Part shown: positions 1 to 64,000 of the stretch, piece after piece | Layout of the letters: every line of letters begins with the position of its first letter | Numbering within the stretch: position 1 is the first letter of the stretch | Assembly (NCBI RefSeq): GCF_900107415.1 | Contig: NZ_FNPX01000009.1 | Location: forward strand, 1 to 64,000 | Length of the DNA stretch: 64,000 nucleotides | Source of the DNA: Jannaschia faecimaris | GTDB lineage: Bacteria > Pseudomonadota > Alphaproteobacteria > Rhodobacterales > Rhodobacteraceae | Direction: 5' to 3' | Notes under the pieces: model-generated | Database searches by the model: none | Seen by the model: the letters and a program-made list of their open reading frames with translations, nothing else | What the model was told of the DNA's origin: nothing | Made by a program: the position numbers and the translations under genes

Positions 1-108
1 CCGCAGCATCCGCTCCTCCTCCGAAAGCTGATCCTCCAGACGGAACGCATCCGCCCAGTCAAATCGCGCAAGGTCAGGCCCGTGGCCCGTGGCGTCAGTG
101 TCTTTCAT
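1..108 (-). CDS. gcdH: glutaryl-CoA dehydrogenase, N-terminal fragment
   Basis: Only the first 36 codons lie in the window; the gene continues off the left edge. The translation begins MKDTDATGHGPDLARFDW and continues with DAFRLEDQLSEEERMLR, which matches the usual N-terminus of glutaryl-CoA dehydrogenase, where FxW, DPxxLxxQL and TEEER-like residues precede the first helices of the acyl-CoA dehydrogenase fold. That flavoenzyme oxidises and decarboxylates glutaryl-CoA to crotonyl-CoA in lysine and tryptophan breakdown. The start is fixed by a GGAGG ribosome binding site five bases upstream on the minus strand. It is divergent from coxD. Another acyl-CoA dehydrogenase remains possible because no catalytic residues are visible. 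Confidence 0.7.
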   Translation of the reverse strand, partial: MKDTDATGHGPDLARFDWADAFRLEDQLSEEERMLR

Positions 109-202
109 GAGAACCTCCAAAACGTTGATCCTGTCCTATGCCGCTGACCCTTCCATCGCAACGCGACTTGACCGCGCGGTGTGGGCCGTGCCCTTTACCG
201 AC

Positions 203-1081
203 ATGAATTCAATAGATGACGTCCAGGCCGCGTTGGCCGAACAGAATTACGTCTGCGGCCGGGCGCTGGCGACGGTGACCTATCTGGCGCTGACCTTGAA
301 GCGGCCCCTTTTTCTTGAAGGAGAGGCGGGTACTGGCAAGACCGAGATCGCCAAGGCCATTGCCGCCGCGATGGGCCGGCGTCTCATCCGTCTGCAATGC
401 TACGAAGGTCTGGATGCGGCCAGCGCCGTATACGAGTGGAATTTCGCAGCACAGATGGTCGCTATCCGCCGCGCGGAGGCCACGGGGGAGGCCCCGCCGG
501 ACCTGTTCTCTGACGACTTCCTGATCGCGCGCCCCTTGCTGGAGGCGATGCGACCGCAACCCGGCGGTGCACCAGTGTTGTTGATCGATGAGATCGACCG
601 CACCGACGCCCCGTTCGAGGCGTTCCTGCTGGAAGCATTGTCGGATTATCAGGTGACCATCCCCGAAACCGGAACCGTTACCGCGCCGGAGCCACCCATC
701 GTCATCCTGACGTCGAACCGTACGCGGGAAGTGCATGACGCGCTGAAAAGGCGATGCCTTTATCACTGGGTCGATTACCCCACGCACGAGCGCGAGATGG
801 AGATCCTTGCCGCCCGTGCGCCGGAAGCGGCCGAGGCGCTGAGCCGGGAGGTCGTCGCCTTCGTCCAGAAATTGCGTACCGAAGACTTGTTCAAGAAACC
901 CGGCGTCGCCGAGACCATCGATTGGGCCAAGTGCCTGCTGGCACTGGATATGATGGAGCTGTCGCCTGAGGTCATTTCAGACACGCTGGGCGCGTTGCTC
1001 AAGTACCAGGACGACATCCAGAAGTTGCAGGGGTCGGAGGCTAAGCGCATCCTGGACGAGGTGCGGGCGGAAGTGGCGTGA
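203..1081 (+). CDS. coxD: MoxR/CoxD-type AAA+ ATPase
   Basis: 292-residue AAA+ ATPase of the MoxR family, closest in pattern to CoxD, which works with CoxE in maturing the Mo-Cu or Mo active site of CO-dehydrogenase-like enzymes in the cytoplasm. Visible motifs are Walker A (GEAGTGKT, about residue 40), the family block IRLQCYEGLDAASAVYEWN, Walker B (VLLIDEIDR) and sensor 1 (VILTSNRTREVHDAL). I chose ATG 203 (MNSIDDVQ) because CoxD proteins normally begin SIDDVQ; earlier in-frame starts at 89 (GTG) and 107 (ATG) would run into the divergent gcdH start. No strong ribosome binding site is visible at 203. The stop overlaps the next ORF as GTGA. Function follows from family and operon context. 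Confidence 0.88.
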   Translation: MNSIDDVQAALAEQNYVCGRALATVTYLALTLKRPLFLEGEAGTGKTEIAKAIAAAMGRRLIRLQCYEGLDAASAVYEWNFAAQMVAIRRAEATGEAPPDLFSDDFLIARPLLEAMRPQPGGAPVLLIDEIDRTDAPFEAFLLEALSDYQVTIPETGTVTAPEPPIVILTSNRTREVHDALKRRCLYHWVDYPTHEREMEILAARAPEAAEALSREVVAFVQKLRTEDLFKKPGVAETIDWAKCLLALDMMELSPEVISDTLGALLKYQDDIQKLQGSEAKRILDEVRAEVA

Positions 1082-1596
1082 AATTCAAGGGTGATGAGGC
1101 GGTCTCCCGAGCGACCAGAGCGACCGGGCGCACTTTGCTGCTGCTTTCCTTCACGCTTGCAATTCACAAGGTCGGTTGGATTGAGGTCACGGAGGCGTCT
1201 GTATTTGGAGTCCGGGTCGTTTCGGGGAAACTTGAGACCCTGCTCACCGTTTTGATCATCGGTGCAGCTATTGGTCATTCGATCCAGTGGTACGGTGACA
1301 AGCTCTCCTTTGATGGATGGAACGTGAACGGAAATGAAATTGGCGTCGGCAGGTTGGATTCGAGACCAACTAAGCGCTTGGATGGGGCTGCATTTGATCT
1401 TGATCGCTTGAATGAATGGCTAACCAAAAATGAGAAGACCGATCCCGATCAAATTGATCGTCTCGTTTCTGAGATCGGTTCAATCAACTCAAAGATAGAC
1501 AGGTTTTCGAAGTTCGCTTTCGTTTACTTCTATATCTGGCATTTTGCGGTTCCTGTCGGCCTCGCAATAGCGGTTTGTGTAGCGCGAAATGCCTGA
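1078..1596 (+). CDS. hypothetical three-helix membrane protein nested between coxD and coxE
   Basis: 172-residue protein I do not recognise. It starts at GTG 1078, overlapping the coxD stop (GTGA), and ends inside the first codons of coxE (8-base overlap), so it is packed into the operon. Three hydrophobic stretches are visible: about residues 19-34, 51-68 and 146-170. Between the second and third lies a polar segment rich in Asp, Lys and Asn with heptad-like spacing (DQIDRLVSEIGSINSKIDRF), possibly a short coiled coil. Its codon use differs sharply from both neighbours: many A/T third positions (AAA, AAT, GAT, CTT, ATT) against their strongly GC3-rich genes. That suggests acquisition from another source. 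No catalytic motif is seen, so no function is proposed. Confidence 0.7.
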   Translation: MKFKGDEAVSRATRATGRTLLLLSFTLAIHKVGWIEVTEASVFGVRVVSGKLETLLTVLIIGAAIGHSIQWYGDKLSFDGWNVNGNEIGVGRLDSRPTKRLDGAAFDLDRLNEWLTKNEKTDPDQIDRLVSEIGSINSKIDRFSKFAFVYFYIWHFAVPVGLAIAVCVARNA

Positions 1597-2818
1597 ACTC
1601 CCCGCCCTCGACCTTCCCGACAACCCGCAGCTCGCCGCGAACATCGCCCATTTCGCACAGGCCTTGCGCCGCGCTGGTGTGCCTGCCGGTCCCGACCGAC
1701 TGTTGCTGGCGACACGCGCGGTGGCCGCCGCGGGATTCACCGACAAGGCCGATTTTTTCCACACGTTGCAGGCCGTCTTCGTACAGCGCCCCGAGCAGCG
1801 CGCGACCTTTGCGCAGCTTTTCCGCCTCTATTGGCGCGATCCGCGGTATCTGGAGCACATGATGGCGTTGCTGACGCCCACCGTTCGCGGCGTGCAGGAG
1901 GATCGGGGACCGAAGCCTGCGGAGAAACGTGCGGCGGAGGCGCTGCTGGATCAGCCGGAGGTCGCGACGGAGGAGAACGAGGCGGCGGAGGAGCTGACCC
2001 TCGATGCCGCAGCCACGGCCAGCGCCCGCGAAAAACTGCGCAGCCTCGATTTCGAACAGATGTCGACCGCCGAGATGGCGGAGGCCAAGCGGATGCTGGC
2101 GCGGCTGGTGCTTCCGGTGAAGCCACTGGCCAGTCGTAGGACCGGATCCGCTCACATGGGCCGGATCGATCGGCGCGCGACCTTGCGGGCGGCCCTGCGA
2201 CGAGGAGATATCGCGGCTCTTAAATACGCAAAGCCCCGGACGCGCTGGCCAAACCTGGTGGCGCTGTGTGATATTTCGGGGTCGATGTCGTCCTATTCCC
2301 GCGCGCTGCTGCATTTTCTGCACGCAGTCGCGAACCGGCAGGGACAGGGCTGGGCGGAGGTGCATGCGTTTACCTTTGGCACGCGCCTGACCAACATCAC
2401 CCGGCATTTACGTACCAAGGACGTGGACGCCGCCCTGGCCGCCGCCGGGGCCGAGGCGCAGGATTGGGAGGGGGGCACGCGCATCGGCGATGCCCTGCAC
2501 GCTTTCAACCGGGACTGGTCGCGCCGCGTTCTGGGGCAGGGTGCGGTGGTGCTTCTAGTGACCGACGGGCTGGACCGTGGCGATGCCGCGCGATTGGAAT
2601 TCGAAGCGCGGCGGCTGCACCTCACGGCCCGAAAGGTGATCTGGCTGAATCCACTGCTGCGATTCGACGGGTTCGCGCCCAAGGCAGCGGGCATTCGCGC
2701 GCTGATCGGCCATGTGGACAGCCTGCGCGCCGGTCATTCCATTGCCGCGCTGGAAGGCCTGGCCGAGAGCCTGTCGCGCCCCGATGATGCGGGCGAACTG
2801 GCGCGCCTGCGCCGATAG
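1589..2818 (+). CDS. coxE: CoxE-family von Willebrand A domain protein
   Basis: 409-residue protein of the CoxE/VWA family, the usual partner of the MoxR-type ATPase CoxD in metal-centre maturation of CO dehydrogenase and related molybdenum hydroxylases. The N-terminal part (residues 1-110) has the PDNPQLAANIAHFAQALRRAGVP-like opening typical of the family. A charged Glu/Ala linker follows at about 110-160. A VWA domain covers about residues 210-380 with the MIDAS sequence DISGSMS near residue 230 and LLVTDGLDRG near 325. It follows the AT-richer membrane ORF with an 8-base overlap, suggesting translational coupling. The family assignment is secure; the exact client enzyme, presumably CoxSLM, is inferred from the neighbourhood. 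Confidence 0.9.
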   Translation: MPELPALDLPDNPQLAANIAHFAQALRRAGVPAGPDRLLLATRAVAAAGFTDKADFFHTLQAVFVQRPEQRATFAQLFRLYWRDPRYLEHMMALLTPTVRGVQEDRGPKPAEKRAAEALLDQPEVATEENEAAEELTLDAAATASAREKLRSLDFEQMSTAEMAEAKRMLARLVLPVKPLASRRTGSAHMGRIDRRATLRAALRRGDIAALKYAKPRTRWPNLVALCDISGSMSSYSRALLHFLHAVANRQGQGWAEVHAFTFGTRLTNITRHLRTKDVDAALAAAGAEAQDWEGGTRIGDALHAFNRDWSRRVLGQGAVVLLVTDGLDRGDAARLEFEARRLHLTARKVIWLNPLLRFDGFAPKAAGIRALIGHVDSLRAGHSIAALEGLAESLSRPDDAGELARLRR

Positions 2819-2886
2819 CGCAGGATACGGGTCGCGGGGTCGCGTGACGGCAGGTCATGACGGGGGCCAAGCGAAAGGACTCTACC

Positions 2887-3372
2887 ATGAAATTTACCCC
2901 GCTCGATGCCGCCTTCGTGGCCCGGATTCGGGCCGGTGGCCCTGATGCCAACGGCCTGCCCGCCGAAACTGCCGTAAGCACCGGTGGGGGCACTCCATGC
3001 CGATCCTGCCTGCACGACGTGCCCGAAGGAGAGGAATTCCTGATCTGCGCGGCGCGTCCCTTCCCGACGCTTCAGCCTTATGCCGAGACCGGGCCGATCT
3101 TCCTGTGCAAGGCAGAGTGCGTCCCCTGGCAGGATGATGGCGTGCCGCCGATCATGACGACTTCGCCCGATTATCTCATCAAGGGCTACACCGCTGACCA
3201 TCGAATCCGGTACGGCACGGGGCAGGTCGTGAAAGCCGGTGATCTGGCACGGGAAGTGCAGATCCGCCTGTCTGATCCCTTGCTGGCCTACGTCGATGTG
3301 CGGTCCGCGCGGAACAATTGCTTCCAGTCACGCGTGGTGAGGCTCGGCGATAAGCCGCCTGATATCCGATAA
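2887..3372 (+). CDS. DUF1203 family protein
   Basis: 161-residue cytoplasmic protein matching the DUF1203 pattern: a PCR(S)CL motif with Cys near residue 38, the block EGEEFLICAARPFPTLQPYAETGPIFLC, and a C-terminal VDVRSARNNCFQSRVVR segment. The paired cysteines and conserved Arg/Tyr residues hint at an enzyme or metal-binding role, but the family has no firmly established function. ATG 2887 is preferred over an upstream in-frame ATG at 2857 because a GAAAGGA ribosome binding site sits about six bases before it. It lies downstream of coxE in the same direction with a 68-base gap, so it may be co-transcribed; a role in the cox system is not shown. Confidence 0.75.
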   Translation: MKFTPLDAAFVARIRAGGPDANGLPAETAVSTGGGTPCRSCLHDVPEGEEFLICAARPFPTLQPYAETGPIFLCKAECVPWQDDGVPPIMTTSPDYLIKGYTADHRIRYGTGQVVKAGDLAREVQIRLSDPLLAYVDVRSARNNCFQSRVVRLGDKPPDIR

Positions 3373-3448
3373 CGCTCCGGTGCTTTGGAACTGCAACAGG
3401 TTAAGGGTGTTTTGTCTTTAAGACGAATCTACACTCAAGGAGGCTTTC

Positions 3449-5452
3449 ATGCCCCGTATCCGTTCCACTGCGCTCAATCGCGCCGCCGCGCTCGCCGCCA
3501 GCGTCTCGATGCTCGTCCCCGGATTTGCCGTGCCCGCAGCGGCCCAGACCGCCGATGACATCGTGGCAGCCTGCACCGCCGAATTCGGCACCGACGCGGA
3601 CGCGACTAAAAATTGTATCGACGAACGCACATCGGATGCTGCTGCTGAAGCGGAGGCCGCCGTTGAGGCGGAGGCTCAGGCCGCTGCGGATGCTGCGGCC
3701 CAGGCGGAATCGGATGCTGCTGTCCAAGCTGAAGCGGATGCCGCCGCTGAAGAGGAGGCTGCCCGCCAAGCGGAGGCCCAGGCCGCTGCGGACGCTGCCG
3801 CTCAGGCGGAAGCGGATGCTGTTGCTCAGGCGGAGGCGGATGCTGCTGCCCAGGCTGAGGCGGAGGCTGCCGCTGAAGAGGAGGCTGCCCGTCAGGCGGA
3901 GGCCCAGGCCGCTGCGGACGCTGCCGCTCAGGCGGAGGCGGATGCTGCTGCCCAGGCTGAGGCGGAGGCTGCCGCTGAAGAGGAGGCTGCCCGTCAGGCG
4001 GAGGCCCAGGCCGCTGCGGACGCTGCCGCTCAGGCGGAAGCGGATGCTGTTGCCCAGGCTGAGGCGGAGGCTGCCGCTGAAGAGGAGGCTGCCCGTCAGG
4101 CGGAGGCCCAGGCCGCTGCGGACGCTGCCGCTCAGGCGGAAGCGGAGGCTGCTGCCCAGGCTGAGGCGGAGGCCGCCGCTGAAGAGGAGGCTGCCCGTCA
4201 GGCGGAGGCCCAGGCCGCTGCGGATGCTGCCGCTCAGGCGGAAGCGGATGCTGTCGCACCGACGACCGAAGAGACGCCGCTGGTCGAGACGCCCACGGAA
4301 AGCGCGATCGCAGCCGAAGTGGCCGCCCGCCCCGAACCCGAACTGACAGAGGACCAGCAGACCGCCGTCAATCAGGCGCAGACTGCGTTAGGTGCATTGT
4401 TAGGTGGCGATAGCGCCACGGCGGCCGCCTCCGCCGCAGTCGTGGATGGGGACGAAACCTCTGCCGATACCGTGGTCGAGGAAGAGGTTGTCGAACAGGG
4501 AGACATACGGACTTCGGACCAGGATTTCGCGACCCGCGCCGTCGTGACCGAGCAGGAAGATCGCTTTGACCGCAACGATAAGATCCTGCTGGGTGCCTTG
4601 GGTGCATTGGCTGTGGGCGCGATTCTGGTGAACCAGAACAATCGTGCACGCGTCGTCTCCAACTCGGGTGACCGGGTCGTGGTGCAACAGGACGACGGCA
4701 GCCTGCGCGTGCTTAAGGACGATGACGTCCTGCTGCGCCAAGCCGGGTCGAACGTGCGGACCGAGCGGTTCGACGACGGCTCCACCCGTACGACCGTCCT
4801 GCGAGAAGACGGCAGCCGTGTCGTGACCATTCGCGACGCTTCGTTGCGCGTGCTGCGCCGTGAGTTGATCACCGAAGGCGGCGAACGCTACACCCTGATC
4901 GATGACACCGTGGTCGTGGAACCTGTGGACGTGTCGACATTGCCCGAGCCGGTTGTCTCCTCGCGCGCGACGGCAACGGACGATCCGCTGGCCGCCGCCT
5001 TGCGCCAGCAGGAGCAACTGGACCGTCGGTTCAGTCTGGCGCAAGTGCGCAACATCGCCGAAGTGCGGGCGTTGGCCCCGGCGTTCGAGGTGAGCACGGT
5101 GACTTTCGCGTCGGGTTCGGCCGCGATTGTGCCCGAACAGGCGGGCAATCTGCGCGGTCTGGCCAACGAGGTGCTTGCAGCGATCAGGGCCAACCCGCGG
5201 GAGATCTTTCTGGTCGAGGGCCATACCGACGCAGTCGGCGATGCGGCCTATAACCTGGCCTTGTCGGACCGCCGGGCGGAAAGCCTTGCGCTGGCGCTGA
5301 ACGAGTATTTCGGCGTCCCGGTCGAAAACATGGTCGTGCAGGGCTATGGCGAGTCCTTCCTGAAGGTTCAGACACAGGGCGATGAACAGGCAAACCGTCG
5401 CGCGACGGTCCGTCAGATCACCGACCTGCTTCAAACGGCTGCGGCCAACTGA
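3449..5452 (+). CDS. OmpA-family cell-envelope protein with Ala/Glu repeats
   Basis: 667-residue exported protein. A signal peptide occupies residues 1-33 (RAAALAASVSMLVPGFAVPAAAQ, cleavage predicted after an A-A-A-Q run). Residues about 65-275 are almost entirely Ala, Glu, Gln, Asp and Arg, built from 34-residue repeats and probably forming a long helical rod. A hydrophobic Gly/Ala segment near 378-395 and a beta-rich, charged region (to about 480) follow. The C-terminal 110 residues form an OmpA-like peptidoglycan-binding domain: FLVEGHTDAVGDAAYNLALS, RRAES and GYGESFLKV with NRRATV. The likely role is anchoring peptidoglycan to the envelope. It sits between cox genes but its function appears unrelated. 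An AAGGAGG ribosome binding site precedes ATG 3449, and a hairpin terminator follows. Confidence 0.88.
   Translation: MPRIRSTALNRAAALAASVSMLVPGFAVPAAAQTADDIVAACTAEFGTDADATKNCIDERTSDAAAEAEAAVEAEAQAAADAAAQAESDAAVQAEADAAAEEEAARQAEAQAAADAAAQAEADAVAQAEADAAAQAEAEAAAEEEAARQAEAQAAADAAAQAEADAAAQAEAEAAAEEEAARQAEAQAAADAAAQAEADAVAQAEAEAAAEEEAARQAEAQAAADAAAQAEAEAAAQAEAEAAAEEEAARQAEAQAAADAAAQAEADAVAPTTEETPLVETPTESAIAAEVAARPEPELTEDQQTAVNQAQTALGALLGGDSATAAASAAVVDGDETSADTVVEEEVVEQGDIRTSDQDFATRAVVTEQEDRFDRNDKILLGALGALAVGAILVNQNNRARVVSNSGDRVVVQQDDGSLRVLKDDDVLLRQAGSNVRTERFDDGSTRTTVLREDGSRVVTIRDASLRVLRRELITEGGERYTLIDDTVVVEPVDVSTLPEPVVSSRATATDDPLAAALRQQEQLDRRFSLAQVRNIAEVRALAPAFEVSTVTFASGSAAIVPEQAGNLRGLANEVLAAIRANPREIFLVEGHTDAVGDAAYNLALSDRRAESLALALNEYFGVPVENMVVQGYGESFLKVQTQGDEQANRRATVRQITDLLQTAAAN
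3749..4256 (+). repeat. tandem 102-bp coding repeat in the OmpA-family gene
   Basis: Near-identical units begin at GAAGAGGAG codons at 3749, 3875, 3977, 4079 and 4181. The spacings are 126, 102, 102 and 102 bases; the first unit carries eight extra codons. Each unit encodes EEEAARQAEAQAAADAAAQ followed by AEAD-type residues. Differences between units are few and mostly synonymous, so the array is likely to change in copy number by slippage or recombination. The last unit is incomplete and runs into unique sequence (VAPTTEE). Confidence 0.9.
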
Positions 5453-5475
5453 TCCGCAGTCATGTCGAGGAGGCT

Positions 5476-5505
5476 GGCCCGTCCCTTTCCGGGGCGGGCC
5501 TTTCT
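5476..5505 (+). terminator. rho-independent terminator after the OmpA-family gene
   Basis: A GGCCCG-T-CCC arm pairs with GGG-G-CGGGCC around a five-base loop, followed by TTTCT. It lies 24 bases after the stop of the OmpA-family gene and in front of a copy of the dispersed 3'-end repeat. Confidence 0.7.
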
Positions 5506-5520
5506 GCGTATGGTGGTCAG

Positions 5521-5568
5521 GCTGGGGGCCAGCCCCCAGACCCCCGGGATATTTCAGGCAAGAGGAAG
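5521..5568 (+). repeat. dispersed 3'-end repeat, copy A
   Basis: CTGGGGGCCAGCCCCCAG hairpin, then ACCCCCGGGATATTTC, then a purine-rich tail GCAAGAGGAAG. It is the first of five copies in the window (others at 14353, 25646, 25841 and 44711). Its AGAGGAAG tail lies four bases before the xdhC-like start codon and can serve as that gene's ribosome binding site. Confidence 0.8.
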
Positions 5569-5571
5569 ACA

Positions 5572-6540
5572 ATGGACCGGATCGACGATGCACCGGCGGC
5601 TGCGCTTGCTTGGGCCAAGGCTGGCAAGGGCGCGGCCCTTGCCACCGTGATCGAGACGTGGGGATCGGCCCCGCGTCCGCGCGGATCGCAGCTGGCAATT
5701 TCTGAGGATGCGGAATTGGTCGGCTCGGTTTCGGGCGGGTGCGTCGAGGGGGCAGTCGTGGCCGAGGCGCTGGACGCGATGGGTGACCTGACGCACCGTG
5801 TCTTGGAATATGGCGTGTCCGATGACGAGGCTTTTGCCGTCGGGCTGGCTTGCGGTGGAAGGATCAAGGTGTTGCTGCAACCGGTTGGTGGCGGTCTGGG
5901 TATCGATTTATTGGATGACCTCGTCGCGCGGCGCGCGCGGTCAGAAGCAGTGGGGCAGGCGGTGAATGTTCGATCAGGGGCTGTGCACCTCTTGGACGAA
6001 GCGGCGCTGACCGACCGGCTGCGCGAGGATCGCAGCGGGTTCGAGCCTGACGGTGAGACATTCGTGACGCTTCACGCGCCGCCGCTGCGCCTTGCGGTGG
6101 TCGGCGGCGTGCATATTGCGCAGGCGTTGGTCCCGATGGCCCGGATCGCCGGCTATGACGTGACGGTGATCGACCCGCGCGAAGCCTTTGCCGCGCCTGA
6201 CCGTTTCCCTGATACCAAGCTCGTGCATGACTGGCCGGACGCGGCGATGGCGGCCTTCCGGCCCGATGCGCGGACGGCGGTCGTTCTTTTGACGCATGAT
6301 CCAAAACTGGACGACCCTGCGCTGACGGTCGCGCTGAATAGTGCGGCGTTCTATGTCGGAGCGCTCGGTTCCTCGCGTACGCATGCCAAGCGGGTCGCAC
6401 GGATGGCCGAGGCGGGTCTTTCCCAGGCAACAATCGCCCGCATCGACGCGCCGATCGGGTTGGATATCGGATCGAAGACGCCAGGCGAAATCGCGGTGTC
6501 GGTTCTGGCGGCGATGACACAGGCACTGCGCCGGTCATGA
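5572..6540 (+). CDS. XdhC/CoxI-family protein
   Basis: 322-residue protein of the XdhC/CoxI family, which binds molybdenum cofactor and helps insert or sulfurate it in xanthine-dehydrogenase-type enzymes; cox clusters normally carry one or two members (CoxF, CoxI). The N-terminal XdhC domain (about residues 1-120) shows ATVIETWGSAPRPRGSQLAI and GSVSGGCVEGAVV with the conserved Cys. The C-terminal Rossmann-like domain (about 160-322) shows LAVVGGVHIAQALVPMARI, VTVIDPREAFA, VVLLTHDPKLDDPAL and YVGALGSSRTHAKR. The start ATG 5572 is preceded by GAGGAAG. The stop overlaps the next gene as ATGA. Whether it equals CoxF or CoxI of form I clusters cannot be decided here, so no symbol is given. Confidence 0.88.
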   Translation: MDRIDDAPAAALAWAKAGKGAALATVIETWGSAPRPRGSQLAISEDAELVGSVSGGCVEGAVVAEALDAMGDLTHRVLEYGVSDDEAFAVGLACGGRIKVLLQPVGGGLGIDLLDDLVARRARSEAVGQAVNVRSGAVHLLDEAALTDRLREDRSGFEPDGETFVTLHAPPLRLAVVGGVHIAQALVPMARIAGYDVTVIDPREAFAAPDRFPDTKLVHDWPDAAMAAFRPDARTAVVLLTHDPKLDDPALTVALNSAAFYVGALGSSRTHAKRVARMAEAGLSQATIARIDAPIGLDIGSKTPGEIAVSVLAAMTQALRRS

Positions 6541-7511
6541 AGTTCGGATCCGTTCCTGTCGAGATCGCCCAGGGGGCGGTGCTTGCCCATACGCTGACAC
6601 TTGGGGCGGCGACGTTTCGAAAGGGCAGCGTCGTAACCGGCGATGCCGTCGCCGCGATGCGGGCGCAAGGTGTGACAGAGGTCATCGTCGCCCGTCTGGA
6701 CCCCGCTGATGTGCCGGAGAACATAGCCGCCGCGCGACTCGCCGCGGCGTTGGCCGGGGACGGGCTGGATGTTCGGGAGGCGTTTACCGGTCGCGCGAAC
6801 CTGCACGCCGCGGGACCGGGCGTGGTGGGGCTGAACGTGGCGGCAATCGATGCGGTAAACGCAGTCGATCCGATGATCACGGTGGCCACCCTGCCGCAGT
6901 GGCAGCGGGTCGCCGGGGGCACCATGGCGGCGACGGTCAAGATCATCGCCTATGCTGTGGACAGTGCTGCGCTGGACCGGGCCTGCGCCGCGGGCCGGGG
7001 GGCAATGCGGCTGCATCCGCCGGCGCTGCGCGATGCCGATCTGATCGTGACGCATCTTGGATCTGGAGGACCGGTCAAGGTTGGCCCGGTGATTGACCGT
7101 TTGGCCCGGCTGGGTGTCGAGACGAAGGTGTCGAATGTCGCGCATGACGTCGATGCCCTGTCCGAAGCGCTGACGCGCGCGACCGCGCCGCTCCGGTTGA
7201 TCCTGACGGCGTCGGCGACCTCGGACGTGGCGGACGTGGGGCCGTCGGCGCTGGCCGGTGCGGGCGGAACGCTGACGCGGTTCGGGATGCCGGTCGACCC
7301 GGGTAACCTGTTGTTCCTGGGTGAAATGGCCGGGGCGACGGTGATCGGCCTGCCGGGGTGTGCGCGGTCTCCGGCGTTGAACGGCGCGGATTGGGTGTTG
7401 GAGAGGATCGTTTGCGGCGTGCCCGTATCGGAGGCCGACATCGCGGCGATGGGCGTGGGTGGCCTGCTCAAGGAGATTCCGACCCGTCCCCAACCCCGCG
7501 AACGGCGCTAG
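6537..7511 (+). CDS. molybdopterin-binding (MoCF domain) protein of a molybdenum hydroxylase cluster
   Basis: 324-residue protein with a MoaB/MogA/MoeA-like molybdopterin-binding fold, as found beside xdhC in cox and xdh clusters. Visible blocks are GAVLAHTLTLGAATFRKGSV at the N-terminus and the segment LRLILTASATSDVADVGPSAL near residue 220, followed by GMPVDPGNLLFLGEMAGATVIGLPGCARSP near 255-290, which matches the GxPGxPxS-type binding loop in modified form. It probably handles molybdopterin during cofactor modification for CoxL. It lacks the NTP-transferase (MocA) domain that some relatives carry. ATG 6537 overlaps the preceding stop by four bases, so translation is probably coupled. The family level is fairly sure; the exact reaction is inferred. 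Confidence 0.8.
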   Translation: MKFGSVPVEIAQGAVLAHTLTLGAATFRKGSVVTGDAVAAMRAQGVTEVIVARLDPADVPENIAAARLAAALAGDGLDVREAFTGRANLHAAGPGVVGLNVAAIDAVNAVDPMITVATLPQWQRVAGGTMAATVKIIAYAVDSAALDRACAAGRGAMRLHPPALRDADLIVTHLGSGGPVKVGPVIDRLARLGVETKVSNVAHDVDALSEALTRATAPLRLILTASATSDVADVGPSALAGAGGTLTRFGMPVDPGNLLFLGEMAGATVIGLPGCARSPALNGADWVLERIVCGVPVSEADIAAMGVGGLLKEIPTRPQPRERR

Positions 7512-7611
7512 GCCGCTGCAGGGACCGTTTCGCTGCAACGCGGCATAAATCGGTTGTTTCCAGACGCGGCTTGCTGTGCTTGAGTGGAGTCCGAATTATG
7601 GAGGGCGACCA

Positions 7612-8097
7612 ATGACAAAGGTCACGATGACGGTGAACGGCAAGCCGCGGACAGCCGAGGCCGAGGGCCGGACATTGCTGGTGGAATGGCTGCGCGAAGG
7701 GCTGCGCCTGACGGGGACGCACGTCGGTTGCGACACGTCGCAATGCGGGGCCTGCGTGGTGCACGTAAACGGCGAGGCGGTGAAGGCCTGTTCCGTTCTG
7801 GCGCAGGAAATCGACGGAGCCGAGGTGACCACGGTCGAGGGCATGGCCAACGCCGACGGCAGCCTGGGCAAGATCCAGCAGGCGTTTCAGGACTACCACG
7901 GTTTGCAATGCGGATTCTGTACGCCGGGCATGGTTATGTCGACTGCGGCGCTTCTGAAAGACAATCCCAAGCCGACCGAGGCCGAGGTGCGCCACTACCT
8001 GGAAGGCAATATTTGCCGCTGCACAGGCTATCACAATATCGTCAAGGCGGTGATGGCCGCCTCGGGGCAGGAGGTTGCGCCGGTCGCCGCGGAGTAG
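7612..8097 (+). CDS. coxS: CO-dehydrogenase-type small [2Fe-2S] subunit
   Basis: 161-residue iron-sulfur subunit of a molybdenum hydroxylase. The N-terminal plant-type ferredoxin domain holds C40, C45, C48 and C60 ([10 protein letters not shown] and KAC). The C-terminal helical domain holds C100, C103, C135 and C137 (CGFC and CRC). Together they bind two [2Fe-2S] clusters that pass electrons from the molybdenum site in CoxL to FAD in CoxM. ATG 7612 is chosen over an in-frame ATG at 7576 because GGAGGG lies seven bases upstream and homologues begin at this point. The order S-L-M is that of form II (BMS) clusters; form I is M-S-L. A 132-base gap separates it from coxL. Confidence 0.95.
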
Positions 8098-8147
8098 GCC
8101 CGCGCAATACGAGACAGGGGCGGGGTGGACGACCCATGACCCCTCGA

Positions 8148-8172
8148 GGGCGCGGAGGGAGGAGCCGCGCCC
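8148..8172 (+). other. intra-operon stem-loop between coxS and coxL
   Basis: GGGCGCGG and CCGCGCCC arms (8-bp perfect stem) flank a nine-base loop in the 132-base coxS-coxL gap. No T-run follows, so it is more likely an mRNA processing or stability element than a terminator. A GGGAGG ribosome binding site for coxL follows downstream. Confidence 0.45.
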
Positions 8173-8229
8173 TCACCTTAAATCAGCGGGGCGAGGCCAT
8201 GGCCCCCCGCGCAAAGGGAGGAAATACAG

Positions 8230-10593
8230 ATGCCGAAGGATACCGGAATAGGGGCAAGCCCCAAACGGCGCGAGGACGTACGCTTTCTGACCGGCAAGGG
8301 CCGGTATACCGACGACATCAACGTGGCTGATCAGGCGCATGTCGTCTTTCTGCGATCGGACGTGGCACACGGGACGATCAACGGAATAGATACCTCTGCT
8401 GCCGAGGCGATGGAGGGCGTTCTGCGCGTTTTCACCGCTAAGGATTTCGAGGCCGTTGGCGGTATTCCCTGCGGATGGCAGATCACGTCAATCGACGGGT
8501 CCGTGATGCAGGAGCCCAAGCACCCCATCCTGGCGGACGGCAAGGTGCGCCACGTGGGCGACCCGATCGCCGCCGTCGTCGCCGAAAGCGCCAGCATCGC
8601 GCGCGACGCCTGCGAGGCGATTGAGGTGGACATCACATCGCTGCCCGCCGTCATCGACATGAAGGATGCGCTGAAGGCCGATGCGCCCAAGGTGCACGAC
8701 GATCTGACCTCGAACCTTTGCTATGACTGGGGCTTCGTGGAGGAGAACAAGCAGGCCGTGGACGAGGCGATCAAGTCCGCCGCCCACGTGACCACGCTGG
8801 AGTTGGTCAACAACCGGCTGATCGCCAACCCGATGGAGCCGCGCGTGGCCGTGGGCGACTATACCGCGCACGATGGCCATTCGACGTTGTATACCACGTC
8901 GCAGAACCCGCACGTCATCCGCCTGCTGATGGGAGCCTTCGTGTTGGGCATCCCCGAGCATAAGCTGCGCGTCGTGGCCCCCGACGTGGGCGGCGGATTC
9001 GGGACCAAGATCTTCCACTACGCCGAGGAAGCCTTCTGCACTTTTGCCGCCAAGGAACTGGAACGCCCGGTCAAATGGACCTCTACCCGGTCGGAGGCCT
9101 TCATGTCCGACGCCCATGGGCGCGACCACGTGACCAAGATCGAACTGGCGCTGGACGCGGACAATAATTTCACTGCCATCCGGACGGAAACCTACGCGAA
9201 CATGGGGGCCTATCTGTCCACCTTCGCGCCTTCGGTGCCGACTTGGCTGCACGGCACGCTGATGGCGGGCAATTACCGCACGCCGCTGGTCTATGTGAAT
9301 GTGAAGGCGGTGTTCACGAACACCGTACCGGTTGATGCCTATCGCGGGGCCGGACGCCCCGAAGCAACATTCCAGTTGGAGCGGGTTGTGGACAAGGCCG
9401 CGCGCGAACTTGGCGTCGACCCGGTGGAGCTGCGTCGTCAGAACTTCATCCGCGACTTCCCGTATCAGACACCCGTTGCCGTGGAATATGACACCGGCGA
9501 CTATGATGCCACGATGGACAAGCTGATGGAGATTATCGACCGCGACGGGTTCGCTGCGCGGCGCAAGGAAAGCGAGGCGCGCGGCAAGCTGCGCGGTCTT
9601 GGCATCAACTGCTATATCGAGGCCTGTGGCATCGCGCCGTCGAACCTGGTCGGCCAGCTTGGCGCGCGCGCGGGGCTGTACGAATCCGCCACCGTTCGGG
9701 TCAACGCAACGGGTGGTCTGGTTGTGATGACTGGCAGCCATTCCCACGGGCAGGGCCATGAGACGGCCTTCCCGCAGGTCATCGCGGACATGATCGGCAT
9801 CAATGAGGACCAGATCGAGATCGTGCACGGCGACACCGCCAATTCACCGATGGGCATGGGCACGTATGGTTCCCGCTCGCTCGCCGTGGGTGGGTCGGCC
9901 ATGGTTCGTGCGACCGAAAAGATCATCGCCAAGGCGAAGAAGATCGCGGCCCATATCATGGAAGCCTCGGACGAGGATGTCGAGTTGAAGGACGGCAAGT
10001 TCACCGTCGCCGGCACCGACAAGTCGCTGGCCTGGGGGGATGTGACCCTGGCGGCCTACGTGCCCCACAACTACCCGCTCGAAGATATCGAGCCGGGCTT
10101 GGAGGAGACGGCCTTCTACGACCCGAACAACTTCACCTACCCCGCAGGTGCTTATGCCTGCGAGGTGGAGGTCGACCCCGAAACGGGCCGGGTGGAGGTC
10201 TTGTCCTTCGCTGCGGCCGATGACTTCGGCAACGTGGTCAACCCGATGATCGTCGAAGGTCAGGTTCACGGCGGTCTGGCGCAGGGTATTGGCCAGGCCC
10301 TGTTCGAGAACTGCGTCTATGACGCGGACGGGCAGCTTCTGTCGGCCAGCTACATGGACTATTCCATGCCGCGCGCCGCTGATTTACCGATGTTCCAGGT
10401 CGATCATTCGTGCCAGACGCCCTGCACCCACAACCCACTGGGCGTGAAGGGCTGCGGCGAGGCGGGGGCCATCGGCTCGCCGCCCGCGATCGTCAACGGC
10501 GTACTGGACGCGCTGGCCAGCGCAGGGCACGACGTGGGTCATATCAACATGCCGCTTACACCGTCCAAGGTGTGGGCCGCGATGCAGGGATAA
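8230..10593 (+). CDS. coxL: form II CO-dehydrogenase-like molybdenum-binding large subunit
   Basis: 787-residue molybdopterin-cytosine-dinucleotide-binding large subunit of the xanthine oxidase family. The active-site loop is AYRGAGR at residues 370-376. Form I enzymes with proven CO oxidation have AYXCSFR, whose Cys ligates the copper; AYXGAGR marks form II. The catalytic Glu is E744 in [11 protein letters not shown]. Other family blocks are [20 protein letters not shown] near the start, [12 protein letters not shown] near 250, and [15 protein letters not shown] near 505. It forms a dimer of CoxLMS heterotrimers in the cytoplasm or at the membrane. The physiological substrate of form II enzymes is unsettled: slow CO oxidation has been reported in some and not found in others. 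Confidence 0.95.
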
Positions 10594-10602
10594 GGAAAAC
10601 CG

Positions 10603-11394
10603 ATGTATAATTTTGAATTGGTCAAACCGACGACGCTGCAGGATGCAGTAGCCGCCCTGAAGGACGACGACGCGCAGGCCATTGGCGGGGGGCAGACGCT
10701 GCTGCCCACCATGAAGGCGCGGCTGGCGATGTCCGAGAAATTCGTGGCGCTGTCCGGCGTGGATGAGATTAAGGGTATCTGCACCGACGACGATGGGCGC
10801 GTCTGCATCGGCGGGGGCACCACTCATGCCGCTGTCGCCAAGGGGGTTGCGGGGTATCCCGCGCTCGCCTCGCTGGCCGGACGGATTGGTGATCCGGCGG
10901 TCCGTAACCGAGGTACCATTGGTGGCAGTCTTGCCAACAACGACCCGTCGGCCTGCTACCCGGCCGCGGCATTGGCGTCGAATGCGACGATCGTGACTCC
11001 CAGCCGTGAAATCGACGCGGACGATTACTTCCAGGGCATGTTCGAGACAGCCTTGGAGGATGGCGAGATCATCACCGAGGTGAAGTTCCCCGTCCCCGAG
11101 AAGGCCGCCTACGAGAAGTTCCTGCAACCCGCATCGCGCTTCCCGCTGGTGGCGGTGTTCGTGGCCAAGTTTTCGGACGGGGTGCGTGTCGCGGTGACGG
11201 GGGCCTCCTCGGACGGTGTGTTCCGATGGTCGGAAGCCGAGGCCGCGCTGTCGGACAACTTTTCCGCCGATGCCATAGCGGGCCTGTCCGCTCCGGATGC
11301 GGCGGGCATGATTTCCGATCTGCACGGCGACGGGGCCTACCGCGCGCATCTGGTCAAGGTCATGACGGCACGGGCGGTCAAGAACGCGGCCTGA
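10603..11394 (+). CDS. coxM: CO-dehydrogenase-type FAD-binding medium subunit
   Basis: 263-residue FAD subunit. The two FAD-binding signatures of the family are present: AIGGGQTLLPTMKARLA at residues 26-42 and TIGGSLANNDPSACYPAAALA near 104-124. The C-terminal CO_deh_flav_C domain covers about 160-260. It accepts electrons from the CoxS iron-sulfur clusters and passes them to quinone or the respiratory chain. An AAGGA site precedes the ATG with a nine-base gap after the coxL stop. It is the last gene of the cluster and is followed by a strong terminator, so coxS-coxL-coxM form a unit. Confidence 0.94.
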   Translation: MYNFELVKPTTLQDAVAALKDDDAQAIGGGQTLLPTMKARLAMSEKFVALSGVDEIKGICTDDDGRVCIGGGTTHAAVAKGVAGYPALASLAGRIGDPAVRNRGTIGGSLANNDPSACYPAAALASNATIVTPSREIDADDYFQGMFETALEDGEIITEVKFPVPEKAAYEKFLQPASRFPLVAVFVAKFSDGVRVAVTGASSDGVFRWSEAEAALSDNFSADAIAGLSAPDAAGMISDLHGDGAYRAHLVKVMTARAVKNAA

Positions 11395-11410
11395 TGCCGC
11401 GCCGATCCTG

Positions 11411-11436
11411 AAAGGGCCGCCCTCGGGCGGCCTTTT
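11411..11436 (+). terminator. rho-independent terminator of the coxSLM operon
   Basis: GGCCGCCC and GGGCGGCC arms around a very short loop, flanked by AAA on the left and TTTT on the right, 17 bases after the coxM stop. Confidence 0.88.
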
Positions 11437-11491
11437 ACGTTGATGCGCCAAGGTCAGCCCCGTATGGCAAACTTGGTCGATCCGGGTGGTC

Positions 11492-11932
11492 TCAGATGAT
11501 GGTCATGCAGGGGATCTTGACCTGTTGAGTGACTGATTGGCTGACCGAGCCGAGAGCCAGGGATTTGAGCGCGCCCAGGCCCCGCCGGCCCATAACGATC
11601 AGGTCCGCGTCGGTCGCATCGACAACTTGCAGGATATTGGACACGGGGTCGCCCCGGCGAACATGGCTGTCGGACAGGGTGACTCCGGCGGCCGCAAGTT
11701 TTTCGCGCGCCTGTTCGGTCACTTTTGCACCGGCTGCGGCGACCTGTTCGTCGCTGGGCGGCACATCGATGATCGCGCCGTAGGGGGCCAGAACGACAGG
11801 CGGCATATTAGGTTCCGGAATGCTGATGATATGCAGGTCGGAATCGAATGCCTTGGTGAGGGCTGCGGCAGCCGCAAGCGCGTGATCCGCGTGCTCGGAG
11901 CCGTCGTAGGCAAGAAGAATCGTCTTGAACAT
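11492..11932 (-). CDS. universal stress protein (UspA family)
   Basis: 146-residue cytoplasmic protein with a single Usp domain. The start MFKTILLAYDGSEHADHAL gives the first strand and the ATP-binding Asp; the C-terminal nucleotide-binding motif is VMGRRGLGALKSLALGSVSQS, fitting G-x2-G-x9-G-S/T. Such proteins bind ATP and support survival under stress; the specific role here is unknown. I chose the internal Met at 11932 over 11956 because GGAGGG lies about seven bases before it and Usp proteins begin close to the first strand. It is convergent with coxM and has no obvious partner gene. Confidence 0.9.
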   Translation of the reverse strand: MFKTILLAYDGSEHADHALAAAAALTKAFDSDLHIISIPEPNMPPVVLAPYGAIIDVPPSDEQVAAAGAKVTEQAREKLAAAGVTLSDSHVRRGDPVSNILQVVDATDADLIVMGRRGLGALKSLALGSVSQSVTQQVKIPCMTII

Positions 11933-12010
11933 CTGTGGCCCTCCGTCTGTTGGCACAGATACCCTACGCCGCGGTGCAGGAAAAAATGATGATCTGTGTC
12001 AAATCGCTAC

Positions 12011-12036
12011 GAAAAAGGGCACCCGAAGGCGCCCTT
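12011..12036 (-). terminator. rho-independent terminator of infC
   Basis: Read on the minus strand, AAGGGCGCC and GGTGCCCTT arms surround a TTCG tetraloop, followed by TTTTT read-out. It lies 26 bases after the infC stop. Confidence 0.85.
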
Positions 12037-12061
12037 GATGGTTCGCGGTGTTCGACAACGG

Positions 12062-12607
12062 CTAACGCTGGATCGGACCGATCATCATGACCATCTGGCG
12101 ACCTTCCATCTTGGGGAAGTTCTCCACCTTGCCGACTTCCTTGGTATCCTCGGACACACGTTCCAGAAGTTCGCGGCCCAGGTTCTGGTGGGCCATCTCG
12201 CGGCCACGGAAGCGCAGGGTGATCTTCACCTTGTCGCCATCTTCCAGAAAACGGAACACGTTGCGCATCTTGACGTCGTAATCGTTGGTGTCAGTGTTCG
12301 GGCGAAACTTGACCTCTTTGATCTCGATCGTCTTCTGGCGCTTGCGGGCCTCGGCCTCTTTCTTCTGGGTCTCGTACTTGAACTTGCCGAAATCCATGAT
12401 CTTGCAGACCGGCGGCACGGCGTTCGGGCTGATTTCGACAAGGTCGAGACCGGCGTCTTCCGCCATCTGACGGGCTCGGGCGGGGCTGACGACGCCGACA
12501 TTCTCGCCTTCCGCCCCAATCAGACGGATTTCGACGGCGCGGATACGGTCGTTAACGCGGGGGCCAGTGTCGCGCTGCGGGGGCGCGTTATGAGGTCTGC
12601 GGGCGAT
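12062..12607 (-). CDS. infC: translation initiation factor IF-3, starting at an ATC codon
   Basis: 181-residue IF-3, which binds the 30S subunit, prevents early 50S joining and checks initiator tRNA pairing. The N-domain includes [22 protein letters not shown] and [24 protein letters not shown]; the C-domain includes [19 protein letters not shown] and [12 protein letters not shown]. The reading frame is open further upstream, but homologues begin [12 protein letters not shown]. Here that first codon is ATC at 12607-12605, eight bases after AAAGGA, with no ATG or GTG near it. Rare ATT/ATC starts are typical of infC and allow IF-3 to repress its own translation. Upstream in-frame residues look non-coding. 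The gene stands alone, not beside rpmI/rplT. Confidence 0.93.
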
Positions 12608-12784
12608 GGTGGTGGTCCTTTCAGGGACGTTAATGTCGGAAAGCAATTTAGCGCCCAAACGCACTGTCTTCAAGGCTGTAACGGCGGGCAGAAGCGGTTT
12701 TGGGCATGGATTCCGCCTCGGCATTGTCCTTTAGGCGCGTTTGCGGCACTCAACTGGCAATGGAATCATGTTGAGGAGCTTAGC

Positions 12785-13531
12785 ATGTCACGCAATATTA
12801 TCGTCGCTATGGCCGTTGTCGTCGTCGCCGCTTTGGGATGGATCGCAATCGATCGCATGGGCGACGCGCGCGAAGAAGCGGCCCGTATCGAGGCAGAAAC
12901 CGCTGCGGCCGCCGCTGCCGCCGAGGAGGAAGCTGCCCGCCTGGCTGCTGAGGCAGAAGCCGAAGCCGCGCGTCTGGCGGAGGAGGCGGAGGCCGCTGCC
13001 GCTGAGGAGGAAGCCGCCCGCTTGGCCGCCGAAGCCGAGGCTGCTCGGTTGGCGGAGGAGGCCGAAGCCGCTGCTGCCGCCGCTGAGGAAGAGGCCGCCC
13101 GTCTGGCGACCGAAGCCGAAAGTGCCGTCGATGACGCCGCGGAGACTGCCTCCGAGGCGGTCGACGGAGCTGCGACCGCGCTGACCGAAGGTGCCACCGC
13201 AGTTGGCGATGCGGTGGAAGGGGCCGTCGAAAGTGTCGTGGAAGGGACTGCAGACGCCGTAGAAGGCGTGACAGAAGAAGTCGCCACTGAAGCGCCCGCT
13301 GCCGAAGAAGGCACCGCCGAGGTTTCCGTGGAGGGCACCGAGGCCAGCCTGGACACGCTTCTGACGCCCGAAGGGTTCGACGCGGATGCGCTGATCGCCT
13401 ACGTCGAGCAGTCGGACATGAACGCGCTTGCCAAGACCTCGCTGAAGGCAAGCATCGAGGCTGCGCAGAATGAACCCGCGCTGGTCGAAGGCGTCATCGC
13501 GCAGGTCAAGGCACGGATGGGCGCGGAGTAA
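12785..13531 (+). CDS. membrane-anchored Ala/Glu-rich coiled-coil protein
   Basis: 248-residue protein with an N-terminal membrane anchor or uncleaved signal (residues 4-21, IIVAMAVVVVAALGWIAI). Residues about 30-115 are an Ala/Glu/Arg helix with 27-residue repeats (EEEAARLAAEAEA). A lower-complexity Ala/Val/Glu/Thr section follows to about 185. The last 60 residues are more ordered: LDTLLTPEGFDADALIAYVEQSDMNALAKTSLKASI. I do not recognise a characterised family; a periplasmic structural role is plausible. ATG 12785 has GAGGAG ten bases upstream. A much longer open frame extends upstream across the infC antisense strand and is not credible. It is divergent from infC and followed by a clear terminator. 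Confidence 0.8.
   Translation: MSRNIIVAMAVVVVAALGWIAIDRMGDAREEAARIEAETAAAAAAAEEEAARLAAEAEAEAARLAEEAEAAAAEEEAARLAAEAEAARLAEEAEAAAAAAEEEAARLATEAESAVDDAAETASEAVDGAATALTEGATAVGDAVEGAVESVVEGTADAVEGVTEEVATEAPAAEEGTAEVSVEGTEASLDTLLTPEGFDADALIAYVEQSDMNALAKTSLKASIEAAQNEPALVEGVIAQVKARMGAE
12923..13123 (+). repeat. 81-bp tandem coding repeat
   Basis: Units begin at GAGGAGGAA-type codons at 12923, 13004 and 13085, exactly 81 bases (27 codons) apart. The third unit is incomplete. The encoded repeat resembles the Ala/Glu array of the OmpA-family protein at 3449-5452 but has a different period. Confidence 0.8.
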
Positions 13532-13561
13532 CCCATCCCGCCTGACCGAGACGGAAATGTT

Positions 13562-13593
13562 GGGCCGTGCGAGGGATCGCGCGGCCCTTTCTT
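13562..13593 (+). terminator. rho-independent terminator
   Basis: GGGCCG-T-GCGA and TCGC-G-CGGCCC arms around GGGA, followed by TTTCTT, 30 bases after the stop of the Ala/Glu-rich protein gene. Confidence 0.88.
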
Positions 13594-13645
13594 ATTGCAC
13601 AGCACTGCCGACCCCGCGCATCGTGTCCGGCGGGAGGACCACCAC

Positions 13646-14335
13646 ATGATCGAAGAACCGAAGACCCTGCGCATCGCCCGCGACCTGCGCCGCCCGACCG
13701 ATGCCCAGATCGCCGCTTTTCAGGGCCAGCCGACGGGCTTCGTTCTGGATGCGATGATGGGGGCCGGTGCAATGAGCGCGGCGATAACGCCCTGTCCCGG
13801 ATTGTCCGCGCAGGCCTGCGGTCCGGCGCTGGTCGCGGGCAACCGTCCCGGTGACCTGTTGGCCACGCTGGCGTCCATCCATTTCGCGCAAGCCGGCGAT
13901 ATCGTGGTTGCCGCAGCCGAAGGGCACCAGGGCTGCGCTGCGGCGGGCGACCGGGTGATGGGGATGCTGAAGAACGCGGGAGCTGCGGGGTTCGTCACCG
14001 ACGGGCCGTTGCGCGATCTTGCCGGATTGCAGGCCGTCGGATTGCCCGCGTGGTGCACGGGCCTGACCCCAGGATCGCCAGTCGCGCGGGGGCCGGGCAC
14101 CCTTGGCCTGCCTGCTTATGTTGGCGGTCAGCGGGTCGAGAATGGTGACATGATCGTCGCCGATGCGGACGGTGTCGTCGTCGTGCCCTTCGCGATCCTG
14201 GACGCGGTCATCGCAGCCGTCGCCAAGGTGGCAGAGGCCGAGCATGCGCTGGACGCCGAAGTCGCGGACGGGCTGAAGTCGGTGGGCCTCATCGCTGAGA
14301 TGCTCGACAGTGGAGAGGGCATCGACTGGGTGTGA
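13646..14335 (+). CDS. RraA-family protein (HMG aldolase-like)
   Basis: 229-residue member of the RraA/dimethylmenaquinone methyltransferase-like fold, which includes 4-hydroxy-4-methyl-2-oxoglutarate aldolases and the RNase E inhibitor RraA. Visible family blocks are AGNRPGDLLATLASIHFAQ, AGDIVVAAAEG, and GFVTDGPLRDLAGL, the last supplying the Arg-Asp pair used for substrate and metal binding in aldolases. The Asp-rich C-terminal part (GDMIVADADGVVVVP) is also typical. The start at 13646 (MIEEPKT) is preceded by GGGAGG; an upstream in-frame ATG at 13595 is rejected because it lies almost on the previous terminator. Aldolase versus regulatory function cannot be settled from sequence. Copy B of the dispersed repeat follows. 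Confidence 0.82.
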   Translation: MIEEPKTLRIARDLRRPTDAQIAAFQGQPTGFVLDAMMGAGAMSAAITPCPGLSAQACGPALVAGNRPGDLLATLASIHFAQAGDIVVAAAEGHQGCAAAGDRVMGMLKNAGAAGFVTDGPLRDLAGLQAVGLPAWCTGLTPGSPVARGPGTLGLPAYVGGQRVENGDMIVADADGVVVVPFAILDAVIAAVAKVAEAEHALDAEVADGLKSVGLIAEMLDSGEGIDWV

Positions 14336-14352
14336 CAGCCTGCTCTGACTGC

Positions 14353-14403
14353 GCCGGGGGCACCGCCCCCGGGCCCCTGGAGTATTTCTGAAGCAAAGAA
14401 GAC
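14353..14403 (+). repeat. dispersed 3'-end repeat, copy B
   Basis: CCGGGGGC-ACC-GCCCCCGG hairpin, then CCCCTGGAGTATTTC and a tail of GCAAAGAAGAC. It starts 18 bases after the RraA-family gene stop and fills the gap to the convergent ferredoxin-NADP reductase gene. Confidence 0.75.
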
Positions 14404-14406
14404 AGA

Positions 14407-15243
14407 TCAGCCGACGAAGGCTTTTTCGACAACGTAGTGCTTGGGGTCGCTGTTCGCGCCTTCCTCCAGCCCGAACCCTTCAAGGATTTCCTTCAGGTCC
14501 GTATTCAGGCCCATGGAGCCACAGACCATCGCGCGGTCGGTCTCGGGGCTGATGCGGTCGACGCCCAGATCGCGCTGCGCTTCCCCCGATTTCAGCAGGT
14601 CCGTGATCCGGCCCATCTTGGGCGAAGTCTCGCGCGTGGTGGTGGGGTAGTACTTCAACTTGGCCAGATTCTCCTCGCCCAGAAGCTCTCCCAGCATTTC
14701 GTCGGTGCGAATGCTCTCGATCAACTGGCGGCCGTACTCCAGCTCGGCCACGTCGCGGCAGGTGTGAGTCATGATGATCTCGTCGTAATCCTCGAACGTC
14801 TGCGGATCGCGCAGGAGCGAGGCGAAAGGCGCAAAGCCGGTGCCCGTGGCAAAGAACCACAGGCGATTGCCCGGCAGCAGCGCATCGTGGACCAGTGTGC
14901 CTACCGGCTTGGGCCGCAGAATGATCTGATCGCCGGGCTGGATGTGCTGCAACCGAGAGGTCAGCGGGCCGTCCTGCACCTTGATGGAATAAAACTCTAA
15001 TTCCTCGTCCCAGCTGGGTGAGGCGATCGAATAGGCGCGCAGCAGCGGCTTGACCCTGCCAGTCTTCGGATCCGGGTCGCCCATCAGCCCGATCATCACG
15101 AATTCGCCCGACCGGAACCGCAGCGACGCGGGACGCGTCACACGGAAGGAAAACAGCCGGTCGGTCCAATGCGTCACCGATGTCACGGTCTGGGCATCGG
15201 GTAAAACCGGGGTCGCAGTGGCGGGAGCGTTCATCTGATTCAT
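14407..15243 (-). CDS. fpr: ferredoxin/flavodoxin-NADP+ reductase
   Basis: 278-residue FAD enzyme that exchanges electrons between NADPH and ferredoxin or flavodoxin. Here it could feed the sulfite reductase encoded upstream. The FAD domain shows RSGEFVMIGL and RAYSIASPSWDEELEFYSIKV (RxYS motif) and the phosphate-binding PLTSRLQ. The NADP domain shows FFATGTGFAPFASLLRD and MVCGSMGLNTDLKEILEGFGL. It ends YVVEKAFVG, the usual bacterial subclass I C-terminus. I place the start at 15243 (MNQMNAPA); an internal Met three codons later is also possible, and neither has a strong ribosome binding site. The open frame further upstream is antisense-like and not conserved. It follows the cys genes on the same strand after a 52-base gap. 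Confidence 0.93.
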   Translation of the reverse strand: MNQMNAPATATPVLPDAQTVTSVTHWTDRLFSFRVTRPASLRFRSGEFVMIGLMGDPDPKTGRVKPLLRAYSIASPSWDEELEFYSIKVQDGPLTSRLQHIQPGDQIILRPKPVGTLVHDALLPGNRLWFFATGTGFAPFASLLRDPQTFEDYDEIIMTHTCRDVAELEYGRQLIESIRTDEMLGELLGEENLAKLKYYPTTTRETSPKMGRITDLLKSGEAQRDLGVDRISPETDRAMVCGSMGLNTDLKEILEGFGLEEGANSDPKHYVVEKAFVG

Positions 15244-15295
15244 GTCTTCGATTGCGGAGTCTGTCCGCACCTTTAGGAAATCATGGGGGGAAGTT

Positions 15296-15724
15296 CTAGG
15301 CGGTCGCGCCGTCGCGGGCCCGGCCCAGTCGGTTCTGATAGTCGTGGGCCTGCCAATTGGCACGCGCCAGCCACTGTTCCTCGGGCTGACGGGCAGCAAG
15401 GTTGTCCGAGATCTCCACCTCGTCGAACCCGGCCCTGCGGGCCATCGCGTATTGATCGGCAATGAGGTGGCCTTCGGCGCGCAGACGCCCGGCAAAGCCT
15501 GCCCGGCGCAGGGCACGGGCAATGGTGAACCCGCGCCCGTCGGCAAAGCTGGGGAAGGCAACGCGAATGGTCGTCACCTGATCCAGCCGGGCCAGCACCG
15601 GAGCGAGATCCGCATCGGGGGGCAGGTCGATCGCCAGCGGGCCGTTCGCGGCCAGATCGTCCGAGGGGACGAAGGCCGCGTTCAGGTCGTCAGGGGCAAA
15701 GCCCCGGTCGGTCACGATGGGCAT
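15296..15724 (-). CDS. DUF934 protein of the sulfate assimilation operon
   Basis: 142-residue protein of the DUF934 family, which in proteobacteria sits next to cysH and cysI. The recognisable core is VAFPSFADGRGFTIARALRRAGFAGRLRAEGHLIADQYAMARRAGFDEVEI, and it ends with a WLARANWQAHDYQNRLG segment. The family is thought to serve assimilatory sulfite or sulfate reduction, but no biochemical activity is established as far as I know. Its start is one base past the cysH stop, so the two are almost certainly translated from one message. It is the last gene of the cys operon before fpr. Confidence 0.9.
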   Translation of the reverse strand: MPIVTDRGFAPDDLNAAFVPSDDLAANGPLAIDLPPDADLAPVLARLDQVTTIRVAFPSFADGRGFTIARALRRAGFAGRLRAEGHLIADQYAMARRAGFDEVEISDNLAARQPEEQWLARANWQAHDYQNRLGRARDGATA

Positions 15725-15725
15725 T

Positions 15726-16466
15726 TCAGACCCCTTTGCCTTGTCCGGGCCAGATGCGCCCGCCGGAGAAATGGATGCCGCACTCGGTCTTGACCCGGCC
15801 ACGCCAGCGTCCGGCGCGCGGATCCTCGCCGGGGGCCACTTTGGTGGTGCAGGGCGCGCAGCCAACCGAGGCAAAGCCCTGCGCCACCAGCGGGTGCCGC
15901 GGCAAGTCGTGCGCGTCCATGTAGGCGGCGATGTCCTGCGCTGTCCAACCGGCCAGCGGGTTGATGCGCAGCCTGCCGGCGTCCACCTCGAACAGCTCCA
16001 TCGTTGCACGATCGCCCGTCTGATGGCGCTTGCGTCCGGTGATCGACCCGTCGAACTCCTGCAAAGCCAATTCCAGCGGCTTGGACTTGCGTAGCGCGCA
16101 GCAGGTATCGGCGTCGCGCTGGTGCAGATCGCCCTCGGGGTCATGCAGAAACAGGTCGGCCGTATCGGGCCGGATCACACGCACGTCGGTAAGGCCCAGT
16201 TGCCCGGCGACCTCTTGCTGGTAGGCCAGCGTCTCGGGGAACAGCATGCCTGTCTCCAGGAACAGGATCGGCGTGTCGGGTCCCACCCGCGACAGCAGAT
16301 GCAAAAGCACCACCGACTCCGCCCCGAAGGACGAGACCATTGCCAGGTCACCGACATTGGCGTTGCGCAGTGCGGTGTCCAGCAAGCTCAACGCGTCGGC
16401 GTCGGCCAGATCGGCATTCAGCTTCGCGGCGCGCGCCGTCAGCAGGGCAGTAAGATCAAGCGGCAT
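15726..16466 (-). CDS. cysH: assimilatory adenylylsulfate (APS) reductase, 4Fe-4S type
   Basis: 246-residue reductase converting activated sulfate to sulfite with thioredoxin. The PP-loop domain shows MVSSFGAESVVLLHLL. C122-C123 (TCCALRK) and C203/C206 (GCAPC) are the four ligands of a [4Fe-4S] cluster that distinguishes APS reductases from the cluster-free PAPS reductases of enteric bacteria. The catalytic Cys is C229 in ECGIH. It will often be labelled phosphoadenylyl-sulfate reductase by automatic tools; the cysteines argue for APS. ATG 16466 overlaps the end of cysI by 11 bases. An upstream in-frame Met lies inside cysI and is rejected. Confidence 0.93.
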   Translation of the reverse strand: MPLDLTALLTARAAKLNADLADADALSLLDTALRNANVGDLAMVSSFGAESVVLLHLLSRVGPDTPILFLETGMLFPETLAYQQEVAGQLGLTDVRVIRPDTADLFLHDPEGDLHQRDADTCCALRKSKPLELALQEFDGSITGRKRHQTGDRATMELFEVDAGRLRINPLAGWTAQDIAAYMDAHDLPRHPLVAQGFASVGCAPCTTKVAPGEDPRAGRWRGRVKTECGIHFSGGRIWPGQGKGV

Positions 16467-18105
16467 TTCTTTTCTCCTCGGGGTAAAGGGCGGCCTTGAA
16501 CGGCGCGGGCCCCAGGCGGCGGAAGGCTTCGATGAAGGTCTCGTCCGCCGATTGGCGGATATCGAGGTAGGCAAGGATCAGGCGCTCGATGGCGGGCACG
16601 ACCTGATCGTAGGCAAAGCCGGGTCCGGCGCGCTCTCCGATGGTGGTCGTTTGCGTGTGATCTCCGCCCAGCGTGATCTGATAGTTTTCGACGCCCGCGC
16701 GATCCAGGCCCAGGATGCCGATGTGACCGACGTGGTGATGACCGCAGGCGTTGATACAGCCCGAAATCTTGATCTTCAGGTGACCGACTTCGTGCTCGAT
16801 CTTCAACGCGTCGATGCGGGTCGCGATCTGCTGCGCGACGGGAATGCTGCGGGCGGTGGCCAGCGCGCAGTAATCCATGCCGGGGCAGGCGATGATGTCC
16901 GAGGCCAGTCCGACATTCGCCGTGCCCAAACCAGCCGCCTTCAGCGCGGTAAACAGCTCGGGCAGGCGGTCGCGGCGGGCGTGAGGCAGGATGACGTTCT
17001 GTTCATGCGAGATGCGCAACTCACCATATGCATGCGTTCGCGCCAGATCGGCCATAAGGCGCATCTGGTCGGCGGTGGCGTCGCCCGGCGTGTCGCCATG
17101 CTTCTTGATCGAGATCGTCACGATCGCATGGTCGTCGCGTTTATGCGCCGTGACGTTGGTGTCGACGAAGCTTTGCAGCACCGGGTCGAGGATCGGTGCA
17201 GGTGTGTTGGCGACGAAATCCGGCAGGGCGAATTGCGCCGTGATCGCGGCCAGCATCTCCTGATCCACGCCTGAAAACAGCGGCTTCAGCTCGGCGAAGC
17301 GCGCTTCGATCCGGGATTGCATCTCCTCCAGCCCGTTCTCGTGCACGGTGATCTTGATGCGCGCCTTGTACTTGTTGTCGCGGCGGCCAAGACGGTTGTA
17401 GACGCTGACGATCGCCTCGCAGTAGGGCAGCAGGTCCTCCACCGGCAGGAACTCCCGCACGGTCTTGCCGATCATCGGAGTACGGCCCAGACCGCCGCCG
17501 ATTATGACCTCGAACCCTTGTTGGCCGTCCTGTTCCTTCATTACCAACCCGATATCGTGGGCCCGTGTGACGGCGCGATCATTGGGCGATCCGGTGACGG
17601 CGATCTTGAACTTGCGTGGCAGGAACTGGAACTCCGGGTGGTCGGTGGACCATTGACGCAGAAGCTCGGCGACCGGGCGCGGGTCGGCAACCTCGTCGGC
17701 GGCGGCCCCGGCGAAATGGTCCGCGGTCACGTTGCGGATCGTGTTGCCGGATGTCTGGATGGCATGCAGTCCGACTTCTGCCAGACGATCCAGCATGTCG
17801 GGAATGTCGGTCAGGCGGGGCCAGTTGTACTGGATATTCTGACGCGTCGTGAAATGGCCATAGCCCTTGTCCCACTGCTCGGCCAAGTCAGCCAGCACGT
17901 CCATCTGGCCCGACGACAGCGTGCCATAGGGAATCGCCACGCGCAGCATGTAGGCGTGCAGTTGCAGGTAGACGCCGTTCATCAGGCGCAGGGGCTTGAA
18001 CTCGTCCTCGGTCAGGGAACCATCGAGCCTGCGCTCTACCTGCGCGCGGAACTGGGCGTTCCGTTCGCCCAGAAAATCGCGGTCAAAATCGTTGTATTGA
18101 TACAT
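16456..18105 (-). CDS. cysI: sulfite reductase hemoprotein (nitrite/sulfite reductase family)
   Basis: 549-residue siroheme and [4Fe-4S] enzyme reducing sulfite to sulfide by six electrons. Cluster and siroheme ligands are C407 and C413 (CPGMDYC) with C450 and C454 (CINACGHHHVGHIGI). The N-terminal ferredoxin-like half-domain repeats include GYGHFTTRQNIQYNW. The single-polypeptide form and the neighbouring fpr gene suggest ferredoxin- or Fpr-linked electron supply; no CysJ flavoprotein gene is nearby. Nitrite reductase activity is not excluded by family alone, but cysG, cysH and DUF934 alongside point to sulfite. It begins three bases after the DUF2849 gene and overlaps cysH. Confidence 0.93.
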   Translation of the reverse strand: MYQYNDFDRDFLGERNAQFRAQVERRLDGSLTEDEFKPLRLMNGVYLQLHAYMLRVAIPYGTLSSGQMDVLADLAEQWDKGYGHFTTRQNIQYNWPRLTDIPDMLDRLAEVGLHAIQTSGNTIRNVTADHFAGAAADEVADPRPVAELLRQWSTDHPEFQFLPRKFKIAVTGSPNDRAVTRAHDIGLVMKEQDGQQGFEVIIGGGLGRTPMIGKTVREFLPVEDLLPYCEAIVSVYNRLGRRDNKYKARIKITVHENGLEEMQSRIEARFAELKPLFSGVDQEMLAAITAQFALPDFVANTPAPILDPVLQSFVDTNVTAHKRDDHAIVTISIKKHGDTPGDATADQMRLMADLARTHAYGELRISHEQNVILPHARRDRLPELFTALKAAGLGTANVGLASDIIACPGMDYCALATARSIPVAQQIATRIDALKIEHEVGHLKIKISGCINACGHHHVGHIGILGLDRAGVENYQITLGGDHTQTTTIGERAGPGFAYDQVVPAIERLILAYLDIRQSADETFIEAFRRLGPAPFKAALYPEEKRNAA

Positions 18106-18108
18106 CTG

Positions 18109-18429
18109 TCAGACCTTTGCGTCAGGGCCGGGGCGTTGGCCGTGGGCCTTGCCGTGGGTGTAATTGGTGGGGCCGGTCGCGCGGAATTCCTCGCGGAAGT
18201 GCGTCGGGACAGGGCCCGCGTCGGAGACCGTTACATCGGCAAGGTAGGTGCCGACGACGACCGCGGGCTTGTCGGACTCGACCAGCCGCATCTGGGCATG
18301 GGCCTCATTTGTCATGACTTCGGCCTCGGTGAGGTCGGTCGACCAGCGGTCATCTTCGGTCAGGTAGACGACATCACCGTCGCGAAGTAGGTTGGCGGTG
18401 ACGATCTTGGGCGTGAAGGGGCGGGGCAT
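18109..18429 (-). CDS. DUF2849 protein of the sulfate assimilation operon
   Basis: 106-residue protein of the DUF2849 family, common between cysG and cysI in alphaproteobacteria. The core is VTANLLRDGDVVYLTEDDRWSTDLTEAEV and VVVGTYLADV, followed by a C-terminal tail with HFREEFRATGPTNY. No catalytic motif is evident; a role with sulfite reductase is guessed only from constant neighbourhood. Its ATG shares its A with the upstream small ORF's stop (TGATG), and cysI follows after three bases, so translation of all three is probably coupled. Confidence 0.85.
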   Translation of the reverse strand: MPRPFTPKIVTANLLRDGDVVYLTEDDRWSTDLTEAEVMTNEAHAQMRLVESDKPAVVVGTYLADVTVSDAGPVPTHFREEFRATGPTNYTHGKAHGQRPGPDAKV

Positions 18430-18737
18430 CAGATATCCTCCGGGGTATGGGCGGCAGTTGTGTCGACCGCGTTCAACGCATTCGAAAAATGCAGTGCGCG
18501 GATCGCTTTGAAGGTCGTGGTCCCGAAAAAGCCTTCGCGCGGTGCGCGGTTGGATAGGGACCGAACGAACGGCTGCGTCATCGCCAAATCACCGCCGAAG
18601 GCCTGGATCGTCGTCATCTGAACGTCATGACGGACGGTGTCTCCGGCGCAGAACATGGTCGGCGCGGTGCCATTAGGATACGCCTCTTGGGCGGACGCGT
18701 CGATGTTGTCGACCGCGATGGGCAGATGATGGCTCAC
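18429..18737 (-). CDS. small hypothetical protein coupled to cysG and the DUF2849 gene
   Basis: 102-residue protein starting at GTG 18737 that I do not recognise. It reads SHHLPIAVDNIDASAQEAY, then TMFCAGDTVRHDVQMTTIQ, then FVRSLSNRAPREGFFGTTTFKAIRALHFSNAL. The case for a real gene is its packing: the GTG overlaps the cysG stop (GTGA) and its own stop overlaps the DUF2849 start (TGATG), leaving no gap in the operon. There is no signal peptide or membrane segment, one Cys, and no known motif. It could be a sulfur-assimilation accessory protein; equally, the frame could be an untranslated spacer, although the double overlap makes that less likely. Confidence 0.6.
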   Translation of the reverse strand: MSHHLPIAVDNIDASAQEAYPNGTAPTMFCAGDTVRHDVQMTTIQAFGGDLAMTQPFVRSLSNRAPREGFFGTTTFKAIRALHFSNALNAVDTTAAHTPEDI

Positions 18738-20116
18738 AGCGCGATCTCCCGTTCGGACAGGGCGATGCTTGCAGCGCGCGGGGCAAGGCCGAACAGGATG
18801 ACCGCGGGGCCGTCCACCTGCGTCATACGGTCGGGCAGGGTGGCGAGCGTGGCGGCATGAATGCGCTGATCGGCCCGGCTGGCGTTCTCCACGATGGTGA
18901 TGTCGGTCGCGGCGGCGGCCCCGTGCATCATCAGCCGCCCCTGCATCCAGCGCGCGGCGCGCTTGCCCATGTAGATCGCGGCAACTTCGCCCGGCTGGGC
19001 CAGCGCGGCCCAATCCTGATCGGCAAACCCCTTCATGTCGTGACCGGTCAGGAACCGGACCGATGCGTTGCGGCTGCGTTTGGTCAGGCTTTGCCCTATG
19101 GTCGCGACGGCGGCGCTGGCGGCGGTGATGCCGGGCACGATGGACCAGCTGACCCCAGCGGCATCCAGCGCCTCGATTTCCTCGTCCAGACGCCCAAATA
19201 CGGTTGGATCGCCGGCCTTGAGCCGCACCACATGCGCCCCTTTGCGGGCGTGCTCGACGATCAGCGCGTCGATGTCCGATTGCGCGGTCGAGGGGCCGAA
19301 GCCTTCCTTGCCGACGTCAAGGATCAGCGCCTCGCGCCGGGCCAGTTCCAATATCTCGGGCGTGACGAGCCGGTCGTGGATCACGACATCCGCCTTGTCG
19401 AGCGCCTTGCGTGCCTTGAGCGTCAGAAGCTCCGGATCACCCGGACCTGCCCCCACCAGATCGACATGGCCTTCGCGTGCCTCCGCCCTTACGTGCTTGT
19501 CGAGCAAGGTGTCGAGCGCATCGCGGATCGCCGCTTCACCGTCCTGCGCGGCGCGGGGGCCGACCATGTCGTAATATTCGCCCCAGAAGCGGCGGCGCAC
19601 GGCCCCCATCGGCAGGACATCTGCCGCTTTGCGGAACGTCTTCCCGATGCGTGCCAGCACGCCAAGCTGTGCCGACAATTTTGCTTCCAGATCGGCCTTG
19701 ATCTTGCGGGCCAGAACGGGGGCCGCACCCTCGGTCCCGATGGCGACGACGACCGGGTCGCGATCGACGATGGCGGGGGTGATGAACTGCGACTTTTCCA
19801 GATTATCGACTAGGTTCACGAGCGCGCCGTCCGCCGCCGCCAAGCGCAGCGTTCGGGCATCCAGCGCAACATCCTCGTGTGCGCCATAGGCCACGACGCA
19901 GCAGAGCGCATCGCCGGGCTCCTGCGCGCGGTCGATGAGTGTCAGCTTGCCTGCTTCGGCCCATTGGCGAATTTCGGGGCTGGCGTTCTCGGCCACGACG
20001 GTGATGCGTGCGGTCGTCTTGAGCAGGAGGCGCAACTTGGCAATCGCCGCATCCCCGCCACCGGCAACGAGGACACGGCGGCCTTCGAGGGCGAGGAAGA
20101 TGGGAAAATGATTCAT
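18734..20116 (-). CDS. cysG: siroheme synthase (CysG: methyltransferase, dehydrogenase, ferrochelatase)
   Basis: 460-residue multifunctional enzyme making siroheme for the sulfite reductase. The N-terminal precorrin-2 dehydrogenase/ferrochelatase half (about 1-205) has the NAD-binding GRRVLVAGGGDAAIAKLRLLL and the family block FITPAIVDRDPVVVAIGTEGAAPVLARKIK. The C-terminal uroporphyrinogen-III methyltransferase half (about 215-460) has VDLVGAGPGDPELLTLKA, VVIHDRLV, RLKAGDPTVFGRLDEE, VPGITAASAAVA and VENASRADQR. The start at 20116 (MNHFPIFLALEGRRVLV) is the conserved family start; an open frame upstream extends into the divergent promoter. It is the first gene of the cys operon and divergent from an Lrp-type regulator. 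Confidence 0.95.
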   Translation of the reverse strand: MNHFPIFLALEGRRVLVAGGGDAAIAKLRLLLKTTARITVVAENASPEIRQWAEAGKLTLIDRAQEPGDALCCVVAYGAHEDVALDARTLRLAAADGALVNLVDNLEKSQFITPAIVDRDPVVVAIGTEGAAPVLARKIKADLEAKLSAQLGVLARIGKTFRKAADVLPMGAVRRRFWGEYYDMVGPRAAQDGEAAIRDALDTLLDKHVRAEAREGHVDLVGAGPGDPELLTLKARKALDKADVVIHDRLVTPEILELARREALILDVGKEGFGPSTAQSDIDALIVEHARKGAHVVRLKAGDPTVFGRLDEEIEALDAAGVSWSIVPGITAASAAVATIGQSLTKRSRNASVRFLTGHDMKGFADQDWAALAQPGEVAAIYMGKRAARWMQGRLMMHGAAAATDITIVENASRADQRIHAATLATLPDRMTQVDGPAVILFGLAPRAASIALSEREIAL

Positions 20117-20146
20117 CGGGGCGCTCCAGCTTCTTCCCGAAGATAT

Positions 20147-20159
20147 AGAACAATGTTCT
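20147..20159. promoter_or_regulatory. palindrome in the cysG / Lrp-type regulator divergent promoter
   Basis: AGAACAATGTTCT is a perfect inverted repeat (AGAAC, AAT, GTTCT) in the 118-base AT-rich gap between cysG and the Lrp-type regulator gene. Lrp-type regulators usually act on such divergent intervals, so this is a candidate operator. The assignment is inferred from position and symmetry only. Confidence 0.4.
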
Positions 20160-20234
20160 GGATATTGGACAGGGGAGGCGCGATAACAGGAACGTTGATG
20201 CATATATTGCGATGCAGGCAGAAAGGTGTTCCGA

Positions 20235-20714
20235 ATGACTGTGAAATTGGGGAGGGCCGTCCAATTGGATGATCTAGACCGGAACATCCTCCGGGCTTTG
20301 CAGGCGGATGCGGGGCAATCGTTGGACGAAATCGCCCGCCAAGTGGGGTCATCCAAGACGCCGGTGTGGAATCGTATCCGCAAGATGCGCGACGCGGGCG
20401 TGATGGGGCCGTCCACCGTCGTGGTTGATCCGGAGACCATTGGTCTTGACGCCTGTTTCTTCGTTCTGATCCGCACGTCCGAGCACGAGGCGGAGTGGCA
20501 GCAACTCTTCCTTGCGGCGCTGCGCGCCCGCCCGGAGGTGCAGGAGGCCCACCGTTTGGCGGGCGAAATCGACTACATCCTGAAGGTCCGCGTGGCGAAC
20601 GCACGGGCCTATGACGTCTTTTACCAGGCCCTGATATCTGAGGTGCGGGTGTTCAACGTCACCGCGCTTTTGTCGATGGAGGAGATCAAATCGAGCACTG
20701 CCCTGCCGTTGTGA
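20235..20714 (+). CDS. Lrp/AsnC-family transcriptional regulator
   Basis: 159-residue regulator. The N-terminal AsnC helix-turn-helix is LDDLDRNILRALQADAGQSLDEIARQVGSSKTPVWNRIRKMRDAGVM. The C-terminal RAM ligand-binding domain includes VLIRTSEHEAEWQQLF, RPEVQEAHRLAGEIDYILKVRVAN and SALISEVRVFNV-like residues, ending TALLSMEEIKSSTALPL. It probably controls the divergent cys operon in response to a sulfur amino acid; this is inferred from position. ATG 20235 lies nine bases after AAAGG; an in-frame GTG at 20226 is a less likely alternative. It is convergent with the GntR-type gene. Confidence 0.9.
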   Translation: MTVKLGRAVQLDDLDRNILRALQADAGQSLDEIARQVGSSKTPVWNRIRKMRDAGVMGPSTVVVDPETIGLDACFFVLIRTSEHEAEWQQLFLAALRARPEVQEAHRLAGEIDYILKVRVANARAYDVFYQALISEVRVFNVTALLSMEEIKSSTALPL

Positions 20715-20761
20715 TGGTCGCGGGCCAGGTGAGGTCCCCCCCGCGGGCACGGTTGATGTAC

Positions 20762-20778
20762 GCTTCCGTATCGGAAGC
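20762..20778. other. hairpin between convergent regulator genes
   Basis: GCTTCCG and CGGAAGC arms around TAT, in the 97-base gap between the Lrp-type and GntR-type genes. It has no T-run on either side, so it would be a weak terminator at best. Confidence 0.35.
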
Positions 20779-20811
20779 ACGCAAGATCGGTGCTTTACGC
20801 AGTCCAGGCAA

Positions 20812-21447
20812 TTAGATGCCTTTCGTCTGATCCTGTCTTTCTTCGCTCAAGGCGACCAATTGCCGATGCGCGGCCATTAGGTGTTGGCGGAGAACCCCGC
20901 AGGCCTCCTCGGCTCGTCCATCTGCATATGCCTGCACGATCGCCCCATGATCGGACAGCCAGCGTTCGGTTCCGGACGCGAGCGCGGCATAACCGCTCGC
21001 ATAGAGGGTGCAACTGGTTCGCAGTTCCTCGACCAAGGCAAGCTGGCGTGGTCGTTCTGCCGGAAGGTAAAGCGTCTGGTGGAACATCCAGTCGCCATTG
21101 TGCCATCCTTGACGGCCAGCCTCCAAGGATGACTTTCGTAACGCGTAATCAGCCTCTGAATGAGCGGATGTATCCGCACGGGCCGTTGCGCGTTCCAAAA
21201 GATCGCATTCGAGCATGATGCGAAGGTCGAAGATTTCGTCAAGGTCCTTGGACGTCAGCCTGACGACGCGCGCGCCCTTGCCGGGCAAGACTTCGACAAG
21301 TTTTTCGGCGGCGAGGCTTTGTAGCGCATCTCGGACCGGAATTCGGCTGACGCCATAGGTGGCGGCAAGATCCGTCTGGGAAAGAACCGCTCCGGGCGCA
21401 TGTTCGCCGTTCAGGATCGCAGCGCGAATTTGTTCGACAAGACCCAT
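20812..21447 (-). CDS. GntR-family transcriptional regulator with FCD domain
   Basis: 211-residue regulator. The N-terminal winged helix is LVEQIRAAILNGEHAPGAVLSQTDLAATYGVSRIPVRDALQSLAAEKLVEVLPGKGARV. The rest is an all-helical FCD effector domain with EIFDLRIMLECDLLERA and a His-rich motif pattern (HNGDWMFHQTL, and a late H in RQHLMAAHRQL) that can hold a metal or organic acid. It is divergent from an OsmC-type gene whose promoter it likely controls. Start 21447 (MGLVEQ) is chosen because GGAGG lies seven bases upstream; longer frames read into the operator region. Confidence 0.9.
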   Translation of the reverse strand: MGLVEQIRAAILNGEHAPGAVLSQTDLAATYGVSRIPVRDALQSLAAEKLVEVLPGKGARVVRLTSKDLDEIFDLRIMLECDLLERATARADTSAHSEADYALRKSSLEAGRQGWHNGDWMFHQTLYLPAERPRQLALVEELRTSCTLYASGYAALASGTERWLSDHGAIVQAYADGRAEEACGVLRQHLMAAHRQLVALSEERQDQTKGI

Positions 21448-21466
21448 TCCATGACCTCCGTACTCC

Positions 21467-21474
21467 TGTATACA
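21467..21474. promoter_or_regulatory. candidate GntR-type operator
   Basis: TGTATACA, a perfect 8-bp palindrome, lies 20 bases before the GntR start and 34 bases before the osmC-type start, next to a second ACGTAT half-element. FCD-type GntR regulators bind short TNGTNNACNA-like palindromes, so this is a plausible shared operator. It was not tested. Confidence 0.4.
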
Positions 21475-21507
21475 CGTATATGAATCTTCCGAAGACAGAG
21501 GCAACCC

Positions 21508-21972
21508 ATGGAACACAAGTATTCTTCACACATCGTCTGGACCGGGAATCGGGGCAAGGGCACGGCGGGTTACCGTGCCTTTGATCGTACCTGGAACATC
21601 GCGATTCCGGGGAAAGAGATCGTTCAATGTTCGAATGATCCCTTATTGGGAGGTGATCCGGGCAAGATGAACCCCGAGGATCTACTGATCTCGGCTTTGT
21701 CCGCCTGCCATATGCTTTGGTATCTGCACCTTGCATCCGACGCTGGCATCGTCGTGGGGGCCTATGAGGATTCACCCGTTGGGATCGGCGAGGTTTCACA
21801 AGGCGGGGCAGGGCGCTTCACCGCCGCCATCTTGCGCCCACGTATCACCGTTCAGGCCGGCGCGGATATCGAAGTGGCTACGGCGATTCACCAACGAATC
21901 CACGAGGTCTGCTTTGTCGCAAGGTCAGTGAATTTTCCGATCAGCTACGAGCCGGAGTTTCTTTCCGTCTGA
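21508..21972 (+). CDS. OsmC-family peroxiredoxin-like protein
   Basis: 154-residue OsmC/Ohr-type protein reducing organic hydroperoxides. The conserved cysteines are C67 in LISALSACHMLWYLHLA and C135 in HEVCFVARSVNFPI. The upstream NPEDLL motif is also typical. It lacks a signal peptide, so it is cytoplasmic. It is divergent from the GntR-type gene, which is unusual because OsmC/Ohr genes more often sit with MarR-type OhrR. A second OsmC domain occurs in the fusion protein at 40566-41822. The exact substrate is unknown. Confidence 0.88.
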   Translation: MEHKYSSHIVWTGNRGKGTAGYRAFDRTWNIAIPGKEIVQCSNDPLLGGDPGKMNPEDLLISALSACHMLWYLHLASDAGIVVGAYEDSPVGIGEVSQGGAGRFTAAILRPRITVQAGADIEVATAIHQRIHEVCFVARSVNFPISYEPEFLSV

Positions 21973-22006
21973 AGCGGGTTGGCGGCCTCTTCGGCCCAAA
22001 CCACGA

Positions 22007-22474
22007 TTACTGCAAATCGCGCGGCACCGTGAAGTCCAGCAGGCGGCCGGGCCGATCGTCGATGATGTCGGCGACAAGGCAGGCCCCGGTCGGGAAATGG
22101 CTGAACTCGGGGTGGATGGGCAATGTTGCAACTGCCTGCCTCGCCGCCGCCGCGATGCCGGGATTATGGGCCACGATCAGGACGCATTCAGCCGTTTGCG
22201 CGCGGGCGAGGGCGAGAATGGCCTCGGCCTCGGCCAGGTAGAGATCGGGGCGGTATTCGACCGCCGTGTCCGGCAGGGCAAGGGCCTGATACGTTTCGCG
22301 CGTTCGGGCGGAATCGGAGCAAAGCACGAGGTCGGGCAGATATTTTCGGGAAATCAGCCATTGGCCCATCGTGGCGGCGGCGGCGCGCCCACGGTTATTG
22401 AGGGGGCGGTCGTGATCCTCCTGCTCGGGATCGGTCCAGTCGGATTTCGTGTGACGCAGCAGGATCAGTTTCAT
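22007..22474 (-). CDS. SixA-like histidine phosphatase
   Basis: 155-residue histidine phosphatase-fold protein. The catalytic RHG-type motif is LLRHTKSDW at residues 5-13. Second-site residues are SDSARTRETYQAL and the late VAHNPGIAAAARQ His. Length and the PLNNRGRAAAATMG block match SixA, which removes phosphate from histidine phosphotransfer domains. A possible client here is the Hpt domain of the hybrid kinase at 39075, but that is speculation. The gene lies 10 bases downstream of moaA on the same strand and so is probably co-transcribed with it. Confidence 0.88.
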   Translation of the reverse strand: MKLILLRHTKSDWTDPEQEDHDRPLNNRGRAAAATMGQWLISRKYLPDLVLCSDSARTRETYQALALPDTAVEYRPDLYLAEAEAILALARAQTAECVLIVAHNPGIAAAARQAVATLPIHPEFSHFPTGACLVADIIDDRPGRLLDFTVPRDLQ

Positions 22475-22484
22475 CGTCGCTCCC

Positions 22485-23486
22485 TTATCCGCCGGTGTGG
22501 GACATGTGCCGGGTCATTTGACCGGCGACTTCCTGGCGGGAATAGTCGAAATCGTGGCCCTTGGGCTTTCGGGCGATGGCGGCGCGGATGGCGTCCTCCA
22601 GTCCGGCGTCCGCCTCGGAGGCGCGCAACGGCTCGCGCAGGTCGGCCATGTCCTCCTGCCCGAGGCACATATAGAGTTCCCCGGTGCAAGTGACCCGAAC
22701 CCGGTTACACGACTCGCAGAAATTGTGGGTCAGCGGCGTTATAAAGCCAAGGCGCTGGCCGGTTTCGCCGACTTCGAAATAGCGGGCGGGGCCGCCGGTC
22801 TTGTAGGTCAGTTCGGTCAGGGTGAAGCGCTGGGCCAATTGGGCGCGCAAGTCCTTTAGCGGCCAGTATTGATCAAGACGCTGCACCTCGCCCATGTCGC
22901 CCATGGGCATGACCTCGATGAAGGTCAGGTCCAGATCCTCGGCCGCGGCCCAGGCCAGCAGGTCGAAGAGTTCGACATCGTTGAAGTTCTTGAGCGCCAC
23001 GACGTTGACCTTGACGCGCATCCCTGCTGCCTGAGCGGCCTTGATGCCGCGCAGCACCTTGTCGAGAGAGCCCCAGCGGGTGATCTCTTTGAACTTGGTC
23101 GGGTCAAGCGTATCAAGCGAGACATTCACGCGCCGAACGCCCGCATCCCAGAGCGGCTGGGCAAAGCGTTCGAGCTGACTGCCGTTGGTGGTGAGTGTCA
23201 GTTCGTCCAGGCCATCGCCCAGGTGGCGCGACATGCCTTCGAAGAAAGTCATGATGCCTTTGCGTACCAACGGCTCCCCGCCGGTAATGCGCAGCTTCCG
23301 AACGCCCATGCGCACGAAGGTCGAACACATGCGGTCCAGTTCCTCCAGCGTCAGAAGCTCCTTCTTCGGCAGGAACGTCATGTGCTCCGACATGCAATAG
23401 GTGCAGCGAAAATCGCAGCGATCCGTCACGGAAACGCGCAGGTAGTCGATGGTGCGGGCGAAGGGATCGATCAGTGGAACAGTCAT
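22485..23486 (-). CDS. moaA: GTP 3',8-cyclase, molybdenum cofactor biosynthesis
   Basis: 333-residue radical SAM enzyme that, with MoaC, turns GTP into cyclic pyranopterin monophosphate, the first step of molybdopterin synthesis. The SAM-cluster motif is C24, C28 and C31 (CDFRCTYC). The C-terminal second [4Fe-4S] cluster uses [14 protein letters not shown] with a later Cys. GGEPLVR matches the SAM-binding GGEP motif. The protein ends in two glycines (SHTGG), as is usual for MoaA. It supplies cofactor for CoxL and other molybdoenzymes. There is no moaC, moaB or mob gene in the window. Confidence 0.96.
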
Positions 23487-23592
23487 GTGATAACGCTACG
23501 CCCCACGATGCCCGGCCACAAGGGTATGCACAGGTGACAGCGCCCCGTCGTTCGGTAGGGTAGGACGGATAAGAGCCATTTGGGAGCGTATC

Positions 23593-24078
23593 ATGCGCGG
23601 TGTCTTTTTCATTCTTCCGGTGGCCCTGATGGGCTGCGCCAACCTGCCGCTGCTGGACCGCCTGCCGGGGCGCGGTGCCGGTGCCCCGGTGGACGCGGTC
23701 GCTGCGCCCCCGCCGCAGGCGACGACTGTCATCAGCCCGCTGGCGGGCCCGGCCACGACGGTCGCGTCGCTCGATACCGTATCGGAGGCCGAGAAGGAAG
23801 CGGCGCGACAGGCGGCCGCTGTTGCCCCTGCTGGTGGAGAACTTGGCATGGTTACCGTTTCGCTAGGCAGCCCGTCGGAGCCGGGCCTTTGGGTCAAATC
23901 CGCTTTGGTCACCGAGGATACGCCGGGCACGGTGCGCACCGGCGATGGCGACGCGATCGCGGTGACCTTGCGTCCGCTCGGCGGGGCGGGCGGGGCCCAG
24001 ATTTCGCTGTCGGCGTTGCAGGCGCTCGGGCTGCCGCTCGCGGGCTTGTTCCCGGTGACGCTGGCGCGGGCCGGATGA
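23593..24078 (+). CDS. hypothetical outer-membrane or periplasmic lipoprotein
   Basis: 161-residue predicted lipoprotein. The signal peptide MRGVFFILPVALMGC ends in the lipobox LMGC with Cys 15 as the lipidated residue. A Pro/Ala-rich linker is followed by a compact C-terminal region: LGMVTVSLGSPSEPGLWVKSALV and GDAIAVTLRPLGG, then ISLSALQALGLPLAGLFPVTLARAG. That last part has a strand-rich pattern seen in small roseobacter lipoproteins of unknown function. GGGAG precedes the ATG. Its stop overlaps the acyl-CoA synthetase start (ATGA), though a functional link is not obvious. Confidence 0.75.
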   Translation: MRGVFFILPVALMGCANLPLLDRLPGRGAGAPVDAVAAPPPQATTVISPLAGPATTVASLDTVSEAEKEAARQAAAVAPAGGELGMVTVSLGSPSEPGLWVKSALVTEDTPGTVRTGDGDAIAVTLRPLGGAGGAQISLSALQALGLPLAGLFPVTLARAG

Positions 24079-25646
24079 TGGCCCCCGTGACGCGGCGCAC
24101 AATTCCACACCTGGCCCCTTGGGCCGAGATGCGCGCGGCCTTTCGCTGGAATATTCCCGACCGGTTTAATATCGCATACGGCTGCTGCGACAGTTGGGCC
24201 GCGGAAGATCCAGATCGGGTGGCCATCATCGACCTGTCCGAGGGGCGGCGGGTCTGGACGTATGGTGCGTTGAAGGACGCCTCCGACCGGCTGGCCGGGG
24301 TGCTGGCGCGGGAGGGCGTTGGGCGGGGCGACCGTGTGGCCATCCTGCTGCCGCAACGGGCCGAGGTCATGATCGCACATTTCGCGGCGATGAAACTTGG
24401 GGCAGTGTCGCTGCCGCTCTTCACGCTGTTCGGGCCCGAGGCGCTGGACTATCGGCTGCGGGATTCTGGCGCACGGGCAGTCGTTGGCGATGCCGCCGGG
24501 TTGGACCGGATCGCGGCGCTGGATCTGCCGGATCTTGCCCTGCGGATCGACGCGGATTCGTGGGATTTGTCGGGTGCGCCCGCCGTACCGGTCGACACCG
24601 GGGCCGAGGATCCGGCCATGATGATCTACACCTCCGGCACCACGGGGACGCCCAAGGGAGTGCTGCACGCCCATCGCTTTCTGCTGGGCCATCTACCTTG
24701 TGTCGAAACGGCGCTGGAGGGCTTCCCCGCCGCCGGGGACGTGGGCTGGACGCCTGCCGACTGGGCCTGGATCGGCGGGCTGATGGACCTGGCGATGCCT
24801 TGCCTGTGGTTCGGTGTGCCGCTTGTGGCCAAGCGTTTCGGCAAGTTCGATCCGGATGATGCCTGGGGTCTGATGGTCGAGGAGGGGATAACGGCGGCCT
24901 TTTTGCCACCGACCGCACTCAAGATGCTGCGCCGGACCGAGGCACCTGAGGGCCTGCGTTTGCGCGCTGTCCTGTCGGGTGGTGAGGCGCTGGGGGCCGG
25001 ATTGCTGGCCTGGGGGCGGGAGGCGCTGGGTGTCCCCATCAACGAGATCTACGGCCAGACCGAGTGCAACCTTGTGATGGCGTCCTGCGCGGGCACGCAA
25101 GATGTGACGCCCGGGACGCTGGGTCGCGCGGTTCCAGGGGTGGAGGTCGAAGTTTTGGACATGGATGGCGCGCCCGTCGCGATGGGCGAGGTCGGCGAAA
25201 TCTGCAGCCGCGGATCGCCCGCGACTTTCCTCAGGTACTGGAACAAGCCCGAGGAGACGGACGCCAAGTGGCGGGACGACTGGCTGCGCACGGGCGATCT
25301 CGGCCGGGTCGAAGGGGACGGCGTCATCACCTATGTTTCGCGCGACGACGATGTGATTACATCCGCCGGATACCGCATCGGCCCGACAGAGATCGAAACC
25401 TGTCTGACTGCGCACCCTGCCGTCGTTATGTGCGCGGTCGTTGGCCTGCCCGACGATTTGCGCGGGGAGGCGGTGACGGCTTTCGTCGTCGCCCCCGAGC
25501 GGGGTGATGGGCTGGAGCGCGAGCTGATCGGCTGGGTAAAGGCGCGCCTTTCGCCCCACATGGCCCCGCGCGCGGTCCGCTTCGTGGACGCCTTGCCGAT
25601 GACGGCGACGGGAAAGATCCAACGGCGCGATCTGCGGGGCGGATAG
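24075..25646 (+). CDS. AMP-binding acyl-CoA synthetase, medium-chain/acetyl-CoA synthetase type
   Basis: 523-residue cytoplasmic adenylate-forming ligase. Core motifs are the P-loop YTSGTTGTPKGVLHAHRF near 178-195, YGQTECNLV near 320, the hinge and ATP-binding YWNKPEETDAKW and WLRTGDLG near 385-400, and the catalytic Lys in TGKIQRRDL at the extreme C-terminus. The opening block FNIAYGCCDSWA resembles medium-chain acyl-CoA synthetases. The acid substrate (propionate, butyrate or aromatic acid) cannot be read off. The start is ATG 24075, overlapping the lipoprotein stop; 24078 is the alternative. The long open frame upstream of it coincides with the lipoprotein gene and is a shadow. Confidence 0.9.
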   Translation: MMAPVTRRTIPHLAPWAEMRAAFRWNIPDRFNIAYGCCDSWAAEDPDRVAIIDLSEGRRVWTYGALKDASDRLAGVLAREGVGRGDRVAILLPQRAEVMIAHFAAMKLGAVSLPLFTLFGPEALDYRLRDSGARAVVGDAAGLDRIAALDLPDLALRIDADSWDLSGAPAVPVDTGAEDPAMMIYTSGTTGTPKGVLHAHRFLLGHLPCVETALEGFPAAGDVGWTPADWAWIGGLMDLAMPCLWFGVPLVAKRFGKFDPDDAWGLMVEEGITAAFLPPTALKMLRRTEAPEGLRLRAVLSGGEALGAGLLAWGREALGVPINEIYGQTECNLVMASCAGTQDVTPGTLGRAVPGVEVEVLDMDGAPVAMGEVGEICSRGSPATFLRYWNKPEETDAKWRDDWLRTGDLGRVEGDGVITYVSRDDDVITSAGYRIGPTEIETCLTAHPAVVMCAVVGLPDDLRGEAVTAFVVAPERGDGLERELIGWVKARLSPHMAPRAVRFVDALPMTATGKIQRRDLRGG

Positions 25647-25703
25647 GGGGGCAGCCCCCGTCGGCTGCGCCGACTCCCCCGGGATATTTCCGGCAAGAGG
25701 AAG
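25646..25703 (+). repeat. dispersed 3'-end repeat, copy C
   Basis: GGGGGGCAGCCCCC hairpin, an extra TCGGC-TGC-GCCGA hairpin, then CTCCCCCGGGATATTTCC and GGCAAGAGGAAG. It begins on the last base of the acyl-CoA synthetase stop. With copy D it frames a 137-base spacer between convergent genes. Confidence 0.85.
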
Positions 25704-25840
25704 CCGTTAACGAATATTCAACCCGCGTGATGCTTTATCGCGCTGCGGTACAGGCGGGGACGCCGATGACCGTGCAAGAGCAAGGTACCCCGATCCCCGG
25801 TCCGCCAGGCGAATGACGGGGGCGGGGTGCCCGACCGTCG
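25704..25840. other. spacer between two inverted repeat copies
   Basis: This 137-base interval lies between copies C and D. It holds a 28-codon open frame (25730-25816, plus strand) with no clear ribosome binding site, and no recognisable gene or promoter. Nothing else is evident. Confidence 0.5.
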
Positions 25841-25891
25841 CTTCCTCTTGCCGGAAATATCCCGGGGAGTGCGAGGGGCTGGCCCCTCGCC
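25841..25891 (-). repeat. dispersed 3'-end repeat, copy D
   Basis: On the minus strand: GCGAGGGGCCAGCCCCTCGC hairpin, then ACTCCCCGGGATATTTCC and GGCAAGAGGAAG. It starts eight bases after the stop of the amidohydrolase gene, on the same strand as that gene, and is opposite to copy C. Confidence 0.85.
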
Positions 25892-25898
25892 CGTTGTC

Positions 25899-27062
25899 TC
25901 AGGCGGCGGGCATCCGGCGCTCCACGATTTCGGCCCACCAGGAGCATCCGGCCGGAATCGCCTCGTCCGTGAAGTCGTATTCGGGGTGGTGGACGGGCGC
26001 GGTGTCGCCGTTGCCGACCAGGATATAGGCCCCCGGACGCTCCTCCAGCATAAAGGCGAAGTCCTCGCCGCCCATGACCAGCGGCGCTTCCGTGCAATCG
26101 CCCGAGACCGCGCGGGCGACGTCGGCGGCGAATTCGGTCTGCTCTTCGTGATTGACCATGACGGGATATCCACGGTGGTAGGTCACGTCCGCGCTGCCGC
26201 CGAAGGTGGTGCAGACGCCCTCGGTGATTTCCTTGATCCTGCGTTCGGCTAACGCGCGCATGTCGTCGGACATGGTGCGGACCGTGCCCTTGAGATGAAC
26301 CCGCTGCGGGATGACGTTGAACGCCTTGGACGAAGACTCCAGCGAGGTGACCGAGACAACGATCTGGTCCACCGGATCGGCATTTCGCGACACGATGGTT
26401 TGTAGTGCAGTGATCACATGGGCCGCCATCACGCCGGTGTCGACGGTTTCATGCGGCTTGGCGGCGTGGCCCCCCTTGCCCGTCAGGGTGATGTCGAACT
26501 GGTCGGTCGCGGCGAAGAAGGCACCGGGGCGGATGGCGAAGCTGCCCACGGCGCGGCCGGGCCAGTTATGCATCCCGTAGACCTCCTGAATGTTCCAGCG
26601 GTCCATCATGCCGTCGTCGCACATCTCCTTGCCGCCGCCGCCGCCTTCTTCGGCGGGCTGGAAGATCACCACGACGGTGCCGTCGAAATTACGCGTCTCG
26701 GAGAGATATTTCGCCGCGCCCAGCAGCATCGAGGTGTGCCCGTCATGGCCGCAGGCGTGCATCGCACCGTCGGTCTTGCTGGCGTGGGGGGCTCCGGTCT
26801 GTTCGTGGATCGGCAGGGCATCCATGTCGGCGCGCAGACCGATGACCTTGCCCGAGCCGTTGGTCTTGCCACGAATGACCCCGACGACGCCGGTGCGGCC
26901 GATGCCCTCTACCACCTCGTCGCAGCCGAAGGCGCGCAACTTCTCGGCCACCAGCGCCGAGGTGCGGTGCGTTTCGAACAGGATTTCAGGGTGTTCGTGC
27001 AGGTCGCGGCGCCATTCCGTGATTTCGGGCAGCAATTCGGCGAAACGATTCTTGACGGGCAT
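25899..27062 (-). CDS. M20 family amidohydrolase (hippurate hydrolase-like)
   Basis: 387-residue metal-dependent amidohydrolase of the M20D/HipO/AbgB type, cleaving N-acyl amino acids. Metal-binding motifs are ACGHDGHTSMLLGAAKYL near residue 97 and QPAEEGGGGGKEM near 131. A dimerisation domain, ALTGKGGHAAKPHETVD-like (ITLTGKGGHAAKPHE), sits near 180-195. The late metal ligand is in MGGEDFAFMLEERPGAYILVGNG. The start at 27062 (MPVKNRFAELLPEITEWRRDLHEHPE) has AGGAG upstream and is the normal family start. Along with argE and the dpp genes nearby it fits peptide or acyl amino acid use. Exact substrate unknown. Confidence 0.9.
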   Translation of the reverse strand: MPVKNRFAELLPEITEWRRDLHEHPEILFETHRTSALVAEKLRAFGCDEVVEGIGRTGVVGVIRGKTNGSGKVIGLRADMDALPIHEQTGAPHASKTDGAMHACGHDGHTSMLLGAAKYLSETRNFDGTVVVIFQPAEEGGGGGKEMCDDGMMDRWNIQEVYGMHNWPGRAVGSFAIRPGAFFAATDQFDITLTGKGGHAAKPHETVDTGVMAAHVITALQTIVSRNADPVDQIVVSVTSLESSSKAFNVIPQRVHLKGTVRTMSDDMRALAERRIKEITEGVCTTFGGSADVTYHRGYPVMVNHEEQTEFAADVARAVSGDCTEAPLVMGGEDFAFMLEERPGAYILVGNGDTAPVHHPEYDFTDEAIPAGCSWWAEIVERRMPAA

Positions 27063-27149
27063 GTTGGCACTCCTTGAAGTTTGGGGGAAAGTAGCCGTGT
27101 CACGGGTGGCTGCAAGGGCCGTCTGTCGTGGTGCGGGAAAGGACAGGAT

Positions 27150-27806
27150 ATGCGGTTCATGATCGGGGCGACGCAGGCGGAGATGGCCATTGACAGGCTG
27201 ATCGTCGCAGGCTGGACGGGGCGCGACGCGGCCACGGTGGAGCATCACATCGAGGAGTTGGCCGCCCTGGGCGTGGCCCCGCCGTCGCAGGTGCCGCTGT
27301 TCTACCGGGTCGCGGCATCGCTGTTGACGCAAGAGCCGTGCATCGAGGTTCTGGGTGATCACACGTCGGGCGAAGCGGAGCCTTTGCTGGTGCAGCGTGA
27401 CGAGCGGTGTTGGCTTGGCCTTGCGTCCGACCACACCGACCGCGCGTTGGAAGCGCAGTCGGTCGCCGCCTCGAAACAGGTCTGTGCCAAGCCTTGTGCC
27501 GACGAACTGTGGGATTTCGCTGAGGTCGAGGGACATCTCGACGCCTTAGAGCTGCGGTCGTGGATTGCATCGGGGCAGGGGGACTGGACCCTTTACCAGG
27601 AGGGGGCGTTGGCTGCGATTCGGCCCCTTGGTGCACTGCGGACGGCGGGGGGGCTGTCCGACGGTGCGGCCATGCTGTGCGGAACGCTTGGGGCGATCGG
27701 CGGCGTGCGTCCGGCGACCCGTTTCCGGGCGACTCTGACCGACCCGGTCCTGAGTCGGGAAATCGCGCTTGAATACACGACCGCGACGCTGCCGGTCATC
27801 AGCTAG
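27150..27806 (+). CDS. DUF2848 family protein
   Basis: 218-residue protein of the DUF2848 family, a group related by fold prediction to fumarylacetoacetate hydrolase-like proteins. Recognisable blocks are VEHHIEELAALGVAPPSQVPLFYRVAASLLTQ, LGDHTSGEAEPLL, LGLASDHTDRALEAQSVAASKQVCAKP and the ending DPVLSREIALEYTTATLPVI. The glutamate and histidine cluster in SDHTDRxLE suggests a metal-binding catalytic role. ATG 27150 follows AAAGGA at eight bases. It is divergent from the M20 amidohydrolase and convergent with argE. The stop codon lies within a short tandem repeat. Confidence 0.8.
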   Translation: MRFMIGATQAEMAIDRLIVAGWTGRDAATVEHHIEELAALGVAPPSQVPLFYRVAASLLTQEPCIEVLGDHTSGEAEPLLVQRDERCWLGLASDHTDRALEAQSVAASKQVCAKPCADELWDFAEVEGHLDALELRSWIASGQGDWTLYQEGALAAIRPLGALRTAGGLSDGAAMLCGTLGAIGGVRPATRFRATLTDPVLSREIALEYTTATLPVIS

Positions 27807-27837
27807 GCCGGTCATCAGCAAGGCCGGTGATCATCCC
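27791..27837 (+). repeat. 16-bp tandem repeat over the DUF2848 stop codon
   Basis: GCCGGTCATCAGCTAG (27791-27806) is followed directly by GCCGGTCATCAGCAAG and then by a diverged GCCGGTGATCATCCCG. The first unit contains the gene's last five codons and the TAG stop. Confidence 0.7.
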
Positions 27838-27877
27838 GGAATCCGGCCGGCGCGGGCATGGGTCCGGATGACGCGGT

Positions 27878-27900
27878 GAAAGCGGGGCGTGATGCCCCGC
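27878..27900 (-). terminator. possible terminator of argE
   Basis: On the minus strand GCGGGGC and GCCCCGC arms surround ATCAC, followed by TTTCAC, 48 bases after the argE-like stop. The T-run is short. Confidence 0.45.
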
Positions 27901-27947
27901 GCGATCCACCCCTGACCGGCCTGCCGCCGCCTGCGCTGGCCAAAATC

Positions 27948-29114
27948 CTAGACCAGCGTGTCGACCACGCGTTTCAACAGGTCTTCGCCCGCGTGGAACT
28001 GCTTTTTGTCGATCCATTCGTCGGGCTGGTGCGCCTGGGCGATATCGCCGGGTCCGCAGACGACGGCAGAATAGCCGCGGTCCTGAAATTGACCGGCTTC
28101 GGTGCCGTAGGTGACGACGTGAGGCGCATTGTCGCCGGTGAGTTGGCGGATCAATGTTTCGGCGGTGCCGTCGGGCTCGGGCTTGAGTGCGGGCACGATG
28201 TTGGTCTGTTGCCATGTGACGCCGGCTTCGGCGTTGAGGTCGCGCAGGTCGCGGTCAAGGTCCGACAGAAACGTGAAGAGCGCGGCTTCGTGTCGGGCCA
28301 GATCGTCGCCCGCCGGACAGCGAAAGCCCAGTTTGAAGGTGCAATCCTTGGCGGTGATGTTGTGGGCGGTGCCGCCCTGGATCATGCCGACATGCGCGGT
28401 CGTGTGGGGTGGATCGAACGCGGCGGAGATCGGGTCGGGCGTTTCGGCCATAAGCTTGGCGTTCCAGTCATTGACCCATTGCAGGACACGGCCCGCCTCG
28501 TGGATGGCGCTGATGCCTTGGGGCAGTTTCGACGAATGCACTTCGAACCCGTGGATCTGGATGTCGATGATGGTCGATGCGTTGTGGCCGGTGACGGGGC
28601 GCAGCATCGAAGGCTCCCCGATGATGGCGGCCGCGGCCCTTGGGAGGTGCTTTACCATGTCGTCGATCATGGGCGGGGCACCGATGCAGCCCACCTCTTC
28701 ATCATAGGAAAGCGCGATCTGTAGTGGCCGGCTGACCCCGCGCGCCAAGGCATAGGGCACCATCGACAGGGCGAGCGCGTCAAACCCCTTCATGTCGCAG
28801 GTGCCGCGCCCGTAATATTTCCCGTCCCGTTCGGTCACCGCGAAGGGGTCCACTGTCCAGTTCTGGCCATCCACGGGCACGACGTCGGTATGGCCCGACA
28901 ACACGATGCCGCCCTCCACCTCGGGGCCGACATTGGCGTAGAGCGCGGCTTTCTGCCCGGTCGCATCGTAGACGCGGCGCGCGGCGACGCCGTGCGAGGC
29001 TAGGTATTGCTCCACCCAGTCGATCAGCGGGAGATTCGAATCGCGACTGACTGAGGGAAAGCCGATCAGCTTCTCCATGATCTGGAACGCGGAAAGGGTC
29101 ATCGGCTGGGACAT
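27948..29114 (-). CDS. argE: acetylornithine deacetylase-like M20 peptidase
   Basis: 388-residue M20A hydrolase. Metal-binding motifs are LSGHTDVVPVDGQNW near 71-85, YGRGTCDMKGFDALAL near 104-119 with the bridging Asp, YDEEVGCIGAPPMIDDM near 138-154, and YGTEAGQFQDRG near 340-351. The lid domain includes IQIHGFEVHSSKLPQGISAIHEAGRVL. These fit N-acetylornithine deacetylase, which releases ornithine for arginine synthesis. Since the gene is divergent from a peptide ABC operon and near another M20 enzyme, a broader acyl amino acid or peptide role is also possible. Start 29114 (MSQPMTL) is preceded by AAGG; an earlier Met lies in the promoter gap. Confidence 0.85.
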   Translation of the reverse strand: MSQPMTLSAFQIMEKLIGFPSVSRDSNLPLIDWVEQYLASHGVAARRVYDATGQKAALYANVGPEVEGGIVLSGHTDVVPVDGQNWTVDPFAVTERDGKYYGRGTCDMKGFDALALSMVPYALARGVSRPLQIALSYDEEVGCIGAPPMIDDMVKHLPRAAAAIIGEPSMLRPVTGHNASTIIDIQIHGFEVHSSKLPQGISAIHEAGRVLQWVNDWNAKLMAETPDPISAAFDPPHTTAHVGMIQGGTAHNITAKDCTFKLGFRCPAGDDLARHEAALFTFLSDLDRDLRDLNAEAGVTWQQTNIVPALKPEPDGTAETLIRQLTGDNAPHVVTYGTEAGQFQDRGYSAVVCGPGDIAQAHQPDEWIDKKQFHAGEDLLKRVVDTLV

Positions 29115-29193
29115 GGGGCACCTTGCGTGGTCGGGAGATAGGTCATGGGTGCTGCCGGGTTGCGCAAAGGTCAAGGTGAGCGCCTTATTTTAG

Positions 29194-29213
29194 GGCAATA
29201 ATGGTGAATTGCC
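29194..29213. promoter_or_regulatory. inverted repeat in the argE / dpp divergent promoter
   Basis: GGCAAT and ATTGCC face each other across eight bases, and a third GGGCAATT half-site begins at about 29222. They lie in the 199-base AT-richer gap between argE and the peptide transporter operon. A regulator binding here is inferred; none is encoded next door. Confidence 0.4.
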
Positions 29214-29313
29214 TGCGGATTGGGCAATTCCCTTGCGGGGGGTGACTCATCTGCTACCGTTATCAGCAACAGATGCGCGTAAGACCCGCACGACTATACA
29301 ACGGGGGTGGTGG

Positions 29314-30336
29314 ATGCCGGATGGCGACACCCGGAACGTGCTTGAGGTGAACAACCTTTGCACGGTCTTTGGAACACGAAGCGGCGAGGTGCACGCCGTA
29401 AATTCAGTAAGCTTCGAAGTGAAGCCTGGCGAGTTGCTCGGCGTCGTTGGTGAAAGCGGATCCGGCAAATCGGTGACGATGATGTCGCTGGTCGGCCTTC
29501 TGCCCAGCCCCCCGGCCGAGGTACGCGAGGGCGAAGTCCTGCTGGATGGAGAGGACCTGCTCAAGGTAACGCCGGCCCGGTTGCGCGACGTGCGCGGCGG
29601 CGAGGTCGGGTTCATCTTTCAGGATCCCATGACATCCCTCAATCCGGTTTTCACCGTCGGTTTCCAGATCATGGAGCCGGTGCGGCGGCATATGGGGCTG
29701 AATAAGAAGCAGGCACGCGCCCGCGCCATCGAACTGCTTGAACTGGTGGGCATTCCGGGGGCTGAGGGGCGATTGTCGGATTATCCGCACCAGTTTTCCG
29801 GCGGCATGCGCCAACGTGTGATGATTGCCATCGCGCTGGCCTGTGACCCGAAGGTCCTGATCGCGGATGAGCCGACGACGGCATTGGACGTGACCATTCA
29901 GGCGCAAATTCTAGAACTGGTGGAGGATCTGCGGGCCAAGCTGGGAATGGCAATCGTCTGGATCACGCATGACCTGGGCGTCATTGCGGGCATCGCCGAC
30001 CGGGTGCTGGTGATGTACGCGGGGCAGGTGGTCGAGCACGCGCCGGTGTTCCCGCTGTTCAACGACCCACGCCATCCCTACACGCGCGCTCTGCTCAGGA
30101 CGATCCCGAAGGTGACGGGCGCGCGGGCCGAGAAACTTCAGGTGATCGAGGGGCAGCCGCCAATGCTGGGTGCGGCCCCGACGGCCTGTCCGTTCCGCGA
30201 CCGCTGCCCGCTGGTGTTCGACCGGTGCCACGCTGAGAACCCGCTACGCGAGGATGTGGGCAACGGGCATGATGTCGCCTGTTTCCACCCGCTGGCGCAC
30301 ACGGCGAATGACGCCACATCCGAGGGGGCAGCATGA
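29314..30336 (+). CDS. dppD: peptide ABC transporter ATPase, DppD type
   Basis: 340-residue ATP-binding subunit for dipeptide/oligopeptide/nickel-type importers. Walker A is GESGSGKS near 46, the Q-loop [10 protein letters not shown] near 103, the signature FSGGMRQRV near 167, Walker [13 protein letters not shown] near 186-197, and the H-loop ITHDLG near 219. The C-terminal oligo_HPY extension with CPFRDRCP and DRCH is the Cys-rich segment seen in DppD/OppD. ATG 29314 ([15 protein letters not shown]) follows a GGGGGTGG site; a longer in-frame start at 29209 reads through the promoter. First gene of a five-gene operon; it overlaps the next by four bases. Confidence 0.92.
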
Positions 30337-31316
30337 CCAAGCCGCTGGTGAAAGTCCGCGACCTGAAGATGCACTTTCCGATCTACGCGGGCCTGTTGCG
30401 CAGACAAGTGGGTGCGGTGAAGGCGGTCGACGGCGTTTCGTTCGACATCCTGGAAGGCGAGACGCTGGGCCTGGTGGGCGAGTCGGGCTGCGGCAAGTCT
30501 ACCTGCGGGCGGGCTGTTCTGCGTCTGTATGACATCACCGGCGGGGAGATCACGATAGACGGGCGGGCCATCGGGGCGGAGGATCAGCGCTCCTTGCGCG
30601 CGATGCGCCCGACGATGCAGATGGTGTTCCAAGACCCGCAGGCCTGTCTGAACCCGCGCATGACTGTCGGTGCCATCATCGGTGAGCCGCTGATGGAACA
30701 TACGGGTCTGTCGGGGGCCGAACGCACCGACCGTGTGCGCGAGTTGATGGATCAGGTCGGCTTGAACAGGGCGTTCATAAACCGCTACCCGCATGAATTT
30801 TCCGGTGGCCAGCGGCAGCGCATCGGCATCGCGCGCGCGCTTGCGCTGAACCCGAAGTTCATCGTCTGCGATGAGCCGATCGCGGCGCTGGACGTGTCGA
30901 TCCAGGCGCAGGTGGTGAACCTGCTGGAAGAATTGCAGGACAGTCTGGGCCTGACCTATCTTTTCATCAGCCATGACCTGTCGATGGTCCGCCACATCGC
31001 TGATCGCGTGGCGGTGATGTACCTTGGCAAGGTGGTGGAGCTGGCCCCACGCGACGCATTGTATGGCGAACCGCTGCACCCCTATACCGAAGCGTTGCTG
31101 TCGGCCGTGCCCGAACCAGACCCCGCGATGGCGGGCAACAAGCGGCAGCGCATCGTGCTGCAAGGCGACGTGCCCAGCCCGGCGAACCCGCCGCAGGGGT
31201 GCAATTTCTGCACGCGCTGTCCCAAGGTGATGGACATCTGCCGCAAGATCGACCCCGACTTCCACGAGGTGAAGCCCGGCCATTGGGCCGCCTGCCACCT
31301 GCACGACCTAGATTAA
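30333..31316 (+). CDS. dppF: peptide ABC transporter ATPase, DppF type
   Basis: 327-residue partner ATPase. Walker A is GESGCGKS near 50, the Q-loop [10 protein letters not shown] near 98, the signature FSGGQRQRI near 155, Walker [13 protein letters not shown] near 175-186, and the H-loop ISHDLS near 208. The C-terminal extension has [19 protein letters not shown]. With DppD it drives uptake through the two permeases downstream. The ATG overlaps the dppD stop (ATGA). A 57-base gap separates it from the binding protein gene. Confidence 0.92.
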
Positions 31317-31373
31317 CCCCGGATGCGGGGGACAACCCCGCGCCACAAACGTACCAACAAGGAGAGTTAAGAC

Positions 31374-33089
31374 ATGAAAACGAAAGCAGCACTGCTGAGC
31401 GCGGCGGCGAGCTTCGTCCTGGCCCCGATGGCATATGCCGACGGCCACGAAGGCGAGCGCGGCCGCGACGGCGAGGTCAGCATCATCTATTGGCAGGCCC
31501 CGTCCACCATGAACCCGTATCTGTCGGGCGGCACCAAGGACATCGAGGCCGCAAGTCTGGTCGTCGAGCCGCTGGCCCGTTTTGACGAAACCGGCACCAT
31601 CCAGCCCTGGCTCGCCGAAGAGATTCCCACGGTCGAGAATGGCGGAGTGTCCGAGGATCTTACGCAGATCACCTGGAAGCTGTCGCCGGGTATCGTCTGG
31701 TCGGACGGCACGCCCTTCACCTCAGCGGACGTGAAGTTCACCTATGAATATTGCGTCAACCCCGAGGGCGGGTGCGCCCAGGGCACGTATTTCGAACCCG
31801 TCGAAAGCGTTGAGACGCCCGATGATCTGACGGTCGTCGTAACCTTCAAGGCACCGCAGCCGAACCCCTATACCGCCTTCGTCGGTGCCGAGAGCCCGAT
31901 CATCCAGGCAGCCCAGTTTGCCGACTGCGTCGGTGCCGCCGCCGCCAGCTGCACGGACGAGAACTTCGGCCCCGTCGGGACCGGTCCCTTCGTCGTGGAA
32001 GAATTCCGCACCAACGACGTGATCAGCTTTGCGGCCAACCCGAACTACCGCGTCGAGGGCAAGCCGGCCTTCGCCAGCGTCAACTTCAAGGGTGGCGGCG
32101 ACGCCGAGGCGGCGGGCCGCGCCGTGATGCAGACGGGCGAATTCGATTATGCCTGGAACCTGCAGCTGGCCCCCGAGGTCATCGCGCAGATGGAGACCGG
32201 CGGCTTGGGTACGCCAATCGCCGCCTTCGGCACCGGTGTCGAGCGGGTCATGCTCAACAACACCAACCCCGACCCGGCGCTGAGCGATGAAGAGCGTGCG
32301 GTCATTCGTCCGCACCCCTTCTTGGGCGATCCGGCCGTCTACAACGCCTTGTCGATGGCGCTGGACCGTCCATTGCTGTCGGAAATCGGCTATGGTGCTG
32401 CGGGTCGCCCGACCTGCAATTGGGTCGCTGCACCCGCAGCATATGCCTCCACTTCGATGACCTGTGACGTGCAGGACCTCGAAGGGGCCAAGGCGATGCT
32501 GGAAGAGGCCGGCTATGTCGACAGTGACGGCAACGGCGTTCGCGAAAAGGACGGCGTTGAACTGTCGATGCTGTTCCAGACCTCGACCAACGCTGTGCGC
32601 CAAGACTTCCAGCAGCTGATCAAGGAATGGTGGGAAGAGATCGGCTTTGCGATCGAACTGCGCAACGTCAACGCGTCGGTCTTCTTCGGAGGGGACGCCG
32701 GTTCGCCGGATACGTTCCAGCGCTTCTATGCCGATGTTGAGATGTATCAGAACACCTTCAACGGTGCGGACCCGCAGGCCTACCTGGCCAACGGTCTGTG
32801 CGACAAGGCACCGACCCCGGAAAACCAGTGGCAGGGCGACAACGTTTCCCGCTTCTGCGACCCCGAGTATGATGCCCTTTGGGAAGAGTTGAGCCGTACC
32901 GCCGGCGTTGAAGCGCGCGCGGTTATCGCCAAGCAGCTCAACGACATGATGGTGCAGCGTGGCGGAATGATCCCGCTGGTTCACCGCGGTCGGATCTCGG
33001 CCCATGCCAACTCGCTGGGTGGCGTCGTGCTGAACACCTGGGACAGCGAACTGTGGAACATCGCCGACTGGTACCGCATCGGCGAGTGA
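31374..33089 (+). CDS. periplasmic peptide-binding protein of the ABC transporter (SBP family 5)
   Basis: 571-residue extracellular solute-binding protein. A cleavable signal peptide covers residues 1-23 (MKTKAALLSAAASFVLAPMAYA). The mature N-terminus has the family start VSIIYWQAPSTMNPYLSGGTKDIEA, and the SBP_bac_5 signature region is LTQITWKLSPGIVWSDGTPFTSADVKFTYEY near residues 90-120. It captures peptides or similar compounds in the periplasm for the dppDF and permease subunits. It is longer than many DppA proteins (about 530). AAGGAG precedes the ATG. A stable hairpin follows its stop, as often seen after binding-protein genes. Substrate not determined. Confidence 0.92.
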   Translation: MKTKAALLSAAASFVLAPMAYADGHEGERGRDGEVSIIYWQAPSTMNPYLSGGTKDIEAASLVVEPLARFDETGTIQPWLAEEIPTVENGGVSEDLTQITWKLSPGIVWSDGTPFTSADVKFTYEYCVNPEGGCAQGTYFEPVESVETPDDLTVVVTFKAPQPNPYTAFVGAESPIIQAAQFADCVGAAAASCTDENFGPVGTGPFVVEEFRTNDVISFAANPNYRVEGKPAFASVNFKGGGDAEAAGRAVMQTGEFDYAWNLQLAPEVIAQMETGGLGTPIAAFGTGVERVMLNNTNPDPALSDEERAVIRPHPFLGDPAVYNALSMALDRPLLSEIGYGAAGRPTCNWVAAPAAYASTSMTCDVQDLEGAKAMLEEAGYVDSDGNGVREKDGVELSMLFQTSTNAVRQDFQQLIKEWWEEIGFAIELRNVNASVFFGGDAGSPDTFQRFYADVEMYQNTFNGADPQAYLANGLCDKAPTPENQWQGDNVSRFCDPEYDALWEELSRTAGVEARAVIAKQLNDMMVQRGGMIPLVHRGRISAHANSLGGVVLNTWDSELWNIADWYRIGE

Positions 33090-33108
33090 TCGCCCGCACC
33101 TGAAAACC

Positions 33109-33132
33109 GGGGGCGGCGTCCGCGCCGCTCCC
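33109..33132 (+). other. stem-loop after the binding-protein gene
   Basis: GGGGGCGGCG pairs with CGCCGCTCCC (one G-T pair) around a TCCG tetraloop, giving a 10-bp stem 20 bases after the stop of the binding-protein gene. No T-run follows, so it likely protects the upstream mRNA 3' end and lowers expression of the permeases relative to the binding protein. Confidence 0.55.
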
Positions 33133-33175
33133 TCTCCTCACCTGCTCACAATGACCTGAACCGAGGCGCCGCCAG

Positions 33176-34183
33176 ATGCTGACCTTCACCATCCGACGAT
33201 TGCTGTTCGCGATCCCGACGCTTCTGTTCATCGCATTGGTGATCTTCATGCTCCTCGAGCTTGCTCCGGGCGACCCGATGGCAAACGTGCCGCTGACCGT
33301 CCCGGCGGAGGTCAAGGAGCAGATGCGTCAGGCCCTGGGCCTGGGCGAGCCTGCGCCCATCCGTTTCTATAAATGGATCATCCAGTTCTTCTGGATCGAA
33401 CCGCTGAATGTCTTCGACGCCCTGTTCGGCACGACATTCGCGGAAGGCAAGCTGCGCATCATCAGCTGGCAGAACCGTGCCCCGGTCTTCATGGCCATCG
33501 CCGAGCGCATCCCGCAGACACTGTGGGTCGTCGGGACGGCCTATGTTGTCGCGATCCTGATCGCGATCCCGGTGGGCATCTACTCGGCCTACAAGCAGTA
33601 TTCGGTCTTTGATCAGGCCGGCACTTTCGTGACGATGATCGGTTTCTCGGTCCCGCCGTTCTTCTCGGGGGTGCTGGTGATCATCATCTTCGCTGTCCAG
33701 TTGCGCTGGTTCCCGTCGATCTATGACACGCGTCTCGTCGTCGACAGTTGGGAAAGTTTTGGGATGCAGGTGCGACAGATGTTCCTGCCGGTCATGGTGC
33801 TGGCGCTCCAGATCACGTCGCAGCTCAGCCGCTTCATGCGCGCCTCCATGCTCGACAATCTCAATCAGGACTATGTGCGCACGGCGCGGGCCAAGGGACT
33901 GCGCGAAAGGACGGTCGTGCTGGTGCACGTGCTTCGAAATTCCATGATCCCGGTCGTGACTGTCATCGCGCTCAGCGTGCCTGCAATATTCGGCGGTGCG
34001 ATCATCACCGAGCAGGTGTTCAAGGTGAACGGGATCGGACAGTTGCTGATCACCGCGATCCAGGCGAACGACCTGCCGATGGTGCAGACGCTGACGTTCA
34101 TCTTCGCGGTGCTGATCGTGCTGTTCAACCTGATTGCAGATGTCCTCTACGGCATTCTGGACCCGAGGATCCGCTATGACTGA
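33176..34183 (+). CDS. dppB: peptide ABC transporter permease, DppB type
   Basis: 335-residue inner-membrane permease with about six to seven membrane segments, the first at residues 10-32 (LLFAIPTLLFIALVIFMLLEL). The conserved PGDPM motif follows it. The cytoplasmic EAA loop, which contacts the ATPases, reads DYVRTARAKGLRERTVVLVHVLRNSMIPVV near 232-262. It pairs with the next permease to form the channel. The gene overlaps the next by eight bases. Confidence 0.92.
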   Translation: MLTFTIRRLLFAIPTLLFIALVIFMLLELAPGDPMANVPLTVPAEVKEQMRQALGLGEPAPIRFYKWIIQFFWIEPLNVFDALFGTTFAEGKLRIISWQNRAPVFMAIAERIPQTLWVVGTAYVVAILIAIPVGIYSAYKQYSVFDQAGTFVTMIGFSVPPFFSGVLVIIIFAVQLRWFPSIYDTRLVVDSWESFGMQVRQMFLPVMVLALQITSQLSRFMRASMLDNLNQDYVRTARAKGLRERTVVLVHVLRNSMIPVVTVIALSVPAIFGGAIITEQVFKVNGIGQLLITAIQANDLPMVQTLTFIFAVLIVLFNLIADVLYGILDPRIRYD

Positions 34184-35156
34184 TGCGCGCGAACCCGACA
34201 CGAACGTCGGCACTCAGACGGAAACGGTCGCCGCCGCGGCGGCGATGATCGCCGCTGAACCGGTGCTGGTCACCCGCGCGCGCAGCCAGTGGTGGGACGT
34301 CTGGGACCAGTTCCGCAGCCACAAGGGCGCGATGGTCGGCGCGGCGATTTTCCTGGCCATAATCGCGCTGGTGGTACTGGGCCCGCTGTTTGTCGATATG
34401 GAGTCGGGCATCAAGTCAAACATGCGCGCCCGCAACGAACCGATGAGCCTGCAATACCCGCTGGGCACGGACCGTCTGGGCCGCGATTTGTTTGCGCGGA
34501 TGATCGCGGGTGGACGGGTGTCGTTGGCCGTTGGCCTGACGGCGATGGCGCTGAGTCTCTTGCTTGGTACGCTGATCGGTGTGCTGGCGGGGTATTTCAA
34601 GCGACTTGACGGGCCACTGATGCGGCTCACGGACCTGTTTCTGGCCTTGCCGTTGCTGCCATTGCTGTTGGTCATGGTCTTGTTGTTCCGCGAACCGCTG
34701 ACAGCGATCTTCGGCGTCGAGTTGGGTATCTTCATTCTAATCGTTTCGGCCATCGGCATAACGTCCTGGATGCAGACAGCGCGCATTGTGCGCGGCGATG
34801 TCCTTGCCCTGAAGGAGCGGGAGTTCGTTTTGGCCGCACGCTCCATCGGGACACCGTCGCGCCGCATCGTGACACGGCATGTGCTGCCCAATGTGCTGTC
34901 GCCGATCATGGTTTCGGCCACGCTGGGGATTGCGACTGCGATCATCACCGAAAGTGCGCTGTCGTTCCTGGGCCTTGGCTTCCCGCCCGACTTCCCGACC
35001 TGGGGCCGCCTGCTCAACGACGGTGTGCCGTTCCTGGAACTTTATCCGGGGCGCGCGTTTTGGCCGGGCCTTGCGATTTCGCTGGTGGTCCTGTCGATCA
35101 ACTACGTTGGCGACGGATTACGTGACGCGCTGGACCCGCGTATTCGTGGACGGTGA
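34176..35156 (+). CDS. dppC: peptide ABC transporter permease, DppC type
   Basis: 326-residue inner-membrane permease. An N-terminal cytoplasmic extension of about 60 residues precedes the first helix (GAAIFLAIIALVVLGPLFV). The DppC hallmark HPLGTDRLGRDLF appears here as YPLGTDRLGRDLFARMIAGGRVSL. The EAA loop is EFVLAARSIGTPSRRIVTRHVLPNVLSPI. ATG 34176 overlaps the dppB stop; an earlier in-frame Met lies inside dppB and is rejected. Last gene of the operon; no clear terminator is visible in the 97 bases to the convergent nitrile hydratase-like genes. Confidence 0.92.
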   Translation: MTDAREPDTNVGTQTETVAAAAAMIAAEPVLVTRARSQWWDVWDQFRSHKGAMVGAAIFLAIIALVVLGPLFVDMESGIKSNMRARNEPMSLQYPLGTDRLGRDLFARMIAGGRVSLAVGLTAMALSLLLGTLIGVLAGYFKRLDGPLMRLTDLFLALPLLPLLLVMVLLFREPLTAIFGVELGIFILIVSAIGITSWMQTARIVRGDVLALKEREFVLAARSIGTPSRRIVTRHVLPNVLSPIMVSATLGIATAIITESALSFLGLGFPPDFPTWGRLLNDGVPFLELYPGRAFWPGLAISLVVLSINYVGDGLRDALDPRIRGR

Positions 35157-35253
35157 GGCGGGGAGTATTCACAGATAGCTCCGGCCAACCTTGTAGATAG
35201 AAGAGAACTGGGGTCGCGCGCCCGGCATTGGACGGCTTCCGGGATGCGTAAAG

Positions 35254-35901
35254 TTACGGGGCCTTCGCCACACCCACGCCGATCATGCTATCGCGGGTGA
35301 CGAGGGCGGCCAATTCTGCCTCGTTCAGGCCATCGGTGCCTTGGGGCCGGGCGGGGATCACGATGTAGCGCATGTCGGCCGTGCTGTCGTGGACGCGGAC
35401 GGTCACATCGTCGGGCAGGGTCAGGCCGAATTCCGACAGGACCTTGCGCGGCTCGCGCACGGTGCGGCTGCGATAGGCGCGGGACTTGTACCAATCGGGC
35501 GGCAGGCCCAGCAGGTTGCGCGGGTAGCAGGAGCAGAGGGTGCAGACGACGACGTTGTGCACGTCATCGGTGTTTTCGACCGCGATGAGTTTCATGGGGC
35601 CGACGTCGAATCCCATTTCGGCGCTTGCCGCTGATCCGTTGGTCAGCAGGCGGTCGCGGAAGGCCGGGTCGCTCCATGCGCGGGCGACAACGGCCGCCCC
35701 CTGCGCCGGGTTGCGCGCGTCCATCGCGTCGATCTGGGCCGCGACCTCTGCTTCGGTGACGATGCCCTTTTCGATCATCAACTCGCGCACGGCGATTTCC
35801 ATGGCCTGCCAATAGCTGAGGCCTCTGTCCTGATCTTCGCGGTAGGGGTGGCCGGAGGGCGATATCCCAGTGTGGTCTTGGTCGTGGTGATCGTGGGGCA
35901 T
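35254..35901 (-). CDS. cobalt-type nitrile hydratase alpha / thiocyanate hydrolase gamma subunit
   Basis: 215-residue metal-binding subunit of the nitrile hydratase fold. The metal site is C120-T-L-C123-S-C125 in VVVCTLCSCYPRNLLGLPPDWYKSRAYR; Thr after the first Cys marks the Co(III) type, Ser the Fe type. In these enzymes C123 and C125 are oxidised to sulfinic and sulfenic acids. The His/Asp-rich start and the block MEIAVRELMIEKGIVTEAEVAAQIDAMDARNP are typical. Because the partner subunit is split into two genes upstream, this may be the gamma subunit (ScnC) of thiocyanate hydrolase or a three-subunit nitrile hydratase. The start ATG 35901 overlaps the upstream stop (TGATG). No cobalt activator gene is seen nearby. 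Confidence 0.88.
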   Translation of the reverse strand: MPHDHHDQDHTGISPSGHPYREDQDRGLSYWQAMEIAVRELMIEKGIVTEAEVAAQIDAMDARNPAQGAAVVARAWSDPAFRDRLLTNGSAASAEMGFDVGPMKLIAVENTDDVHNVVVCTLCSCYPRNLLGLPPDWYKSRAYRSRTVREPRKVLSEFGLTLPDDVTVRVHDSTADMRYIVIPARPQGTDGLNEAELAALVTRDSMIGVGVAKAP

Positions 35902-36176
35902 CAGAGCGGCTCCAGCCAATGGGCGTAGATTTCGGCGTCCACCGTATCGGTTGCATTCTCCGTATCCGGCCAGAGGTCGGCCAGCCGGAAACGCACGCGG
36001 TAAACGGGAAGGCGGTCGGGCGTGTGGCGATAGGCCAGTTGCTCGGGGTTGCCGAAGGGGCCGAGGACACGCTCGACCGCGCCCGTGGCTCCGCGCAGAT
36101 AGGCGGGGGTGCGCACGTGGCCGGGCGGCATCAGGCGTTTGACGCGCACACGCGCACCGGGTTCAAGCACTTGCAT
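35901..36176 (-). CDS. nitrile hydratase beta C-terminal-domain protein (thiocyanate hydrolase alpha-like)
   Basis: 91-residue protein equal to only the C-terminal SH3-like half of the nitrile hydratase beta subunit. The diagnostic run is PGHVRTPAYLRGATGAVERVLGPFGNPE with the conserved Arg of GHxRxPxYxRG, then VYRVRFRLADLWP and a terminal AEIYAHWLEPL. That Arg normally contacts the oxidised cysteines of the metal subunit. In ordinary nitrile hydratases this domain is fused to the N-terminal half encoded just upstream; as a free protein it matches thiocyanate hydrolase alpha (ScnA). ATG 36176 overlaps the upstream gene by 14 bases and shares bases with the downstream start. Confidence 0.85.
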   Translation of the reverse strand: MQVLEPGARVRVKRLMPPGHVRTPAYLRGATGAVERVLGPFGNPEQLAYRHTPDRLPVYRVRFRLADLWPDTENATDTVDAEIYAHWLEPL

Positions 36177-36510
36177 CGGTTGCTTCCGCGTAGGTCTGAC
36201 CGCGCGCCTGCACCTGCGCCATACGCTCACCCAGCTCGGCTACGGAATAGACGCCCGCCTCCAGCATGTTCTGATTCAGCGAGGCGACCCAGCGTTCATA
36301 ATAGGTCATCGTCTTGAAGGTGTCCTCGCCCATGTCCTCCAGAACGCGGCGCAATCCGTCAACGGTGAATACACCCTTGAGGCCCGCAAGGATGACCAAT
36401 GCATCGACGCGCTTTTCCCAGAGGGCGAAATCATGCTCGTCGCCCGGTACGGGGCCGGCCAGTTCGCCGCCCATATCGTGCCATCGCCTGCCGTCCGCCT
36501 CCGGGATCAT
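36163..36510 (-). CDS. nitrile hydratase beta N-terminal-domain protein (thiocyanate hydrolase beta-like)
   Basis: 115-residue protein equal to the N-terminal helical half of the nitrile hydratase beta subunit. RWHDMGGELAGPV fits the HDxGG opening of beta subunits; FALWEKRVDALVILAGLKGVFTVDGLRRVLEDMG and TYYERWVASLNQNMLEAGVYS follow the expected helices. As a free polypeptide it matches thiocyanate hydrolase beta (ScnB). An alternative is a nitrile hydratase accessory (activator) protein, which shares this fold, but the HDMGG opening argues against it. GGAGGG precedes ATG 36510, which overlaps the sulfurtransferase-like stop by four bases. Confidence 0.82.
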   Translation of the reverse strand: MIPEADGRRWHDMGGELAGPVPGDEHDFALWEKRVDALVILAGLKGVFTVDGLRRVLEDMGEDTFKTMTYYERWVASLNQNMLEAGVYSVAELGERMAQVQARGQTYAEATDASA

Positions 36511-36935
36511 TTCTGGCCCTCCAAGTGGATGATCTGCTGGCGCAATCCGTCGAGGGGGTAACCGGCGTTCGCGGTCGCGGTGAGGATGTCATCGACGGGC
36601 ATCTGCCCCGCCTGCGCCAGCGCCCACAGGATCGCCGATCGCGTTCCGGACGCGCAATAAGCCACGATCTTACCGTCTGCATTGTCGATCGCCTCGGATT
36701 GCTCTTCGACCGCTTGTTCGGTCAACTGCGGCATGGAAACCGGGTTAAAGACGAAATTCATTCCGGCCGCCTCGACCGCGGCCTGCATCGCGGCGGCTTG
36801 ATGCGTCGCTGGCACCTCCACGTCGGGGCGGTTGCAGATGACGGTGGTCACGCCGTCCGCGGCCAGCGCAGCCATGTCGGCGGGCTCCAGCTGGGGGGCG
36901 ACGAACGTGGTGTCATCGAGGGGGCGCAGATCCAT
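36507..36935 (-). CDS. TIGR01244 (DUF442) sulfurtransferase-like protein
   Basis: 142-residue protein of the TIGR01244/DUF442 family, a phosphatase-like fold related to rhodanese-type and dual-specificity phosphatase domains. The opening DLRPLDDTTFVAPQLEPADMAALAADGVTTVICNRPD is diagnostic, and the active loop is AYCASGTRSAILWAL with the nucleophile Cys near residue 94. Members often neighbour sulfide or persulfide metabolism genes. Here it is the first gene of the nitrile hydratase/thiocyanate hydrolase-like operon and overlaps the next gene by four bases. This is a hint, not proof, that the operon handles thiocyanate. Start 36935 (MDLRPL) has AAAGG upstream. Confidence 0.82.
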   Translation of the reverse strand: MDLRPLDDTTFVAPQLEPADMAALAADGVTTVICNRPDVEVPATHQAAAMQAAVEAAGMNFVFNPVSMPQLTEQAVEEQSEAIDNADGKIVAYCASGTRSAILWALAQAGQMPVDDILTATANAGYPLDGLRQQIIHLEGQK

Positions 36936-37191
36936 CGGAATGCCTTTCGCAAATGTGACATCCCGACCATGCCCGCGGCCTCCGCCAAGGTAAAGACGCG
37001 GCACCCGTAGCGGGCGGATAGATTGTTTTCGCCCTTCACCGTGCCGGTTTCGTCGCGGACGGTTAGCGTGATGCGCTTGGCAGTGACTGGCCGGATCGAA
37101 CGTCATCCAATGTGTTTCAATTCCCGGCAGATATTGCGCGGGCCGGGGTGCTGGACCTAGAAGAAGGAGACGTAATCGGGAGGGGGACGGC
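36936..37191. other. divergent interval with an open GC3-rich stretch on the minus strand
   Basis: 256 bases between the sulfurtransferase-like gene and prpE, presumably holding both promoters. On the minus strand a frame beginning near 37096 stays open into the sulfurtransferase gene and has coding-like third positions (ITLTVRDETGTVKGENNL). It has only a GTG at 37039 and no ribosome binding site, so it may be a gene remnant. A GGGAGGGGG ribosome binding site for prpE sits at the right end. No clear -35/-10 pair was recognised. Confidence 0.4.
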
Positions 37192-39078
37192 ATGGGCTGG
37201 AAATCGGAGTGGGAGCGGTCGCTCAGCGACCCGGAGGGCTTCTGGATGGAACAGGCGCAGGCCATTGATTGGGGCCGCGCGCCGTCCGGGGCCTTGCACG
37301 ATTTGGGCGGGCCGGTGCCCGAGTGGTTCGCGGACGGAATGGTCAACACCTGCTATAACGCCGTGGATCGCCATGTTGCGGCCGGGCACGGGGACCGGAC
37401 CGCGATAATCTACGACAGCCCGGTGACGGGAACGGTCGAACATATCTCCTACGCCGCGTTGCAGGACCGGGTCGCGCGCCTGGCGGGCGGTCTGGCTGCG
37501 CAGGGGATCACGGCGGGCGATCGGGTTATCATCTATATGCCGATGGTGCCGCAGGCCTTGGAAGCGATGCTGGCCTGCGCGCGCATCGGGGCCATCCATT
37601 CCGTGGTTTTCGGGGGCTTTGCCGCCGCCGAACTTGCGACGCGGATCGACGACGCGCATCCCAAGGCCATCATCGCCGGCTCCTGCGGGATCGAACCGGG
37701 TCGGATCGTGGAATACAAACCCCTGCTCGACGCCGCGATCGACATCGCCAACCACAAGCCCGAGTTCTGCGTGATCTTCCAGCGCGAACAGGGCATCGCC
37801 ACGATGACCGCGCGTGATTTCGACTGGGAGGATTTCACCGAGGCGGACCCCGTGGACTGTGTGCCCGTTGCAGGCAATCACCCCGCGTACATCCTGTATA
37901 CCTCGGGAACGACGGGCGCGCCCAAGGGTGTGGTGCGGGCCACGGGCGGGCATTTGGTCGCGATGGATTGGTCGATGGCCAACATCTATGGCGTGAAGCC
38001 GGGCGAGGTTTTCTGGGCCGCGTCCGACGTGGGCTGGGTCGTGGGGCATAGCTACATCTGCTACGCGCCCCTGATCCACGGTTGCACCACGGTCGTGTTC
38101 GAAGGCAAGCCCGTGGGCACGCCTGATCCCTCGACCTTCTGGCGGGTGATGGCGGATCATGAGGTCGTCGTCTTCTTCACCGCCCCGACCGCTTTCCGCG
38201 CCGTGAAGCGCGAAGACCCGGAGGCGAAGTACCTTGCCGGGCATGACCTGTCGAAGCTGCGCACGATCTTTCTGGCCGGTGAACGCGCCGACCCCGACAC
38301 CGTGGAATGGATCGCGCGGGTCACCGGCAAGCCGGTCATCGACCACTGGTGGCAGACGGAAACCGGCTGGACCATCGCGGGTAATCCCATCGGGCTGGAG
38401 GCGCTGCCGGTCAAGACGGGTTCACCTTCGGTGCCGATGCCGGGCTATGACGTGCAGGTCCTGGACGAAGGCGGGCATCCCGTGGCCCCCGGCACATTGG
38501 GGGCAATCGCGATCAAGCTGCCCTTGCCACCGGGCACGCTGCCGACATTGTGGAACGCGGCGGAGCGGTTCAAGTCGTCGTATCTGAACGCGTTCCCCGG
38601 CTTCTACGAGACCGGGGATGCGGGCATGATCGACGAAGACGGATACCTGTGGATCATGGCGCGCACCGATGACGTGATCAATGTTGCCGGGCACCGCCTG
38701 TCAACAGGTGCGATGGAGGAAGTCCTGGCAGGGCACGCGGATGTCGCGGAATGCGCCGTGATCGGCGTGGCGGATGCGCTCAAGGGGCAGGTCCCCATGG
38801 GCTTTCTGTGCCTGACCAATGGCGTGAACCGCGCGGAATCCGAGATTGTAAGCGAATGCGTCAAGCGGGTTCGCGACAAGATCGGCCCTGTTGCCGCCTT
38901 CAAGCTGGCCGTGGTGGTGGACCGGCTGCCCAAGACGAGATCCGGCAAGATCCTTCGCGCCAGCATGGTCAAGGTCGCCGAAGGCACGCTGGACAAGGTG
39001 CCGGCGACAATCGACGATCCGGCGATCCTGGACGAGATTGGCGTTGCGCTTAAGCGCCTTGGTTATCCGGTCGGATGA
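37192..39078 (+). CDS. prpE: propionyl-CoA synthetase
   Basis: 628-residue AMP-forming acyl-CoA synthetase of the PrpE/ACSS3 group, activating propionate (and more weakly acetate) to its CoA thioester. Diagnostic parts are the N-terminal ACAS_N region with NTCYNAVDRHVAAGHGDRTAIIYDSP, the P-loop YTSGTTGAPKGVVRATGGH near 236-254 with the PrpE-type GVVR, SDVGWVVGHSYICYAPL, DHWWQTETGW, YETGDAGMIDEDGY and the catalytic Lys in KTRSGKILR near 585. Length fits the family. Its stop overlaps the start of the hybrid kinase gene by four bases, an unusual pairing. The free promoter lies in the interval divergent from the nitrile hydratase-like operon. Confidence 0.92.
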   Translation: MGWKSEWERSLSDPEGFWMEQAQAIDWGRAPSGALHDLGGPVPEWFADGMVNTCYNAVDRHVAAGHGDRTAIIYDSPVTGTVEHISYAALQDRVARLAGGLAAQGITAGDRVIIYMPMVPQALEAMLACARIGAIHSVVFGGFAAAELATRIDDAHPKAIIAGSCGIEPGRIVEYKPLLDAAIDIANHKPEFCVIFQREQGIATMTARDFDWEDFTEADPVDCVPVAGNHPAYILYTSGTTGAPKGVVRATGGHLVAMDWSMANIYGVKPGEVFWAASDVGWVVGHSYICYAPLIHGCTTVVFEGKPVGTPDPSTFWRVMADHEVVVFFTAPTAFRAVKREDPEAKYLAGHDLSKLRTIFLAGERADPDTVEWIARVTGKPVIDHWWQTETGWTIAGNPIGLEALPVKTGSPSVPMPGYDVQVLDEGGHPVAPGTLGAIAIKLPLPPGTLPTLWNAAERFKSSYLNAFPGFYETGDAGMIDEDGYLWIMARTDDVINVAGHRLSTGAMEEVLAGHADVAECAVIGVADALKGQVPMGFLCLTNGVNRAESEIVSECVKRVRDKIGPVAAFKLAVVVDRLPKTRSGKILRASMVKVAEGTLDKVPATIDDPAILDEIGVALKRLGYPVG

Positions 39079-40562
39079 ACGGGGAGCACGACAAGGATAG
39101 CGATAAATCCGCCGCCCCCGAAAGGGCGCGGCTTCTGGCGCATGATATCCGGTCAGCCGTGTCGGATGTGATCGGCGGGGTGCGGTTGATGGATCGCGCG
39201 TGCATCGCGCCCGATATCCTGCCGCAACTGGACCGGGTGCAGGCGGCTGCCGAGTTGCTGGCGCGCCTTGTCGAGGAGTTGCTGGAGGGAGCCCCCAACG
39301 GCACGGAGGAGCCTGCCGGCAACCTTAACCTGCGTCGATTCATGGATGATGAACTGCGGCGCTGGCATGGGGCAGCCGAAGGGACGGGCATTTCCCTGAA
39401 GGCCGGTCGATCTGGCAATTTGCCCGAGATCGTGCAGCTTCCGCTGCTGCCATTACGGCGGGTAGTCGCCAATCTGATGTCGAATGCGCTGCGTCACTCT
39501 GGTGGTGACCAGGTGACCCTTGGGGCCGAACTGGAACTGGGGGGGACGTTGACCCTCAGCGTTCAGGACAACGGCGTCGGTCTGCCCGCCGAACTTATCA
39601 ATGCGGAGGGCGACTTGATCGCTCAACCCACTCCACCGAAGGAAGCCAGGCACGGCATGGGGCTGCACATCGCATCGGCCCACGCGCAGGCGATGGGCGC
39701 AAGGCTTCGGCTCCGCCGGATGTTGTCGGGCGGCACACGGATCGTTCTACAGGTCCCCGAGTCCGTCTGGTCGCGCCGGGAAGAGCCCGCGGAGGAAAAC
39801 GATCTGCCGGATCTGCGGGGCTATCGGTTGCTGGTTGCCGACGACAGCGCCACCAACCGGCTTCTGGTCATGTCGATGCTGACGCGATTGGGTGCTGAAT
39901 GCGAGCTGGCGCGCGACGGGATTGAAGCGCTTAACTGGTTGGCGCGGGAACAGTTCGACCTGGCGTTGATCGACATCGAGATGTCCGTGCTGGGCGGGCT
40001 CGACGTTCTGCGATCCGAGCGGTTGCGTCAGGCGCAAGGCATCGCTCCACCCACGTCCTTGGTCGCGATGACGGCCTACACGGTGCGCGACAATGAAGAT
40101 GCGATCCTGGAGGCGGGCGCAGACGGCATCCTGCCCAAACCTCTCGGGTCGGTGACGGCCTTCGGCAAGACGATCTGGCACTTCCTCAAGAACGCGCCGG
40201 ATGCCTCCTGCTGGGCCCCTGATTTCGCCCCGACGCTGTCTGCGGTCACGCTGTCGGAGTTGATGGATGCCGCCGGACCCGAACAGCAGGCAAACCTGCT
40301 GGACCGTCTGCGGGAAGATCTGCAAGAGGTCGAGACCAAGATGGTGCAGGCCCTGCGCGACAGGGACAGTGGAACTATCCACGCGCAAACGCATGTCCTC
40401 CTGTCGCTGAGCAGCGCGATCGGTGCTTTGCCCACGCAAGAGGCAGCGCGCCGCCTGAACCGTCTGGCCCGCGATGGAAATGTGGAAGCGGTCGTGACCG
40501 CCGGGAACGAGTGTCTGACGCGGTTGGCGCAATTGCGGTCAGAACTCCTGATCGCGGGCTGA
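39075..40562 (+). CDS. soluble hybrid histidine kinase with receiver and Hpt domains
   Basis: 495-residue multidomain signalling protein without membrane segments. A short dimerisation/phosphoacceptor region holds H23 in LLAHDIRSAVSDVIGG. The HATPase domain has the N box NLMSNALRHSGGDQV near 133, G1 DNGVGLP near 172 and GMGLHIASAHAQ near 194. A receiver domain begins RLLVADDSATNRLLV near 251, with phosphoacceptor D300 in LALIDIEMS and Lys in LPKPL. The C-terminal Hpt-like domain has H440 in THVLLSLSSAIGA. All relay residues are present in one chain. No sensor domain is visible, so the input is unknown. It overlaps prpE by four bases, which suggests co-translation and perhaps a link to carbon state. 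Confidence 0.88.
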   Translation: MNGEHDKDSDKSAAPERARLLAHDIRSAVSDVIGGVRLMDRACIAPDILPQLDRVQAAAELLARLVEELLEGAPNGTEEPAGNLNLRRFMDDELRRWHGAAEGTGISLKAGRSGNLPEIVQLPLLPLRRVVANLMSNALRHSGGDQVTLGAELELGGTLTLSVQDNGVGLPAELINAEGDLIAQPTPPKEARHGMGLHIASAHAQAMGARLRLRRMLSGGTRIVLQVPESVWSRREEPAEENDLPDLRGYRLLVADDSATNRLLVMSMLTRLGAECELARDGIEALNWLAREQFDLALIDIEMSVLGGLDVLRSERLRQAQGIAPPTSLVAMTAYTVRDNEDAILEAGADGILPKPLGSVTAFGKTIWHFLKNAPDASCWAPDFAPTLSAVTLSELMDAAGPEQQANLLDRLREDLQEVETKMVQALRDRDSGTIHAQTHVLLSLSSAIGALPTQEAARRLNRLARDGNVEAVVTAGNECLTRLAQLRSELLIAG

Positions 40563-40565
40563 GGC

Positions 40566-41822
40566 TCAGGCGGCGGGCGCATCCGCGGCAGCATCTTCGG
40601 CGGCAGGTTCGTGCAACACGGTCTCGACCGTTGCCCCGATTTCCAGCGTTCGGTGAACAGGACAGCGATCAGCGATTTCCAGAAGGCGCGTCCGCTGCGC
40701 ATCGTCGAGCGGCCCCTTCAGCCAGATTTCCCGGCGAAATCTGTCGATCCGCTCCCCGCCTGCAGAGGGGGCGTCCTGCGCGTGCATCCGGCCATGGGTC
40801 ACGTCGACCGAAACCCCTTGGAGCGGCCAGCTCTTGCGCTGTGCGTACATCCGCAGTGTCATAGATGTGCAGGCACCCAGAGATGCGGCCATCAATTGAT
40901 AGGGCGACATGCCGCGGTCAGTGCCGCCGTAGGCCGCCGGTTCATCGGCCTTGATGTGGTGCTTGCCGCCCGAGGCGACGATGTCCTGCGCAAATCCGTC
41001 GGTGGCAACTTCGGTCACGCGGGTCACGCCTTCGGGCGCGCCAATGGGAGGTGCCGCGCGGCGCAGGTCCAGGTATCGCGTCGCCCAGGCCGCAATGACA
41101 TCGGCGGCATATTCGGCGTCGGCGGCGCGAGTGATCAGGTGATCGGCATCGTCCAGTGTCACAAAGCTCTTGGGGTGTTTCGCGGCCATGAAGATGCGTG
41201 CCGCGCTGTCGATGCTGACGGTTTCGTCGCGCGGCGCGTGCAGGACCAGCAGGGCGGGTTTCAGCGTGGCGATCGCCTGTTCGAGGTTCACGCCCGAGAT
41301 ATCATCGACGAAGCCCTGGCCGATGCGCAGTTTGCGCCCGCCGAGTTCGACTTCCCCCACGCCGTCCCGCGCGATGGTGTCCAACGCGCCTGCGAAGTGT
41401 CGCGTGACGTTCCCCGGCTCAAAAGGCGCGCCGATGGTGGCCACCGCTTTGACCGACGGAATCTCATGGGCCGCGCGCAGTACCGCCGCACCGCCAAGCG
41501 AATGACCGATCAGCAGGTCCACATCCATTCCGCGCGCATCCAGCGCTGCGGCGGCCGCCACCAAGTCAGAGATATTGGTGGAAAAAGAGGTGTTCTCGAA
41601 CTCCCCCTTCGAGTGGCCGAGACCGGTGAAATCGAAGCGCAGGACGGCGATTCCCATGTCCGCAAGCCGCGTCGCGATCCGGCGGGCGGCGGGGATGTCC
41701 TTGCCGCAGGTAAAGCAATGCGCCATCAGCGCGGTCGACAGGGGCGCGCCGTCGGGCAGGTCGAGACGTGCGCTCAATTCGACTCCGTCATGGCCTTCGA
41801 AGGTGAATAGTTCGGTTCGCAT
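40566..41822 (-). CDS. alpha/beta hydrolase-OsmC fusion protein
   Basis: 418-residue bifunctional protein. Residues 1-255 form an alpha/beta hydrolase with the nucleophile elbow GHSLGG (S108), oxyanion region AHCFTCGKD, LVLHAPRDETVS and the late His in LDDADHLITR. Residues about 275-405 form an OsmC-type domain with SPYQLMAASLGACTSMTLRMYA and DRCPVHRTLE, carrying the two peroxidatic-type cysteines. The tail is Ala/Glu-rich. This fusion is a known family; it may join ester or lactone hydrolysis with hydroperoxide reduction, but the substrate is unknown. It is convergent with the hybrid kinase gene, with only three bases between stops. Confidence 0.9.
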   Translation of the reverse strand: MRTELFTFEGHDGVELSARLDLPDGAPLSTALMAHCFTCGKDIPAARRIATRLADMGIAVLRFDFTGLGHSKGEFENTSFSTNISDLVAAAAALDARGMDVDLLIGHSLGGAAVLRAAHEIPSVKAVATIGAPFEPGNVTRHFAGALDTIARDGVGEVELGGRKLRIGQGFVDDISGVNLEQAIATLKPALLVLHAPRDETVSIDSAARIFMAAKHPKSFVTLDDADHLITRAADAEYAADVIAAWATRYLDLRRAAPPIGAPEGVTRVTEVATDGFAQDIVASGGKHHIKADEPAAYGGTDRGMSPYQLMAASLGACTSMTLRMYAQRKSWPLQGVSVDVTHGRMHAQDAPSAGGERIDRFRREIWLKGPLDDAQRTRLLEIADRCPVHRTLEIGATVETVLHEPAAEDAAADAPAA

Positions 41823-42267
41823 CAGGCTTGGTCCTTTGGTTCATCCGACAATGGGCACCTGCCTCCCACAAACGCAACGCCGGAGCTTCCATTGTAACGG
41901 TCGTGTGACCCCGCGCGAGGATTCCTAACACCGATGTCTGTTCCACTGATGTCGTAACCCCGTCTCCGCAGCGGTCTAGACAACAGATGGAACTGAAGGA
42001 ATTTGCAAAACAAGCGGCTGTTTATCCGCGCCTTGGCCGGTTGCGGCCCGTCCGTTCAAGAGAATAGGCGCGACTTCGACAGCCAAGACAACGGGGTATC
42101 ATCATGGGGGCGATACGTACGAGTGCGTCAGTTCATTCGAACCCGAAAGACCCTCGGCAAAAACGAGGTGCAACTGATCCGATCACCGCCACCCCCGGTC
42201 GAAAACCGTCACGGCGAATGTGTCGGCAACAACCGCCCCGGCACCGCGCGGACGCGGTGCGAACCGG
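41823..42267. other. 445-base gap between the hydrolase-OsmC gene and gltX
   Basis: This gap between two minus-strand genes must hold the hydrolase promoter and the gltX 3' end. A perfect 8-bp hairpin, GCACCGCG-CGGA-CGCGGTGC, lies at 42241-42260 just after the gltX stop but has no good T-run. A 99-codon plus-strand frame starting at TTG 42003 runs to 42302 and overlaps the end of gltX; its composition is only partly coding-like and I do not call it. No tRNA or other RNA gene is recognised. Confidence 0.45.
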
Positions 42268-43599
42268 TCACACCCGGGGGCTTTGCCGCAACAAGGGCAT
42301 GAGGTCGCCCATGCCGGGGCCGGTGCTGCGCCCTGTTAGTGCCAGGCGCAGCGGCTTGAACAATGCCGCCCCCTTGCGCCCCGTGGCATCCTTGACGGCG
42401 GCGGTCCACTCGCCCCAGGTGGCATCGGTCCAAGGTTGCGCGGGCAGCAGCGTCAGCGCCTCAGCGACGAAGGCGCGATCATCTTCGGGGATATCGGGCG
42501 TCGCACCGTTTTGCATCAGCTCCCACCAGCCGGCCATTTCCGCGCGGGTCGCGATGTTCTCTCGCACGACGGTCCAGAAGGCGTCGCGCTGGTCTGCAGG
42601 TACGCCTAGGACCGCGACCTCGTTATCCACCGCCGAGAGGGGGAGGGTGGAAAGGTAGTTGGCGGTCAGCGGCTTCAGGTCGTCCACGTTGAATTTCGTT
42701 GGGGCCACGCCGAAGGCATCCAAGTCAAAGTTAGCGACCACTTCGTCCAGCGTGGTGCGCAATTCGATCGGCTGCGAAGACCCCAACCGCGCCATCATCG
42801 ACACCAGGGCCATCGGCTCGATCCCGGCGGCGCGCAGATCGCGGATCGACAGCGTTCCCAGACGTTTGGACAGTGCCTCGCCATGCGGGCCGGTCAGCAG
42901 CGAGTGGTGCGCGAAGCTGGGGGCGGTGCCGCCCAAGGCCTCGATGATCTGGATCTGCGTGGCGGTGTTGGTCACGTGGTCCGACCCCCGTACAACATGC
43001 GTCACGCCCATCTCGGTGTCGTCGACGACGCTGGCGATTGTATAAAGCACCTGGCCGTCGCCCCGGATCAGTACCGGATCGGAGACCGAAGCCGCGTCAA
43101 TGGAAAGCGGGCCGAGGATGCCGTCGGTCCATTCGATCCGGTTCTGGTTCAGCTTGAACCGCCAGTGGCCGCCGCGTTCCGCACGCAGGCGGTCCTTGTC
43201 CGCCTCCGACAGGTTGAGCGCGGCGCGGTCGTACACTGGCGGCTTGCCCATGTTGAGCTGCTTCTTGCGCTTGAGGTCCAGCTCGGTCGGGGTCTCGAAC
43301 GCCTCGTAGAGCCGACCGCTTGCCCGCAATTCGTCCGCGGCGGCGGCGTAACGGTCCAGGCGCAGCGACTGACGCTCCTCCCGGTCCCAGGTCAGACCGA
43401 GCCATTCCAGATCCTCGCGGATGCCGTCGGCGTATTCCTCGGTCGAACGCTCGGGGTCGGTGTCGTCCAGCCGCAGGATGAACGTGCCGCTTGCCTTGCG
43501 CGCAATGGCCCAGTTCAGCACGGCCGTGCGCAGGTTGCCGACGTGAATCCGGCCGGTGGGCGAGGGGGCGAAGCGGGTGACGGTATTCGTGTCGGGCAT
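42268..43599 (-). CDS. gltX: glutamyl-tRNA synthetase
   Basis: 443-residue class I aminoacyl-tRNA synthetase charging tRNA(Glu). The class signatures are RFAPSPTGRIHVGNLRTAVLNW, where the usual HIGH-type sequence is HVGN, and ALSKRLG, the KMSKS equivalent. DDTDPERSTEEYADGI and GSDHVTNTATQIQIIEAL are also diagnostic. The length, shorter than the 470-residue enzymes, and the SKR form match the second GluRS type that many alphaproteobacteria carry in addition to a longer copy. Whether it charges tRNA(Gln) for the amidotransferase route cannot be told from sequence. Start 43599 (MPDTNTVTRFAPSP) is standard and an AAGGAG site lies upstream. Confidence 0.95.
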   Translation of the reverse strand: MPDTNTVTRFAPSPTGRIHVGNLRTAVLNWAIARKASGTFILRLDDTDPERSTEEYADGIREDLEWLGLTWDREERQSLRLDRYAAAADELRASGRLYEAFETPTELDLKRKKQLNMGKPPVYDRAALNLSEADKDRLRAERGGHWRFKLNQNRIEWTDGILGPLSIDAASVSDPVLIRGDGQVLYTIASVVDDTEMGVTHVVRGSDHVTNTATQIQIIEALGGTAPSFAHHSLLTGPHGEALSKRLGTLSIRDLRAAGIEPMALVSMMARLGSSQPIELRTTLDEVVANFDLDAFGVAPTKFNVDDLKPLTANYLSTLPLSAVDNEVAVLGVPADQRDAFWTVVRENIATRAEMAGWWELMQNGATPDIPEDDRAFVAEALTLLPAQPWTDATWGEWTAAVKDATGRKGAALFKPLRLALTGRSTGPGMGDLMPLLRQSPRV

Positions 43600-43773
43600 G
43601 GAAGGCTCCTTTGAGGCGCATCTGCCATTGACGCAGGGGGGCTGTCTAGTAGCGAGCCGGCTGTGCGTTTTGGCAGGGGGGCCGCGCGCAGGCGCAGAGT
43701 TGGGGTGGCCGGAATGTGTCGACCGGCGAGAGCCGTGCGCTATCTGCCTGAAATATCAACAGAGGAGTTCGCC

Positions 43774-44700
43774 ATGACCAACCTGACGCGCCGTGCCGCC
43801 CTGACCGCCGCCGCCGCCATTCCGGCCGCCGCCGCCTTTGGCACCGGCCCTGCCCATGCCGCCGCCCACGCGGCCTCCGGCCCGACCCAGCCGCGCGCTC
43901 GTGGCATCACGCTTGGCGACATGACCGTCACCGCACTGCTGGCCGGAACGGTGTCCCGCGACGGCGATCAGCAGGGGACCTTCGGCATGAACGTCGATGC
44001 GAAGACCTTTGCCACGGCCAGCGCCGAGGCGATGATCCCCACCGACGCCTCGCAGTTCTTCTTTACCCCGACGCTGGTCGAAGCCGGCGGCGCGACGATC
44101 CTGTTCGATACCGGACTGAACCCCGCGGGTATCACCGAAGCACTGGCCGCCGCGGGCAAGGCACCGGCGGACATCACCCATGTCATCATCACACATATGC
44201 ATGGTGACCACATCGGTGGCTTGGTGACTGACGGCGCACCGACCTTCGCCAACGCCCAGCACGTCACCGGGCAGGCCGAGTTCGACTACTGGTCGGCCAA
44301 CGCGAACGACGGCTTCAACGCGAACGTAGCACCGCTGGCCGAGCAATTCTCGATCATTGGCGACGGTGCAGACGTGGCCCCCGGCATTACCTCGCAGGCG
44401 ATGTTCGGCCACACGCCCGGCATGATGGGGTACATGCTTTCGTCAGGTGATAAGTCGATGCTGATCACGGCAGACATGACCAACCACTACATCTGGTCGC
44501 TGGCCCATCCCGACTGGGAAGTCCGTTTCGACATGGATAAGGAGGCGGCCGCAGCCACGCGCCGCCGTGTCTTGGGCATGTTGGCCGCTGAAAAGATGCC
44601 GATGCTCGGCTATCACATGCCGTTCCCGGCCATGGGCTTCGTAGACACGCGCGAAGATGGGTTTCGTTGGGTGCCCGAAAGCTACCAGCTGATGATCTGA
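43774..44700 (+). CDS. exported metallo-beta-lactamase-fold hydrolase (Tat-type signal)
   Basis: 308-residue protein with a twin-arginine-like leader, NLTRRAALTAAAAIPAAAAFG, ending in an AHA-AAHA region, so it is probably folded before export. The metallo-beta-lactamase core shows THMHGDHIGG (HxHxDH) near residue 137, the later FGHTPGMMGYML His, and DMTNHY Asp. LLFDTGL-like sequence (ILFDTGLNPAG) precedes it. Family members include lactonases and other esterases; the specific substrate is unknown. GAGGAG lies eight bases before ATG 43774. Copy E of the dispersed repeat and a strong terminator follow. Confidence 0.88.
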   Translation: MTNLTRRAALTAAAAIPAAAAFGTGPAHAAAHAASGPTQPRARGITLGDMTVTALLAGTVSRDGDQQGTFGMNVDAKTFATASAEAMIPTDASQFFFTPTLVEAGGATILFDTGLNPAGITEALAAAGKAPADITHVIITHMHGDHIGGLVTDGAPTFANAQHVTGQAEFDYWSANANDGFNANVAPLAEQFSIIGDGADVAPGITSQAMFGHTPGMMGYMLSSGDKSMLITADMTNHYIWSLAHPDWEVRFDMDKEAAAATRRRVLGMLAAEKMPMLGYHMPFPAMGFVDTREDGFRWVPESYQLMI

Positions 44701-44710
44701 ACCCGGATAC

Positions 44711-44759
44711 GTGGGGGCGCTGCCCCCACACCCCAAGGAGTATTTTTGAGACAGAGAAG
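44711..44759 (+). repeat. dispersed 3'-end repeat, copy E
   Basis: GTGGGGGCGCTGCCCCCAC hairpin, then ACCCCAAGGAGTATTTTTG and the purine-rich tail AGACAGAGAAG. It begins ten bases after the metallo-beta-lactamase gene stop, and its tail runs directly into a rho-independent terminator. Confidence 0.8.
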
Positions 44760-44780
44760 GGGCGATACGTCGCCCCTTTT
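44757..44780 (+). terminator. rho-independent terminator after the metallo-beta-lactamase gene
   Basis: AAGGGGCGA and TCGCCCCTT arms around TACG, followed by TT and G. The perfect 9-bp stem lies directly after repeat copy E. Confidence 0.85.
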
Positions 44781-44891
44781 GCATTGGATTTAGACCATGC
44801 TCTTTCGGTCAGCACTGATCGGCGGGGTTGCATCCCGGTAGGGTGGGGGCCAATCAGGGGAACCGTTCTTCTGCCCGGAGGTTCCCCGCTG

Positions 44892-45290
44892 ATGTCCCGA
44901 TCGACCGAAATGCGCGATGCTGCGCTTTCCGTGCGTGAAAATGCCCATGCGCCCTATTCCAACTTCAAGGTTGGGGCCGCGATCCGCGCCACGTCGGGGA
45001 CAGTCTACGGCGGATGCAACGTGGAGAATGTCGCGTACCCCGAAGGGACCTGTGCCGAAGCCGGTGCCATCGCGGCCATGGTTGCGGCCGGCGAGACGCG
45101 CCTGACCGAAGTTTATGTCGTAGCGGATTCCCCGGAGCCGGTGCCCTGTTGCGGTGGCTGTCGCCAGAAACTGGCCGAATTCGGCGCGGGTGACGTGCCG
45201 GTGACGTTGGCGACCGTGGGCGGGGCGGAAAAGGCGACTACGATTGCAAAGATGCTGCCCGGTGCATTTGACGCGGGGTTCATGGCTTGA
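44892..45290 (+). CDS. cdd: cytidine deaminase
   Basis: 132-residue homotetrameric zinc enzyme converting cytidine or deoxycytidine to uridine or deoxyuridine. The zinc and catalytic motifs are TCAEAGAIAAM (Cys-Ala-Glu) near residue 56 and VPCCGGCRQ near 88. The substrate-binding APYSNFKVGAA near residue 20 is also conserved. ATG 44892 follows GGAGG by ten bases. It is the first gene of the nucleoside salvage operon and overlaps deoA by four bases (TTGA). Confidence 0.94.
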   Translation: MSRSTEMRDAALSVRENAHAPYSNFKVGAAIRATSGTVYGGCNVENVAYPEGTCAEAGAIAAMVAAGETRLTEVYVVADSPEPVPCCGGCRQKLAEFGAGDVPVTLATVGGAEKATTIAKMLPGAFDAGFMA

Positions 45291-46603
45291 TCACCCCCCG
45301 GGATACGTTGGGCGCGTTGCGCCGGGGCGAGGTGCTGACGCCTGATGCCCTCATTGACTTCGCCGAAGGTCTGGCCGCGGGCGACGTGTCGGACGCGCAG
45401 GCGGGGGCATTTGCGATGGGCGTCTGCCGGTGCCCGCTGACGCCCGAGGGGCGAGCCGTACTGACCCGTGCGATGCGCGACGGAGGTGACGTGCTGCATT
45501 GGGACCTGCCCGGCCCGGTGGTCGACAAGCATTCGACCGGGGGCGTCGGCGACTGCGTATCGCTGGTCCTGGCACCCGCGTTGGCCGCCTGCGGGGCCTA
45601 TGTACCGATGATCTCGGGGCGGGGGTTGGGACACACGGGGGGAACGCTCGACAAATTGTCGGCCATTCCCGGCTTCCGGACGGAAATGCAGTCAGACGAG
45701 TTGCAGGACATCGTGCGGCGCGTCGGCTGTGCCATCGTGGGGGCCACCGGCGACATCGCTCCGGCCGACCGACGCCTGTATGCGGTGCGTGACGTGACCG
45801 GGACGGTGGAAAGTCTGGATCTGATCGTGGCGTCCATCCTGTCGAAGAAGCTGGCCGAGGGGCTGGAGGCACTGGTGCTGGACGTCAAGACCGGATCCGG
45901 CGCGTTGATGGCCGATCCGGCGGCGGCGCGGGCATTGGCGCGGGCTTTGGTGGAAACGGGGCAGGCCAACGGCGTGATGACATCGGCCATCGTGACCGAC
46001 ATGTCGCAACCGGCCGCCACTTCGGCAGGCAATGCGCTGGAGGTGATCGCGGCGATGGAGGCCCTGACCGAGCCGGGAACGCGACGGTCGACGCGTCTGA
46101 TTGCCTTGACCAAGGCGCTGGGTGGTGAGGCGTTGGCGTTAGGCGGGCTGGCCGCCGACGCCGCCGAAGGGGCCGCCCGCATCGGCGAGGCATTGACGTC
46201 CGGGGCCGCCGCTGAGGTTTTTGGGCGTATGGTACATGCGCAGGGCGGACCCAGCGATTTTCCCGAACGGTGGCGCGACCGCCTGCCCGCCGCCCCGGTC
46301 GTTGCCGAGTTGCGCGCTGACCAACCGGGCGTCGTTGCGCAGATCGACACGCGGGAACTGGGCGAGATCGTGGTCGATCTGGGCGGTGGACGGCGGCGGG
46401 AGGATGATCGCATCGACGTGGCCGTCGGCATCAGCCACCTTGCGCAGCTGGGGGCTGTCGTGACCGAGGGGCAGCCGCTCGCTCGTGTTCACGCCGCCGA
46501 CAGCGATGACGCGGCCGAGGCTGCCGAACGTGTGGCCCTGGCGATTACGATGGAGGGGGGCGCGGTGACGCCGCCGCAACTGGTGCAGGAGACAATCAGA
46601 TGA
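45287..46603 (+). CDS. deoA: thymidine phosphorylase
   Basis: 438-residue phosphorylase releasing thymine and deoxyribose-1-phosphate from thymidine. The signature is SGRGLGHTGGTLDKLSAIPGF near 102-122, and the phosphate-binding DKHSTGGVGD near 78-87. The C-terminal domain has the expected lysine-poor alpha/beta part. The start is TTG 45287, overlapping the cdd stop; no ATG lies near the conserved N-terminus (ITPRDTLGALRRGEVLT), so a TTG start with translational coupling is the best reading. Confidence 0.92.
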   Translation: MITPRDTLGALRRGEVLTPDALIDFAEGLAAGDVSDAQAGAFAMGVCRCPLTPEGRAVLTRAMRDGGDVLHWDLPGPVVDKHSTGGVGDCVSLVLAPALAACGAYVPMISGRGLGHTGGTLDKLSAIPGFRTEMQSDELQDIVRRVGCAIVGATGDIAPADRRLYAVRDVTGTVESLDLIVASILSKKLAEGLEALVLDVKTGSGALMADPAAARALARALVETGQANGVMTSAIVTDMSQPAATSAGNALEVIAAMEALTEPGTRRSTRLIALTKALGGEALALGGLAADAAEGAARIGEALTSGAAAEVFGRMVHAQGGPSDFPERWRDRLPAAPVVAELRADQPGVVAQIDTRELGEIVVDLGGGRRREDDRIDVAVGISHLAQLGAVVTEGQPLARVHAADSDDAAEAAERVALAITMEGGAVTPPQLVQETIR

Positions 46604-46613
46604 GGGAAGGCAA

Positions 46614-47789
46614 ATGAGCCGGGCATTCCTGGTGGTCATGGACTCTGTCGGCTGTGGCGGGGCCCCTGATGCTGCGAATTTTGGCGATGCAGGCGCAAAC
46701 ACGCTTTCACATATCGGACAATACTGCGCCGAAATTCGCCCGAATGGCGCTATAAAATTGCCTAATCTAGATTATTTGGGCCTTGGCGCTGCAACCCGCT
46801 TGGCATCGGGCGATCCCACGCCCGGACTGACGGCAGAGCCGCACGGCCTATGGGGGGCGGCAACGGAAGTGTCGAACGGTAAAGACACGCCGTCCGGCCA
46901 CTGGGAGTTGGCGGGCCTGCCGGTGCCCTTCGATTGGTATTATTTCCCACAAACCGATCCCTGTTTCCCGCCGGACCTGGTGGAGGAGGTGAAGCGGCTT
47001 GCAGGCACCGACGGCATTCTGGGCAATCGCCATTCCAGCGGAACGCTGATCATCGAGCAGGAAGCGGAGGCGCATATCCGAACAGGCTGGCCCATATGCT
47101 ACACCTCGGTGGACAGCGTTTTTCAGATCGCCGCGCATGAAGTGCATTTCGGATTGGACCGCCTGATCGACCTTTGCGCCGCGCTGGCTCCGACGTTGCA
47201 CGAAATAAAGGTTGGCCGCGTTATCGCGCGCCCCTTCATCGGCGAGGGTCCATGGGAGCGGACGGCGAACCGTCGGGATTTCGCAATCATGCCGCCCAGC
47301 GACACCCTTTGTGACGTGGTTCAACGGGCCGGTCGCCGGGTTCACGCCATTGGCAAGATCGGGGATATCTTTTCCATGCGTGGTATCGACACCAAGGTGA
47401 AGGGTAAGGATGCGAAGTTGATGGTCGACTTGGCGGACGCCGTGCGCAACATGCCGGACGGCAGCCTGACATTCGCCAACTTCGTCGAATTCGACAGCGT
47501 CTATGGCCATCGCCGCGATCCTGAGGGCTATGCCGCGCATCTGGAGTGGTTCGACGCTTGCCTGCCGGAGATTCTGGACGCCCTGCGCCCTGATGACATC
47601 ATGATCTTCACCGCCGATCACGGCAACGACCCGACATGGCGCGGGACTGACCATACGCGCGAACGCGTTCCGGTGCTGGTGGCGGGCAAGACGGGAGAGG
47701 CGGGACTGATTGCCTTCGCCGATGTCGCGGCCACCATTTGCGACCACTTGGACGTGCCGGCGGTCGGGCCGGGGTCTAGCTTTCTATGA
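46614..47789 (+). CDS. deoB: phosphopentomutase
   Basis: 391-residue alkaline-phosphatase-superfamily enzyme interconverting (deoxy)ribose-1-phosphate and 5-phosphate. The metal-binding core is VVMDSVGCGGAPDA near residue 6 and IFTADHGNDPTWRGTDHTRERVP near 325-347. The N-terminal NTLSHIG and KDTPSGHWELAG are also conserved. GGGAAGG precedes the ATG. It overlaps the adenosine deaminase gene by four bases. The 5' portion around 46740-46800 is a little richer in A/T than the rest. Confidence 0.94.
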   Translation: MSRAFLVVMDSVGCGGAPDAANFGDAGANTLSHIGQYCAEIRPNGAIKLPNLDYLGLGAATRLASGDPTPGLTAEPHGLWGAATEVSNGKDTPSGHWELAGLPVPFDWYYFPQTDPCFPPDLVEEVKRLAGTDGILGNRHSSGTLIIEQEAEAHIRTGWPICYTSVDSVFQIAAHEVHFGLDRLIDLCAALAPTLHEIKVGRVIARPFIGEGPWERTANRRDFAIMPPSDTLCDVVQRAGRRVHAIGKIGDIFSMRGIDTKVKGKDAKLMVDLADAVRNMPDGSLTFANFVEFDSVYGHRRDPEGYAAHLEWFDACLPEILDALRPDDIMIFTADHGNDPTWRGTDHTRERVPVLVAGKTGEAGLIAFADVAATICDHLDVPAVGPGSSFL

Positions 47790-48754
47790 TTCATGACCCG
47801 AAACTTGAACTGCACCTGCACCTTGAGGGCGCAGCGCCGCCGGCGTTCATACGCCAACTGGGCGACGAGAAGGGCATCCGGCTGGATGGTGTGTTTGATT
47901 CAGATGGGGCTTATTCTTACAGTGATTTTAAAGGCTTTCTTGATGTCTACGAGGCGGCGACGCGGGTCCTGCAATCGCCCGAGGACTTTGCTCGCCTGAC
48001 GACTTCAGTGCTGGAGCAATCGCGCGAACAGGGCGTGATCTATACCGAGGTCTTCATCAGCCCCGATTTCTGCGGCGGTCGCGATCTTGGTGCCTGGCGC
48101 GACTACCTCGCCGCTATTCAGGAGGCCGCCGCGGCGGTCGACGGGATCGAGATGCGCGGCGTCGTCACCTGCATCCGCCATTTCGGCCCTGATGCGGCGC
48201 GCGAGACCGCCAAATGCGCGGTGGAAACGGCCGGCGATTTCATCACGGGCTTTGGCATGGGCGGAAATGAGGGGCTGTATCGTGCCGCCGACTTTGCCCC
48301 CGCCTTTGCGATGGCGGGCGAGGCGGGGCTAGGCCTGACGTCGCACGCGGGTGAATTCGGCGGACCTGCCTCTGTTCGTGAAACGCTTGACCATCTGAAC
48401 GTGAGCCGCGTTGGCCACGGTGTGCGGGCAATCGAGGATGTGGATTTGATGCGCCGCCTGGCCGATGAAGGCGTGCACCTGGAAGTATGCCCAGGGTCGA
48501 ATGTCGTGCTGGGCGTTTACGCGAATATCGACGCACACCCTATTGATATAATAATGAAAACAGGTGTGCCTATCTGCGTGTCGACGGACGATCCGCCGTT
48601 CTTTCACACCACGCTGCCGCAGGAATACGCGGCGCTGAACCGGGCGTTCGGCTGGGACGCCGGGCAGTTCCGAAAGATAAATCGAATGGCCGCGGAGGCC
48701 GCGTTTTGCGACGCGGCAACCCGCGCCGACATCATCAGACAATTGGAGGCCTGA
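47786..48754 (+). CDS. add: adenosine deaminase
   Basis: 322-residue zinc amidohydrolase producing inosine. Metal ligands are in [15 protein letters not shown] near residue 5, [15 protein letters not shown] near 183-197 with catalytic Glu, and [12 protein letters not shown] near 266. [12 protein letters not shown] is also typical. Some related enzymes act on adenine instead; the length and the salvage operon favour adenosine. It lies between deoB and upp with a one-base gap to upp. Confidence 0.92.
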
Positions 48755-48755
48755 A

Positions 48756-49385
48756 ATGGACCACCTGACCCACGTTAAACACCCACTGGTGCAGCATAAG
48801 CTCAGCCTGATGCGCGACCGCGATACTTCGACTGCCGTGTTTCGGCAATTGTTGCGGGAAATCAGTCAACTGCTGGCATACGAGGTGACGCGCGAATTGC
48901 CGATGACGACGCGACGGATCGAGACGCCGCTGCAAGCGATGGACGCGCCCGTCTTGGCGGGGCGCAAGCTGGCGCTGGTGTCGATCCTGCGCGCGGGGAA
49001 CGGGTTGCTGGACGGAATTCTGGAACTTGTACCGTCGGCTCGCGTCGGATTCGTCGGTTTGTATCGCGATGAGGAAACGCTCAAGCCGGTGCAGTACTAT
49101 TTCAAGGTGCCGGATCAATTGGACGAGCGTCTGGTGATCGCAGTTGATCCAATGCTGGCCACGGGTAATTCGTCGGTTGCTGCGATTGATCTTCTCAAGG
49201 AGAAGGGCGCGAAGGACATCCGGTTTCTGTGCCTTCTGGCCGCACCGGAGGGTATCGCCCGGATGAAAGAGGCGCATCCCGATGTGCCGATCGTCACGGC
49301 CGCAGTGGATGAGAAGCTGAACGATCTGGGATATATCGTGCCGGGACTAGGGGATGCGGGAGACCGCATGTTCGGCACGAAATAA
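48756..49385 (+). CDS. upp: uracil phosphoribosyltransferase
   Basis: 209-residue enzyme making UMP from uracil and PRPP. The PRPP motif is [19 protein letters not shown] near 127-145. Uracil-binding residues are in the C-terminal [18 protein letters not shown]. The start region [13 protein letters not shown] and the flexible loop RIETPLQ are conserved. It is the last gene of the cdd-deoA-deoB-add-upp operon. No clear terminator is visible in the 84 bases after it. Confidence 0.95.
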
Positions 49386-49469
49386 GGTATATCGAGCCGA
49401 TCAATCGCTTTACTTGGTAACGGGCCGTAGGCAAGGTCGTTGGTATTATTTCGATGACCGGGGGGCCAA

Positions 49470-50621
49470 ATGGGCTTGGGGCGGAACATGATTGTGCGAA
49501 ATCTGATGATCGGCCTTGGCACCTGTGCGCTTCTTGCGGTCGGGTCCACGGCGGAAGCGCAGCGCACGGTGCGGAACACCCCCGGTCCGGCGGAGACACC
49601 ACCGGCCAGCTATACGGCGGCGCAATATGTCGATAGCCGCGGGTGTGTCTTCGTGCGTGCCGGCTTTGACGGGGTCACGCGATGGGTACCGCGGGTAAAT
49701 CGCGACCGGACTGTCGTCTGTGGTCAGCCCGCGTCGCGACCGAGGGCGACCGATGCCGCAGCTGCTTCAGCGCAACCTGCCGCCACGTCGACGACAACGG
49801 TTCAGGCCGCCGAGCCGGTCATCCGCCGCGATCCCGCCCCGGCCACGTCGCGCGTCATCATGGAGGCGGCCCCGAGACCAAAGCCTGCGCAAGGCGCGGC
49901 GACTGCAACGGGAAGTCGCCAGGTTGCACGCTCTCCGCGTCCGTCCCGTCCGACCGCGCCACGCCCGATGCATCAGGCCGTGACCGTCGCCCCCGGTCGC
50001 ACGGCGTTGCCGCTGCCAGCAGGATGTGGTGCGTCAGACCTGTCCGCGCGCTACCTTCGCAATACCCCCGCCTGTATTGCCGCGTTGCAGGCGCGTTCCG
50101 GATCTGCACCGTCCGCGATCGAGGTTATCGCCCCGCAGGTGGCCACCGCTCCGGCTACGCCGCGCAGGGCTTCGCGCATGCAGCGCGCGCCGACCGTTAT
50201 TGCGGTCGTTCCAAACCCGAATGCCGTTCGCGTCAATCCGGCAGCGCCCAGTCCGAACCGCGCAAGTGGACCGGCCACAGTTGGTTGCCGCGGAGCCTCT
50301 GATTTGTCGGCCCGATATCTGCGCGCAGCCACGCAATGCGGCGGTGATCGCAACTGGTCATTAGCGCCGCGATCGTCGCTTGAGGCGGAGGGGATTACGA
50401 CTGCTGCGTCGCGCAACACGGGGCAAACAGTGCTCGTGCCCGCCGCGCGATCCACGTTCGACCCAACGACGCCGCCCAGCGGATATCGTGCTGCTTTTGA
50501 CGATGGGAGACTGAACCCGAACCGTGGACCGCGCACGCTGGAAGGGGATTACCAGTCCCAAGCAGTCTGGACGAATGAGACCCCGCGCCGGTTGCGCGGC
50601 GTGATCCTCGTCGAGCGTTAG
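49470..50621 (+). CDS. exported hypothetical protein with an internal duplication
   Basis: 383-residue exported protein. A signal peptide covers about residues 7-31 ([24 protein letters not shown]). The first mature domain reads [33 protein letters not shown], a pattern common in roseobacter envelope proteins of unknown function. A long Ala/Pro/Arg-rich linker follows. Two related modules, [14 protein letters not shown] near 188 and [15 protein letters not shown] near 270, suggest an internal duplication, each with a later Cys. It ends [18 protein letters not shown] second start at 49488, directly at the signal peptide, is equally possible. It follows upp after 84 bases but has no evident functional link. 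Confidence 0.75.
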
Positions 50622-50641
50622 ACTCAGAGCGTATCGAAATC

Positions 50642-50670
50642 AGGCCGTCGGGGCGACTCGGCGGCCTTTT
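50642..50670 (+). terminator. rho-independent terminator
   Basis: AGGCCGTCG and CGGCGGCCT arms (one G-T pair) around an eight-base loop, followed by TTTT, 20 bases after the exported protein's stop. Confidence 0.8.
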
Positions 50671-50693
50671 GCATTGGGTTGAGACGGGTATGG

Positions 50694-51026
50694 CTAGCGT
50701 TCGATGACGCCAAGGGAGTCCATGATCGCTTCGAATGCATCGCGATCAGGATCCATATGGGCCGATTTCAACGCGTCGAAGCGCGTGCGGAGGGCTGTCT
50801 TCTCATCGCCCTTGCAGTCATTCCACGGCCGTCCCTGCAGCGCCATTTCGAGGACGTAGTAGGAGATGAAATGCGGTCGCGTGCCGGCGCGGATCAGACG
50901 TGCATAGGCCGCGTCCGTGCCTAGGTCGCGCAACTGCCCCACTGTGGTGATGTTGACGCGGGCGAAGGCCTGCTCTGATGCGGGGCCGAGGTTCCGTAGT
51001 GTCGAAAGGGGGGCATCGTTGTCCAT
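50694..51026 (-). CDS. TfoX/Sxy C-terminal-domain protein
   Basis: 110-residue protein made only of the TfoX C-terminal domain, a helix-hairpin-helix-like fold: LSTLRNLGPASEQAFARVNITTVGQLRDLGTDAAYARL. In gammaproteobacteria the full-length Sxy/TfoX switches on competence genes; single-domain alphaproteobacterial versions are of uncertain role, and some may be merely DNA-binding. The tail HFISYYVLEMALQGRPWNDCKGDEKTALRTRFDAL is typical. The gene is convergent with the exported protein gene and stands at the edge of a 516-base gene-poor region. Confidence 0.85.
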   Translation of the reverse strand: MDNDAPLSTLRNLGPASEQAFARVNITTVGQLRDLGTDAAYARLIRAGTRPHFISYYVLEMALQGRPWNDCKGDEKTALRTRFDALKSAHMDPDRDAFEAIMDSLGVIER

Positions 51027-51254
51027 GCGCGCACTTAGTCAGGTGGCGCGACAGACGTCCAGTGCATTGCAGTTAGATGGAGGCCCAGTCGGTGAAACGG
51101 ATTGGTGCCGGGCGCGGCTTGCGCTTGACGGGGCCCTGACCTGGGACTGGCGGTTGAGTGGGGGTCGAATGAATCACTGGACTTCTCCGGGGAGAGCGAG
51201 GGGGAGAATTGTAGCCTGCACGGAGACAATGATCATCTTTTGTCGGGATTTTGT
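51027..51254. other. gene-poor stretch before the tandem hairpin RNA
   Basis: 228 bases between the TfoX-like gene start and the tandem hairpin element. It should hold the TfoX-like promoter. No protein with recognisable homology, tRNA or clear terminator was found; short open frames on both strands lack family features. Confidence 0.4.
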
Positions 51255-51352
51255 CGGAAATGCGGCCTCGCTCAGGGAGGAGGAGGAACGAGGCCGCTTT
51301 CCGTAACCGGCGGTACAGGTCAGGGAGGAGGAAGACCCGCTGCCGCCCGGTA
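51255..51352 (-). ncRNA. tandem CCTCCTCCC-loop hairpin sRNA, CcsR/'cuckoo'-like
   Basis: Read on the minus strand, two hairpins follow each other. Hairpin 1 (51351-51306) pairs ACCGG-g-CGG with CCG-CCGGT and an inner GGTC with GACC, exposing TTCCTCCTCCCT. Hairpin 2 (51297-51262) pairs GCGGCCTCG with CGAGGCCGC, a perfect 9-bp stem, exposing TTCCTCCTCCTCCCTGAG. The two loops are the same sequence apart from one extra CCT. Exposed CUCCUCCC loops are the mark of the CcsR RNAs of Rhodobacter sphaeroides and the wider 'cuckoo' RNA family in alphaproteobacteria. They usually act on mRNAs, presumably near purine-rich Shine-Dalgarno-like sites. No DUF1127 gene precedes it, unlike the CcsR locus. Exact ends and transcription are unproven. 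Confidence 0.7.
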
Positions 51353-51358
51353 ACTCAC

Positions 51359-51385
51359 ATCTAAGCTGCACTGCGGCGTGGTCAA
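51359..51385 (-). promoter_or_regulatory. candidate promoter of the tandem hairpin RNA
   Basis: On the minus strand TTGACC (51385-51380) and TTAGAT (51364-51359) are 15 bases apart, and hairpin 1 begins about eight bases further. The spacing is short for a sigma-70 promoter. An alternative sigma factor such as RpoH-type, which drives CcsR RNAs, is possible. Weak evidence. Confidence 0.35.
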
Positions 51386-51452
51386 CAATGCAGGCGCAGA
51401 AATCGTTTCGAATTATCCCAGGTTTCTGCGGTGCACTCTTTGCAGGCGAAAC

Positions 51453-51466
51453 TTGACGCGTGTCAA
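51453..51466. promoter_or_regulatory. TTGAC-N4-GTCAA inverted repeat
   Basis: TTGAC and GTCAA separated by GCGT, similar in layout to CRP/FNR-family boxes (TTGAT-N4-ATCAA). It lies upstream of the tandem hairpin RNA on the minus strand, and the same TTGACG can also be a -35 element for a short plus-strand transcript that would end at the 51510-51538 terminator. Confidence 0.4.
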
Positions 51467-51509
51467 ACCGTGTGCCCAATAAAGCGGCAGTACCTCATTT
51501 AGCCCTGTC

Positions 51510-51538
51510 GCGCGCGCCCTGAGGCGCGCGCATTTTTC
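51510..51538 (+). terminator. plus-strand rho-independent terminator without an obvious gene
   Basis: GCGCGCGCC and GGCGCGCGC arms around CTGA, followed by ATTTTTCT on the plus strand. Its T-run is oriented for a rightward transcript, yet the nearest plus-strand protein gene ends at 50621 and has its own terminator. On the minus strand no T-run follows, so it does not serve the RND gene. Confidence 0.75.
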
Positions 51539-51542
51539 TGGC

Positions 51543-54500
51543 CTACTCTGCCGCGCGCAAGGGCGGGTGAGGCAGGTCGGCGTCCGATTTCTCGGCGCTG
51601 GATTCGCCGGTGACCGGCTGGCGGGGCATGGACATGGGCAACTCCGGCTCGGTCGTCGCTTCGTTTTCCTCGGACCAGAGGAGGATGGGCATGCGCACGC
51701 GCTTGGCTTCGCGGCGCAGGGCCCAATCCTCGGCGGCGCGGCTGCCCCGGCCCATGCCCAAGCGGCCCATCAGGTGGCCCAATCCGCGGGCATAGGCGGC
51801 TACCCAGACGCGTGCGGCCAGCATCGCGGGCGTGAAGATCAGGGTCAGGACAGTCGCGATCCCAAGGCCCCAGACGACGGCCGTCGCCAGCTGAATCCAC
51901 CACAGAGCTGTTGGCGAGCCGATCGAATAGCCGCCACCGATGAAATCGAACGACAGGCCGAACATCATCGGGGCCAGGCCCGCCATCGTGGTCAGCGTCG
52001 TCAGAAGAACGGGGCGAATTCGGTCTTCCGCAGTGCGCGTGATCGCCTCCAGTTTGGGCATGTACTTGCTGTAATCCTGGTAGGTATCGATTAGGACAAT
52101 GTTGTTGTTCACCACGATCCCGGCAAGCGCGACGATACCCGTGCCCGTCATGATGATCGAGAAGGCCTGATCCATGACCAGCATCCCTATCAGCACGCCC
52201 GTCGTGGACAGGACGACCGCCAACAGCACCAGCACCGAGTTGTAGATCGAATTGAACTGCGCCAGCAGGATGATGAACATGAGGCCGAGCGCCCCCGCAA
52301 ATGCCTTCATCAGGAATGCACCCGACTCGGCCTGTTCCTCCTGATCGCCGGTCCATTCCCAATGTACGCTTTCGGGAAGGATGTCGGTTTCGTCGAGAAG
52401 GGCGGTGATCGTTTCGATCCGTTCGTTGGCGTTGACCGGAATGACGGTCAGATCACTGCCCTCGGCCTGGGCCGCGGGCACGATGGCCTGAGTTTCGCCG
52501 CCGTCATCGACCAGTTTTACCAGCCCGGGGGCCACGTCCGCCTTTACGTCGAAGAATCGTTCGCCATCGACCCGATCAATCTGCGCCAGACGTGGCACGG
52601 GTTTGCGGGTAATGAAGTTGGCGAGGGGAACCAGACCTTCCTGCGTGCGCACCTTCAAGGTGTCTAGCGTGGACAGCACGCGGTCTTGTTCGGGAAGCCG
52701 GATGCGAATTTCGATTTCATCCTCGGAGCTGTCGATGCGCATCGTGTCGAGCAGGATGCCGCGCGTGACCATCTGCACCATTGCACCGACCACTGCGACG
52801 TTTGCGCCGAAGCGGCCCGCCTTTTCGACGTCCACCTCGATTTCCCAGTCGATGCCGGGCAAGGGCAGGGTGTCTTCGATGTCGATAAGGCCGTCTATCG
52901 TCGCAAACCGCTCGGCCATGTCGGAGGCCGCGGCTTGCAGGTCCTCCCAGTTTTCGCCCCTCAGCCGCAGTTGGACGGGCTTTCCCTGCGCGGGGCCGCG
53001 ATCCTGTGCGGACAGGTCTACCTTGATACCGGGCAGTTCGCGAAGACGCACCAGCAATTGCTCCCCGATCACGTCGCCGTCGAAGGCCGGGTCCACGATG
53101 GACCGGTTTACGGTGAACCCAAAGATGTCGAACCACGGCTCGGGAATGGTGGGGCGGTCTTCCCAAGGGACCATCTCGATCTGGATTTGTCCGATGGTGT
53201 CGCTCGGGCCGCCGGCGGCACCGGGGCCGCCCGACTGCAACCCTCCTTCACCGGCGAAGGCGAAGGCAGACTGGATGCCGGGCGTGGCGAGCACGATAAG
53301 CTCCGCCTGCCGCAACAGGGCGTCCTTCTCCTCCAGCGACAGGTTGCCACGAGCGCGGACGAAGACATTGGCCTGTTCCAGCTCGCTTTCCACGAAGAAT
53401 TCCACGCCGTTATTGTTCGATCCAAAGTACGTGAAGACCGAAACGACACTGAAACCGACCAAGGCGATCGCCACGACCGGACCGATCGGGTTGCCCACGA
53501 TGGCGTTGATCACGTGGCCGAAAATGCTCCGCCGATAGCCGGAGCGGACGCGTTGCTGCTCCCGGTGGAGCGTGACCGACCCCAGCGTGGTCGACAGGGC
53601 ACCGGAAGCGACCAGAAACAGGACCGGACCAAGCAAACCGGCCCCTGGCGTTGCCGCGGGCAGAATGTAGAGAGGGTTCAGGGTTTGCAGGATCGCGACG
53701 ATCATCAGCCACGCCGATGCCGCAGCCAGTGCTGCGCGGACCACCCAGGGGAATGTGCCGCGCAGAAAGTTCGACCCGGTTTCGAACAGGCGCGAGATGC
53801 GGCCCGCGACGCCGCCGAGCACCGGCAGATAGACCAGCGCCACCACGAGCGATGCTGATAGCACGAAGATCAGAGTGACGGGCAGGTTGCTCATGAATTC
53901 GCCCGGCACGCCCGGCCAGAAGAGCATCGGAAGGAAGGCACATAACGTGGTCGCGGTGGAGGATACAACGGGCCAGAACATACGTTTGGCGGCCTCGGTA
54001 TAGGCCTTCATCGGCCCCGACCCTTCGGAGATGCGCTTGGCCGCGTATTCGACCACCACGATTGCGCCATCCACCAACATGCCGACGGCAAGGATCAGGC
54101 CGAACATCACGATGTTGGAGATCGTGATGCCAACGACGGCCATGACCGCGAACGACAACAGGAACGACGTCGGAATTGCGAAGCCCACCAGCAAAGCCGA
54201 GCGGGTGCCAAGTGTGGCGAGGACCACGATCATCACAAGCGCAATCGCCGTCAGGACCGAGCCCTCCAACTGCGACACCATCGACCGTACGGTGCGCGAC
54301 TGGTCGAGTGTGACTGTCACGTCGACTGCCTGGCGCAATTCGTCGGGCCACGAGGCGGTCTCGCGGTCTACTTCGTCGCGAACCTGCTGGGCAGTTTTGA
54401 TGATGTTGAAGCCTTTGCGCTTTACGACTTGCAGCGCCACCGTCGTGTCGCCGTTGTAGCGCGCGGTGCCCTCCCGATCCTCGAACGTCAGATTGATCTG

Positions 54501-55274
54501 CGCAAGATCGCCCAACGTGATGACGCGGTCGCCATCCGTCTTGACCGGCAGGTCATAGACGTCCTGTGGCTCTTCGAAGGAACCGGGGATCTTGACCGGA
54601 AACGCGCCCGACGCCGTCTCGACGGATCCTGTGGCGACCAACAAGTTGTTCTGCGTCACCACGCTCGTCAACTCGCCGGCGGTGACGTTGTAGGATTCCA
54701 GCGCCAGGGGGTCGATAATGACCTCCAGCATTTCGTCGCGGTGCCCGGCCAGGCCTGCTTCGAGGATCGGGGGCATCCCCTCCAGCCGATCCTGAAGGTC
54801 CGACGCCAGCCGCAGCAGCGTGCGTTCCGGTGCCGACCCCGACAGCGAGACGATCAGAATCGGGAATTCCGAGAAGTTGATCTCATCAATGATGTACTGC
54901 TCTGCCCCGTCGGGGAACTCGGCCTCTGCCTGACCCATCTTGTCGCGAACGTCGGCGATGGTCGCGGACTTGTCCCAGCCGAATTCGAATTCGAGAAACA
55001 CGCCGCCAAAGTTTTCGGATGCCGTCGCAATCAGTGATTTCAGGCCGTCCAGTTCCTTGAGCTTGGTCTCCATCGGTTTGACCAGCAGCTTTTCGGAGTC
55101 GGTAGCGCTGATGCCGGGGAAGGGGACGGACACGAATATACCGGGGATGTCGATGTCTGGCTCGCCCTCTTTGGGCAGCGAGATATAGGCGACGGCCCCC
55201 GCGATGATGGACAGGGCCACGAAGGCCATGACCATCCGCGCGCGCTCAGCGGCCCAGTCAATTATGCCGATCAT
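51543..55274 (-). CDS. RND efflux pump permease (AcrB/HAE1-like, long form)
   Basis: 1243-residue inner-membrane RND transporter, about 200 residues longer than AcrB. The N-terminal helix (MIGIIDWAAERARMVMAFVALSIIAGAVAYISL) and pore-domain blocks GIFVSVPFPGISATDSEKLLVKPMETKLKEL are typical. The TM4 proton-relay segment reads GMLVDGAIVVVEYAAKR: the first acidic residue of AcrB's Asp pair is kept, the second position is Gly. Extra length comes from an insertion with additional hydrophobic segments near residues 500-565 and a charged C-terminal extension after the last helix. It probably exports drugs, detergents or heavy-metal-like compounds with the adaptor encoded upstream, in a tripartite pump with an unlinked outer-membrane channel. 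It overlaps the adaptor gene by four bases. Confidence 0.92.
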   Translation of the reverse strand: MIGIIDWAAERARMVMAFVALSIIAGAVAYISLPKEGEPDIDIPGIFVSVPFPGISATDSEKLLVKPMETKLKELDGLKSLIATASENFGGVFLEFEFGWDKSATIADVRDKMGQAEAEFPDGAEQYIIDEINFSEFPILIVSLSGSAPERTLLRLASDLQDRLEGMPPILEAGLAGHRDEMLEVIIDPLALESYNVTAGELTSVVTQNNLLVATGSVETASGAFPVKIPGSFEEPQDVYDLPVKTDGDRVITLGDLAQINLTFEDREGTARYNGDTTVALQVVKRKGFNIIKTAQQVRDEVDRETASWPDELRQAVDVTVTLDQSRTVRSMVSQLEGSVLTAIALVMIVVLATLGTRSALLVGFAIPTSFLLSFAVMAVVGITISNIVMFGLILAVGMLVDGAIVVVEYAAKRISEGSGPMKAYTEAAKRMFWPVVSSTATTLCAFLPMLFWPGVPGEFMSNLPVTLIFVLSASLVVALVYLPVLGGVAGRISRLFETGSNFLRGTFPWVVRAALAAASAWLMIVAILQTLNPLYILPAATPGAGLLGPVLFLVASGALSTTLGSVTLHREQQRVRSGYRRSIFGHVINAIVGNPIGPVVAIALVGFSVVSVFTYFGSNNNGVEFFVESELEQANVFVRARGNLSLEEKDALLRQAELIVLATPGIQSAFAFAGEGGLQSGGPGAAGGPSDTIGQIQIEMVPWEDRPTIPEPWFDIFGFTVNRSIVDPAFDGDVIGEQLLVRLRELPGIKVDLSAQDRGPAQGKPVQLRLRGENWEDLQAAASDMAERFATIDGLIDIEDTLPLPGIDWEIEVDVEKAGRFGANVAVVGAMVQMVTRGILLDTMRIDSSEDEIEIRIRLPEQDRVLSTLDTLKVRTQEGLVPLANFITRKPVPRLAQIDRVDGERFFDVKADVAPGLVKLVDDGGETQAIVPAAQAEGSDLTVIPVNANERIETITALLDETDILPESVHWEWTGDQEEQAESGAFLMKAFAGALGLMFIILLAQFNSIYNSVLVLLAVVLSTTGVLIGMLVMDQAFSIIMTGTGIVALAGIVVNNNIVLIDTYQDYSKYMPKLEAITRTAEDRIRPVLLTTLTTMAGLAPMMFGLSFDFIGGGYSIGSPTALWWIQLATAVVWGLGIATVLTLIFTPAMLAARVWVAAYARGLGHLMGRLGMGRGSRAAEDWALRREAKRVRMPILLWSEENEATTEPELPMSMPRQPVTGESSAEKSDADLPHPPLRAAE

Positions 55275-56611
55275 TGGCTGACCTCACTCTGGCCTTCACC
55301 TGAATAGGACGCCCGAACGGGCACGCCATCGGTGACGTATTCCTGACCTACGGTTATGATGTCGGCGCGATCGGGCAGACCCGCGATCAGAACGCCGTCG
55401 GGCGTATCCCGGATCAGCTCCACGCGCGAGAAATCGGCCTTGCCGTCGACCACGAGTCGCAGGCCAAGCTGCCCCTCGTCGTTCAGGGTCAGGGCCGAGG
55501 CAGGCAAGAGATGCGCGCGGATCGGGTCGGTCTCGATGGCGATTTCAACCGATTGGCCGTCGCGGATCGACATGTCTTCGTTCGCGACGGCGACCTCGAC
55601 GCGGAAGGTGCGCGTCGTCTCGTCTGCGGACCGACTGAGGAAGGTGACCTCACCCGTCACTTCCTGGCCGGAAGCCAAGCGCGCGCCGGCCCGGCTGCCC
55701 AATGCTACCTTGTCGACCTGCGATTCGGGCAGAAAGCCCACAAGCTTGATGGGGTTCAATTGCACGATAGTGGCGCAGGCCCCGCTGCCGCCGCCCCCGC
55801 CGCCGCTTTGAAGCAGTTCGCCCAACTCTGCGGTGTCGGTTTCCAGCAGGCCCGAGAAGGGCGCTTCGATGGTCAGATAGTCGATTTCGAGCATGGCCCG
55901 TTCGACCCCGGCCTCCGCAGCCTGAACTCCCGCGCGGGCGGTTTCGATACCTGCGGAGACGCTTTCCAACCCCGTCCGGGCGGAAGTCAGTGCCGCCTCG
56001 CCCGCGCTGAGCGCCGCGTCTGAGCCGGCCAGACGGATTTCTGAGGCAAAGCCACCCTCCGAAAGGCGCGCCGCCGCCGTCTGGTTCAGTCGCGCTTCCA
56101 CAAGGCGTGCCTCGGCCTCGGCCACGCGGGCCTGCGCTTCGGGGACGCGTGCCTCGGCCTCGGGAACGCGGGCGCGCGCTTCGGCCAGGCGGGCCTGAGC
56201 TTCGGCCAGCGTGGCGCGACGTGTCCCGGGGGACAGTTCGCAAAGGGTCTGGCCCACTTCGACGAAAGCGCCTTTGCGGATCGGAGCGGAGATCACTGTA
56301 CCGGTCGTCTCGGCCATGACGGTGACTTGTCGTGCCGCTTCGGATTCGCCGCGGACGCGCACCGCGTTCGGCACATCCTGCGCCTGAGAGTGCTGGGCCA
56401 CCACGTGCACCGCCTGCGCGGCAAGGGTACCTTCGGGGGTGTTGATCGCAACCGGCGCGGGCGCGGGTGCGGCTGCGTTATCAATGACTGGCAGGGCTTC
56501 GCCATCCGTGGTCACGTCATTCGCGAAGCGAAACAGGTCGTCGCGTCTCAGAACCACGAAAAAAAGCGCTACGGCCACCAAGAGGGCGGTCACGATGGGA
56601 AAGAGGCGCAT
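55271..56611 (-). CDS. RND efflux periplasmic adaptor (membrane fusion protein)
   Basis: 446-residue HlyD/AcrA-type adaptor linking the inner-membrane pump to the outer-membrane channel. An N-terminal membrane anchor covers residues 1-22 (LFPIVTALLVAVALFFVVL). The lipoyl/beta-barrel halves appear at about 85-130 (VTVMAETTGTVISAPIRKGAFVEVGQTLCEL) and 230-270. They flank a long coiled-coil hairpin rich in Ala/Glu/Arg with several tandem EARxPEA/EAEARL heptads. A Gly run lies in the middle of the second half. Start 56611 (MRLFPIV) follows AAAGGG; an earlier Met lies in the promoter region. The gene begins a two-gene operon with the RND permease. Confidence 0.9.
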   Translation of the reverse strand: MRLFPIVTALLVAVALFFVVLRRDDLFRFANDVTTDGEALPVIDNAAAPAPAPVAINTPEGTLAAQAVHVVAQHSQAQDVPNAVRVRGESEAARQVTVMAETTGTVISAPIRKGAFVEVGQTLCELSPGTRRATLAEAQARLAEARARVPEAEARVPEAQARVAEAEARLVEARLNQTAAARLSEGGFASEIRLAGSDAALSAGEAALTSARTGLESVSAGIETARAGVQAAEAGVERAMLEIDYLTIEAPFSGLLETDTAELGELLQSGGGGGGSGACATIVQLNPIKLVGFLPESQVDKVALGSRAGARLASGQEVTGEVTFLSRSADETTRTFRVEVAVANEDMSIRDGQSVEIAIETDPIRAHLLPASALTLNDEGQLGLRLVVDGKADFSRVELIRDTPDGVLIAGLPDRADIITVGQEYVTDGVPVRASYSGEGQSEVSQ

Positions 56612-56648
56612 GGCTTGCCCTTTAATTAAAGACTTGAGAGTATTCGAC

Positions 56649-56668
56649 TCACTCTTACGTGCGAGTGA
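56649..56668. promoter_or_regulatory. candidate operator in front of the RND pump genes
   Basis: TCACTC and GAGTGA arms (perfect 6-bp inverted repeat) separated by TTACGTGC, 38 bases upstream of the adaptor start. TetR-type repressors, which often control RND pumps, bind repeats of this kind. No regulator gene is adjacent, so any repressor would be encoded elsewhere. A second repeat, GAAC-N6-GTTC, overlaps its right edge at 56667-56680. Confidence 0.45.
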
Positions 56669-56829
56669 ACCACTTAGTTCAGTTTTAGTGCGGCAGTGCG
56701 GCATCGGCAAGGCTGCTCGGGCTGAAAGGTGCTTTGCATGAACGCAAACGCACCTGTGCTTTGACTATGTTTCCGGTTGGCCCCTGCGGGTGCCTGCGCT
56801 AGAACGCGCGAAACCCTGAGGAGGCGTCG

Positions 56830-57489
56830 ATGTCCAACCCGGAAAGCTTTATCGATGAAGTCAGCGAGGAAGTTCGTCGCGACCGTCTTTACGGGGTCAT
56901 GCGCCGCTGGGGCTGGGTCGCGATCCTGGCTGTCTTCCTGATCGTTGGTGGGGCTGCCTGGAGCGAATGGACCAAAGCCCGAGACGCCGCCAACGCGCAG
57001 GCCTTCGGTGACGCCCTGATGGCCGCCCTTCAGGGGGAGGATATGGAAACCCGGCGCGCCGGGCTGGCCGGGATCGAGGCATCGGAGCCTGACCAGGTGG
57101 CGATCCTGTCGCTGCTTCGGGCGACTGCAGCGCTTAATGGTGAAGGCAGCGATGCGCAGGCCGCGCGGGCAGAGCTTCTGGCCCTCGCCGACGGCACGGA
57201 ATTACCGGCGACCTATCGCCACCTCGCACTGCTCAAGGCGATTTTGGCCGGGGGCGTGGGGGATGCGGCCCGCGACGGTCTGATCCTTGAAGAATTGGCT
57301 GCGCCGGGGGCACCGTTCCGGACGCTGGCCGTGGAGCAACAGGCCCTGCGCGCGATCGATGTGGGCGATACGGCCACGGCAGCGACACTGTTGCGCGCGC
57401 TGCTGGAAGATGCCGAATCCACGGAGCCCTTGCGTCAACGGGCGCAGCAGTTGATTGTCGCGCTGGGTGCGGCCATTGAACCGGCTTGA
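56830..57489 (+). CDS. YfgM-like membrane-anchored TPR protein
   Basis: 219-residue protein with one membrane anchor at about residues 25-46 (RRWGWVAILAVFLIVGGAAW) and a periplasmic Ala-rich helical region resembling the TPR_21/YfgM family. The neighbourhood supports this: in E. coli yfgM-bamB-der are adjacent in the same order. YfgM works with the PpiD chaperone around the Sec translocon. It starts MSNPESFIDEVSEEVRRDRLY, typical of alphaproteobacterial versions. It is followed 40 bases later by bamB. Confidence 0.85.
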   Translation: MSNPESFIDEVSEEVRRDRLYGVMRRWGWVAILAVFLIVGGAAWSEWTKARDAANAQAFGDALMAALQGEDMETRRAGLAGIEASEPDQVAILSLLRATAALNGEGSDAQAARAELLALADGTELPATYRHLALLKAILAGGVGDAARDGLILEELAAPGAPFRTLAVEQQALRAIDVGDTATAATLLRALLEDAESTEPLRQRAQQLIVALGAAIEPA

Positions 57490-57529
57490 GCCGGGTACGA
57501 CGCGACGGACGGAATTTGGGGGCAGGATC

Positions 57530-58843
57530 ATGAAATCATTTGCTGGCATCCTGGTATGCGCGACACTCGTGCTGGGCGGTTGCGGAGATGAGGAAGTCTT
57601 TTTGCCGGGCGAACGTCTTCCGGTGCGCGACAGCGGTGGCGTGGGCGTGATTGCCGACGCGACGCCCCCGGTCGAGGCCCCGGCATTCTCCTTGCCTGCC
57701 GCACGCCGTCTGGCGGACTGGCCGATGCGGGTCGGAAATATCACGAATGACCCGGATCATGCGACCCTGTCTTCAGCTCCGACACTTTTGTGGTCGGCTG
57801 ATATCGGTGCGGGCGACTCACGTCGCCAGCGCATCACGGCGGATCCTGTTTCAGACGGCAATCGGCTGTACACACTCGATGCGCAATCGGGTGTTACCGC
57901 GACTGGTCTGAATGGTGCAACGCTCTGGTCGCGCAGCCTCGTCCCCGGTTCCGAGCGGGCGAGCGATGCCTCGGGCGGGGGCCTCTCCGTCAGTGGCGGC
58001 ACGGTCTTCGCGACCACGGGCTACGGTGAATTGCACGCGTTGGACGCGGCGACAGGGGCCGAACGCTGGGTACAGCGGCTGGATGCCCCGATCACCACGC
58101 CCAAAGTCGATGGCGGCCTGGTTTACCTGGTAAGCCGTGACAACCGCGCCTGGGCCATCAATGCCGAAAATGGGCGGATCCAGTGGGACATTCCCGCAAC
58201 CGCATCCGGCAGTGTGATGGCCACCGCGCCGTCGCCTGCCATCACGGAGCGCGCGGTCCTGTTTCCCTTCGCCTCCAGCGAAATCCTCGCGGTGCTGCGC
58301 CAGTCGGGCATTCGTGTCTGGGGCAGCTCGGTTTCGGGCAAGCGGCGCGGCGTGGCATACAACGACGTCGGCGACATCACGGGCGACCCGGTCGTGACGG
58401 GCGGCACGGTCTACGCAGGCACGTCCGCCGGGCGGATCGTCGCGATGTCGTCATCCTCCGGTGATCGGATCTGGACTGCGGACGAGGGGGCGGTATCGCC
58501 CCTGGCGGTTGCGGGCGGATCGGTCTTTGCCGTGTCCGACAGGGCGCAGCTGTTGCGGCTGGACGCGGCGACGGGCGACGTGCTCTGGCGGTCCGATCTG
58601 CCATTCTATCGCAATCAGCGACTTAAGCGGCGGCAGGGCGTCTATGCGCATTACGGCCCCATTCTGGCGGGTGGACGACTCTGGGTCGGATCGTCAGATG
58701 GGGTGTTGCGCGGGTTTGACCCGCAGAATGGCGCGCTGACGGCCAGCGTCGACATTCCCGGCGGGGCGGCATCGCGGCCCATCGCCTTTGGCGATGTGCT
58801 TTACGTGGTCAGCCGCAAGGGCACGCTGCACGCCTTCCGCTAG
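57530..58843 (+). CDS. bamB: outer-membrane assembly lipoprotein BamB (beta-propeller)
   Basis: 437-residue lipoprotein of the BAM complex, which inserts beta-barrel proteins into the outer membrane. The signal [18 protein letters not shown] ends in the lipobox LGGC with Cys 18 lipidated. PQQ-like beta-propeller blades are visible as repeated blocks such as [25 protein letters not shown] and [23 protein letters not shown], then [15 protein letters not shown] and [22 protein letters not shown] 57530 follows GGGGGCAGGATC; an earlier in-frame ATG at 57455 lies inside the yfgM-like gene and is rejected. Standing between yfgM and der matches the conserved order. Confidence 0.93.
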
Positions 58844-58913
58844 ACGGGCGCGATGCCTCTGGCCATGGGGCGCGGGTTGCGTTAGGCGCGCGTCTTACAC
58901 TTCGGAGAGCGCG

Positions 58914-60368
58914 ATGTTTACCCTCGCCATCGTCGGGCGGCCCAATGTGGGCAAGTCCACCCTGTTCAACCGTTTGGTCGGCAAGAAGCTCGCGCTGGTC
59001 GATGACCAGCCGGGCGTCACGCGTGACTTGCGCGAAGGGGCCGCCCGCCTGGGTGACCTGAAATTTACCGTGATCGACACCGCCGGTCTGGAAGACGCCA
59101 CGGACGACAGCCTTCAGGGCCGGATGCGTCGCTTGACCGAGCGGGCCGTGGACATGGCCGATGCCGCATTGTTCGTCATTGACGCGCGCGTCGGTGTAAC
59201 CCCGGTCGACCAGATTTTCGCGGACATTCTTCGCCGCAAGGGGCACCCGGTTCTGCTGGCCGCCAACAAGGCCGAGGGGCGTTTGGGCGAAGCGGGCATG
59301 TTCGAGGCGTTCTCGCTGGGTCTGGGCGAGGTCATCGGTCTTTCGGCTGAGCATGGGGAAGGCATGGCGGACCTGGCCGCCGCCTTGCGCCCCCTGATCG
59401 ACGCCAAACCGGCAGACATCGAGGAAGAGGCCGACACGGATATCGAAATCGAAGAGGGCGACATGGAGGAGGAGGCCGATTGGGCCCCCACCACCAAACG
59501 CCCGCTGAAGATCGCGGTCGTAGGGCGTCCGAACGCCGGAAAGTCCACCTTGATCAATCAGATCATCGGACAGGAACGCCTGTTGACCGGACCCGAGGCA
59601 GGGATCACGCGCGATTCCATATCGGTCAACTTCGACTGGGATGGGGTGCCGACGCGTCTGTTTGACACGGCCGGGATGCGCAAGCGCGCCAAGGTGGTCG
59701 AGAAGCTTGAGAAGCTGTCGGTGTCCGACGGCTTGCGCGCCGTTAAATTTGCGGAGGTGGTCGTCGTCCTGCTGGACGCGGATATCCCGTTCGAGGCGCA
59801 GGACCTGCGGATTGCAGACCTGGCCGAGCGCGAAGGCCGGGCGGTCGTCATCGCTGTTAACAAGTGGGATCTTGAGGAAAACCGACAGGAGAAGCTGGCC
59901 GAACTCAAGGAAGCCTTTGAACGCCTGTTGCCGCAGCTGCGTGGCGCGCCCCTGATCACTGTGTCGGCCAAGACGGGGCGCGGCATGGACCGGTTGCAAG
60001 AGGCAATCCTGCGCGCACATGCCACCTGGAACCGCCGGGTGCCCACCGCTGCGTTGAACCGCTGGCTGGCGGGCATGTTGGAGCAGCATCCGCCCCCCGC
60101 ACCGCAGGGCAAACGCATCCGCCTGCGCTATGCCACGCAGGTCAAGACGCGGCCGCCGGGGTTCGTGGTCATGTGTTCGCATCCCGAGCTTATGCCGGAC
60201 AGTTATTCCCGCTATCTGGTCAATGGGTTGCGCGTGGACTTCGACATGCCCGGCACACCCATCCGGTTGCATATGCGTGGGCAGGGCGACTCGAATCCGT
60301 ACAAGGGGAAAAAGCGCGCGGAACCGTCCCGGCTTCGCAAGCACACCCTGGGGCGGCGCAAGGACTGA
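58914..60368 (+). CDS. der: GTPase Der (EngA)
   Basis: 484-residue protein with two tandem GTPase domains and a KH-like C-terminal domain, needed for 50S ribosome assembly. G domain 1 has [12 protein letters not shown] (8-19), DTAGLED and NKAEG. G domain 2 has [21 protein letters not shown] near 208, [11 protein letters not shown] near 255, and NKWDLEE near 318. Between them lies an acidic linker ([22 protein letters not shown]). The KH-like end has [32 protein letters not shown] 58914 is chosen because GGAGA-type sequence precedes it; an open frame upstream overlaps bamB and is not real. Confidence 0.96.
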
Positions 60369-60464
60369 TCTGCCGGGGGGCGTCGCGGTCCCTTGGCACC
60401 TGGCACAACGGTTCGGTGCGATGGGTTCTAAACGCTAACGACACCACCGGAAATCAGGCACTTG

Positions 60465-60510
60465 GATCCAAAACAAAGGCGCGCGCCCCGGTCCGGGGCG
60501 CGCGCCTGTT
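60465..60510. terminator. bidirectional terminator between der and grxD
   Basis: AGGCGCGCGCCCC and GGGGCGCGCGCCT arms, about 14 bp, around GGTCC. On the minus strand a TTTGTTTT run follows, serving grxD; on the plus strand TGTTTC follows, serving der. Confidence 0.85.
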
Positions 60511-60529
60511 TCAAGCCTTGTGATGCGCT

Positions 60530-60892
60530 TCAGGCGTTTGCTTCGCGGATCTTCTCCGCGGCGTCTTTGTCGAAGCCGACACCTTTCTGCTCCAGCATCG
60601 TGTCCAGTTCGCCCGACAGCGTCATCTCGGTGATGATGTCGCAGCCGCCGACGAACTCGCCCTTCACGTAAAGCTGGGGGATCGTCGGCCAGTCGGAATA
60701 CTCCTTGATGCCCTGGCGGATGCCGTCATCGGCCAGAACGTTCACGTCCGCAAATTCCACGCCCATGTAGTTCAGCACACCGGCGACTTTGCTGGAAAAT
60801 CCGCACTGGGGCATGGACTTCGTGCCCTTCATGAACAGGACAACGTCCTGCGATTTCACTATTTCGTCGATCTGGGTCTTGGCGTCGGCCAT
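60530..60892 (-). CDS. grxD: monothiol glutaredoxin Grx4 type
   Basis: 120-residue monothiol glutaredoxin with the CGFS active site at C30-G-F-S33 in [17 protein letters not shown]. It binds a [2Fe-2S] cluster with glutathione and transfers it, often with BolA as partner. [23 protein letters not shown] is the glutathione-binding region. It ends AEKIREANA. The start at 60892 (MADAKTQ) is chosen because AGGAG lies about eight bases upstream; an in-frame GTG three codons earlier would overlap that site. BolA is encoded two genes upstream on the same strand, supporting a functional BolA-Grx pair. Confidence 0.95.
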
Positions 60893-60897
60893 AAGGG

Positions 60898-61164
60898 TCA
60901 CTCCTTGTGTTTGCCTGCGCGCTTCGGAACGAAGGCGCGGGCATATTCCTGTGGGTCCTGCGGTACGCGGGTGGTCAGCTGATTGCCGCCCCCCACGCCC
61001 GAGGAATAGTCGCTTTGAATCTCGGTATATCCTGTCCCGGGCGCAATGCCACGGGGTGTCCCGCGATCGTCGCGCCGCGCTTCCGTCCGCATGATCCAGA
61101 TGGCTCGGGCCACAAGGATCAACACAATGAATCCGCCTATATATGCGCTCAGCGAGGTGAACAT
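60898..61164 (-). CDS. small membrane protein between bolA and grxD
   Basis: 88-residue protein with one membrane segment at residues 5-25 ([21 protein letters not shown]). A hydrophilic tail of about 60 residues is rich in Arg, Gly and Thr: [24 protein letters not shown], then [22 protein letters not shown] know no characterised function. It is four bases downstream of bolA and five upstream of grxD, and this placement suggests an iron-sulfur or redox link. Start 61164 ([11 protein letters not shown]) is chosen because upstream in-frame sequence lies inside bolA. Confidence 0.75.
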
Positions 61165-61168
61165 GGCG

Positions 61169-61411
61169 TCAGGCGGGCGCGCGAGTCGTGAGCGCCAGAG
61201 CGTGCACCTGATCGGCATTGTTGCCAATACGGCCCTTGAGGGCGGTATTGACCGCCCGCTGCTGCGCCACGCGGGATTGCCCGGTGAAGGCGGCATCGAC
61301 GACTTCGGCGGCGTAATGATTTCCGTCGCCTGCAAGGTCGGTGATGGTGATCTTGGCGTCCGGGAACGTTTCCCGGATCAGGGCCTCGATTTCGTGGGCT
61401 TGCATGGCCAT
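61169..61411 (-). CDS. bolA: BolA family protein
   Basis: 80-residue BolA/IbaG-type protein that binds a [2Fe-2S] cluster together with monothiol glutaredoxin and takes part in iron homeostasis. The core is HEIEALIRETFPDAKITITDLAGDGNHYAAEVVDAAFTGQSRVAQQRAVNTAL, with the cluster-binding His in GNHY. The C-terminal His of ADQVHALALTTR is also conserved. The start could be 61411 (MAMQAHEIE) or the Met at 61405; 61411 is preferred since GAAGGAG lies eight bases before it. First gene of the bolA - small membrane protein - grxD unit. The 179-base interval to purL holds its promoter and no recognisable gene. Confidence 0.92.
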   Translation of the reverse strand: MAMQAHEIEALIRETFPDAKITITDLAGDGNHYAAEVVDAAFTGQSRVAQQRAVNTALKGRIGNNADQVHALALTTRAPA

Positions 61412-61590
61412 CGGCACACTCCTTCGTCGTACCCTCTAGCTAGGGGGCGGGACGGCGCAGGGCAAGGCGAAGTGGCCTGATCAGCGACCGGAAACTTGCT
61501 GCGGAAATGCTTGGCAAAGCAAAGTCCGGGCCGGCAACCGGGGGCAACCAGATATTGCGCGACAAGAAGCCGTTGCAGAGCCTGTGAAGA

Positions 61591-63750
<2,160 letters not shown>

Positions 63751-63860
63751 TGCGCTCTCCGGGACGTGTCTCGCAGGCGTCATACGGCACCGACAGGGCA
63801 GGGTGAAGGGGCAGCGGCACCTAAGGTGCAGGTACGCAGGCAAGAGGAGGTGCCCGAGCT

Positions 63861-64000
63861 TCAGATCGAAGTCAGCGCCTTTTCAAGGTCGCCATAGCCG
63901 GTGGGCCGATGCTCGAACTTCAGCCCAAGCGCATCGGCCGCTGCGCGCGCCTTGGTCATCAGCGCGGCGTCCTCGGTCTGCGACAGGTAAACCAGCTTGG
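63861..64000 (-). CDS. C-terminal fragment of a DUF1638 family protein
   Basis: Only the last 45 codons are in the window; the gene continues off the right edge. The reading is [25 protein letters not shown] then [20 protein letters not shown]. Its pattern KLVYLxQTxDxxLxxKAxxAAxxLGLxFExRxTGYGDL fits the C-terminus of DUF1638 proteins, a family linked by some gene neighbourhoods to methyltransferase systems. It runs on the same strand as purL, with a 110-base gap that contains no recognised terminator. Assignment from a short fragment is tentative. Confidence 0.6.

Follow-up and report, generated by a model that had tools for sequence, protein, structure and literature searches.

Two consecutive minus-strand hairpins that expose almost the same loop in the genome of Jannaschia faecimaris raise the question of whether they form an RNA gene of their own and, if so, how it relates to the known families of anti-Shine-Dalgarno (aSD) RNAs. 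The element (51255–51351, minus strand) lies in the 64,000-nucleotide stretch of DNA analysed here, hereafter the window. A sequence-only reading had likened it to the CcsR and cuckoo RNAs and had taken it for an orphan member lacking a DUF1127 gene in an otherwise empty region. By title or abstract, the literature searched holds no account of this Jannaschia locus, the principal publications on cuckoo RNAs, on CcsR and on CcaF1 lying outside that scope.

Hairpin 1 (51306–51351) carries the loop UUCCUCCUCCCU at 51322–51333 and hairpin 2 (51255–51303) the loop CUCCUCCUCCCU at 51274–51285. Both loops contain CCUCCUCCC exactly, and the two stems are unrelated. Folding of the minus strand of 51245–51362 gave a minimum free energy of −54.4 kcal/mol versus −36.79 (sd 3.45) for shuffled sequences (z −5.1; 0/200 shuffles as good), which bears out the near-identical loops on strong, unrelated stems that had been described from the sequence. 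The plus strand folds more weakly (z −1.86; 9/200 shuffles equal or better). The 9-mer CCTCCTCCC has just two copies in the whole window, namely the two hairpin loops. By themselves the 9-mers are unremarkable, because two or more are found in 19 of 100 shuffled windows; the unusual feature is that they are spaced 48 bases apart inside strong hairpins. When the 183 CCTCC sites of the window were scored with CCTCC forced to be unpaired, 130 had at least six enclosing pairs, and among these hairpin 2 ranked first and hairpin 1 came in the fifth row. The putative transcript would extend from about 51351 to 51255 or beyond. Hairpin 2 has a GC-rich stem with compensatory changes and is a possible terminator hairpin. 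It is mostly followed in Jannaschia by AUUUC or a similar sequence with no long U-run, so termination at this position is unsure, a 3´ end at 51255 is plausible only, and the RNA may instead open a longer mRNA.

The element recurs throughout much of the genus. A blastn search with 161 bases matched 16 of 40 genomes, its own included and all of the same genus, and a covariance model built from these 16 loci (R1) found the same two-hairpin element, with scores of at least 62.8 bits, in 17 of 20 Jannaschia genomes, again counting its own. The same score was reached at 7 of the best 80 of at least 507 places confirmed by a TfoX_C protein scan of named genomes, and all 7 are from Jannaschia; J. donghaensis, J. 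helgolandensis and J. rubra are represented in that scan. Plasmid records gave no match. With G007 (L082) and J. formosa (L159) added to the 16 blastn loci, 18 orthologues were available for comparison. The exact 9-mer is kept in loop 1 of 16 (not L021 and L082) and in loop 2 of 14 (not L013, L017, L023 and L024), and the stems co-vary. Alignment across relatives showed loop sequences and stem pairing to be largely conserved in Jannaschia, and the expectation that the loops would stay constant while the stems change was borne out, with the stem of hairpin 2 partly conserved within the genus.

The alignment of these 18 sequences (A5) was fitted to the R1 structure and 16 of the 18 had built that model, so that its pair counts are biased towards the structure. 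On this footing 91.1% of cells are paired versus 83.3% in shuffles, both sides have changed in 12 of 18 pairs versus 6.6, and covariation is 0.419 versus 0.274, none of these values being reached in 500 shuffles. Further pair types are no more numerous than in the shuffles (71/500), and when the pairing partner is slid, no offset comes close to the native one. Helix 2 is paired in 98.6% of cells, with double changes in 7 of its 12 pairs. Helix 1 is paired in just 75.2% on the fitted alignment and its register differs among species; the stem varies from one to the next yet re-forms. The arms of hairpin 1 co-evolve: in a test independent of the alignment, in which its 3´ arms were swapped among 16 species, the native mean was −17.4 versus −10.7 kcal/mol for the swapped arms, and 17 of 240 swaps were as good.

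Across the orthologues 37 G-U cells are found versus 6 A-C cells, which favours a minus-strand RNA; this bias and the weak plus-strand fold disfavour an RNA from the plus strand. A protein-coding origin is disfavoured by the lengths of the RNA, which range from 96 to 106 nt and do not vary in steps of three. Stop codons would argue against coding only partly, being present in all three RNA-strand frames of 2 of the 18 orthologues and in no frame of 3. The latter, and an open 101-codon TTG frame that spans the RNA in the window (51174–51479), point in the contrary direction. Taken at the level of sequence, the hairpins look like a real, conserved small-RNA gene of Jannaschia.

Upstream of hairpin 1, the orthologues share the pattern TTTCTGCnnnTGCAnnnTTGACC-N16-TAnnnT. 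Judged from this conservation, the window has a predicted sigma70-like core promoter at 51358–51385 on the minus strand, made up of TTGACC (51385–51380), N16 and TAGATG (51363–51358), with a conserved element, TTTCTGCnnnTGCA (51389–51402, minus strand), preceding the −35. A simple scan for consensus promoters came up empty at this locus, while TTGACC-N16-TAnnnT is conserved in the genus. The distance from the start of the −10 to the first loop motif is 28–34 nt in 17 of 18 rows; in the remaining one (L024) the script placed the promoter wrongly and it is visible in the sequence. Single rows deviate from the pattern, e.g. L013 in the −35. Most orthologues have a spacer dyad, CTGCnnnGCAG, the window version of which is CCGCAGTGCAG. 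The upstream motif, searched as TTCTGCnnnTGCAnnnTTGAC with at most one mismatch, occurs 14 times in the 20 genus genomes, 12 of these at this locus, and is absent at that stringency from 5 of the 17 genomes that have the RNA.

Several known RNAs resemble the element in part. The cuckoo family is described as having two to four tandem hairpins and the conserved loop motif CCUCCUCCC (Reinkensmeier and Giegerich, 2015, in the portion conveyed by PMC4504443). The Jannaschia element agrees in hairpin number (two), in the exact motif in both window loops and in stem divergence, the last for hairpin 1 and between the hairpins, the stem of hairpin 2 being partly conserved in the genus. It departs from the cuckoo definition as an orphan with two hairpins and a predicted promoter of its own that sits before a small ORF and tfoX. 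In Rhizobiales, RNAs of the same kind were described as a family present in multiple copies and presumed to act by blocking ribosome-binding sites (PMC3927594, section 2.7). Published accounts of ar14/NfeR1 give it three aSD hairpins and a sigma70 promoter of its own that has a conserved motif upstream, and have it silence mRNAs through the loop motif, as confirmed for some of them (PMC7143759; PMC10746234). The Jannaschia element shares CCUCCUCCC in the loops, may share a promoter of this type, to judge from the conserved pattern and upstream motif, and differs in having two hairpins instead of three. The NfeR1 promoter of S. meliloti has a conserved LsrB site, TGCA-N6-GCAT (PMC10746234, in part), which differs from the Jannaschia motif. 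CcsR1–4 of Rhodobacter sphaeroides, likewise an alphaproteobacterium, have two stem loops, each with an aSD motif (RS0680a; PMC3927594, section 2.7). They are reported to be processed from the transcript of the DUF1127 gene ccaF1, which arises from an RpoHI/RpoHII promoter, and to interact with Hfq (PMC8625941; PMC10253847; PMC8307010), whereas for the Jannaschia element the window has no DUF1127 match.

That a covariance model of a known family would recognize the element held in part, as ar14 and CcsR1 were both matched and both matches fell below their cut-offs. The best Rfam match of the window was ar14 (RF02344) with 32.3 bits (cut-off 58.8), followed by CcsR1 (RF02791) with 24.7 bits over the full model (cut-off 65.3) and ar7 with 23.9 bits, also below its cut-off. 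Among 15 further orthologues at E 0.05, 13 matched ar14 and 2 CcsR1, none above the cut-off; the best of them scored 49.0 bits against ar14 (L019). The DUF1127-linked, CIN1-like array of the same genome is also under the Rfam cut-off.

This array, a DUF1127 gene (PF06568) followed by tandem aSD hairpins, is encoded separately on contig C3. Its last hairpin has a U-rich tail (L001 and L088; about 53.8–54.3 kb). In the 64-kb window tblastn at E 0.01 matched no DUF1127 gene, as the sequence-only reading had noted. The two kinds of locus can be told apart across the genus, where R1 listed 41 matches in the 20 genomes, 17 strong and 24 weaker. Among the fetched loci, DUF1127 is present beside all 13 of the weaker ones retrieved (13 of the 24) and none of the 16 strong ones besides our own, and tfoX beside 0/13 and 15/16, respectively. 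Because DUF1127 accompanies the weaker but not the strong loci, the element is better seen as an orphan of the cuckoo kind than as CcsR proper. R1 matches 228 of 295 genomes family-wide at E ≤ 0.01, and DUF1127 (E ≤ 1e-7) is found at 26 of the 29 best R1 loci outside our own genome (not L049, L051 and L065). The model thus also catches the cuckoo hairpin pair in general, and orthologues are defined by score and context together.

The proposal of an orphan member of the cuckoo kind, undescribed as far as the literature covered goes, was accordingly upheld, by the two CCUCCUCCC loops on unrelated stems, the presence in 17 of 20 genus genomes, the co-varying stems, the sub-threshold ar14 and CcsR1 scores and the lack of DUF1127; that of a CcsR in the strict sense was not (24.7 versus 65.3 bits, no DUF1127). 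The comparisons support, within what sequence can tell, a stand-alone aSD RNA. It appears that the aSD-loop RNAs of Rhodobacterales need no tie to DUF1127 and that the genus keeps a separate version with a predicted promoter of its own beside the DUF1127-linked array. Having both kinds in one genus would offer a natural experiment on what DUF1127 proteins contribute to such RNAs.

The surroundings are less empty than had been supposed. Between the RNA and the gene for a TfoX_C-domain protein of 110 aa (50694–51026, minus strand; PF04994, E 1.1e-20) lies a conserved 34-codon ORF (51073–51177, minus strand) with a GTG start, the sequence VIHSTPTQPPVPGQGPVKRKPRPAPIRFTDWASI and the C-terminus RFTDWASI-stop. 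On the other side is an RND efflux permease gene (51543–55274, minus strand; best NCBIfam models below their cut-offs), so that permease, RNA, small ORF and TfoX_C gene follow one another on one strand. In 16 loci of about 3 kb each, the permease is present in 9, the TfoX_C gene in 15 (not L023) and the small ORF, adjoining the RNA, in 15 (not L014), as well as in L101 and L159. Relatives of the small ORF precede tfoX in other genera without an aSD motif, and 34 of 295 family genomes match it at E ≤ 0.01, its own included, the weakest perhaps by chance. It has no Pfam or NCBIfam match, and from its sequence we regard it as a candidate for a family of small proteins that lacks annotation and is conserved next to tfoX in Jannaschia as well as in other Rhodobacterales; the locus draws attention to this family in its own right. 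One genome (G179) has four small-ORF matches, three of them within about 500 bases. A second promoter-like stretch was spotted by eye ahead of the small ORF (51178–51254, minus strand), reading GTTTCC ... TAYAAT in several Jannaschia loci and TTGTCTCC ... TACAAT in the window.

Traces of the element outside the genus are few. Among the other 73 of the best 80 of at least 507 TfoX_C loci, R1 matched at E ≤ 0.1 solely in Thalassobacter stenotrophicus (L142; 27.2 bits). The RNA predicted there (2321–2433) has one CCUCCUCCC loop, then a terminator-like stem, GCGGCUCC...GGAGCCGC, and AUUUUU, and ends about 55–60 bases ahead of tfoX. This one case suggests that hairpin 2 may have had its origin in a terminator and that the element may predate the genus. 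Before tfoX in other genera, terminator-like hairpins are found in 6 of 73 loci versus 0–2 in ten rounds of shuffling, and aSD-like loops in 6 of 73 versus 0–4, a small excess. A further idea, that the CATTTC following hairpin 2 belongs to a tandem ATTTCCGCC repeat common to tfoX loci of other genera, was rejected, as just one of the 73 loci from outside Jannaschia has such a repeat (shuffled mean 0.2).

The analysis itself shows the sequence with its predicted fold and strand bias, the conservation of both RNA and promoter, and the neighbouring genes; transcription, RNA ends, a role of Hfq, targets and the condition of expression we infer. On balance, the element is probably a stand-alone sRNA gene that acts in trans by blocking ribosome-binding sites. 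Its dedicated sigma70-type promoter (TTGACC-N16-TAnnnT) would fire a minus-strand RNA of about 100 nt starting just ahead of hairpin 1, in which the stems would merely display two single-stranded CCUCCUCCC loops. These would pair with purine-rich, GGGAGGAGG-like ribosome-binding sites of several mRNAs, probably assisted by Hfq, and block translation as with NfeR1 (ar14). With its own promoter, the same output could be used under conditions other than those firing the DUF1127-linked array. As for possible targets, at least one GGGAGGAGG site 2–10 bases ahead of an ATG is found in each of the 20 genus genomes. Our own genome has 7 such sites, two of which open long frames, one in L212 and the other iolD-like (TIGR04377, 662.2 bits against a cut-off of 715, with the frame truncated at the end of the fetched locus).

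The main rival, to which we assign a clearly smaller though still real chance, is that the hairpins are a cis-acting 5´ leader. They would open the mRNA of the small ORF and tfoX, their loops competing for the downstream ribosome-binding site or setting mRNA stability, and the short RNA would perhaps be a by-product. What keeps this idea alive is that RNA, small ORF and tfoX share strand and order, that the terminator signal past hairpin 2 is weak in Jannaschia, and that the three Jannaschia genomes lacking the RNA lack a tfoX-like gene (E 1e-10) as well, a joint absence that hints at a link in cis. The RNA stands directly before tfoX in L014 (G005), which has no small ORF, and a related RNA with one aSD loop does so in T. 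stenotrophicus. A leader is disfavoured by other genera, in which the small ORF and tfoX accompany each other but no aSD motif is present, and, conversely, by the RNA with the small ORF but no tfoX match in the fetched locus of G009 (L023/L077). Visual inspection shows an RNA–ORF spacer of variable length and, at the small ORF, mostly GGAG-like ribosome-binding sites with no long match to the loops. In T. stenotrophicus, the second stem followed by AUUUUU would end the RNA before tfoX.

A bolder and rather improbable reading joins the RNA to the 34-codon protein in a new two-part module paralleling CcsR–CcaF1. The small, basic, proline-rich protein (KRKPRP...RFTDWASI) would replace the DUF1127 protein as RNA-binding partner or regulated output, the module would control the adjacent TfoX_C protein, and the RNA would come from the common stock of aSD hairpins and have gained its own promoter.

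We consider it very unlikely that the RNA derives from the 3´ UTR of the upstream permease mRNA; it is on the same strand and, in the window, starts some 190 bases past the permease stop codon, but the permease accompanies just 9 of the 16 loci and a conserved promoter pattern intervenes. Slightly less credible still is CcsR proper, i.e. an RNA that RNase E would cut from the 3´ UTR of a DUF1127 (ccaF1-like) mRNA under RpoH control. The loop, the two-hairpin unit and the 24.7 bits over the full CcsR1 model would suit it; the promoter pattern of its own, the DUF1127 gene matched on contig C3 with such an array instead of in the window, and a score under the 65.3-bit cut-off do not, though the CIN1-like array of the same genome is under the cut-off too. 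Chance palindromes or a functionless repetitive extragenic element are scarcely credible. Two such 9-mers alone are not rare (19/100 shuffles), but the conservation of position and promoter, the covariation in the stems and the strand bias stand against both.

Just behind the permease gene, the plus strand of 51467–51545 contains a terminator-like hairpin (51510–51531) and weakly matches mmgR/suhB (12.5 bits; cut-off 41, E 8.2); this stretch is perhaps a plus-strand RNA, or else a chance resemblance.
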